Source of the DNA: Candidatus Woesebacteria bacterium
Lineage (GTDB): Bacteria > Patescibacteriota > Microgenomatia > UBA8517
Direction of reading: 5' to 3'
NCBI GenBank assembly: GCA_020061305.1
Contig: JAGUYM010000015.1
Span: 1-41,958, forward strand
DNA: 41,958 nucleotides
The number at the start of each line of letters is the position of its first letter. Position 1 is the first letter of the stretch. Shown here in pieces: positions 1 through 41,958 of the stretch. Position numbers and translations under genes: made by a program. The notes beneath the pieces were generated by a model. It saw nothing but the letters and a program-made list of their open reading frames with translations. It made no database searches and was not told the DNA's origin.

Positions 1-358
1 CAAGCTTACCTCTGGTTACAATTTTAAAAGCTGCCCTTGCAATTCCAGTATATGAAAATCCATAGTGTTTGTAAAAATCTTTATCTTCAATTGCAATTGT
101 TGCATTAATTAAATGTTTCGGAAGTTCTTCCAGCTCAACCGGTGTTCTTCTGGTGTCTGCATAAATTTCATAAATAAGTTTCCCCTTTCTATCAAAAAGT
201 TTTGTTGAAACCGGAATATCAGGCGATGACAATTTGGTGGGTAAAGGGATACCCCAAAAAAGCCAAAGAAAAAAAGAAATTAGGACGGTAAAAAAAATAG
301 CTTTCTTTCTATTCCTTTCAACTTTAAGAAACTCAATTAATTTGGAACTTTTTTTCAC
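1..358 (-). CDS. Penicillin-binding protein 1A-like (transglycosylase) N-terminus, truncated by the window edge; GTG start at 358
   Basis: Manual minus-strand translation: VKKSSKLIEFLKVERNRKKAIFFTVLISFFLWLFWGIP...KLFDRKGKLIYEIYADTRRTPVELEELPKHLINATIAIEDKDFYKHYGFSYTGIARAAFKIVTRGKL. TM segment followed by the GT51 'AT(I/L)AIEDKxFYxHxGF' motif. TATAAT lies 6 nt upstream of the GTG. Confidence 0.85.
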   Translation of the reverse strand, partial: MKKSSKLIEFLKVERNRKKAIFFTVLISFFLWLFWGIPLPTKLSSPDIPVSTKLFDRKGKLIYEIYADTRRTPVELEELPKHLINATIAIEDKDFYKHYGFSYTGIARAAFKIVTRGKL

Positions 359-395
359 TAGCCAATTATAGCAAATAAATGTATATTTAGATTAT

Positions 396-923
396 ATGAA
401 TCTACAGCTTGAAAAGAAGAGTTGGTGGGGATATATAGAGGAAGATTTACAGGAACTTCTTGTTTCTTCTGAATTTTTGGTAAATGTTGTTAAAGGTTGG
501 GGTGGAGATTTACCTGGGGGGAAACAGGTTTTTCATGACTACTCTTTTGTGGTTTTTCCTGCTGCAAAAGCATATGAAGGTTTTTTGAAAAAAATGTTTT
601 TGGATCTTAAGTTTATAACAGAAGAAGATTATTACGGCAAAAAATTTAGAATTGGTAAAGCCCTAAATCCATACATCGACAAAAAATACAAAAATAGAAA
701 TAGTGTCTATGATAAGTTAGTTAATTTTTGTGAGAGCTTGCCTGCGCAGACAGGCAAGGATTTAGCCGATACCCTTTGGGATGCGTGGGTACAAGGTAGA
801 AATTTGGTTTTTCATTGGTTTCCGAATGAAAAAAGAGCGGTTTCATTTGTTGATGCACAAAGTAAAATAAGTATTATAATTAATGCAATGGATAAGTGTT
901 TTAAAGGATGTAAACTTAAGTAA
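396..923 (+). CDS. Small HEPN-like protein (RNxxxH motif, possibly related to the RnlA/LsoA toxin HEPN domain)
   Basis: ORF of 175 aa with 'WVQGRNLVFHWF' (R-N-x3-H) near the C-terminus in a helical context; family assignment by motif only. Confidence 0.5.
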   Translation: MNLQLEKKSWWGYIEEDLQELLVSSEFLVNVVKGWGGDLPGGKQVFHDYSFVVFPAAKAYEGFLKKMFLDLKFITEEDYYGKKFRIGKALNPYIDKKYKNRNSVYDKLVNFCESLPAQTGKDLADTLWDAWVQGRNLVFHWFPNEKRAVSFVDAQSKISIIINAMDKCFKGCKLK

Positions 924-924
924 G

Positions 925-1563
925 ATGCGAAATTTTAAAAATGCCGTTAAATTTGCGGTCTATTTATTAATTGTTTGGGGATTTTATAGATTTTTATTTC
1001 AACTGCCTGAAGTGGTTGAAGAATTAATCATAAAACCAATTCTTTGGCTCACACCAGTTTTTTATTTACTTTATAAAGAGAAGGCTTCGCTTTCAAGCCT
1101 TGGTTTTACATTCAAAAACCTTTTTCCTGCTGTTTATTATTCAATTGGTTTGGGGTTAGTATTTGTTTTTGAAGCATTAATTATTAACTTAATTAAATAC
1201 AAAGGGGAATTCAATTTGGGGGCAAATATAGGAAGTCTTCCATTTTTAAGCGCTTTTTGGCTATCTTTTGCTACTGCCATAACCGAAGAAATAACTTTTA
1301 GGGGCTATATTTTTACAAGAGTTTGGGGTTATCTTAAAAATGAGTTATGGTCTAATATTTTGACATCTCTTTTTTGGGCATTAATACATTTGCCTATAAC
1401 AATATTTGTCTGGAAATGGGGAATTTCAGAAAGTTTAATATATTTGGCACTAACCACAATTTTTGGAGTAGGTAGTGCCTTTGTTTTTGCCAGAACTAAA
1501 AATATATTATCTCCGATTTTACTTCATGTCCTTTGGCAATGGCCCATTATTCTTTTTCGTTGA
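925..1563 (+). CDS. CPBP family intramembrane metalloprotease
   Basis: EEITFRGYIF, WALIHLP and HVLWQW motifs in a multi-TM protein; ATG at 925 is more plausible than 883. Confidence 0.85.
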   Translation: MRNFKNAVKFAVYLLIVWGFYRFLFQLPEVVEELIIKPILWLTPVFYLLYKEKASLSSLGFTFKNLFPAVYYSIGLGLVFVFEALIINLIKYKGEFNLGANIGSLPFLSAFWLSFATAITEEITFRGYIFTRVWGYLKNELWSNILTSLFWALIHLPITIFVWKWGISESLIYLALTTIFGVGSAFVFARTKNILSPILLHVLWQWPIILFR

Positions 1564-1636
1564 AAAATAAATTTTAAATTTTAAATTACAATAATTTGCA
1601 GCAATTGACAGGAAAGTATATACTTATAAGCACTCT

Positions 1637-2242
1637 ATGAAATTAAGGTTTGTAGGAGTGGTTTGTACAATTTTTGTGGCATTACTCATACTTTCGGCAT
1701 CTTTTTTAAAAACAACATCAATTAAATATGCTTACTCCCAGCTAGTTTTATCTGAAACTGTTGAGGCAAAAGAAACAGATAAAGAGATTGATTATTTTTT
1801 AGCATATCAAGGGAAAATTAATCCTGATAATCCGCTTTGGTATATAAAAGCAATTAGAGATAGGGTTTGGCAGATCTTTACATTTAATGATTTGAAAAAA
1901 GTTGAGCTTAATTTATTATTTTCAGATAAGCGTTTGAATTCCGCAATTTATCTGTTTAAGAAAAATAAACCAGATATAGGCCTAACAACGCTTCTTAAGG
2001 CTGAAAAATATTTGGAAAAAGCCTATGATAAAAAGATTGAAGATATTGATTATCACAAAAAAGTTGCAACTTCCGCACTTAAGCATAGGCAGGTTATAGA
2101 AACTGAAATTTTACCTCTAACCCCTGAAGATTTAAGGCCCCAAGTTATTAAAACAATTGACTATTCAAAGGAAACTTATAAAAAAGCAAGAGATTTTATG
2201 TTGTCAAAAGGGGCGATTCCGCCAGATAATCCATTTGAATAG
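1637..2242 (+). CDS. DUF5667-like secreted/membrane-anchored protein
   Basis: N-terminal hydrophobic segment; 'NPDNPLWYIKAIRDRVWQIFTFNDLKKVELNLLFSDKRL' resembles DUF5667. Confidence 0.55.
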   Translation: MKLRFVGVVCTIFVALLILSASFLKTTSIKYAYSQLVLSETVEAKETDKEIDYFLAYQGKINPDNPLWYIKAIRDRVWQIFTFNDLKKVELNLLFSDKRLNSAIYLFKKNKPDIGLTTLLKAEKYLEKAYDKKIEDIDYHKKVATSALKHRQVIETEILPLTPEDLRPQVIKTIDYSKETYKKARDFMLSKGAIPPDNPFE

Positions 2243-2433
2243 TTGATTTAATTTCAGCACTATTTTAGGAATTTTTGATTAAGATTTCCGTTTATTTTCC
2301 GCGAGCAATTTTTATTAGCTTTAGAATGGCTTTGGGTTGATATATTTAGACATAAAAATTAATAGTTGACTATCCAGGGGTAGCGTTTGAAAATGCTAGA
2401 AATCACTAGAAATGGTGTTTTTTATTTTCACTC

Positions 2434-2880
2434 ATGAAATGTCCATTTTGCACAAATGATGATACGCAAGTACTAGAATCTAGAACGGGGGAAGACGGGC
2501 ATAGTATAAGGAGAAGAAGAGAATGCAATAAGTGTGGTAAAAGATTTACTACATATGAGGAGGTTAAAAGGTCAGTGCTTTGGGTTATAAAAAAAGATGG
2601 AAAAAGGGAGGCATTTGATAGAGAAAAGTTAAGGAGGGGAATTTTAAGATCAATTGAAAAAAGACCTGTTTCAATAGAACTTGTAAATAGTGTGGTTGAG
2701 GAAATTGAAAGGGAACTGTTGAAGGCTGAAAGTGAGGAAGTTTCAAGTAAGGCAATTGGAAATGCAGTTTTAAGAAGGCTTAAAAAAATAGATAAAGTAG
2801 CATGGCTTAGATTTGCAAGCGTTTATCTGGAATTTGAAGATTTAAAAGATTTTGAAAAAGTAATATCAAAAAATATATGA
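2434..2880 (+). CDS. nrdR: Transcriptional repressor NrdR
   Basis: MKCPFCTNDDTQVLESR...RRRECNKCGKRFTTYE zinc ribbon plus ATP-cone; adjacent to the ribonucleotide reductase gene. Confidence 0.95.
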   Translation: MKCPFCTNDDTQVLESRTGEDGHSIRRRRECNKCGKRFTTYEEVKRSVLWVIKKDGKREAFDREKLRRGILRSIEKRPVSIELVNSVVEEIERELLKAESEEVSSKAIGNAVLRRLKKIDKVAWLRFASVYLEFEDLKDFEKVISKNI

Positions 2881-5357
2881 GAAATAAGTCAAAAGTTAAA
2901 AGTCAAAAGTCAAAAGTAAGTCTTGGTAATTATGTGGCCCCATCGTATGAGTCAATACGAAATGAAATTGATAAAAAGGTTGGTGCAAGGCCTACTCGAC
3001 CAGGTAATCTGACAAAAGGTGAATGGACCGATCAGGCGTTAAAAGTATTGGAGGAGAGATATTTAGTTAAGGATAAAGATTTAAAACCGATTGAAAACCC
3101 AGAAGATATGGTTTGGAGGGTTGCTTGGGATATAGCTTCGAGTGAAGCTAGATGGGGAGCAAGCAAAAAAGAAGTGTTAAAGACTGCTATTGATTTTTAT
3201 AATTTAATGGTTTCAAGAAAGTTTTTGCCAAATTCCCCTACGCTTATGAATGCAGGTACTGGTAATGGTCTTCAGTATTCTGCTTGTTTCGTCCTCCCTG
3301 TTGAAGATTCCATGGAAGGAATTTTTGATGCCCTTAAATATCAAGCAATAATTCATAAAACTGGGGGTGGGACAGGCTTTGCTTTTTCAAGACTTAGAGA
3401 ATCAGGTTCAATTGTTAAAACTTCCTCAGGTACTGCATCGGGCCCCGTTTCTTTCATGAGAATCTTTGATGCCGCTACAAATGAAGTAAAGCAGGGTGGT
3501 AAAAGAAGAGGGGCCAATATGGGAATTTTAAGAGTAGATCATCCAGATATTTTAGAGTTCATTCATTGTAAAGATGGTGGAGGAATAACCAATTTTAATA
3601 TATCAGTTGCGCTCACCGATAAATTTATGGAGGCATACAGAAATAATAGTGATTATGATTTAATAAGTCCAAAAACAGGAGAAAAAGTGGGCAGTCTTTC
3701 TGCTCAAATGGTTTTTGATGAAATTGCGGATGGCGCATGGAAAACTGGAGACCCCGGCCTTGTTTTTATAGATAAAATAAACAATTCAACAGCCAATCCG
3801 GTCCCAACACTTGGTAATATTGAAGCCACGAATCCTTGTGGCGAACAACCCCTTTATCCTTTTGATGCTTGTAATTTGGGTAGTATATTTTTGACCTATT
3901 TTGTTAAAGACGGAAATGTTGACTGGGATGGATTAGTAGATGTTACAAAAAAGTCTGTCAGATTTTTAGATAATGTTATTGAAGTTAATCCATATCCCCT
4001 GGAACAAATTAGAAATACTGTCTTTGCAATTAGAAGAATTGGTTTGGGAGTGGGTGGTTGGGCAGATATGCTTTTATCCCTTGGTATTGCTTATGATAGT
4101 CAAGAAGCTCTTGATTTGGGTGAAAAGGTAATGAAAACAATTCAGGAGGCGGCGGTTGAGGAAACAAAAAAGTTGGCTAAAATTAGGGGTTCTTTCCCCC
4201 TATTTAAAGAGTCAATTTACAAAAATGAAAAACCAAGAAGAAATTCAACAGTTACGACAATTGCTCCAACAGGGACAATATCAATTATTGCGGGAGCCTC
4301 ATCTGGGATTGAGCCATTATTTGCAGTTGCATTTCAACATATTGTTAAAGATAAACACTTAGACAGAAAGTTAACATTTATAAATCCATATTTTGAAAAA
4401 ATTGCAAAGGAAAAAGGTTTTTGGAGTCAGGAGTTGATGAATAAAGTTGGAGAAAAGGGAGTAATAAGACATTTACAGGAAGTCCCTGAAGATGTAAGAA
4501 AAATATTTGGCACAGCTCATGAAATTGATCCTATTTGGCATATTAAAATGCAAGATGTTTTCCAAAAATATACTGAAAATGCAGTTAGTAAAACAATTAA
4601 TTTGAAGCATGATACAACACCAGCTGATATTAAAAAAGCCTATCTCCAAGCCTATGATAGTAATTGTAAAGGTATAACTGTTTTTAGGGATGGATGCAAA
4701 GATGTTCAGGTTTTAAATTTGGGGACAAAAGATAGTAAAGTTGAAGAGAGAGTTGCTGAGGTTATAAAAGAACCTTTGAGAGATAGGCCTTATGTTGTAA
4801 AAGGATCAACCTACAAAATGAATACACCGGTAGGAACGGCATTTGTTACTATTAATGAGGATGAGTTAGGCCAACCATTGGAAGTATTTATAAATGTAGG
4901 TAAAGCTGGATCAGATGTATCTGCCATGGCAGAAGCCTTAGGTAGAACCATATCAACAACACTTAAATTTAGGGGTGATATATCAGCTAAAGAAAAGGCA
5001 AGAGAGATAGCAGAACAGCTTTCAGGAATTGGTGGAAGAAGATCAATTGGTTTTGGGCCAACCAAAATAAAGTCGCTTCCTGACGCTGTTGCTGGGGCAA
5101 TTTCAATTCATTACAATTTTGATATAAATGGATACCATAATAGCCCCAACATTTTTGGAGAAACTCAAAACGGAAAAGTGGAAACAGAAGTAGTTGCTAC
5201 ACAACCACATATTGAAAATAAATCAATTCAAGAAGGGCTATTCTTACACACATCGGTTCAAAAACCAGGCGACATTTGTCCATCATGTGGCGCAGGATCA
5301 TTAGTCTTTGAAGAAGGATGTAGTAAGTGCCATGCCTGTGGACATAGTGAATGTTAA
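2877..5357 (+). CDS. nrdJ: Adenosylcobalamin-dependent ribonucleoside-diphosphate reductase (class II)
   Basis: NSPTLMNAG, NPCGEQPLYPFDACNLGS, TIAPTGTISIIAGASSGIEP and a C-terminal Cys-rich CPSCGAGSLVFEEGCSKCHACGHSEC. Confidence 0.93.
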   Translation: MRNKSKVKSQKSKVSLGNYVAPSYESIRNEIDKKVGARPTRPGNLTKGEWTDQALKVLEERYLVKDKDLKPIENPEDMVWRVAWDIASSEARWGASKKEVLKTAIDFYNLMVSRKFLPNSPTLMNAGTGNGLQYSACFVLPVEDSMEGIFDALKYQAIIHKTGGGTGFAFSRLRESGSIVKTSSGTASGPVSFMRIFDAATNEVKQGGKRRGANMGILRVDHPDILEFIHCKDGGGITNFNISVALTDKFMEAYRNNSDYDLISPKTGEKVGSLSAQMVFDEIADGAWKTGDPGLVFIDKINNSTANPVPTLGNIEATNPCGEQPLYPFDACNLGSIFLTYFVKDGNVDWDGLVDVTKKSVRFLDNVIEVNPYPLEQIRNTVFAIRRIGLGVGGWADMLLSLGIAYDSQEALDLGEKVMKTIQEAAVEETKKLAKIRGSFPLFKESIYKNEKPRRNSTVTTIAPTGTISIIAGASSGIEPLFAVAFQHIVKDKHLDRKLTFINPYFEKIAKEKGFWSQELMNKVGEKGVIRHLQEVPEDVRKIFGTAHEIDPIWHIKMQDVFQKYTENAVSKTINLKHDTTPADIKKAYLQAYDSNCKGITVFRDGCKDVQVLNLGTKDSKVEERVAEVIKEPLRDRPYVVKGSTYKMNTPVGTAFVTINEDELGQPLEVFINVGKAGSDVSAMAEALGRTISTTLKFRGDISAKEKAREIAEQLSGIGGRRSIGFGPTKIKSLPDAVAGAISIHYNFDINGYHNSPNIFGETQNGKVETEVVATQPHIENKSIQEGLFLHTSVQKPGDICPSCGAGSLVFEEGCSKCHACGHSEC

Positions 5358-5846
5358 ATGAGTGTATACACAAAAACAGGGGATAAAGGAACAACAGGAA
5401 CTTTTTCTGGAAAGAGAATTTTAAAATCTTCAAAACTTATTGCTGCAATTGGCTCAATTGATGAGCTCAACTCTTACTTAGGTATAATCGGGGGATTATT
5501 AGGTATTCAAAAAAATCTTTTCACCATTAATTCAATATTAATAGGTGCCAAACTTGCCTTTTCTGCAGACGAAACAAAAAAGTTAGAAAAAGAAATCGAT
5601 GAGATGGAGGGTAGAATGCCAGTTTTAGCTAACTTCATAATTTACTCCGGATGTAAAAAATCTTGTGAACTTTATTTCGCTCGTGCCCTTGCCCGTCACG
5701 CTGAACGCACCCTTGTTGCCTTAGGGGCAAATATAAATGAACCAATAATATACAAATACATTAATAGATTATCTGATTATTTGTTCACACTGGCCAGATA
5801 TACAAACTTCAAGAATAAAATAAAAGAAGAAATGTGGAAAAGTTAG
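5358..5846 (+). CDS. PduO-type cob(I)alamin adenosyltransferase (compact)
   Basis: MSVYTKTGDKGTTGTFSGKRI...GSIDELNSYLG...ARALARHAERTLVAL; starts immediately after the nrdJ stop. Confidence 0.88.
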   Translation: MSVYTKTGDKGTTGTFSGKRILKSSKLIAAIGSIDELNSYLGIIGGLLGIQKNLFTINSILIGAKLAFSADETKKLEKEIDEMEGRMPVLANFIIYSGCKKSCELYFARALARHAERTLVALGANINEPIIYKYINRLSDYLFTLARYTNFKNKIKEEMWKS

Positions 5847-5872
5847 AGTTCTCTTTATGCTATTATTAATTC

Positions 5873-6205
5873 ATGGGATTATTGCCGGAGAGAGAACCGC
5901 ACAAAAATGTAATTGAGAGGCCAGATGAGGCTAGTGATTTACAAATTGAAAGAAAAACAGTTATCACAGCAACTCCTGTTGCTGTTAAAGCTCAAGTTCA
6001 AGATGATAAAGGTAATAATCTAATTCAAACTCCACAAAACCAAAAAGTAGTTATAAAAATTCCTGCGGTTTCAAAAGAGTCTTTAGATGAAACAGCAAAT
6101 AAGGGAGATAAAGAAGACAGTAAAACTTGGTGGGCTGCAAGCTGGATAAGAACTATTCTAAAAGCTTTATTTGGAGATAAGGAGATAGTATATGATGCCA
6201 ATTGA
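5873..6205 (+). CDS. Hypothetical protein preceding the conjugative-type ATPase
   Basis: 110-aa ORF overlapping the next gene; TATTAT-N6-ATG upstream. Confidence 0.6.
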   Translation: MGLLPEREPHKNVIERPDEASDLQIERKTVITATPVAVKAQVQDDKGNNLIQTPQNQKVVIKIPAVSKESLDETANKGDKEDSKTWWAASWIRTILKALFGDKEIVYDAN

Positions 6206-8519
6206 TTTTAACGCAATAATATTAGGACTTTTTGTAATTTTAACTTTTTCATTTTTATTATTTTTATTGGGCTATATAGGGTTTATTTTATTTAGATACA
6301 GAGATAGGGAAAAAAGGTCAATAAATTCTGTCTATTTGCAGGTTTCAGTAACCAGAAGTAACGAAGTAAAAATTGATGCTATGGAGCAGCTTTTTGCATC
6401 CCTTTCTTCTATTAAAAAAGGGGGCTGGAAGCAAAAGCTTTCTGTTCAACCCGCAATTTCATTTGAAATAATTGCTAAAGAAGGAGATATTAAGTTTTAT
6501 ATTTGGGCACCTAGAGAATATAAGGATTTAATTGAAAAACAGATTCATGGAGCCTACCCTGATGCTGAAATAAAAGAAGTGGAGGAGGTAAATATTTTCA
6601 ATACAGATGGAAAAGTGTCTTATAAAGCATTACAGCTTGGCAAGGCCAATTATTATCCATTAAAAACTTTCAAAGATTTGCCAACAGATATTTTGGCTTC
6701 AGTTACATCTGCGCTTGCCAAAATGGGCAAGGGGGAGGCGGCTACAATTCAGGTTTTGATTTCACCCGCCGAAATTCCTTGGCAAAAGGAAGGTGGGAAA
6801 TTTATATCTGATACCAAAAAACAGGAAAGCAATAGTGAGTCGGCAAAATACTCTGTGTCAGGCAAAACTCTGGAAGCGATTGAGGGCAAAATTAGTAAAC
6901 CAGGGTTTGAGACATCTATAAGAATTGTGGCAACCGCACCTGTCAAAGAGATTGCCAAACAACATGTAGACAATATTAGCTCAAGTTTTAGTCAAACTTC
7001 AAGTGATTTGAATAATTTATCAGGCAGAAAAATATACAACAAAGCAAGCTTTATGCAGGATTTTATATACAGATATCAGCCGATGTTTAATTTCTTTAAA
7101 AATCACATATCTGTGTTAAATTCTGAAGAATTGGCAACGATTTTTCATTTCCCGAATAGAAGTATAACTACCCCAAATATCCATTGGTTGCATAGTAAAA
7201 CGGCCCCAGCTCCTGCTGAGATACCCGAAGAAGGATTGTATCTTGGTAAAAGCATCTATAGGGGGGTAGAAAGAAAAATTTGTATATCTGAAGATGATAG
7301 GAGAAGACATGTTTACATAATTGGGGCAACAGGGACAGGTAAAACTGAGTTGATGAAGGATATGATAATGCAGGATATCAGGGCAGGTAAAGGAATTTGC
7401 TTTATGGATCCACATGGCGATGCTGTTGAAGATATCCTAAAACTCATTCCCCCAGAAAGAGCCGAAGATGTCGTTTATTTTAGGCCGTCAGACACCGAAA
7501 GGCCAATGGGGTTAAATCTTTTGGAGGCTAATACTGAAGATCAAAAACATTTTGTGACAACTTCAGTAATTAACATGATGTATAAGCTTTTTGACCCATA
7601 TAAAACTGGGATAGTTGGCCCCCGTTTTGAACATGCTGTAAGAAACGCAATGTTAACCGTAATGAGTGAAAAAGGATCAACTTTTATTGAGGTTATGAGA
7701 GCACTAACAGATGCAAGATTTGTTCAGGAGCTTCTTCCTAAAGTTGAAGACCCAATTATTAGAAGGTATTGGACAGACCAAATAGCTCAGACTTCAGATT
7801 TTCACAAGTCAGAGGTCTTGGATTATATAACCTCAAAATTTGGAAGATTTGTTACCAATAAAATGATTAGAAATATCATAGGGCAATCAACATCCTCTTT
7901 CTCTTTTAGAGATGTTATGGATAATGGAAAGATACTTCTTATAAATCTTGCCAAAGGAGAATTAAGTGAAGAAAATTCAAACTTTTTAGGATTAATTTTA
8001 GTTCCTAGAATTTTAATGGCTGCAATGAGTAGAACTGATACACCCGAGGATCAAAGAAGAGATTTTTATTTGTATGTTGATGAGTTTCAAAATTTTGCTA
8101 CACCGGACTTTGCTGTAATTCTTTCAGAGGCAAGAAAATACAGACTTAACCTTACAGTTGCCAATCAATTTATAGGTCAAATGGAGGAGGAGGTTAAAAA
8201 TGCTGTTTTTGGAAATGTGGGTACAAAGATATCATTTAGGGTAGGTGTTACTGATGCTAATTACTTACAGCATGAATTTACACCAACTTTCGGTGAGGAT
8301 GATCTCTTGAATGTTGAAAGATTTCATGCTTATGTTAAAACGATTGTCAGGAATCAGCCAATGACAGCATTTTCATTAGATACAACCAAAAATATTAAAG
8401 AAATTGAAGCGATGAAAAATGAAAGAACAGCAGAAATAATTAAGGAAATGAGCAGACTCAAATATGGCAGAGACTTAAGACTTGTTGATGCCGAAATAAC
8501 CAGAAGAGCAAAATTGTAA
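6192..8519 (+). CDS. Type IV secretion/conjugation-like ATPase (VirD4/TraG or DUF87-type), membrane anchored
   Basis: N-terminal TM; Walker A 'GATGTGKTELM'; 'FMDPHGD'; 'YLYVDEFQNFATPDFAVILSEARKYRLNLTVANQFIGQM' typical of TraD/TraG-like ATPases. Confidence 0.85.
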   Translation: MMPIDFNAIILGLFVILTFSFLLFLLGYIGFILFRYRDREKRSINSVYLQVSVTRSNEVKIDAMEQLFASLSSIKKGGWKQKLSVQPAISFEIIAKEGDIKFYIWAPREYKDLIEKQIHGAYPDAEIKEVEEVNIFNTDGKVSYKALQLGKANYYPLKTFKDLPTDILASVTSALAKMGKGEAATIQVLISPAEIPWQKEGGKFISDTKKQESNSESAKYSVSGKTLEAIEGKISKPGFETSIRIVATAPVKEIAKQHVDNISSSFSQTSSDLNNLSGRKIYNKASFMQDFIYRYQPMFNFFKNHISVLNSEELATIFHFPNRSITTPNIHWLHSKTAPAPAEIPEEGLYLGKSIYRGVERKICISEDDRRRHVYIIGATGTGKTELMKDMIMQDIRAGKGICFMDPHGDAVEDILKLIPPERAEDVVYFRPSDTERPMGLNLLEANTEDQKHFVTTSVINMMYKLFDPYKTGIVGPRFEHAVRNAMLTVMSEKGSTFIEVMRALTDARFVQELLPKVEDPIIRRYWTDQIAQTSDFHKSEVLDYITSKFGRFVTNKMIRNIIGQSTSSFSFRDVMDNGKILLINLAKGELSEENSNFLGLILVPRILMAAMSRTDTPEDQRRDFYLYVDEFQNFATPDFAVILSEARKYRLNLTVANQFIGQMEEEVKNAVFGNVGTKISFRVGVTDANYLQHEFTPTFGEDDLLNVERFHAYVKTIVRNQPMTAFSLDTTKNIKEIEAMKNERTAEIIKEMSRLKYGRDLRLVDAEITRRAKL

Positions 8520-8543
8520 TCTAGGCACCAGAAACTAGATAAG

Positions 8544-8550
8544 GTATAAT
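8544..8550 (+). promoter_or_regulatory. -10 promoter element for the tRNA-Ile gene
   Basis: gTATAAT located 12 nt upstream of the tRNA 5' end. Confidence 0.6.
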
Positions 8551-8562
8551 ACTTCATAATTT

Positions 8563-8634
8563 GGGTCTGTCGTTCAACGGTTAGGACACAAATCTTATAA
8601 ATTTGTAACAATGGTTCGACTCCATTCAGACCCA
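8563..8634 (+). tRNA. tRNA-Ile with UAU anticodon (decodes AUA)
   Basis: Cloverleaf: GGGTCTG/CAGACCC acceptor, GTTC/GGAC D-stem, CAAAT-CTTATAA-ATTTG anticodon arm, AATGG-TTCGACT-CCATT T-arm, discriminator A. CCA not encoded. Confidence 0.88.
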
Positions 8635-8642
8635 CAAAATTT

Positions 8643-9380
8643 ATGGACAAAATATTATTAACATATCAAACTTCACAAAGGGAAATTTTTGATGAATTAA
8701 AAAGGCTTAGGGAAACTAAGGGAAAAGAGGTAGAAGTTTTAAAATTTATCAAAGATTGCCTCAATTTAAATCACGATACGATGGTAAGTCTTTTTTGGGA
8801 GGAAGCTTTAACTTATCAACATCTGTACATGAATGATTCAAAAAACAAAAAAGCATTAAAAAGTATGCAGGAGACAGTACTTTTTGCCAAATTTTATGTT
8901 GAAAAATTTAAACTAGAAAGGCATCTATCAAGAGTTTATCGTTTCTTAGGCAGGGTTGCAGATTACACAAAAGACTATAAAAAGGCAATTCTTCATTACA
9001 AAAAAGCTATTAAATTTGTTCATCTCGATCCAGAACCATTTAGAATTCTAGAACTTGAGAATTTTATGGTTGGAAGCCTTATTGCATCAGGAAAAATAAA
9101 AGTTGGATATAAAAAAGCGCTAGATTTGTATTCAGAATTTTTAAAATCAAAAACAGGAATTGCTTTAAAAAGAAGGGATTATCAAACATGGGGGATTTGG
9201 CTTTCAGGACTAGTTATAAGAACAATTGATGCAATGCTAAGTCATAAAAAAATTGATAATTTAGCATTTTTTGAAAAATGGTTAAAAGAAGTTGAAGAAA
9301 TGCTTACTGGAGATGGATTTTCATATAGAAAGGCGGAAATAAAAGAATTATGGACAAAAATAGAAAGCTTCAGGAATTGA
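8643..9380 (+). CDS. Hypothetical TPR-like helical repeat protein
   Basis: ORF; 'RVADYTKDYKKAILHYKKAIKFVHLDPEPFRILELEN' resembles a TPR unit. Confidence 0.55.
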   Translation: MDKILLTYQTSQREIFDELKRLRETKGKEVEVLKFIKDCLNLNHDTMVSLFWEEALTYQHLYMNDSKNKKALKSMQETVLFAKFYVEKFKLERHLSRVYRFLGRVADYTKDYKKAILHYKKAIKFVHLDPEPFRILELENFMVGSLIASGKIKVGYKKALDLYSEFLKSKTGIALKRRDYQTWGIWLSGLVIRTIDAMLSHKKIDNLAFFEKWLKEVEEMLTGDGFSYRKAEIKELWTKIESFRN

Positions 9381-9547
9381 TTTTAAAAAGGGATAAATAT
9401 AGAGAAAAGTTAACCCAGATGTATAAACATTTCAGGGGTGTGAAACATGAGAATGCACTTTCTGAACTTAGGTATTCTGAAATAAAAGTTTATGAAGACC
9501 TCTTAGCCTCAGTTGTTAAAGAAATTGGGGAATTAGAGCTCAATTAG
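9350..9547 (+). CDS. Hypothetical small coiled-coil protein
   Basis: 65-aa ORF overlapping the end of the upstream gene. Confidence 0.5.
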   Translation: MDKNRKLQELILKRDKYREKLTQMYKHFRGVKHENALSELRYSEIKVYEDLLASVVKEIGELELN

Positions 9548-10393
9548 GGCTTGTTTGTTTCCTGACTCTTTTACCCCCGCAAGTTTTAGGTATTTTTCTG
9601 TAGTTGACAATCTTTTATGGCCGGCGATTTGAGACAATAACACTAAATCAACACCATTTTTAATATTTTCCACGATAAAAGTAGTTCTTAAGTCATTAAC
9701 TGAATATTTAGGAAGTTCAGCTTTTTGTATAAATCTGTCAACCGAAGCCCTAATATTTCTAACAGCCAAAGGTTTTCCTGTCTTACTTACAAAAAGATAA
9801 TCAGAAGAAATATCTGGTCTATCCATTAGATATTTGTCTAATGCATCTTTGGCGGGTTTATTTATGGGAATTGTTCTTTCCGGTTGTGTGGAGTAGCCCT
9901 CAATTTTAATAAATTCATTTCCTACATTATCTTTTTTAAGGTTGGCAACCTCAGAAATTCTTAAACCCGTTTGAAGTATTAACTCAATCATGGCATAAAT
10001 TCTGCTATCACTTCTGGCGGCGTCTCTTAAAGCTCTGTATTCAAGAGGAGTCAAAAACTTAGGTTGGACATTCTCAATTTTGGGATGTTCAACAGACTTT
10101 GAAGGATCCTCTTTTACAAATCTGTTGGCTAATGCCCATTTAAAAAAAGTTTTGACTGCATTTAGTTTTCTAGAAACTGTCTTTAAGGCAAATTTCTGGG
10201 AAATCAACATGTCTTTAAAGTTATTCAAATATTCTATGGTGACTTTATCGATTGTTGCTAGGTTATTTTTGGTAGCGAATTCCAAAAGCTGATCGAGATC
10301 AGCCCTGTAGGCAAGAATTGTAGATCTTGATTTACCATTTTTTTCCAAACTTACTACAAATTGTGATATTAGATCTTTTACTGAATCATTCAT
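9533..10393 (-). CDS. Tyrosine recombinase XerC/XerD-like
   Basis: SAM-like N-terminal domain; 'LILQTGLRISEVANLKKDNV', 'DLRTTFIVENIKNGVDLVLLSQIAGHKRLSTTEKYLKL'. Confidence 0.9.
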   Translation of the reverse strand: MNDSVKDLISQFVVSLEKNGKSRSTILAYRADLDQLLEFATKNNLATIDKVTIEYLNNFKDMLISQKFALKTVSRKLNAVKTFFKWALANRFVKEDPSKSVEHPKIENVQPKFLTPLEYRALRDAARSDSRIYAMIELILQTGLRISEVANLKKDNVGNEFIKIEGYSTQPERTIPINKPAKDALDKYLMDRPDISSDYLFVSKTGKPLAVRNIRASVDRFIQKAELPKYSVNDLRTTFIVENIKNGVDLVLLSQIAGHKRLSTTEKYLKLAGVKESGNKQALIEL

Positions 10394-10451
10394 AATATAT
10401 AATTAGTAAGGCTTGTGGGGCGTTTAAATTCAAGTCTCTCGTTATTATACA

Positions 10452-10823
10452 GTGAATAATAAAATAGTCAATAATATTATAGGTTGGATTGTACCGATTA
10501 CGGTTTTTGTGCTTTTGATATCTTCATTTATCAAATCTATTCAAAGTATAAAGAGGGGAAATATGCTTCTTGAAAAAAACAGGCAGAATTTAACAAAAAT
10601 TTGGGAGGAAAACAAAAAACTTGAGCAACAATTAGAAATCCTCAAAAGTGATTTCTACATAGAAAAACAATTGAGGGATAAACTAGGTTTAGCAAAAGAA
10701 GGGGAGATAATCTTAGTTTTACCTGAGCCTGAGATAGTCAAGAAACTTGCACCTAAACTTCCTGAACCAGTTGTAGTCAAACCTAAACCCAACTGGCAGA
10801 AGTGGTTGGAGATATTTAGGTGA
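10452..10823 (+). CDS. FtsB/DivIC-like septum formation initiator
   Basis: GTG start; single TM plus coiled coil, 'DFYIEKQLRDKLGLAKEGEIILVLPEPE'. Confidence 0.72.
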   Translation: MNNKIVNNIIGWIVPITVFVLLISSFIKSIQSIKRGNMLLEKNRQNLTKIWEENKKLEQQLEILKSDFYIEKQLRDKLGLAKEGEIILVLPEPEIVKKLAPKLPEPVVVKPKPNWQKWLEIFR

Positions 10824-10830
10824 CTTTCGG

Positions 10831-11083
10831 TTGCGGGGCTGGGAGTTGCGCCCAGCCTGCGAGATTATGCTTTTTATGTAATCTCCAATTACTTAGAGTG
10901 TCGGACTATATCTTCACCCCGGTGTTCGTCGGGGGCTCGGCGTGTAGTCTCTAGGGGGTTATTTCAACTTCCCTCGGGATTGACCAAAATGGCGTCCCCC
11001 GATATAGCCAAGTTTCACTTTACAATTACTCGTAAAGTGGCCCAATTTTATTAAGCCTCGCGTGCACTGTACACTACCCCGCA
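10831..11083 (-). tRNA. Intron-interrupted tRNA with CAU anticodon (initiator-like tRNA-fMet), with aberrant D- and T-loops
   Basis: Exon 1 11083-11054 TGCGGGG TA GTGT-ACAGT-GCAC G CGAGG CT; exon 2 10869-10831 CATAA TCTCG CAGG CTGGG-CGCAACT-CCCAG CCCCGCA A. Acceptor 7/7, D-stem 4/4 (one G-U), anticodon stem 5/5 (one G-U), T-stem 5/5; anticodon loop CTCATAA after splicing. Confidence 0.8.
10870..11053 (-). ncRNA. Group I self-splicing intron (184 nt) inserted between U33 and C34 of the tRNA anticodon loop
   Basis: P1 exon GGCU with IGS GGCC (U-G at the 5' splice site); P2 CACTTTAC/GTAAAGTG; P3 CTTGGC/GCCGAG; P4 TCGGG/CCCGA; P6 GGG/CCC; P7 R element AGACTACACG with S element AAGATATAGTCC (GACTA/TAGTC); P8 CCCCG/CGGGG; P9 CTCTAA-GTAA-TTGGAG; terminal omega-G at 10870. 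Confidence 0.88.
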
Positions 11084-11104
11084 TATAACTTAAAGTACAT
11101 AGCA

Positions 11105-11133
11105 TTATAACCTTAATTATTATAATCGTCAAT
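11105..11133 (-). promoter_or_regulatory. Near-consensus sigma70-type promoter for the intron-containing tRNA
   Basis: Minus strand TTGACG-N17-TATAAT, about 20 nt upstream of the tRNA 5' end. Confidence 0.8.
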
Positions 11134-11169
11134 TAAATAGTTATGTGATATATGATACAATGGTTATAT

Positions 11170-11850
11170 ATGGCACATAGTATTGATATAATTTCAAAAA
11201 TAAAAAAAATTAGAAAGAAGGGGGTTAGTTTAAGAGAAATATCTAGAAAACTAAACATACCTGAGAGCACTGTTAGATATTGGTGTAAAGGTTTAAAACT
11301 TTCTAAAACTGCTAAAGCCAAACTCGAAAAAATTACAAGAGATCCTTATTATGGTCGGCGCAAAGAAAATATTGAAAAGCAGATCAAAGCTAAAAATGAC
11401 AAAATTACTCGATTGTTAAATGAAGGATTTGACGAAATTTCTGACCTAACTAAAAATGAACTGTTTCTAGTTGGAACTGCCTTATATTGGGCAGAGGGTT
11501 TTAAAAAAGATACCCAAGTTGGTTTTGCAAATTCTGATTACAAAATGATTAACATCTTTATTAAATGGCTTAAAGTGTGTTGTGGAATCAATAAAACAGA
11601 TTTGTTACCAAGAGTCACAGTTAATATATCTCACATGCATAGAATAAATGAAATACAAAATTACTGGTCGGTAAAAACAGGAATAGCACAAAATCAATTT
11701 AGAAAACCATTTTATCAAAATGTAAAATGGCAAAAATTATACAAAAACGAGAATGAGTATTTCGGTGTTTTAAGGATTAAAGTTAGGAGGAGTATTGATT
11801 TGTTAAGGAAAATTCACGGGTGGATAGCAGGATTGTCGTCAAAATGTTAA
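11170..11850 (+). CDS. HTH plus LAGLIDADG-like homing endonuclease-type protein
   Basis: HTH 'KGVSLREISRKLNIPESTVRYWCKGLKLS' followed by 'ELFLVGTALYWAEGFKKDTQVGFANSDYKMINIFIKWL' resembling a LAGLIDADG core. Start at 11152 or 11170. Confidence 0.6.
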   Translation: MAHSIDIISKIKKIRKKGVSLREISRKLNIPESTVRYWCKGLKLSKTAKAKLEKITRDPYYGRRKENIEKQIKAKNDKITRLLNEGFDEISDLTKNELFLVGTALYWAEGFKKDTQVGFANSDYKMINIFIKWLKVCCGINKTDLLPRVTVNISHMHRINEIQNYWSVKTGIAQNQFRKPFYQNVKWQKLYKNENEYFGVLRIKVRRSIDLLRKIHGWIAGLSSKC

Positions 11851-11862
11851 AATAAGTTTCGC

Positions 11863-11936
11863 GCCAGCGTAGCTCAGTGGTTAGTAGCGGTCGTTTCATA
11901 AGCGACAGGTCATTGGTTCAAATCCAATCGCTGGCA
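11863..11936 (+). tRNA. tRNA-Met (CAU), elongator-type
   Basis: GCCAGCG/CGCTGGC acceptor, GTCGT-TTCATAA-GCGAC anticodon arm, ATTGG-TTCAAAT-CCAAT T-arm, discriminator A. Confidence 0.87.
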
Positions 11937-11939
11937 CAG

Positions 11940-12950
11940 ATGGCAAAAAGAGTCTTATCAGGTATTAGAGCAACAGGAAGGCTACATTTAGGTAACTATT
12001 TGGGGGCCGTAAAAGGCATGCTTGAATTGCAAGACAGAAGTGACCTTGAAACTTTATTTTGTGTAGTTGATCTTCATGCAACGACCACACCATACGATCC
12101 AAAAACTTTGCCACAAAATACAAGGAGTGTAATTTTGGATTATCTTGCCTGTGGCATTAATCCTGGAAAAAGTGCTTTGTATGTCCAATCAGATTTAGCC
12201 GACCTTATTGCGCAATTGTCTTTTTATTTTTCAACTGTAGAAACAATTGCCAGAATGCAACACCTGCCAACATTTAAAGATAAGGTAAAACAGCACCCCA
12301 ATAATGTAACAATGGCCCTATTAAATTATCCACTTTTAATGGCGGCAGATATTTTAATTTATAAAGCAGAACTTGTCCCTGTAGGAATTGATCAAGAACC
12401 ACACCTTGAAGTTGCAAGAGAAATTGCAAGAAAGATGAATGATACATACGGAACAAAATTCCCTGAACCAGTTAGGTTTGCAACAAGCGGGGAATATGTA
12501 CCAAGCTTAACAGGTGAGGGGAAGATGAGTAAAAGTGTAGAAGGAAGCTATATCAGTTTAACTGATAACTTAGAACTGATAACTAAAAAATTAGCAGGAG
12601 CACCAACAGATTCTGGAAAAGGTGAAATAGTTCCTCCAACAGGTGGGGTAGCCAACTTGTTAAAATTTGTAGAACTTTTTGAAGGAATTGAAAAGAGAAA
12701 AATGTATGAAGAAAAGTATATGGGAGAGGGGATTAGGTATGGAGATCTAAAAAAAGAACTAGCAGAGGCAATTTATAAAGAATTAAAGCCAATTCAAGAA
12801 AAAAGAAAAGAACTGGAACACAAAACAAGTTATGTTGATGAAGTAATTAAGAGTGGAGCAGAAAAAGCAAGAAAGATTGCACAAGAAACAGTTTTGGAGG
12901 TTAAAGAAAAAATGGGGCTAGTTAAAAAGTTAAGAGTTAATAATCAATAA
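11940..12950 (+). CDS. trpS: Tryptophanyl-tRNA synthetase
   Basis: SGIRATGRLHLGNYLGAV; GEGKMSKS signature. ATG at 11940, not the tRNA-overlapping 11877. Confidence 0.95.
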   Translation: MAKRVLSGIRATGRLHLGNYLGAVKGMLELQDRSDLETLFCVVDLHATTTPYDPKTLPQNTRSVILDYLACGINPGKSALYVQSDLADLIAQLSFYFSTVETIARMQHLPTFKDKVKQHPNNVTMALLNYPLLMAADILIYKAELVPVGIDQEPHLEVAREIARKMNDTYGTKFPEPVRFATSGEYVPSLTGEGKMSKSVEGSYISLTDNLELITKKLAGAPTDSGKGEIVPPTGGVANLLKFVELFEGIEKRKMYEEKYMGEGIRYGDLKKELAEAIYKELKPIQEKRKELEHKTSYVDEVIKSGAEKARKIAQETVLEVKEKMGLVKKLRVNNQ

Positions 12951-12952
12951 AC

Positions 12953-13291
12953 ATGGCAGATCAAATAAATTTTGAAGATTTTGAGAAAGTAGATATCAGA
13001 ATTGGGACTGTGGTTGACGCAGTTGTTCCTGAGTGGAGTCATTGGGTAATGAAACTTACAGTTAATTTGGGAGAAGAAATAGGAGAGAGAATTATTTTTG
13101 CGGGGGTGATGAAACATTACAAGCCCAAAGAATTAATAGGTAAGCAATTTCCGTTTGTTGTAAATATTAAACCTAAAAAGATGGGTCCAGAGGATGATTA
13201 CAGTAATGGAATGCTTCTTGCGGCAGGAGATGATCGTCCTTATTTATTCAGTCTTCAAGAAAAGGTGGCAAATGGAACAAAAGTAAGGTAA
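12953..13291 (+). CDS. tRNA-binding domain protein (CsaA/MetRS C-terminal type)
   Basis: FEKVDIRIGTVVDAVVPEWSHWVMKLTVNLGEE...NIKPKKMGPEDDYSNGMLLAA, OB-fold EMAP-II-like. Confidence 0.85.
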   Translation: MADQINFEDFEKVDIRIGTVVDAVVPEWSHWVMKLTVNLGEEIGERIIFAGVMKHYKPKELIGKQFPFVVNIKPKKMGPEDDYSNGMLLAAGDDRPYLFSLQEKVANGTKVR

Positions 13292-13321
13292 ACTTACCCC
13301 TATATTATATTAGTTATATAT

Positions 13322-15253
13322 ATGAACATGATCAAAAAAGAGAAGAAACATACAGAGGTGGTTTCCAAAAACAATAAAAAAAATTCCAAAAAGCAGATTT
13401 CTTTTAAGTTTAGGATTAATATTTGGACAATAGTCTTTGGGATACTACTTCTTTTAATTTTTTTTCCATCACTTGTATCAATGTTTGGCCTTTCACCCGA
13501 AGGGCTAAAAGTGGATACATCACAGGCACTTAAGGATATAAAAGACGGCAAAATAGAAAAAGTTGCAATTGAAAAAGATAATTTATTGTTAACTTATAAA
13601 GATAGCCAGGAAGTAAAAATTGCAGTAAAAGAGGAAGGACAGACTTTTACGGAACTTATGGAAAGTGTTCAAATTGATCCAACTAAACTTAATTTTACGG
13701 TTACAGACAGAACATTGACTAAAATAGTTGCAGAAATGGTAAGTATAGTTCTCCCAATAATCCTTTTTGGTGTCCTGTTTTTTTATGTGTCAAAATCTCA
13801 AATGAGAGGAGCACAGGATATATTTTCATTTGGAAGAAGCAAGGCCAAGATTTTTGCCAAAGGCAAACAGGATGTGACTTTTGCTAATGTTGCAGGTGTT
13901 GACGATGCCAAAAAAGAACTTGTTGAGGTTGTTGATTTTCTTAAAAACCCCGATAAATACAAAAAAATCGGTGCCAGAACTCCAAAGGGTGTTTTGCTGT
14001 TTGGCCCAAGCGGTGTCGGTAAGACACTTTTGGCTAAAGCTGTTGCCGGTGAGGCCAATGTTCCGTTTTTTTCAATGGCAGGTTCTGAATTTATGGAGAT
14101 GTTGGTTGGTATTGGAGCATCCCGTGTTCGAGACTTGTTTGCTCAGGCAAAGGCACAAGCTCCATCAATAATATTTATAGATGAGATAGATGCGATTGGT
14201 AGACAAAGAGGAAAAAGTGGTTTGGTTGGTGGACATGATGAAAGAGAGCAGACATTAAATCAAATATTGGTCGAAATGGATGGGTTTGGAACAAATGAAA
14301 CCGTAATAGTTTTGGCTGCAACTAATAGGGGGGACCTTTTAGATCCAGCACTTTTGAGGCCGGGAAGGTTTGATAGAAGAGTTACACTTGACCTCCCTGA
14401 TAAAGAAGGAAGGCAGGAGATATTAAAGATTCACGCTAAGGGCAAAAAATTTGGGAAATCAATTAATTGGGAAAAGATTGCAGACAGAACAGTTGGGTTT
14501 TCGGGTGCTGACCTTGAGAATATGTTAAATGAGTCAGCAATCGGTGCCGCAAGGTTTAATAAATCAGAAATTGATATGGATGATATTGAGGAAGCGGCAA
14601 CAAAAGTGAAACTTGGACCCGCCAAGAAAAGGCTGCAAAGTAATGAAGATAAAGAGATAACAGCCTATCATGAAGCTGGTCATGCAATTGTTACCCATTT
14701 TACTGAAGGAACTGATCCAGTTCATAGGATATCAATTGTGGCAAGGGGTGGGAGTTTAGGGCACACTTTGATTCCGCCCGCTGCAGACAGAACTCACGAC
14801 ACAAGGACAAAACTCTTAAATCAAATATCATCACTTCTTGGTGGAAGAACAGCGGAAGAGCTCGTTTTTAAAGAGATGACTTCAGGAGCTAGTAATGATA
14901 TACAAGTTGCAACAAGAATTGCAAGAGCTATGGTTATTGAATGGGGAATGAGCAGTCTTGGTCCAATTAATTTTGGCCCCGATTCGCAAACAGGAGAATT
15001 TGGAAGCCTAGATTGGTATCAGGAAAATTCGGTCTCTCAAAATTTTCAAGAAAAGATTGACATAGAAGTTAAAAAAATTATGGATTCTGCAAAAGATAGG
15101 GCAGCTAAACTTTTGGTGAAACATAAAAAAGAGCTTGATAAAGTAGCTAAAGAACTTTTGGAAAAGGAAACAATTGACAAGGAACAGTTTGAATTAATTG
15201 TCGGTAAAAAAGATTACAAAAATGGGATTTTAAAGCAAACTTTTCCCCAGTAA
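13322..15253 (+). CDS. ftsH: ATP-dependent zinc metalloprotease FtsH
   Basis: [51 protein letters not shown]. Confidence 0.97.
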
Positions 15254-15793
15254 AGCAAGTATTAAGAATTTTAAGGTTTTACCTAAAAAGACGGATAGCA
15301 AGAATCTTTTTATTGGATAATTTGTAGCACCTGATACTATCCCTGCTAAATCAAATAATGGATTTGGCACTGCACCCAAAACAAAGAGTGTTAAAAAACC
15401 TGATTTTTGCATCCATTTGGAAACTTTTTGATAGTTTTTATTTTGTTCTATAAACGCTTGTGACCCTTCACCTGCCAAGTATCCAGTTAATTCTCCAATT
15501 GTTGCCCCAAGTGCTGTTATTGCGCCTACTAAATATGGATTATAAATCGAACCTCCAATTAATGCAGTTGCAACAACTGGCGCAGGAATTATAATGGTTG
15601 CATTTCCGATGGCTGAAATTATAAAAATTCCAAAGTAACCATATGATGATAGTTGTGCCAGTGCGTCACGAAACACAAAAATCAAAAAACTAATTGCAAT
15701 GGAAAGGAAAATAAAAAAGTACTTAATTATTTTTTCTTTATTTTTAACAAGCAAAGAATTAAGTTTTAATATCTGACTTTTTGTTTTGCCCAT
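15230..15793 (-). CDS. VTT/DedA-like (SNARE-associated) membrane protein
   Basis: Multi-TM with 'GALGATIGELTGYLAGEGSQAFIEQ' and 'GFLTLFVLGAVPNPLFDLAGIVSGA' type motifs. Confidence 0.8.
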   Translation of the reverse strand: MGKTKSQILKLNSLLVKNKEKIIKYFFIFLSIAISFLIFVFRDALAQLSSYGYFGIFIISAIGNATIIIPAPVVATALIGGSIYNPYLVGAITALGATIGELTGYLAGEGSQAFIEQNKNYQKVSKWMQKSGFLTLFVLGAVPNPLFDLAGIVSGATNYPIKRFLLSVFLGKTLKFLILALLGKSLL

Positions 15794-15822
15794 GAGTTCA
15801 TTTTACCTGATATAATTCGTAC

Positions 15823-16740
15823 ATGCAGAACAAACTGGTAATCTTTGATGGGAATGCGTTGATCTACAGAGCTTTTCATGCACTTCCTCCTTTAACCTCA
15901 AAAGATGGGGTACAAACAAATGCCTTGTATGGAGTTGTTTCGATGTTAATAAATATTGTTGAAAACTTAAAGCCGACACATATTATTTTTTGTTTTGATG
16001 AGAAGGGCCCTACCTTCAGAAATAAACTTCTACCATCTTACCAATCACAAAGACCAGATACGCCTTCGGAATTAATACCACAATTTCAAATGGCTCGAGA
16101 GTTTTTAAAGTCAGTAAATATTCCTGTCTACTCAAAATCAGGTTATGAGGCAGACGATGTAATAGGAACTCTTGCAGAGCAGTACAAAGTACTAAGTACT
16201 AAGTACAAAGAACTGATCATAGTTACAGGTGATAGAGATATTTTGCAACTTGTTGATGATGCAAAAAATATAAAACTCTTTATGCCAATTGGAGGTCTTT
16301 CGAATGGCAAAATATTTGCGGAAAAAGAGACAGCTGAAAGAATGGGAGTACTACCAAATCAGATTGTTGATTATAAAGCGTTGGTTGGTGATCCTTCTGA
16401 TAATTACTTCGGAATTGCGGGAATTGGACCTAAAACAGCCTCATCACTTTTGGCCAAATATAAGACATTAGATGCTATTTATGAGCACATAAGTGAGATA
16501 CCCGAGAAGCTTCAAACAAAGCTTTTAGAAGGCAAAGAATCTGCGTATCTATCATATAAATTAGCAACCATTATTCGAGATGTACCTTTTGAATTCAATA
16601 TTGATGACGCAAATAAATGGGATTTAATTTCGGAAAATGTCTTAAAACTTTTTGATGAATTTGGTTTTAAAACATTAACTACTAGAATAAAGAAATTGGA
16701 GGAACAAATAGAAAAAGAAAAACAAGGAAGTTTATTCTGA
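15823..16740 (+). CDS. Stand-alone 5'-3' exonuclease (PolA N-terminal-type flap nuclease)
   Basis: IFDGNALIYRAFHALPPLTSKDG, FDEKGPTFR, YEADDVIGTLA, GDPSDNYFGIAGIGPKTA; no polymerase domain. Confidence 0.92.
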   Translation: MQNKLVIFDGNALIYRAFHALPPLTSKDGVQTNALYGVVSMLINIVENLKPTHIIFCFDEKGPTFRNKLLPSYQSQRPDTPSELIPQFQMAREFLKSVNIPVYSKSGYEADDVIGTLAEQYKVLSTKYKELIIVTGDRDILQLVDDAKNIKLFMPIGGLSNGKIFAEKETAERMGVLPNQIVDYKALVGDPSDNYFGIAGIGPKTASSLLAKYKTLDAIYEHISEIPEKLQTKLLEGKESAYLSYKLATIIRDVPFEFNIDDANKWDLISENVLKLFDEFGFKTLTTRIKKLEEQIEKEKQGSLF

Positions 16741-16765
16741 AAGAACAAGCTTTGCTTATTTTAAT

Positions 16766-18040
16766 ATGAAAAACAATAAAAATCTAAAAGTTGCATTAGT
16801 ACATGATTATTTAATTGACTTTGGTGGTGCCGAAGAAGTTTTGTCTGTACTGCACGAAATGTTTCCAAGGGCTCCGATTTATGTATCAATATTAAACAAA
16901 AAAGGAATTGGAAGATTTATTGGAAAATATAAAAATGTTAAGTTTATAACTTCTTGGTTTAATTATGTTCCATTTGCTCCTAGAGCAATTTCGTTATTTA
17001 GATTCTTAGTTCCATTGATTTGGAATAGTTTTGATTTTTCAAGTTATGATTTGGTGATAACCAGCGCAAGTTGGGCTGTGACAAAAGGTGTTAAAAAAGG
17101 TAAAAATACAATTGAAATTTGCTATCTTCACACACCACCAAGATATTTATACGGATATAATACCTCAGTTATTTGGCAAGATAAGTGGTTCGGTTTCCTT
17201 GTAAATATTTATGGAGCCATAGTCAACCACTTCATGAGAATTTATGATTTTAAACAAGCCCAAAAGGTCGATTATTTTATCACTAATTCAAAAGAAGTAG
17301 GGAAGAGGGTTGAGAAATTTTATAAAAGATTTGATTATAAAGTTATTTATCCACCCATAAACACAACAAAAATATTGGAATCAAAAACAGTATCAGAAAA
17401 CAATGAGTTTTATCTTACTGGTGGTCGAATGGTTGCTGCAAAGAATTTTGACTTAATAATTAAAGCATTTAATATAAACGGTAAAAAATTAAAAATTTTT
17501 GGTTCAGGTATTCAAGAAAAATATTTAAGAAATATTGCAAATTCTAACATTGAATTTTTAGGTAAAGTTTCTGAAGAAAATAAATTTGAATTGTTAAGAT
17601 CGTGCAAAGCGTTTATTCTTGCTCAAAAAGATGAAGATTCTGGTATGACTGCAGTTGAAGTTCAAGCAGGAGGTAAGCCTGCCATTGCATTCAATGGAGG
17701 TGGATATCCAGAAACAATAGTTAGTGGAAAAACAGGCATATTGTTTGATGAATTAAACGAGGATTGTATAAATCAAACTATCAAAAGATTTGAGAAAATG
17801 AAATTTAAACAGGAAGATTGTATAAACCAAGCAAAGAAATTTAGTAAAGAAAGATTTAAAAAAGAAATGTTACAATTTGTTAATTCAAAATTAAAACGAG
17901 AGATGTTAAAAAAAACTGCTGGTGTATGGAAAGGGACGGAATTGGACAGTGATAAATTGTGGAAAGAGGTTTTAAAAAGAAAATCTCGACCTGTTGATTG
18001 GTTCGATAAAGCATGGCCAAAAGAATGGCTTAAAAAATAA
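16766..18040 (+). CDS. Glycosyltransferase (GT4-like)
   Basis: KVALVHDYLIDFGGAEEVLSVLHEMFP...DEDSGMTAVEVQAGGKPAIAFNGGGYPETIV. Confidence 0.88.
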   Translation: MKNNKNLKVALVHDYLIDFGGAEEVLSVLHEMFPRAPIYVSILNKKGIGRFIGKYKNVKFITSWFNYVPFAPRAISLFRFLVPLIWNSFDFSSYDLVITSASWAVTKGVKKGKNTIEICYLHTPPRYLYGYNTSVIWQDKWFGFLVNIYGAIVNHFMRIYDFKQAQKVDYFITNSKEVGKRVEKFYKRFDYKVIYPPINTTKILESKTVSENNEFYLTGGRMVAAKNFDLIIKAFNINGKKLKIFGSGIQEKYLRNIANSNIEFLGKVSEENKFELLRSCKAFILAQKDEDSGMTAVEVQAGGKPAIAFNGGGYPETIVSGKTGILFDELNEDCINQTIKRFEKMKFKQEDCINQAKKFSKERFKKEMLQFVNSKLKREMLKKTAGVWKGTELDSDKLWKEVLKRKSRPVDWFDKAWPKEWLKK

Positions 18041-18041
18041 T

Positions 18042-18869
18042 ATGCCGGAATTACCAGAAGTTGAGTCAATTAAATTACAATTAGAAAAATATGTTGTTGG
18101 GTCAAAGATCCAAAATATAGATGTACGAAATAAAAAATATGAAATAGAGACAAAAAAAATAATAGGGCAAAAAATAATTGGAGTTAGAAGGTTTGCCAAA
18201 CAGCTATCAATAGATCTAGATAATAATTATTCAATAATGATTCATGTGAAGATGACAGGTCAATTAATTTATAAAGGATCCAGACTAAAAGAAAATAGTC
18301 TCTCTAAAAAAGTTATAGGCGGAATTAATGGAAAACATACTCACTTAATTTTTCATCTTGATGACGGTGATCTTTATTATAATGATGTTAGGCAGTTTGG
18401 ATGGATTAAAGTTGTTGATAGTCCACAGTCTACAGCCAATGGTTATGCTCCAGAACCTTTGAAGGATTTGACTTTAGAATATTTTGAAAAACTACTTTCA
18501 AAATCAAAGAGAAATATTAAAGTTCTTTTGATGGATCAGGCAAAAATTGGTGGAGTGGGTAATATATATGCGAACGATGCACTTTGGCTTGCGGGTATTA
18601 GTCCACGGTCAACAGCTAACAGTCTACAGCCAGACAAGGCAAAAAAACTATATAATGCGATTGAAACAGTCCTAAAAACTGGTTTAAAATATGGTGGAGC
18701 TTCTGAACTTGCTTTTGTTACACCAGATGGCAATGAAGGTGAATATCAAAATCATACACTGGTTTATGGCAGAGAAGGGAAAGTTTGCAAGTCCTGTAAA
18801 AAAAATAAAATTGAAAAGTTCTTTTTAGGCGGTCGAGGGACATATTGGTGCAAAATATGCCAGAAGTAA
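18042..18869 (+). CDS. mutM: Formamidopyrimidine-DNA glycosylase
   Basis: MPELPEVESIKLQL; DQAKIGGVGNIYANDALW; C-terminal zinc finger CKSCKKNKIEKFFLGGRGTYWCKICQK. Confidence 0.95.
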   Translation: MPELPEVESIKLQLEKYVVGSKIQNIDVRNKKYEIETKKIIGQKIIGVRRFAKQLSIDLDNNYSIMIHVKMTGQLIYKGSRLKENSLSKKVIGGINGKHTHLIFHLDDGDLYYNDVRQFGWIKVVDSPQSTANGYAPEPLKDLTLEYFEKLLSKSKRNIKVLLMDQAKIGGVGNIYANDALWLAGISPRSTANSLQPDKAKKLYNAIETVLKTGLKYGGASELAFVTPDGNEGEYQNHTLVYGREGKVCKSCKKNKIEKFFLGGRGTYWCKICQK

Positions 18870-19315
18870 AACACAAATTTCATTGGGTGCATTTATTGGG
18901 AGTAGTAATACTTGTTGGATATTTTGTGCTTTCTAAATTAAATACGGTTAACGCAGTTACAAGGCAAGATATCTTTTTATCATTTATCCAACTATATATC
19001 TTTGGTGCAATTTTTGCCTGCATTTTTTTATATCTTTTTTCCCACGAAAAATTTTTCCCTGTTGCCAAAGATATTGAAAAAGTTGAAGAAAAAAAAGAAA
19101 AGAAATATCTAAAAAGATATCTTCATCATGGTAAAATACTTGCAACTTTTATAATAGGAACATTGGGTGGTCCAGTTTTTTCATCTTTAACTGCAAGGTT
19201 ACTTTTAAGTAAAATGGGAATGGGGAAATATTTTATAGTGATCCTTGCCAATATCCCATCAACTCTTTTTACGGTAGGAATCACAAATGGATTTATAAAA
19301 ATTTTTGGTTTCTGA
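18857..19315 (+). CDS. Hypothetical multi-TM protein
   Basis: ORF with several hydrophobic stretches; start 18845 or 18857. Confidence 0.55.
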   Translation: MPEVKHKFHWVHLLGVVILVGYFVLSKLNTVNAVTRQDIFLSFIQLYIFGAIFACIFLYLFSHEKFFPVAKDIEKVEEKKEKKYLKRYLHHGKILATFIIGTLGGPVFSSLTARLLLSKMGMGKYFIVILANIPSTLFTVGITNGFIKIFGF

Positions 19316-20419
19316 AACCACTTTTTGGATTTTGAATTTTTGACTTTTATCTCTTGAGTTTTTAGATAAACGAATATAATCATCTTTTTTAATAAATTCG
19401 ACAATTAATTTTGCAAATTCTCTGGGTGAAACTCTTTTTGAAACAACCATGCCATTTGATTTGTCAACTAATTCTGAAATTGTTTCGTTTTTGATGCCGA
19501 TGATTGGCTTACCTGATGCTAGAGCTTGAATAACTGTGAGGCTTTGAGCCTCTTTTATTGAAGCTGAAATTAAATAGTCGCTTTTTCTAAACAATAAAGG
19601 GACAGTTTCTCTTTTTACAAATCCGTTTAAAAAAACATGATTAATATTATTAGATTTAATAAATTTTTTAAGTTTCAAAAAATATGCCGAGTTTGTAACA
19701 CTTTTTCCGTAACAGTATAGTCTAAATTTTTGGGGCAAATATTTAAATATTTTAACTAAAAAACCTTGATTTTTTCTTGGGCCATACGAACCCAAAAATA
19801 AAAAATTAACATATTTGGAATTAGGTTTCTTGGTCTGGATTTTTAAATATTCATCTAAATTTAATCCATTATTAATAATTTTTACTTTCATTTTTTTATC
19901 AATACTACGAATTGAATTGTAGATTTTTTTATTTAGTGCAATTACAGCATCTGTTTCATTTAGAAAATTTTTTAGACTTACATTTTTATATAAATTTTGA
20001 ACCAAATTAAAAAAAATATTCCCTTTTGATTCTGGAATTAGATGTTTGACTGCTTCTGTTGGAATATGATGAAATGTTGTAACAATGGGTATATTTTTAA
20101 GTTTGGCCCAATTTTTGATAAGCGAAGAGACAAAGATTGAATTATGTAAATGAACAATTTGTGGGTTAAAATTTTCTAATACTTTAAAACTATTATAAAT
20201 TGCTTGTGGTGTAAATAGTGGTAAATCAACACCCTTTATATTAATTGATGGGAACTTTACTATTTTGAGATTATTTTGTTTTTTTATACTAAATTTTCCA
20301 CCTAGACAGAAATATAAAACTTGATCATTTTTAGCTAATTCCTGAGCCAAAAGATCAGCAACCTGTGAGGCTCCAGTTTCAGAGTTCATTTTGTAATTTG
20401 AGGTCATTAAAATTTTCAT
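19259..20419 (-). CDS. Glycosyltransferase (GT4)
   Basis: MKILMTSNYKMNSETGASQVADLLAQEL...FLFLGSYGPRKNQGFLVKIFKYL...ASIKEAQSLTVIQALASGKPIIG. Confidence 0.87.
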   Translation of the reverse strand: MKILMTSNYKMNSETGASQVADLLAQELAKNDQVLYFCLGGKFSIKKQNNLKIVKFPSINIKGVDLPLFTPQAIYNSFKVLENFNPQIVHLHNSIFVSSLIKNWAKLKNIPIVTTFHHIPTEAVKHLIPESKGNIFFNLVQNLYKNVSLKNFLNETDAVIALNKKIYNSIRSIDKKMKVKIINNGLNLDEYLKIQTKKPNSKYVNFLFLGSYGPRKNQGFLVKIFKYLPQKFRLYCYGKSVTNSAYFLKLKKFIKSNNINHVFLNGFVKRETVPLLFRKSDYLISASIKEAQSLTVIQALASGKPIIGIKNETISELVDKSNGMVVSKRVSPREFAKLIVEFIKKDDYIRLSKNSRDKSQKFKIQKVVSETKNFYKSICDSYRKKS

Positions 20420-20443
20420 TTCTGGTATTATACTTTAAAAAGC

Positions 20444-21523
20444 ATGTTAAAAAGTGTTTCTTTTACAAACTTCAGGAATTTTGAGAAAAAGACAGTTGAA
20501 TTTGGAGAAGGGGTTAATGTAATCAATGCCCCAAATGCAACTGGAAAAACAAATATTTTGGAAGGCATTTATTTTGCCTCAACAGGTAAAAGTTTCAAGG
20601 CCAAAAGAGAGGAAGAGGTGATTAGAAATGAGGCGGAGATTGCCAATGTATTGGCAGATTTAAGATTTATGAATGAAGATGTAAGATTGGCGGCAACCTT
20701 GACAAGGGGGGCTGTTAATATAGGGAAAGAGACTTTAGAAAAAATTCCAAAGAAAAAACTTTTAGTAAATGGAATCCCAAGGAGGCTTATAGATTTTGCA
20801 GGAAACTTAAAAACCACACTTTTTTTACCTGAAGATATTGATTTGGTTACTGGTTCACCATCAAAAAGAAGAAACTATCTCGACCAAGTGATTTCGCAAG
20901 TTGATAGAAATTACAGAAGGTCAGTTTTAATTTATGAAAGAGGCGTAAGGCAGAGAAATAAAATTTTATTAAAAATAAGGGAAGAGGGAATATCAAGAAA
21001 CCACTTGTTATTTTGGAATCAGATTTTAATAAAAAATGGAAATTATATCACCGAATCGCGCCAAAAATTTATAGAATTTACAAATTCTATTGACCATGGA
21101 CTTGGGACTTTGGACTATCGACTGGAGTACGATTCAAGCTTGATTTCTGAAAATAGGCTAGAACAATACAAAGTTGAGGAGGTGGCCGCAGGAACAACGC
21201 TTGTGGGACCCCATAGAGATGACTTCGCCTTTAGTCACGAGTCACAAGTCATAAGTCAATCACTTGCATCTTATGGGTCAAGGGGAGAGCAACGAATGGG
21301 GGTATTGTGGCTCAAGATGGCTGAAATAAAATTTATTGAAGAAAAAACAGGAGTAAAACCAACGCTTTTGTTGGATGATATATTTTCAGAACTGGATCAT
21401 GAGCATAGAAAAATTGTAGTTGACATGATACAAGGGTATCAGTCTATAATTACATCAGCAGATGAACATAACATAGCTGGAATTATGAATGGTGAATTAA
21501 GAATTAAGAATATCAATTTATGA
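20444..21523 (+). CDS. recF: DNA replication and repair protein RecF
   Basis: MLKSVSFTNFRNFEKKTVEFGEGVNVINAPNATGKTNILEGIYFASTGKSF...LLDDIFSELDHEHR. Confidence 0.93.
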   Translation: MLKSVSFTNFRNFEKKTVEFGEGVNVINAPNATGKTNILEGIYFASTGKSFKAKREEEVIRNEAEIANVLADLRFMNEDVRLAATLTRGAVNIGKETLEKIPKKKLLVNGIPRRLIDFAGNLKTTLFLPEDIDLVTGSPSKRRNYLDQVISQVDRNYRRSVLIYERGVRQRNKILLKIREEGISRNHLLFWNQILIKNGNYITESRQKFIEFTNSIDHGLGTLDYRLEYDSSLISENRLEQYKVEEVAAGTTLVGPHRDDFAFSHESQVISQSLASYGSRGEQRMGVLWLKMAEIKFIEEKTGVKPTLLLDDIFSELDHEHRKIVVDMIQGYQSIITSADEHNIAGIMNGELRIKNINL

Positions 21524-21753
21524 CAATTGAATCAAACAAAATTCCCATTAAGGTTTTTCAGATTCGTAAACCAAAGGATGGTAAAGATTATACATGGAGA
21601 AGAGTGAGAAGGGGCGAGTGGGAAAGAGTTTCGGGTGGTATGCCAGAAGGTATTTTTCCGTCAGAAGCAACAGTTGAAGTTCGAAATCATGAGGAAGCTT
21701 TGATTTATTCAGGTTCGCAGGCCGCACATACAGCCAAAAAATACGACGATTAA
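21520..21753 (+). CDS. Hypothetical protein
   Basis: 77-aa ORF overlapping the recF stop. Confidence 0.55.
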   Translation: MTIESNKIPIKVFQIRKPKDGKDYTWRRVRRGEWERVSGGMPEGIFPSEATVEVRNHEEALIYSGSQAAHTAKKYDD

Positions 21754-21794
21754 ATCCCCTTCATTTTCCGTAAAAAGTGCGGTATATTTAAATT

Positions 21795-22859
21795 ATGTAT
21801 TCTCCTAAGTTTGTTATTACAAATAGGACGCTTAAATCAATTGGTGTAGTCGAAGCGGCCAAAGAGGTAATTGAAAACGCTCCGCTTGTGCCAACTTTCG
21901 AAAGACAGTTTCAAACCGATGCCGCTTTAAGAACAATTCATCATGGAACCCACATTGAGGGAAATGAGATGAATCTTGCCCAAACTAAAAAAATTCTTGA
22001 AGGTCAGGATGTCTATGGTAAAGAAAGGGATGTTCAGGAGATTATAAATTACAGGAATGTGATGACTTTGCTTGATGAATTGGTCTACAAAAGAGGGGAT
22101 TATGATACCTCGGTACTTTTGGATATCCACAGAGCTACAGTTGATAAAATTGTAACTGCAGATAAAGTGGGGACAATTAGAAAAACGCAGGTTGTTATAA
22201 AAGAAGAAGGCACAGGAAAAGTTGTCCTTAAACCGCCACCTTTTGTTGAAGTGCCCTATCTTTTGGATGATTTTTTTGCATGGTTAAATAGTGAACCTTC
22301 AAAAGAAGTTCACCCAGTTTTAAGAGCTGGAGTTGCTCACTATGTTTTGGTTGCAATACACCCATTTGTTGAGGGAAACGGCAGATCAACAAGAGCTTTT
22401 ACCCAATTGATTTTAATGAAAGAGGGGTACGATATCAAAAGGTTTTTTTCATTGGAAGAACATTTTGATAAAGACCTGGCAAGCTATTATGAGGCACTTT
22501 TTAAGGTTGATGCTGATGCACCATCAATTGCCCAAAGAGATTTAACACCTTGGATAGAGTATTTTTCTGAGGTGGTTGCGGTGGAGCTTTCTAAAATTAA
22601 AGAAAAAGTTAGAAAGATATCACTTGATACCAGGATGAAAAGCAAGTTTGGGGAACAGGTAACACTAACCGAAAGGCAAATGAGGCTTATGGAATACATT
22701 GCAGATCAAAGCGGTGCTTCAATGCAGGAACTTAAAAAATTAATTCCAATGGTTTCAGAGGACACAATACTCCGTGACTTACAAAACTTGCAGAAAAAGG
22801 GGATAATTAAAAAGGAGGGTAGCACAAAGGCTAGTAGATATGTAATATCAAACAGATGA
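21795..22859 (+). CDS. Fic family protein (putative AMPylase) with C-terminal winged helix
   Basis: HPFVEGNGRSTRAF active-site motif; N-terminal 'THIEGNEM'; C-terminal HTH-like region. Confidence 0.92.
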   Translation: MYSPKFVITNRTLKSIGVVEAAKEVIENAPLVPTFERQFQTDAALRTIHHGTHIEGNEMNLAQTKKILEGQDVYGKERDVQEIINYRNVMTLLDELVYKRGDYDTSVLLDIHRATVDKIVTADKVGTIRKTQVVIKEEGTGKVVLKPPPFVEVPYLLDDFFAWLNSEPSKEVHPVLRAGVAHYVLVAIHPFVEGNGRSTRAFTQLILMKEGYDIKRFFSLEEHFDKDLASYYEALFKVDADAPSIAQRDLTPWIEYFSEVVAVELSKIKEKVRKISLDTRMKSKFGEQVTLTERQMRLMEYIADQSGASMQELKKLIPMVSEDTILRDLQNLQKKGIIKKEGSTKASRYVISNR

Positions 22860-23062
22860 CACCTAATGATCCACAATTTTTGTATATGATACTAATTCTA
22901 CCTAGTTTATTTGGACTAACTTTAATGGGAGAAGGGATATATAAGTGTGCCCATGAGGAATGGAGCGGATTAATAAGTGTATTTTTTGGGCTCTTGTTTA
23001 TTACCACAGTAATTTTTGCCTATTTCTTCTTTTCTTCATATATGAGTGGTCGTGGTATATAA
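22856..23062 (+). CDS. Hypothetical small membrane protein
   Basis: 68-aa ORF with two TM segments. Confidence 0.5.
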   Translation: MTPNDPQFLYMILILPSLFGLTLMGEGIYKCAHEEWSGLISVFFGLLFITTVIFAYFFFSSYMSGRGI

Positions 23063-23069
23063 TCAAGTT

Positions 23070-24725
23070 ATGCTTTTTAGTGAATTTAGTGTATATTTGC
23101 AAAGGCTAGAAAAGACTTCATCTAGACTTGAAATAACTGCAATTTTGAAAGAATTGTTTACAAAAACAGACGAAAAAGAAATTAAAGAAGTTGTTTATTT
23201 ATCGCTTGGGATACTTGCTCCAAATTATGAAAGCATCCTTTTAAATCTGGCTGAAAAAATGGTTTTACGCTCAGTATCTCTTGCCTACGAAAAGGATTTG
23301 GTTGAGGTTTCGAAGTTGTATAAAAAATATGGAGATTGTGGTAATACAGCGGAGAGTTTGTCCACAGTTCACAGCTCACAGTTCACTGTCCACGATGTTT
23401 TTGAAGAACTTGTTGAAATAGCTAACGATTCAGGCGAAGGATCACAGGATAGAAAAGTTGAAAAATTTGCAGAACTACTTAAAAGTTTGGATTCACTTTC
23501 TGTCCGCTATGTTGCAAGAATACCAGTTGGAAAACTTAGATTGGGCTTTTCTGAAAAAACTGTTTTAGATGCACTAGGTGCCGGTGAAAATGAATACAAT
23601 ATTTATCCTGATATTGGGCATATTGCGATGCTTGCTAAAACTCAAAAACTCCAAAATGTCAAACCAAAAGTGGGTGTGCCGGTTGTTCCAATGTTGGCCC
23701 AAAGGCTTAATTCTCCATCAGAAATGATTAAAAAAATGGGTGAGGTTTCAGTTGAACCAAAATTTGATGGTTTGCGTATTTTTATACATTTCAGAAGGAA
23801 GGACAATTTCATCCGTATTTTTACTCGTAACATGAATGCAATTGATATAAATACATTTCCTGAACTTTCAGAAGTTGGTAAATATATTAATGCAGATGAG
23901 GTAATTTTAGATACTGAGGCAGTTGGCCTTGATCCAGAAAGACAGATGTTTGTTGATTTTCAAAAAACAGTAAGCAGAAGAAGAAAACATGAGATTGAAA
24001 AGAACTCAGAAGAAATTCCATTACAGTTTCAAGTTTTTGATGTTTTATTTGTTGATGGTAAAAGTTTAATGAATGAAGAATATCTTAAAAGAAGAGAAGA
24101 GTTATTAAAGGTTGTCAAAAATGGTGATCTTTTAAGGATAGATGAAAATGCCATTACAAAAGATCCTGAACTTATTAAAAAACTGCATGAGAAATACTTA
24201 AAAGTGGGACTTGAGGGGGTAGTTGTCAAAAGAGCAAATGGTAAATATGTCTCAGGTAGAACTGGTTGGAATTGGGTCAAAATGAAAGAAGAGGAAGGTC
24301 AACAAGGCAGGCTCTCTGACACTCTGGATTGTATTGTAATGGGTTATTTTGTTGGCAGGGGTAAGAGGTCTCAGTTTGGAATGGGGATGTTGCTTGTGGG
24401 TGTCAAAAATAATGATCAAGTTCTAACATTAACAAAAATTGGAACTGGTTTGACCGAAAAAATGCTTGTTAATTTAAAAAATAGAATAGATAAAATATCA
24501 ACAAAAGAGAAACCTAAAGAATACGAGGCACAGAAAGATCTAATTCCTGATGTCTGGGCTATGCCTAAACTAATTGTAGAGGTAACTGCTGACAGTATTT
24601 CCAAAAGTACGAAACATTCAACAGGCCTATCACTTCGTTTCCCTAGATTTATAAAAATTAGGGAAGATAAGGGAGTAAATGAGGCAACAACATTGAAAGA
24701 ACTCAAAGATATCTCTACAATGTAA
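23070..24725 (+). CDS. ATP-dependent DNA ligase, archaeal/eukaryal-type
   Basis: 'VEPKFDGLRIFIHF' adenylation motif KxDG; 'GLEGVVVKRANGKYVSGRTGWNWVKMK'; N-terminal ligase DNA-binding domain. Confidence 0.92.
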   Translation: MLFSEFSVYLQRLEKTSSRLEITAILKELFTKTDEKEIKEVVYLSLGILAPNYESILLNLAEKMVLRSVSLAYEKDLVEVSKLYKKYGDCGNTAESLSTVHSSQFTVHDVFEELVEIANDSGEGSQDRKVEKFAELLKSLDSLSVRYVARIPVGKLRLGFSEKTVLDALGAGENEYNIYPDIGHIAMLAKTQKLQNVKPKVGVPVVPMLAQRLNSPSEMIKKMGEVSVEPKFDGLRIFIHFRRKDNFIRIFTRNMNAIDINTFPELSEVGKYINADEVILDTEAVGLDPERQMFVDFQKTVSRRRKHEIEKNSEEIPLQFQVFDVLFVDGKSLMNEEYLKRREELLKVVKNGDLLRIDENAITKDPELIKKLHEKYLKVGLEGVVVKRANGKYVSGRTGWNWVKMKEEEGQQGRLSDTLDCIVMGYFVGRGKRSQFGMGMLLVGVKNNDQVLTLTKIGTGLTEKMLVNLKNRIDKISTKEKPKEYEAQKDLIPDVWAMPKLIVEVTADSISKSTKHSTGLSLRFPRFIKIREDKGVNEATTLKELKDISTM

Positions 24726-24728
24726 TTG

Positions 24729-26105
24729 ATGGAGAATCGTGCGATTAATATTTTACCCAAAGCTCCAAAGTTTAGAGCCCTTCTTGGCCCATCTTTTATT
24801 CTTCTTGGTTTAGGTTTAGGAAGTGGCGAGTTTATTCTTTGGCCGTATTTAACTAGTAATTGGGGAATGGGCATAATCTGGGGCGCAATTCTGGGTGTTA
24901 CTTTTCAATTTTTTATAAATATGGAAATTGTGCGATATACTCTAGCAAAGGGAGAAAGTGTTTTTGTGGGTTTTACAAAGCTTTCTAAAATTTTACCATC
25001 TTGGTTTATTGCCTCAACCTTTTTAGCTTGGATTTGGCCGGGTATTATTGCTACTTCTGCTACTTTAATTGCAGAGGTGTTTAATATGGGTAAGTTTTGG
25101 AACGTTATTGCGGTTGTTTTATTGATTTTAATTGGTTTGATATTAACGCTGGGGCCTGTTCTGTATAAGACGGTTGAAAAAATTTCAATTATTTTAATTA
25201 GTCTTAGTGTGCCTGCTATTTTTGCATTAGCTGTTTATTTATCTTCAAAACAAAATTTAGTAGATTTGTTTTGGGGCTCCATAAATTTTGGTTTTATTCC
25301 TGAAGGTTTGCCATTAGCTTCATTTTTGGCCGCATTTGCTTTTGCCGGCGCAGGTGGAAATCTTAATTTAGCTCAGAGTTTTTATGTTAAAGAAAAAGGA
25401 TATGGGATGGGTAAATATGGGGATAAGATAACAAGCATTCTAACTAATAAAACCAATGAATTTAAACTTGAAGGGATAAGTTTTAAAATGAATAGTCAAA
25501 ATTTAGAAAGGTTTAAAAATTGGTGGAAAGTTGTTAATTTAGAACACTTAATTATATTTTGGTTTGGCGGAATTGTCTCAATTTTGATGTTGTCGCTTCT
25601 TGCTTACTCTACTGTTTATGGAAAAGAGGGACTAATGAATAGTGTCGCCTTTATAATTACCGAGTCTGGTGTGATTTCAGGTTATTTGGGACCATTTTTT
25701 GGTAATTTATTTTTAATTATTGGAGGATTTATGTTGTTTAATACTCAATTGACCGTTTTTGATGCTACAAGTAGGATAATGGCCGAAAATTTATTAATAA
25801 TTAAAATTAATAACTGGAAAAGCTCGGGATTGCCTAAGATTTATTATTCATTTTTATGGCTTCAAATATTTGTAGGGATAATTATATTTTTATTTGATTT
25901 TGGTCAACCCCTGTTTTTGCTTACAGTTTCCGCAGTTTTAAATGCCGTTGCCATGTTTATTCATATTGGTTTAACTTTGTTTTTGAATATAAAAATGCTT
26001 GAAAAAGAAATAAGACCAAGTTTATTTAGAATTTTTATGATAGCTTCTGCCTTTTGCTTTTTTGGCTACTTTTCATATAAAACTATTGTTCCACTATTTT
26101 TTTAA
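24729..26105 (+). CDS. Nramp family divalent metal transporter
   Basis: 'LLGPSFILLGLGLGSGEFILWPYLTSNWG'; 'GLPLASFLAAFAFAGAGGNLNLAQSFYVKEKGYGMG'; 11-12 TM. Confidence 0.8.
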   Translation: MENRAINILPKAPKFRALLGPSFILLGLGLGSGEFILWPYLTSNWGMGIIWGAILGVTFQFFINMEIVRYTLAKGESVFVGFTKLSKILPSWFIASTFLAWIWPGIIATSATLIAEVFNMGKFWNVIAVVLLILIGLILTLGPVLYKTVEKISIILISLSVPAIFALAVYLSSKQNLVDLFWGSINFGFIPEGLPLASFLAAFAFAGAGGNLNLAQSFYVKEKGYGMGKYGDKITSILTNKTNEFKLEGISFKMNSQNLERFKNWWKVVNLEHLIIFWFGGIVSILMLSLLAYSTVYGKEGLMNSVAFIITESGVISGYLGPFFGNLFLIIGGFMLFNTQLTVFDATSRIMAENLLIIKINNWKSSGLPKIYYSFLWLQIFVGIIIFLFDFGQPLFLLTVSAVLNAVAMFIHIGLTLFLNIKMLEKEIRPSLFRIFMIASAFCFFGYFSYKTIVPLFF

Positions 26106-26108
26106 TTA

Positions 26109-26384
26109 ATGTTTTACACATATGTGATTCGAAGTCTAAAAGATGGAAATTTATATACAGGGTTCGCTAGTGATTTAAGAAAAAGATTATTGAAATATAA
26201 TAATGGTCAAGTAAAATCGACAAAAAACAGAAGGCCGTTTAAATTAATTTATTATGAAGCTTGTGAAAATAAGACAGATGCATTACATAGAGAAATTTAC
26301 TTAAAGACTAGTTGGGGTAAAAAATATATTAAATCTAGATTAAAAAACTATTTTAATGGTATGATATTGAAGAGCCACAGTTAG
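26109..26384 (+). CDS. GIY-YIG domain endonuclease-like protein
   Basis: MFYTYVIRSLKDGNLYTGFASDLRKRLLKYNNGQ...RRPFKLIYYEA. Confidence 0.9.
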   Translation: MFYTYVIRSLKDGNLYTGFASDLRKRLLKYNNGQVKSTKNRRPFKLIYYEACENKTDALHREIYLKTSWGKKYIKSRLKNYFNGMILKSHS

Positions 26385-26439
26385 ACATATTATAACAGTG
26401 GTAGATAGTTGGATATTTTGATTAGGGGAGGTGATTAGA

Positions 26440-26772
26440 ATGGCAGAAACAAAAAGTACTACAGGGCTTAAAAAAGAAACAGCAGGAGCCATAGCCTATG
26501 TATTAGGACCCATAACAGGAGTTTTAATGCTTGTTTTGGAAAAAGATCCATTTGTTAGATTTCATGCAATGCAATCAATTGTAGTTTTCGTTGGTTTATT
26601 TGCCTTGCAGTGGATGTTAGGACTTACTATTATTCTTGCAATTTTAGTTCCATTGGTTGGAATAGTAAGTTTCATCCTTTGGCTTATGTGTATATACAAA
26701 GCTTGGACGGGTGAAGAGTGGGAAGTTCCGTTTGCAGGAAAGTTTGCAAGACAATTGGTAAAAAAGGCATAA
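26440..26772 (+). CDS. DUF4870-like membrane protein
   Basis: 'ETAGAIAYVLGPITGVLMLVLEKDPFVRFHAMQSIVVF'; upstream SD ggggaggtgat. Confidence 0.75.
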   Translation: MAETKSTTGLKKETAGAIAYVLGPITGVLMLVLEKDPFVRFHAMQSIVVFVGLFALQWMLGLTIILAILVPLVGIVSFILWLMCIYKAWTGEEWEVPFAGKFARQLVKKA

Positions 26773-26808
26773 GTCTTTGACCAACTTCGTGGTAGAATTG
26801 TTCTATCT

Positions 26809-27297
26809 ATGAAGTTGGTTATTGGTTTAGGAAACCCGGGAAAGAAATATAAAAATAACAGACATAATGTTGGCTATATGGTCATAGACCAAGTTAAGAG
26901 AGAAGAATTAAGAACTAAGAATTTTAAAGCGTTAAAATCTGATAAGTTCATGAACAATTCTGGTAGTTTTGTTAAAAAATTGACTACCGACTACGGACTA
27001 CCGACTAATGACCTGTATGTTGTCCATGATGACCTAGATATCAAACTTGGTTCATATAAAATCCAATTCGGAAAAGGACCAAAAGACCACAATGGTCTAA
27101 AGTCTATTGGCTTGGAACTTGGGACTAGTGACTATTGGCATGTTAGGGTGGGGATAGAGAATAGGAATCAGGAAAGAGGAATCAGAAAAGAGGGATATGA
27201 GTATGTTTTGGAAGATTTTACGGCAGAAGAAGTAGGAAAAGTAGAACAGGTAGTTAAAGAAGTAGTAAAGGATTTATGCAAAAGATTGGAAGCCTAA
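26809..27297 (+). CDS. pth: Peptidyl-tRNA hydrolase
   Basis: MKLVIGLGNPGKKYKNNRHNVGYMV...KFMNNSG...VVHDDLDIKLG. Confidence 0.95.
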   Translation: MKLVIGLGNPGKKYKNNRHNVGYMVIDQVKREELRTKNFKALKSDKFMNNSGSFVKKLTTDYGLPTNDLYVVHDDLDIKLGSYKIQFGKGPKDHNGLKSIGLELGTSDYWHVRVGIENRNQERGIRKEGYEYVLEDFTAEEVGKVEQVVKEVVKDLCKRLEA

Positions 27298-27545
27298 TAA
27301 ACAAATACAAAGTCGATGACAGCGACAAATATCTTTCGCGAGAATTTCAAAAATACGCATACGATTTAGCTGTAGAATTAGATGATTTGGCACACAAATC
27401 ATTGTATATGCGTTTGGCTAAAAATACCCCCAGGAACTTGTTGGAGGTGGCAAGAAGTTTTGTAAAAGACGCCACAAATGCCAAATCTAAAGCAAAATTA
27501 TATATGTGGAAATTGAAACAGTTAAAATTGGTGGCTAAAATGTAA
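27276..27545 (+). CDS. Hypothetical protein
   Basis: 89-aa ORF overlapping the pth end. Confidence 0.5.
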   Translation: MQKIGSLINKYKVDDSDKYLSREFQKYAYDLAVELDDLAHKSLYMRLAKNTPRNLLEVARSFVKDATNAKSKAKLYMWKLKQLKLVAKM

Positions 27546-27547
27546 AG

Positions 27548-28519
27548 ATGCAGTTAATTCAAGGCAACTACATAGACTTAATTATTATTTTAACCTTTAT
27601 CTATTTTATTTTTGGTGCATTTAAATATAACATTTGGCACATACTTTCAGATTTTATTTCCTTTTTTGGTTCATTAATACTATCTTTTAGGTTTTATAAA
27701 CCGGTTTCCGAATTTTTAAAACTTAACTTTTCACTGACATCTTCAATATCAAATGCTTTAGGCTTCTTGTTTTCAGCAATTATTATTGAATCAATTTTAT
27801 CTTATTTAACTGCACACTTAGTTGATAAAATTCCTGAAAAAGTTAAAAATCATAAAATTTCAAAATTTTTTTCAATCATTCCTTCAGTAGGTGAAGCCCT
27901 AATTTTAATTGGATTTGTGCTTGTTTTGACGATATCAATGCCGATTAAACCTCAAATTAAAGATGATATAGTTAATTCAAAAATTGGTGGCCATATTTTA
28001 GAAAAAACTTCTGTACTTGAATCGTCTGTGGATGAAATTTTTGGCGGTGTTATTAAAGATACCCTTACATATTTCACAGTTAGACCCAATTCCAAAGAAT
28101 CCGTGTCGCTTGAGGTTTTCAAAACTGAACTTTATGTTGATGAAAAAGCGGAAAGTGAAATGTTTTGGAAAGTAAATGAGGAAAGAAGAAAACTTGGAAT
28201 ATCAGAATTAAAATGGAGACCAGAGCTTGTGCCGGTTGCCAGAAGTCATGCCAAAGACATGTGGGAAAGAAAATATTTTAGCCACTATTCACCTGAAGGC
28301 AAAGATGTGGGGGACCGGCTAATTTCATCAAATGTGACCTTTACATTTGCAGGGGAAAATCTGGCTCTTGCTCCAACCGTTGTTACAGCCCATACAGGAC
28401 TTATGAATAGTCAAGGACACAGGGAAAATATGCTTCATCCTGACTTTAAGCAAATTGGAATTGGAGTAATAGATAATGGCTACTATGGCAAAATGTTTGT
28501 ACAAGTTTTTACAGATTGA
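27548..28519 (+). CDS. CvpA-like membrane domain fused to CAP/SCP domain
   Basis: N-terminal 4-TM CvpA-like region; C-terminal 'FWKVNEERRKLGISELKWRPELVPVARSHAKDMWERKYFSHYSPEGKDVGDRL...AGENLALAPTV...GHRENMLHPDFKQIGIGV'. Confidence 0.85.
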   Translation: MQLIQGNYIDLIIILTFIYFIFGAFKYNIWHILSDFISFFGSLILSFRFYKPVSEFLKLNFSLTSSISNALGFLFSAIIIESILSYLTAHLVDKIPEKVKNHKISKFFSIIPSVGEALILIGFVLVLTISMPIKPQIKDDIVNSKIGGHILEKTSVLESSVDEIFGGVIKDTLTYFTVRPNSKESVSLEVFKTELYVDEKAESEMFWKVNEERRKLGISELKWRPELVPVARSHAKDMWERKYFSHYSPEGKDVGDRLISSNVTFTFAGENLALAPTVVTAHTGLMNSQGHRENMLHPDFKQIGIGVIDNGYYGKMFVQVFTD

Positions 28520-28818
28520 TGTTTGAGGAAGTATACAAAATAGTTAAAAAAATTCCGAAGGGCAAGGTTTTGACCTATGGACAAATTGCAAAAATGTTGG
28601 GGATCAAAGATGCAAGAAAAGTTGGTTTTGCGCTTCATGCCAATAAATCTTCAGACATTCCATGTCATAGAGTAGTAAATAAGGATGGTGGTTTGGCCAA
28701 ATCCTTTGCATTTGGTGGAATTGAGGAACAACAAATAAGGCTTGAGGCGGAAGGGGTTATCTTTCAGCAGAATGGCCTGGTAGATTTAGAAAAATACCTT
28801 TATACTGAGAGTAGATGA
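28519..28818 (+). CDS. MGMT family (alkyltransferase-like) DNA-binding protein
   Basis: MFEEVYKIVKKIPKGKVLTYGQIAKMLG...IPCHRVVNKDGGL. Confidence 0.9.
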   Translation: MFEEVYKIVKKIPKGKVLTYGQIAKMLGIKDARKVGFALHANKSSDIPCHRVVNKDGGLAKSFAFGGIEEQQIRLEAEGVIFQQNGLVDLEKYLYTESR

Positions 28819-29321
28819 AAAAAGAGGTAATCAATCATTTCTTATATTTATTGGGTTATTTAATTTTGATAGTTATTTTAAATTCATTATATTCATTAAA
28901 ATATTATCCTTTAATACTTGGTGCATTAGTTGGGATATTTTTACCATACATAGACCATCTTCTCCATGTTTATTTTATTTCTCCTCAGGAATTAAACTCA
29001 CAGCGTATAAAATATATGATCTTACAAAAACAAATCAAAGGGGCTTTACAGCTTCTATATGAGACTGCGGGGGAGAGAACTAATTTGGCATTTCACACAC
29101 TCAATTTTCAGTTGATATTTATTGTTTTAACTTTTTGGATAATTTCTTCATCCGGTAGCTATTTTGGTAAGGGATTGGTTTTGGCATTTTTTTTAAGTCT
29201 ATTTTTACAAAATTTAAGGAAGTATTTAAACAAAGAAATTCTTTTTGTTGATATAGATAAAACAAGAATTTACTTTATTGCAAATATTTTATTTTTAATA
29301 ATTTTTGCAATCCTGGTTTAG
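28815..29321 (+). CDS. Hypothetical multi-TM protein
   Basis: 168-aa hydrophobic ORF. Confidence 0.55.
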   Translation: MKKEVINHFLYLLGYLILIVILNSLYSLKYYPLILGALVGIFLPYIDHLLHVYFISPQELNSQRIKYMILQKQIKGALQLLYETAGERTNLAFHTLNFQLIFIVLTFWIISSSGSYFGKGLVLAFFLSLFLQNLRKYLNKEILFVDIDKTRIYFIANILFLIIFAILV

Positions 29322-29698
29322 AGGCTTTTAAAAAGGTTAATTATTGGGGTGGAGCCGGTTAGGCATTTACCGTCAGGTGTTACCATAAATGGCACAGACA
29401 TTTGAGCTGAAGCTGGTTTGGGATCGCATTTGTTAAATCTATCCTGCATAATGCTACTATTGTTTTTATCATACCAAACCTCTCTTTTTATTATTTTAAC
29501 ACTATCAATTTTATCCCATGAATCAAAAAATTCTTGTACAGCAGCACAGTGTGGACAGCCATTTCCCCAAAAATATTCATATACAGTTTGATCGCGGGTG
29601 GGGATATTGACAGGTTTTTCTTGGCGGGTAAAAAAATAAGCACCACCACCAAGAATTAAAAGAGAAGAAATAATGATTAAAATTCCAAGTTTGTTCAT
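29318..29698 (-). CDS. Thioredoxin-fold protein with CPHC motif, membrane anchored
   Basis: N-terminal TM, 'YEYFWGNGCPHCAAVQEFFDSW'. Confidence 0.75.
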   Translation of the reverse strand: MNKLGILIIISSLLILGGGAYFFTRQEKPVNIPTRDQTVYEYFWGNGCPHCAAVQEFFDSWDKIDSVKIIKREVWYDKNNSSIMQDRFNKCDPKPASAQMSVPFMVTPDGKCLTGSTPIINLFKSL

Positions 29699-29886
29699 AT
29701 TATTTCAATACTGTAGCCCGCTTTTTTAACTATTTCAACTATGGTTTTTGTGTCGTGTTCTTCATATACCTCAAGAATATTTGCTTGATATGAACATTTG
29801 CAGTTTTTAATTCCTGCATCTTCCAAATCCAACTCTAAAAGAGTGGCACACGAGTCACAATCCATACCTGTAATTTTGTATTTCAT
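29695..29886 (-). CDS. Heavy-metal-associated (HMA) domain protein
   Basis: MKYKITGMDCDSCATLLELDLEDAGI, GMxCxxC motif. Confidence 0.85.
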   Translation of the reverse strand: MKYKITGMDCDSCATLLELDLEDAGIKNCKCSYQANILEVYEEHDTKTIVEIVKKAGYSIEII

Positions 29887-29979
29887 ACAAAAAAATTTCT
29901 AATTACATTAATTTTTCTAAATAAATCCCAATTACCAATTCATAATTTAGGTCAATTAAATTGATTGGGTCAATTTGGT

Positions 29980-30957
29980 TCATTCAATTACGTTGAATGA
30001 ACCTGTATACATTCCCATGCCACAACTAAATGATAATTGTCCTAATTCCTCTGGTGTAAATTCAATTGTTTCTGCACCGTTTGTGGGGAGAATTTTATTT
30101 ATTTTGAGAGTTGGAATAATAAAGCTTCTGGCACAACTTTGAACATTTTGGCTTTTAATGACGAGTTTAACCGGCACTCCCTTTTTAAGAACATTTGTTT
30201 TTGTTGTATAACCATTGTTTTTGGCAATGATTTCAACTTGTTGAACTCCATTTACTATGGTTGGGCCTTGATTAGGGCTTGAATTTGTGAGAACCGATTT
30301 ATAATTTTGAAAGGTATGTGGACTTCCACGAAGTACTTGGCCGTTATTTATGGAAAGTAAACCAATTATAGCAACAGTCGCCGCGGCAATTTTGGTTAGA
30401 ATTGCGTTTTTAAATATCTTTTCAATTGTTAAACCCAGCAAGAAGAAAACAGGGGATGTCCCAAGAGTAAAAAAAAGCATGATTAATGCTCCATTTAAGG
30501 CACTCCCAGAACCAATTGATAAAATTAACATCGCCTGTGTTACCCCGCAGGGGATAAATACAGTTAGAAAACCCAGGATAAGGGGGGTGAGCGATGAATC
30601 CTTGATTTTATTATTTCTTATTAACCTAAAAATAAATTTTGGAGGTTTAATGGCGGTAAAATTAAAAATCGGATGTAAATTTAATATTCTTGCTGCTGTA
30701 GCCAACATAAAAAGACCAATTAATATTTGTAATATTGCCTGAACACCGATAGATATATTAAAGGCCTCACCAAATGCACCCAGTATTCCCCCCAAAATAG
30801 TATAGGCAAAAAGTTTTGAAGCAAGAAATATCCCTGTTGGTTTGTATTTATCAGATTCTTTGGAGATGCTACTTGCCAAAAGTCCGCCTTGAACCGTAAC
30901 ACAGGAAATTCCACCACTAGTCAAACCCGTTATAAATGCCAATAATAAATTATTCAT
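29980..30957 (-). CDS. UreH/DsbD-like (sulfite exporter TauE/SafE-type) membrane protein with C-terminal cupredoxin-like domain
   Basis: 'AFITGLTSGGISCVTVQGGLLASS', 'VFIPCGVTQAMLILSIGSGSALNGALIMLFFTLGTSPVFFLLG'; C-terminal 'CARSFIIPTLKINKILP...FTPEELGQLSFSCGMGMYTG'. Confidence 0.8.
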   Translation of the reverse strand: MNNLLLAFITGLTSGGISCVTVQGGLLASSISKESDKYKPTGIFLASKLFAYTILGGILGAFGEAFNISIGVQAILQILIGLFMLATAARILNLHPIFNFTAIKPPKFIFRLIRNNKIKDSSLTPLILGFLTVFIPCGVTQAMLILSIGSGSALNGALIMLFFTLGTSPVFFLLGLTIEKIFKNAILTKIAAATVAIIGLLSINNGQVLRGSPHTFQNYKSVLTNSSPNQGPTIVNGVQQVEIIAKNNGYTTKTNVLKKGVPVKLVIKSQNVQSCARSFIIPTLKINKILPTNGAETIEFTPEELGQLSFSCGMGMYTGSFNVIE

Positions 30958-30972
30958 AATTTGATTTGCCTC

Positions 30973-31003
30973 TTGACATCCCCCCTAGGGGGATGTATAT
31001 AAT
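30973..31003 (+). promoter_or_regulatory. CsoR/RcnR-type operator overlapping the csoR promoter
   Basis: TTGACA ... ACATCCCCCCTAGGGGGATGT quasi-palindrome between -35 and TATATAAT. Confidence 0.75.
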
Positions 31004-31026
31004 AATTTTACTTTAATTATCTTATT

Positions 31027-31284
31027 ATGCAAGACCCAAAAAGACAAATTGTTCATAGATTAAAAATTGCCAATGGCCATTTGGAGAAAGTTATCAAAAT
31101 GGTAGAAGATGATGCGTATTGTATTGATATTGTTCACCAATCCTTAGCAGTTCAATCTGCTTTGAAAAAAGCTGATGAGATTGTGCTTGAGAATCATCTT
31201 AAAAATTGTGTTGCTAGCGAGATTCGTCAAGGCAAAACAGGGTCTGCAATTAAAGAAGTTATGGAGGTATTGAAGAAAAAATAA
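31027..31284 (+). CDS. CsoR/FrmR/RcnR family metal-sensing repressor
   Basis: RQIVHRLKIANGHLEKVIKMVEDDAYCIDIVHQSLAVQSALKKADEIVLENHLKNCV. Confidence 0.93.
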   Translation: MQDPKRQIVHRLKIANGHLEKVIKMVEDDAYCIDIVHQSLAVQSALKKADEIVLENHLKNCVASEIRQGKTGSAIKEVMEVLKKK

Positions 31285-31285
31285 G

Positions 31286-31642
31286 ATGGATATGGATCAA
31301 ATACTAGTTTTAATTTCGGGAGTTGGGCTAATTGCTTTTATTTACTGGTTCTTTTTTGGCAAGAAAGAAGATCATTACTTAGGGAACAAGGTTGAGATTA
31401 TTGTTAGTGGGGGATATAAACCATCCGTCATAAAAGCCAAAAATAATCAAAAATTAATGCTTTCCTTTATAAGAACAGAAAATAACAGCTGTCTAGAAGA
31501 AATAATGCTTCCAGATTTTAAGATCAAAAAATATTTGCCTCTTAATGAAAAAGTAGACATCGAAATTTTTCCTGAAAAAAGAGGGGAATATGAATTCCAT
31601 TGTGGTATGAATATGTATAGAGGAAAAATAAAGATCCTATGA
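31286..31642 (+). CDS. Membrane-anchored cupredoxin-like protein
   Basis: N-terminal TM; '[51 protein letters not shown]'. Confidence 0.8.
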
Positions 31643-33852
31643 AAAAAATAAGTTTTCCAATAATTGGCATGCACTGTGCCAGCTGCGCCAAACTTATAGA
31701 GCGAAGTGTTTCAAAAGTTCCAGGCGTGATTTCCTGCGCTGTTAATTATAGCAGTGAAACTGGTTATGTCGAGGTCTCAAATGAGTTGGAGGAAAAAAAC
31801 ATTGAGAAAGCAGTTAAAGAGGCAGGATATAAAGCACTAATAACTAAAAACGACAGCATCGCTGGCGCGTCAGAACTAAAAACTCAAAACTTGGAACAAA
31901 TTAAGGCAGAAGAATTGCAAAGGTTAAAAACAAAAGTCGTAATATCTTCAATTTTGAGCACATTACTTATTATTGGTTCGTTTCCTGAATTGTTTGGAAT
32001 TAAGTTTAATGATCTAATTTTACTTATTCTGGCTACACCTGTCCAGTTTTGGGCGGGAAAAGAGTTTTATCTTGCGACTTGGTCGGGATTAAAAAATAGG
32101 TCGGCTAGTATGGATACCCTGATTGCAATTGGAACAAGCGCTGCATATATTTATTCAATTTTATCTATGTTTGGTCTGGTCTCTGGAATGTATTTTGATA
32201 CTGCGGCGGTTATTATAACCCTGATACTTCTAGGTAGATTTTTGGAGGCCAGAGCAAAATCTCATACCTCTGATGCAATTAAAAAACTTTTAGGACTTCA
32301 AGCAAAAACGGCCCGTGTTATACGAAATGGTAAAGAAATTGACATAGCAATAGCGGATGTAAAAATAGGAGATTTGATAAAAGTTAGGCCCGGTGAAAAG
32401 GTGGCCGTTGATGGGACCATCATCTCAGGAGAGAGTTCGGTTGATGAGTCAATGGTTACGGGAGAATCAATGCCTATTGATAAATTAGTGGGGGCCACAG
32501 TTATTGGCGCAACAATAAATAAGCAAGGAAGTTTTATATTTAGGGCAACAAAAGTGGGGAGTGAAACAATGCTTTCTAGAATTGTTGAGATGGTAAAGTC
32601 TGCACAAAGTACAAAGGCTCCAATTCAAAGAATGGCGGATATCGTCTCAGCGTATTTTGTTCCGGTGGTTTTAATGATATCCATTTTAACCTTTGTCGGT
32701 TGGTATTTATTTGGGCAGCCGTTTATGGGCTTTATCACTTTAGTTTCAGTCCTCATAATTGCTTGTCCTTGTGCCATGGGTCTTGCAACACCTACTGCGA
32801 TAATGGTTGGTACAGGAAGAGGCGCCCAAAATGGGATTTTAATTAAAGATGCAGCCAGTCTTGAAATGCTTCATAAAGTAGATACTGTGGTATTTGATAA
32901 AACAGGAACGTTAACTTATGGGAAGCCTGTAGTTACAAATTTTATTTCAAGTCAAAAGTCCAAAGTCAAAAGTCAGAATCTATTACAAATTGCAGCGTCT
33001 CTGGAGGCTAATTCTGAACATCCATTAGCAACTGCAATAGTTGATTATGTATTAAATAAAAAAATTAAATTATTGAAAGCTTCTGGATTTAGAGCAATTT
33101 CAGGTTCAGGCGTTGAGGGATTAATAAATGGAAAAAAATATTTCTTTGGTAAATTTAAAAATAAAAACAATGAGGTTATTAAGTTAGAAAGTGAAGGAAA
33201 AACTGTGATGGGACTAAAAAGTGGATCTAAGCTTTTAGGTATTATCGCAGTTTCTGATACTTTAAAAAATAATGCAAAAGAAGTTGTAGAGAGTCTAACT
33301 AAAAAAGGAATTAGTGTTTGGATGGTGACGGGGGACAACCAAAGGACGGCGACTGCTATCGCCAAAAAAGCAGGAATTAAGAATGTTATGGCCGAAGTAT
33401 TGCCTGAAGAAAAAGCAAAGAAGCTTGACGAATTACGAATTACGAATTACGAATCAAGGGAAAATACTAGATTCCATAATACATTATTTAAAATACATAA
33501 TACTGCAATGCGGAGCATTGCATTTGTAGGTGATGGTATAAACGATGCTCCAGCACTAGCATCCGCCGATGTTGGTATCGCGATGGGAACGGGAACTGAT
33601 GTTGCCATGGAATCGGCGGGGATCACACTTTTAAATAAAGATATAAGAAGTATTTTGACTGCAACTAATTTAAGTAGGGCAACGATGAAAATAATCAAAC
33701 AAAATTTGTTTTGGGCCTTTTTCTATAATGCCGCTTTAATTCCGACGGCGGCTTTAGGGCTACTTAACCCAATGCTTGCAGCCTTTGCCATGGCAGCAAG
33801 TTCGATTTCAGTTGTTTTAAATTCTTTAAGATTAAATAGGGTTAGGATTTAG
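31639..33852 (+). CDS. copA: Copper-translocating P1B-type ATPase with N-terminal HMA domain
   Basis: [59 protein letters not shown]. Confidence 0.93.
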
Positions 33853-33914
33853 ACTAATAAATTTTTTCTATTACTAAACTATTGTATTATTAAGGGGATT
33901 TAAGAATTTAGGGA

Positions 33915-33944
33915 TTGACTTGTCAACATATTACTATGTATAGT
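33915..33944 (+). promoter_or_regulatory. Promoter for trxA
   Basis: TTGACT-N18-TATAGT, ATG 10 nt after the -10; -35 lies in the palindrome TTGACTTGTCAA. Confidence 0.7.
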
Positions 33945-33954
33945 ATTTTCTGAA

Positions 33955-34293
33955 ATGGCAGTTAATAAAGTTACTTCTACTGATTTTGATTCACAAGTTT
34001 TACAGGGTAGCACGCCTGTCTTGGTTGATTTTTATGCAGACTGGTGTGGACCTTGTAAATTGGCTGAGCCGGTTTTAGATGAATTGTCTGAAAGTTATAA
34101 AGATAAAGTAAAAATTGTAAAACTTAATGTTGATGAAGAAAACGCACTTGCAGGTAAATATGGTGTAATGTCAATTCCCACGACAATTCTTTTTAGAAAT
34201 GGTCAAGAGGTAGATAGACAAATAGGTTTTGGAGGAAAACAAACATTTGAGAATTTGATCAAAAAAGGAATTGGGGGTGATTCAAATGGATAA
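33955..34293 (+). CDS. trxA: Thioredoxin
   Basis: VLVDFYADWCGPCKLAEPVLDEL; cis-Pro 'MSIPTTILF'. Confidence 0.95.
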   Translation: MAVNKVTSTDFDSQVLQGSTPVLVDFYADWCGPCKLAEPVLDELSESYKDKVKIVKLNVDEENALAGKYGVMSIPTTILFRNGQEVDRQIGFGGKQTFENLIKKGIGGDSNG

Positions 34294-34549
34294 TACTAAC
34301 CAAACTCAACCACAGGCAACACAAATGGGTGGACAAGCACCAATGTCTGATCAGCCATCTGCAACAGTTGCTACAAGTACAACACCTGATGCAAATATGA
34401 CTCCGGGCCCAGAACCAGTTGTTTCAACAACACCAGATGTTGCTCCAGTAGCACCAGTAACAACGGAACAGGGTTCGACCGAAGTTCCAGCAAGTACACC
34501 AGTGCAAGCAGGTGAAGATAAACCGGTCGCAGTACCACCACAACAATAA
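34286..34549 (+). CDS. Low-complexity Pro/Thr/Gln/Val-rich hypothetical protein
   Basis: ORF between trxA and trxB with SD-like gggggtgatt. Confidence 0.6.
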   Translation: MDNTNQTQPQATQMGGQAPMSDQPSATVATSTTPDANMTPGPEPVVSTTPDVAPVAPVTTEQGSTEVPASTPVQAGEDKPVAVPPQQ

Positions 34550-34552
34550 GTT

Positions 34553-35503
34553 ATGAATAAAATTTATGATGTAGCAGTAATTGGGTCAGGTCCTGCGGGC
34601 CTGACTGCTGCTATTTATACAACCAGAGGAGCTGCTTCAACAGTTATAATCGGGGGTGATTCTTGGGGAGGGCAATTGATGTTGACTTCAGTGGTTGACA
34701 ATTTTCCAGGATTTCCAGAAGGGATTATGGGCCCGGATTTAATGGAGAAGATAAAAGCACAGGCTGTTCGTTTTGGAGCGGAGTTTATTCAGAAAAATGT
34801 TAGTTCAGTTGATTTTTCTACAAGACCATTTGTTTTAAAAACCAGTGATCAGGAGCTAAGAGCTAATAGTGTCATCGTTGCAACCGGTGCAGAAACGAAA
34901 TGGCTTGGAATTCCGGGTGAAAAAGAACTAATCGGCAGGGGCGTTTCATCCTGTGCACCTTGTGATGCGCCTTTTTTTAAAGAGAAAGAGGTCTTGGTCA
35001 TTGGTGGAGGAGATAGTGCAATGGAGGAGGCTCTAGTACTTTCTAAATTTGCCAGCAAAGTTACTATTATTCATAGGAGAGGTGAATTTAAGGCAAGTAA
35101 AATTATGCAGGATAAAGTTTTTGCCAATAAGAAAATAAGTGTAATTTGGGATAGTGAAGTTACAAAAGTAGAAGGAGATGGGAAAGTTGAACAAGTAGAA
35201 ATAAAAAATACAAAAACAGAAAAATTGGGTCAAATCAAATGCGATGGGGTCTTTGTGGCGATTGGACACAGTCCATCTACACAAATTTTTAAAGGAATAT
35301 TGGATATGGATGAAAAAGGATACATAGTCCCAAGTCAAAAGTCAGAAATCAAGAGTCAAAAATATAACACCCAAACAAGTATTGAAGGGGTTTTTGTGTC
35401 GGGAGATGTACATGATTATAGATACAAACAGGCAATAACAGCAGCGGGTTTTGGTTGTATGGCCGCCATTGATGCCTTAAATTTTTTAGAAAACGAGAAA
35501 TAG
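34553..35503 (+). CDS. trxB: Thioredoxin reductase
   Basis: YDVAVIGSGPAGLTAAIYTTRG; CAPCDAPFFK; GGGDSAMEEAL. Confidence 0.93.
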   Translation: MNKIYDVAVIGSGPAGLTAAIYTTRGAASTVIIGGDSWGGQLMLTSVVDNFPGFPEGIMGPDLMEKIKAQAVRFGAEFIQKNVSSVDFSTRPFVLKTSDQELRANSVIVATGAETKWLGIPGEKELIGRGVSSCAPCDAPFFKEKEVLVIGGGDSAMEEALVLSKFASKVTIIHRRGEFKASKIMQDKVFANKKISVIWDSEVTKVEGDGKVEQVEIKNTKTEKLGQIKCDGVFVAIGHSPSTQIFKGILDMDEKGYIVPSQKSEIKSQKYNTQTSIEGVFVSGDVHDYRYKQAITAAGFGCMAAIDALNFLENEK

Positions 35504-35542
35504 TGGTTGACATGGTGAGATCGGGTCTTGTAGTATATTAAG

Positions 35543-36376
35543 ATGTCAAAATTGAAAAATTCAAAAACCTCAGTTAAAGTAACAGGTTCTCCGGTCTTTG
35601 AAAGATTGGTTCCGGCACTACTTGTTATTACGGTGGGTCTTGCATTTTTAGTGGGCACTCTTTGGCAGAAGGTTGAAAATTTAAATAAAGGTGGTACTGG
35701 TACCGTTAGTACAACAGAAACTGGACAGCAACAAGCACCTGCTCCTATTAAAGTCGATAAAAAGCAAATTGAAGCCGTATTTGATCGTGAGGTTGTAAAA
35801 TTTGGGAACAAGGATTCGAAAGTTTTATTTGTTGAATTTACTGATCCATCTTGTCCTTACTGCCACATTGCAGGTGGTAAAAATCCTGAACTTAATAAAC
35901 AAGTGGGAACTCAATTTACCTTGGTTTCTGATGGTGGTAGTTATGTCGCCCCTGTTCCCGAAATGAGGAAATTGGTTGAAGATGGCAAGGCGTCTTTGGC
36001 GTTATTATATTTTAATGGACATGGAAATGGTGAGCTTTCAATGAAGGCTATGTATTGTGCCTATGATGAAGGAAAATTCTGGGAAGCTCATGACTTATTT
36101 ATGTCAAATAAAGGTTATGACTTTGTTAATAACGAGGCGAAAAATGACAAGACAAACATCAGTAAAGTTGTAGATTTTTTGAAACCAATCGGACTTAAAA
36201 ACCTTAATACTTGTCTAGAAAGTGGTAAATATGATGGAAGATTGCAGGAGGAAATGAACCTTGGTTTGGAGCTTGGTGTGTCTGGAACTCCAGGGTTTTT
36301 TGTAAATGAAAATAATTTTGCTGGAGCTTACAGTTTTAATGATATGAAGTCTGTGGTCGATCTATTGCTTAAATAA
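35543..36376 (+). CDS. DsbA-family (thioredoxin-like) exported/membrane oxidoreductase
   Basis: N-terminal TM, 'VEFTDPSCPYCHIAGG', 'GVSGTPGFFVN'. Confidence 0.9.
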   Translation: MSKLKNSKTSVKVTGSPVFERLVPALLVITVGLAFLVGTLWQKVENLNKGGTGTVSTTETGQQQAPAPIKVDKKQIEAVFDREVVKFGNKDSKVLFVEFTDPSCPYCHIAGGKNPELNKQVGTQFTLVSDGGSYVAPVPEMRKLVEDGKASLALLYFNGHGNGELSMKAMYCAYDEGKFWEAHDLFMSNKGYDFVNNEAKNDKTNISKVVDFLKPIGLKNLNTCLESGKYDGRLQEEMNLGLELGVSGTPGFFVNENNFAGAYSFNDMKSVVDLLLK

Positions 36377-36401
36377 TATCTTCTGATATAATCCCAAAAT
36401 C

Positions 36402-37193
36402 ATGACAAATATTGATGTTAGTCGTACTCAAATTAAGGTAAATTCAAAAAATAATCCACTTCTCACCAAAGTTGTTGAATCTGTGAATGAAAACATTGAA
36501 CTTAAAAGTCTTTGGAAAATAATAAATGTTAATGCAACGGATAGATTGGGGTATTCAGACCATGGTCCAACTCATTTTCAAATTGTCGCCAATTATGCTT
36601 TAAGGATAGCTTATCTATTGGATAAAAAGGGTGTTGGATTTTCGATCGTTAATGATTTTGGCTTAACAAAAAATCATGCAGAGGTGGTTATATTTTTAGC
36701 ATCAATTATGCACGACCTGGGAATGAGTATTCATCGAGTAAATCACGAACAATTTAGCCTGTTTATAGCTAGAGATTTTTTAAGTAAAATTTTAGATTTC
36801 ATGCCAGTTGAGGAAAGAACTGTTGTGATTTCAGAAACACTGCATGCAATAATTTCCCACAGCCATGGTAGTAGTGGTAAAACATCAACGATAGAAGGAG
36901 GAGTAGTAAGGGTCGCCGATGCACTTGATATGACTAAGGGGAGAGCAAGAACATCAAAGCTTCTTGTTGATATTAACAATGTTTCAAATAACGCGATTGA
37001 ATCGGTTTTTGTAAATTCTGGGGAACAAAAATATATTGATATAAAAATAGTAATGACTAATCCTGCAGGTCTTTTTCAAGTTGACGATTTTGTAGAAGAA
37101 AAACTAGATCCATCAGGTCTAAAAGAATATATTGATATCAAGGCTTATATCATTGAAGATGGTCAAGAGAAGCTGTTTAAGGATTATGAATAG
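36402..37193 (+). CDS. HD-domain phosphohydrolase
   Basis: 'DHGPTHFQIVANYALRI', 'SIMHDLGMSIHRVNHE', 'ISHSHGSSGKTSTIEGGVVRVADALDMTKGR'. Confidence 0.82.
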   Translation: MTNIDVSRTQIKVNSKNNPLLTKVVESVNENIELKSLWKIINVNATDRLGYSDHGPTHFQIVANYALRIAYLLDKKGVGFSIVNDFGLTKNHAEVVIFLASIMHDLGMSIHRVNHEQFSLFIARDFLSKILDFMPVEERTVVISETLHAIISHSHGSSGKTSTIEGGVVRVADALDMTKGRARTSKLLVDINNVSNNAIESVFVNSGEQKYIDIKIVMTNPAGLFQVDDFVEEKLDPSGLKEYIDIKAYIIEDGQEKLFKDYE

Positions 37194-37716
37194 TTTCAAT
37201 TATTTTATAAGTAACAATTGCTAAAGACCCCCAAACATTAATTGATTTGTTTACTCCAAACATGGGAATTTCAACAATTAAGTCAGACTCATTTAGTATT
37301 TCTTTTGAAACACCATTTGTTTCATGGCCAACAACTAAAGCGACAGGGAGTCGCAAATCATTGATAAACAGCGAATAGCTGATAGCTTTTTTATCTTGTT
37401 CAACTGCAATAATCTGCACACCTTTTTGTTTCAATACTTGTACTACTTGTCCTGTTTTTTCTACTTTTTCCCATGGTACCCATTCTTCTGTACCTACTGC
37501 AGCTTTATGAATTCTTGAAGAAGGTGGGTACTCAGAATCACCACAAATATATACTTTTTCAGCCGCAACCGCATCAGCAAGTCTAAAGATTGAACCAATA
37601 TTGTAAGTATCAAGGACATTATCCAATACAAAGTATATGGGATTTCTTTTTATAAGTTTTTCTTGCCCATTAACAGGTTTTGTTTTTCTGAGTTGTTTAG
37701 AATTAAGTTTAAGCAT
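37177..37716 (-). CDS. SpoU/TrmH family RNA methyltransferase
   Basis: 'LDNVLDTYNIGSIFRLADAVAAEKVYICG', 'ALVVGHETNGVSKEIL', 'IPMFGVNKSINVWGSLAIVTYKI'. Confidence 0.92.
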   Translation of the reverse strand: MLKLNSKQLRKTKPVNGQEKLIKRNPIYFVLDNVLDTYNIGSIFRLADAVAAEKVYICGDSEYPPSSRIHKAAVGTEEWVPWEKVEKTGQVVQVLKQKGVQIIAVEQDKKAISYSLFINDLRLPVALVVGHETNGVSKEILNESDLIVEIPMFGVNKSINVWGSLAIVTYKIIETIHNP

Positions 37717-37841
37717 GCTTTTGTCTGTATCTTATTTATACCATAAATGCTAAAATAGCAATTATAGTCTGGCTGTAATTTATAAATGAATAACAAATTA
37801 TTTGTAGTGGGTTTATCCTTCCTTGAGGTAGAGAGGTATTA

Positions 37842-38099
37842 ATGATTAATTCTAGTAGTGTTTGCACAAGATGTGGTAAGCCGCGTATGGTGGTATCTAC
37901 ATACGAAGAAGTTGTTCAAAATAGCACTGTAACATATACAGTTAGTCGATGTGCTGATCCAGAATGTCAAAAAATAGTTGACAAGGCTTTAAAAGTTGAA
38001 GAACAAAAAAGAATTTATATAAAAGAGGAGCAGGTGAGAAGGGAGATTATCCGCAAAAAACTTCAAGACGAAAAAAAGAAAAAGACAAAACAAATCTAG
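37842..38099 (+). CDS. Small zinc-ribbon-like hypothetical protein
   Basis: CTRCGKPR...RCADPECQK; charged C-terminus; SD-like gaggt upstream. Confidence 0.65.
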   Translation: MINSSSVCTRCGKPRMVVSTYEEVVQNSTVTYTVSRCADPECQKIVDKALKVEEQKRIYIKEEQVRREIIRKKLQDEKKKKTKQI

Positions 38100-38114
38100 T
38101 TCAATTCTTACTGG

Positions 38115-38185
38115 CTGCGGGACTTGGATTCGAACCAAAATAACATCCTCCAAAGGGATGTGTCCTACCATTAGACGATCCCGCA
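38115..38185 (-). tRNA. tRNA-Gln (UUG)
   Basis: TGCGGGA/TCCCGCA acceptor, CATCC-CTTTGGA-GGATG anticodon arm, TTTGG-TTCGAAT-CCAAG T-arm, discriminator G. Confidence 0.92.
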
Positions 38186-38216
38186 ATAACAATGATATTT
38201 GTGAATGTCTGAATCA

Positions 38217-38401
38217 GTGAACTGTTACGAACAAATTCGAACCCAATTTCGCGACTCGAACTCTCCGCTCGCCCCTGCGGGGCTCGCTTAACAACATTTT
38301 AACTCAGCACAATTTTTTGTGTTTGGCTACCCAAACTATAACAGCAACACAAAGCTACTTAGATCAAAGGAATTATATCATAAAACAACGGAAGCCTGAC
38401 G
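38217..38401. repeat. Dispersed noncoding repeat, copy 1
   Basis: gtgaactgttacgaacaaattcgaac...gctcgcccctgcggggctcgcttaacaacattttt...aattttttgtgtttggct...gctacttagatca...aattatatca..aaaacaacggaagcctgacg shared with 40404-40588. Confidence 0.88.
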
Positions 38402-38670
38402 GATATCCGTCAGATACTTAATCAACTCTGTTGATTGGCCGTAAATACGGCCTTACTGCGGTCTAACGGTTGATGGTTTGCGGTAACGGCTACCGCAATT
38501 GGTAACCAACACGTATTTCAGTCGCAATTTGCCTTTACAAGGCAACTAAACCAAGTGTTAGGAACAGAAACCGGTCCTTACGCACAGCGCTTGGTTAGAA
38601 AACAGGAACAACAGAACCATTGTTCCTGAAATATTCCCTGTCGGGAATCCTGCCCAATATTTGGCTAGGA
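38396..38670. ncRNA. Hairpin-rich noncoding tract, candidate structured RNA (about 9 consecutive stems)
   Basis: Consecutive inverted repeats at 38396-38413, 38420-38436, 38437-38452, 38478-38498, 38529-38545, 38546-38598, 38603-38628, 38633-38648, 38648-38670; no supporting ORF. Confidence 0.5.
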
Positions 38671-39351
38671 GGCTGTGGATACTTTAGTCCAATTGACTTC
38701 GTTAGATTTAATATAATTAACAAATTTATTATAGTTATCTTTATATGGACCACCAATGGTAACAAATGGGGTGATAGTTGCCCTTTCTGTAGTAACAATA
38801 TCATCAAGTCTATCAAGCGCATCTAATACCCATGAACCACCCTCTTTTGAATTACCAATATTATACTCAGATCGACTTTTTTGACCGTCCATCTGTTCGA
38901 GAGCTCTTTGCCAAATTGTATCTGCCTTTTCTTTTTCGAGCACTTGAGTTTCAGAAGCTTTATGTTGAAGGTCGCTTTGATTTAAATGATCAGAAGGGTG
39001 CCAAGCCTTAAGTGCTTCTGGGTTTTGAATAAACAAGGTATTTAAATCATTTTCCAGTTTCTGTGACTTTTCAAAAATTTTTCTCACGAGTTCTTTGTCT
39101 GGCTGAAACACTTTAGTTTCATCTGGTTTGAATGTTTCTTTCCAAAAGTTTTTAAAGTCGATTAAAAGTGTTGAGACTTGTTCTGCTCCTTTAATCCCTT
39201 CTTCCGACTGTCTAACATGGCTTAAGATGCCCCACTTACCCTTTTTTTCTTTCCATACCCCATCACCCTCATTACCATATTTTTCAACCCTTCTTGTGTC
39301 AGAGCCTATGACACCAAATGCTCCACCATTTAAAACTGCTGTTTCACTCAT
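38665..39351 (-). CDS. Hypothetical protein
   Basis: 228-aa ORF; TACAAT-N6-ATG upstream; no recognised domain. Confidence 0.65.
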   Translation of the reverse strand: MSETAVLNGGAFGVIGSDTRRVEKYGNEGDGVWKEKKGKWGILSHVRQSEEGIKGAEQVSTLLIDFKNFWKETFKPDETKVFQPDKELVRKIFEKSQKLENDLNTLFIQNPEALKAWHPSDHLNQSDLQHKASETQVLEKEKADTIWQRALEQMDGQKSRSEYNIGNSKEGGSWVLDALDRLDDIVTTERATITPFVTIGGPYKDNYNKFVNYIKSNEVNWTKVSTAS

Positions 39352-39444
39352 GCTTTGATTGTACTCTGTTTAAAGAAAAGTTTGTATAATTAAATGCTTG
39401 AATTCTGAAAATATGTATGCTATACCTCTCTCATAGAGATACAT

Positions 39445-40182
39445 ATGGAAAATCAAACGAATGTTGGTAATAAAAATACCCAGCAAATGGGGCAAAATCC
39501 TGTAAGTCAACCCGTTAATTCACCAGAGAAACCAAAAACCAATTGGCCATTGATCGGTGGAATAGTTTTGGCTTGTTTTGTGGTTTTTGGTTTTGGAGGA
39601 TATTACTTGGGAAGACAATCCTCAAACAATACTGAGCCATCTGATTTACCCCAATCGTATAGCTCACCCACAGCCACAGTAAGCTCTCCTACTCCTGAAA
39701 GTTCGATCCAACCGACTACTCCTAATAAGACAGCAGATTGGGACTCTTATTCAAACACCTTGGCAGGATTCAGCATTAAACACCCAGCGGGATGGCGTAA
39801 GGTTGAAACTGAAAATTGGATCGGCTTTGGCCCAAAGGAAATAGGCGAAGATGTACTTATGGGCGTATCGTTTTATAACAAATCGGAAAAGACAATTTCA
39901 CAGATAAAAGATGAAGTAGGAAAGCAGTTTTCTGACCGCAAACAGACCGATGAAGCAATAACATTTAATGGGATACCTGCTACAAAGGTGGTAACAACTG
40001 CAAATCAATACGCAGATTGGTATTCGGTTACTATAATTGTTGAGAGCGGAAACATGTTATACGCTATCGGAAACGGAGCACAAACCGATACTGCACTTAA
40101 TGAAATGCTTTTGAAAAGGACAGGAAAGAGCTATAGCATGTCCTTTGAAGACTTCTACACTTCTTTTAGGTTGACAAAATAA
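39445..40182 (+). CDS. Membrane-anchored hypothetical protein with PsbP-like C-terminal domain
   Basis: Gln/Pro-rich N-terminus, one TM, Ser/Thr/Pro linker, 'AGFSIKHPAGWRKVETENWIGFGP'. Confidence 0.72.
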   Translation: MENQTNVGNKNTQQMGQNPVSQPVNSPEKPKTNWPLIGGIVLACFVVFGFGGYYLGRQSSNNTEPSDLPQSYSSPTATVSSPTPESSIQPTTPNKTADWDSYSNTLAGFSIKHPAGWRKVETENWIGFGPKEIGEDVLMGVSFYNKSEKTISQIKDEVGKQFSDRKQTDEAITFNGIPATKVVTTANQYADWYSVTIIVESGNMLYAIGNGAQTDTALNEMLLKRTGKSYSMSFEDFYTSFRLTK

Positions 40183-40291
40183 ACTGCCCAGGCAAAAAGA
40201 TTTTTGATTCTCGTCTTTTAAATTTCTGTATTCTCCGATAAAATACAAATGCTCGGCGGAGCCGAGCAAGAGTCGCGCGCGCTGAAAATAA

Positions 40292-40322
40292 TTGCCATGA
40301 TTGACAAATCATGGCAAAAAAG
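40292..40322. terminator. Hairpin, possible terminator
   Basis: TTGCCATGATT-GACA-AATCATGGCAA (11 bp) followed by A-tract on plus. Confidence 0.45.
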
Positions 40323-40403
40323 TCGTCTCGAACTTCTTTTTGATGAATCGCCGCCTGTCGGCAACTCTCGATTTTCCCCAACCATTTTTCGATTTCCAAA
40401 ATG

Positions 40404-40588
40404 GTGAACTGTTACGAACAAATTCGAACTGACTTCAAGCGTGTTTCCTCGCTCGCCCCTGCGGGGCTCGCTTAACAACATTTTTCTCAGCGCAATTTTT
40501 TGTGTTTGGCTTCGCCAAACTAGAAACACAGAACACCTAGCTACTTAGATCAGAGCAATTATATCACAAAAACAACGGAAGCCTGACG
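40404..40588. repeat. Dispersed noncoding repeat, copy 2
   Basis: Same orientation as copy 1; matches across about 180 nt with an internal divergent segment. Confidence 0.9.
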
Positions 40589-40652
40589 AGGCTACTATAA
40601 AATTAAAAGCTGTTGTATGCATTCGCGCACAACATGATTTATAATATATCCT

Positions 40653-41141
40653 ATGAAATATCACAAGGTAACAGAGAAAATAAAAACACTACTGACAAAC
40701 AAAAACTGTTGGTTTGAAACATTTGAACACGAACCTGTTCGAACCAGCGAGGAAGCTGCAAAAACAAGAATTGGTTATACATTACAACAAGGAGCTAAAG
40801 CTATGATTGTTCGAGTAAAAAAGTCCGAATCAGACAAAAAATTTGTAATGTTAACTTTCCCCGGCAATTTGAGATTTAATAATATCAAAGTAAAATCTTT
40901 TTTTGAGGCAAAAGATATAAGATTTGCAACTGAAGAAGAAGTTTTAAATATTACTGAAGGTGTTCAACCAGGTGGCGTTCCGCCTTTTGGTAATCTTTTC
41001 AATTTGGAAGTCGTTGCAGATCCAAAATTATTCAAGAATGAGAAAATTGTATTTAATGCAGGAGACAGATGTTTCTCGATTGGCATGAAATCAAAAGATT
41101 ACAAAAGATTGGTTAATCCAAAAATAGCCGAGATTACTTAA
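40653..41141 (+). CDS. YbaK/ProX-type aminoacyl-tRNA deacylase
   Basis: 'VRTSEEAAKTRIGYTLQQGAKAMIVRV', 'GVQPGGVPPFGNLF'. Confidence 0.85.
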   Translation: MKYHKVTEKIKTLLTNKNCWFETFEHEPVRTSEEAAKTRIGYTLQQGAKAMIVRVKKSESDKKFVMLTFPGNLRFNNIKVKSFFEAKDIRFATEEEVLNITEGVQPGGVPPFGNLFNLEVVADPKLFKNEKIVFNAGDRCFSIGMKSKDYKRLVNPKIAEIT

Positions 41142-41151
41142 ACCTTTTTAC

Positions 41152-41409
41152 TCAACGGAGGATAATGGTTCGTTGTAATAATTGACATTGAGGGTCCCCA
41201 GCCTTTTTGCCGTCAGTAAAAACTGTTTTTCCAGCCCCCATTCTTGGTCTAGATTCGCAATCAGCTGCCAACGGGCATGCAAAACAAATGGATTTAAATC
41301 CTTCAATTACTGCCTTAACGTCATCAGTAGAAGTAAAAGAACCTCTGGTTCTTACTTTTTGACGTCCCACGAATGGTTTATCTAAAAATAGGCTTATTTC
41401 TACTGGCAT
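41152..41409 (-). CDS. Small Cys-rich hypothetical protein
   Basis: 'CFACPLAADCESR...GDPQC'; TAGAAT-N8-ATG upstream. Confidence 0.55.
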   Translation of the reverse strand: MPVEISLFLDKPFVGRQKVRTRGSFTSTDDVKAVIEGFKSICFACPLAADCESRPRMGAGKTVFTDGKKAGDPQCQLLQRTIILR

Positions 41410-41499
41410 AGAGTGGCATTCTATCAGAATGAAGGCTGCGAAGCAAATTTTTTGGTAGGTTTATTTAAATTTATATGTTAGTGATAACAAAAAATGTAG

Positions 41500-41527
41500 T
41501 TGAAATATTTTTACTAAAGCATATAGT
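41500..41527 (+). promoter_or_regulatory. Putative promoter upstream of the interleaved inverted repeat
   Basis: TTGAAA-N16-TATAGT; predicted start about 41533-41535, at the first base of arm A. Confidence 0.5.
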
Positions 41528-41532
41528 TAAAT

Positions 41533-41621
41533 TGGAATCAGTTTTTAGAGATAGTCTTTTTTAATGGCGTATCGAGACAGTAAGGAGACTATCCAAACTG
41601 ATTCCACTCGATACGCCTTTT
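41533..41621 (+). ncRNA. Candidate small structured RNA / interleaved inverted repeat A-B-A'-B'
   Basis: A: TGGAATCAGTTT(41533-41544)/AAACTGATTCCA(41595-41606), GATAGTCT(41550-41557)/AGACTATC(41586-41593); B: GGCGTATCGAG(41566-41576)/CTCGATACGCC(41607-41617) then TTTT. Confidence 0.5.
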
Positions 41622-41716
41622 AAGTTGTAAAGAAAACTATAAGACAAACAGAACTTTAAAAATTTTTGCCTTTTGATTTGAACTGAATAGAACAAAACAA
41701 AGTTCGGCAGGCACTT

Positions 41717-41791
41717 TTGTTAAGCAAGCCCCGCAGGGGCGAGCGAGGAAACACGCTTGAAGTCAGTTCGAATTTGTTCGTAACAGTTCAC
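41717..41791. repeat. Dispersed noncoding repeat, copy 3 (inverted, partial)
   Basis: Reverse complement gtgaactgttacgaacaaattcgaactgacttcaagcgtgtttcctcgctcgcccctgcggggcttgcttaacaa nearly identical to copy 2. Confidence 0.9.
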
Positions 41792-41827
41792 ACAAACAGA
41801 CATATTTGAGTGACATGTCTGAATGTG

Positions 41828-41899
41828 TGACCCCACAGAGAGTCGAACTCTGCCTTTCGGGATGAAAGCCCGATGTCCTAACCGATAGACGATGGGGCC
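41828..41899 (-). tRNA. tRNA-Glu (UUC)
   Basis: GGCCCCA/TGGGGTC acceptor, TCGGG-CTTTCAT-CCCGA anticodon arm, CAGAG-TTCGACT-CTCTG T-arm. Confidence 0.9.
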
Positions 41900-41958
41900 A
41901 AAATAAATTTGGCAACTACACTCATCGTATAGCATCGCTTGCGCGCTGTAGACGATGG

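Follow-up and report, generated by a model that had tools for sequence, protein, structure and literature searches.

A group I intron splitting the probable sole initiator tRNA gene of a Woesebacteria genome, beside a candidate homing endonuclease gene

We analysed a stretch of 41,958 nucleotides (the window), which comprises positions 1-41,958 of contig JAGUYM010000015.1 in the assembly GCA_020061305.1 of Candidatus Woesebacteria bacterium. The host is an uncultured member of the Microgenomates group of Patescibacteria. Its genome of 659 kb is represented by a draft assembly (17 contigs, 97% complete) in which 26 tRNAs are listed by an Rfam search. On the minus strand of the window lie the two halves of a tRNA-fMet(CAU) gene: a 5' exon of 30 nt (11054-11083), whose 3' end is GGCU with U33 as the last base, and a 3' exon of 39 nt (10831-10869), which begins with CAUAA and carries the anticodon C34A35U36. 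They are separated by a group I intron of 184 nt (10870-11053), at a site that is common to relatives. The split gene has CC after A73 in the genomic DNA, and the full CCA is not encoded. On the plus strand, divergent from the tRNA gene and 68 bp upstream of its 5' end, there is an ORF for 232 amino acids (11152-11850; homologs put the likely start at 11170) with an N-terminal HTH and a LAGLIDADG-like domain (LFLVGTALYWAEGFKK), a candidate free-standing homing endonuclease. It stops 12 bp before an intact tRNA-Met(CAU) gene with elongator features (11863-11937, plus strand). A tyrosine recombinase of the phage integrase family (Pfam E-value 2.5e-27) is encoded near this pair of tRNA genes, at 9533-10393 on the minus strand.

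It is confirmed that the segment 11053-10870 (minus strand) is a group I intron inside a tRNA(CAU) gene, between U33 and C34. Rfam cmscan matches the group I model RF00028 over its full length (1-253) to 11063-10882 of the minus strand, with 73.7 bits against a cut-off of 50 and an E-value of 5.1e-17; it is the only match to this model in the genome. A preliminary description of this DNA, made from the letters alone, had proposed the same 184-nt intron with the same splice sites, naming a search with this Rfam model as a check, and the strong match bears it out. That description also called the intron minimal. At 184 nt it is indeed short, but it is not uniquely so: it stands near the short end of a family whose members measure about 178-266 nt, apart from one truncated copy of 121 nt.

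The core elements, the U-G pair at the splice site and the terminal G, all of which had been pointed out earlier, can be seen in the window (coordinates on the minus strand). The internal guide sequence UUGGGCC (11039-11045) forms P1 with the GGCU of the 5' exon, with a U33.G pair at the 5' splice site, and in all 75 introns that were parsed GGCU likewise faces a guide that contains TGGGC, again with U33.G. P2 (11017-11038) is a stem with a GUAA tetraloop and a fold z-score of -6.3, and many siblings have a GNRA-type loop in this place. P3 (10936-11012) pairs CUUGGC (11012-11007) with GCCGAG (10941-10936) and encloses P4-P6. P7 (10904-10949), with P8 between its strands, pairs GACUA (10949-10945) with UAGUC (10908-10904) and contains the guanosine-binding G-C pair. 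P9 (10883-10898), placed from the Rfam match and the fold, has a GUAA loop. In relatives P3, P4 and P7 covary, showing two-sided, compensatory base changes with 94-100% of positions paired over 71-73 distinct introns (73 for P3). The terminal G is present in the window intron and at 75 of 76 split loci in GTDB.

The chemistry of group I splicing is well established and can be applied to the window intron. The transcribed intron would fold into the P3-P9 core, with GUAA-capped P2 and P9. Guanosine would be bound at P7, the cut would fall after U33, held by its U.G pair in P1, and ligation of GGCU to CAUAA, at the terminal G, would restore an anticodon loop of normal form. The ligated exons are expected to read CGAGGCU-CAUAAUCUCG across the junction. 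Self-splicing is what we infer from these elements of the sequence.

The unspliced gene is not called by ARAGORN, either without introns or with the intron option, in line with the earlier expectation that standard tRNA callers would miss it. Since the intron option gives no gene, the splice sites were taken from BLAST comparison with intact alleles. Once the exons are joined, ARAGORN calls a tRNA-Met(CAT) of 69 nt, whose folding beats all but one of 200 shuffles; the tRNA(CAU) identity that had been suggested, together with the folding of the halves after removal of the intron, is thereby upheld.

Intact alleles are abundant among relatives. As a reference we used the exons of one of them (G013) with one 3' base set to the family consensus, 72 nt in all, and searched 57 genomes of the class. 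The fMet gene is uninterrupted in 37 genomes, one of which (G004) matches the query at 99% identity. From 17 genomes split genes were extracted, every one interrupted between U33 and C34, by introns of 183-266 nt; G060 is an additional, 18th split genome. With 37 relatives carrying the same tRNA whole and 17 having it broken at one and the same base, the insertion is real, and its position at U33|C34 is proven by the intact alleles. No fMet gene was detected in G001, a genome of the same genus. Its contig begins or ends at the neighbouring tRNA-Ile (L227, G001:C14:1-1500), and we therefore treat this case as an assembly gap.

A wider search in the species genomes of GTDB, with a pattern made of the 3' half and a purine before it, gave 76 split loci, nearly all of them in Microgenomates (Levybacteria, Woesebacteria, Gottesmanbacteria, Roizmanbacteria, Shapirobacteria and others). 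Those members of the window's family that bear a name go under Woesebacteria. Loci in genomes named Omnitrophota, Chlamydiae and Parcubacteria (L150, L163 and L124) have a split fMet gene of the Microgenomates type and are probably mis-binned contigs. At least one match to RF00028 occurs in 108 of 191 related genomes, and group I introns also interrupt tRNA genes for Asp, Thr, Asn and Leu as well as what look like rRNA genes (L018, L020, L023, L025, L027, L036, L039 and others). The preliminary description missed how common such introns are in the class, and it did not include the LAGLIDADG-like gene and the unusual tRNA elbow that are discussed below.

Which tRNA is split? The genome yielded two CAU tRNAs, the split gene and the intact elongator beside it, and a tRNA-Ile(UAU) at 8563 covers AUA. 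A search of the draft genome with a model of the fMet family revealed no intact initiator, its best matches being other isotypes and the split halves. An ordinary initiator elsewhere, which the preliminary description had named as evidence against its own reading, was thus looked for, and no other initiator-like CAU tRNA turned up. With elongator features in the other CAU tRNA, a tRNA-Ile(UAU) for AUA and no intact initiator detected, it is very probable that the genome relies on the split gene as its only initiator (fMet). A lysidine-modified tRNA-Ile2 would have the same anticodon, and it would fit two peculiarities of the window tRNA: the C1xA72 mismatch is absent, with U1-A72 in its place, and the anticodon stem is without three G-C pairs (A29-U41, G30-C40 and G31.U39), which is nearly clade-wide. 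Yet AUA is read by tRNA-Ile(UAU), elongator Met has a gene of its own, and C1xA72 is found in the same gene in other branches of the family, in other families of the class, so that we give tRNA-Ile2 hardly any weight. A partial search of the literature gave no reports of initiator tRNAs with altered G-C pairs.

The elbow of this tRNA is unusual as well. Across 96 distinct fMet exon sets the bases at 18 and 55 vary strictly together, with G:U in 44, A:G in 40, G:C in 12 and zero exceptions; G19:C56 is invariant in the same sets. The window tRNA has A18:G55. According to a review, G18 and U55 are conserved and pseudouridine 55 is universally conserved (PMC7912444). U55 being absent from the window tRNA, pseudouridine 55 is impossible there. 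Decay of the D- and T-loops was considered and rejected, as the coupled A18:G55 is common to many relatives. Both 18:55 states are found inside one family, and comparison of the exons suggests that the state may have switched more than once. The fMet family offers tRNA biology a rare natural experiment at the 18-55 elbow. Other elbow changes are seen in tRNAs of the same genome: A18:G55 in Val(CAC), A19:U56 in Glu(CTC) and A54/U58 in Thr(CGT), at L010:57-129, L013:57-131 and L014:56-129 (minus strand).

These coupled changes bear on another alternative, namely that the split copy is dead and that the functional initiator gene is missing from the assembly. The assembly is a draft and not all expected tRNAs are listed in it. 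Against this, the exons are undamaged and agree with the intact alleles of relatives, the 18-55 coupling has been kept, which would need selection, the splice elements are intact, and the gene is also split in at least 17 relatives, the single-contig genomes G013, G014 and G065 among them. A dead copy is accordingly very improbable, only marginally less so than a tRNA-Ile2. If the split gene is the sole initiator, protein synthesis in this bacterium would depend on a ribozyme that excises itself from the only initiator tRNA.

What might the adjoining ORF do? Pfam finds only the HTH in its protein and no match to LAGLIDADG. The protein contains the motif LYWAEG, in which the residue before the last G is acidic in 40 of 40 homologs and the G is invariant. 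A profile of the ORF matches I-DmoI with an E-value of 8e-4. The AlphaFold model is a confident one, with a pLDDT of 91, and I-DmoI is also its best nuclease match in Foldseek, although a weak one (E-value 0.28, probability 0.95). Homologs, about 20-55% identical, occur within 1.2 kb of 44 of the 76 GTDB split loci; at the other 32 the ORF is absent within the stretch examined, where some contigs end. With tblastn, 39 loci show the ORF upstream within 1.5 kb, always divergent and for the most part at a distance of 69-146 bp; at four loci it follows the tRNA gene directly, on the same strand as the tRNA. It adjoins the fMet gene in 11 of 17 split and one of 37 intact relatives (Fisher p = 1.4e-6, uncorrected for phylogeny). 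Exactly one copy is present in each of the window genome, G006 and G017, and none in five sampled genomes with an intact fMet gene. Homologs are also located just upstream, on the same strand, of group I introns in genes for tRNA-Thr, -Asn and -Asp (L016, L029 and L040). At one locus (L074, G033) the fMet gene is intact, yet a divergent nuclease-like ORF occupies the same position, possibly as a result of intron loss or as a stage before invasion.

The association between ORF and intron suggests collaborative homing. It is fairly likely that the ORF is a free-standing homing endonuclease gene serving tRNA introns that have no ORF of their own. The endonuclease would cut intronless fMet alleles, and during repair the intron would be copied in along with the nuclease gene. 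Joint inheritance in the same clades could also bring the two into proximity, and the statistics of the association are not tree-based. However, inside the window's own family the ORF lies beside six of eight split loci and one of 24 intact ones, and the pattern recurs in a second family and beside the Thr, Asn and Asp tRNA introns, making mere joint inheritance improbable.

The LAGLIDADG-like protein could instead be a regulator or a splicing helper, and the HTH domain would suit such a role. WhiA is a domesticated LAGLIDADG regulator and as such a precedent for the former. For the latter, Thermotoga provides one with its LAGLIDADG maturase (PMC3984707). Nevertheless, the ORF is patchy in its distribution, tied to the intron and absent from the sampled intact genomes, and the catalytic-type acidic residue is conserved in all 40 homologs. 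Moreover, many introns of the family have no ORF nearby, and hence the ORF is not needed for splicing. We consider a regulator or maturase unlikely, if less so than joint inheritance. Taken jointly, a self-splicing group I intron that splits fMet and an adjoining gene for a probable homing nuclease are, with high probability, the best explanation of the locus. The pairs of intact and split alleles, together with the nuclease gene, allow collaborative homing to be tested in a chromosomal setting.

One intron of the family deserves separate mention. It splits the fMet gene of a Blackburnbacteria MAG, G056 (L091:197-486, minus strand, identical with L155, JACPEJ010000004.1). Its P7 is GACACCAUACG / GAGAUGGUGC, with C-G instead of G-C as the guanosine-site pair and a second pair altered from U-A to C-G, and its last base is A, not G; a relative, G055, has the same intron end sequence, but with G. 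Its RF00028 score of 44.9 bits falls short of the cut-off (50). The best matches of its genome to the fMet model include no intact initiator. The flipped guanosine site occurs in G056 alone among 385 Microgenomatia genomes, and in none of a phylum-wide draw of 389 genomes that did not include G056. Been and Perrotta reportedly obtained, in 1991, a double mutant at the guanosine site that preferred adenosine and that a terminal A in place of G rescued. The G056 intron resembles this engineered, adenosine-preferring group I intron. According to one paper, the guanosine-site pair is conserved throughout group I, and C-G abolishes recognition of guanosine (PMC5192423, citing Been and Perrotta 1991). 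Tentatively, then, the G056 intron may represent a natural switch of nucleophile, splicing its initiator tRNA with adenosine (ATP), a reading whose chances we put slightly below even. Since only one MAG is involved, error in the sequence and decay both need to be excluded, but the changes are coordinated, which argues against either. If the switch is genuine, this is possibly the first natural adenosine-using group I intron.

Part of this is already known, namely group I introns in tRNAs of CPR bacteria and in cyanobacterial fMet, and single-domain LAGLIDADG enzymes in CPR rRNA introns. In the literature covered, which is partial, we found no published description of the U33|C34 fMet intron family or its divergent nuclease gene, nor of the coupling between fMet positions 18 and 55 or of a natural intron of the adenosine type. 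CPR tRNA introns are mentioned in one sentence by Lui et al. 2021 (PMC8172020), and missing fMet/Ile2 genes are explained by introns in the work on tRNAscan-SE 2.0 (PMC8450103). Both share the phenomenon with the window; in the passages covered, neither gives a CPR fMet site, an intact/split comparison or an adjoining nuclease.

The Azoarcus pre-tRNA-Ile intron docks its GNRA loops L2 and L9. This intron, of subgroup IC3, is like that of the window a bacterial tRNA intron of about 200 nt without an ORF, in another tRNA and another host. The likeness to IC3 is one of resemblance only; the Rfam model covers group I generally. Cyanobacterial tRNA-fMet also has a group I intron, with an intron-encoded endonuclease (Biniszkiewicz 1994; Bonocora & Shub 2001, as cited in PMC8450103 and PMC3984707), a precedent to which the preliminary description had appealed. 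That endonuclease is specific for the anticodon region of tRNA-fMet. Its ORF lies within the intron, whereas the window intron is ORF-less and the candidate nuclease has a separate, divergent gene. Collaborative homing was described from two phages (Zeng 2009, as presented in the review PMC3984707). The phage pairs, too, combine a free-standing nuclease gene and an ORF-less intron at one site; they concern phage genes, while the window presents a chromosomal tRNA gene of a bacterium, with cleavage that is predicted. A further comparison is with rRNA introns of CPR bacteria that encode single-domain LAGLIDADG enzymes such as I-ShaI, in a report whose main text leaves tRNA unmentioned (PMC11270868). 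They share with the window the bacterial radiation, group I introns and a protein of the single-motif LAGLIDADG type. In the I-ShaI systems, however, the host gene is rRNA and the nuclease is encoded inside the insert, whereas in the window the host gene is a tRNA and the candidate nuclease gene lies outside.
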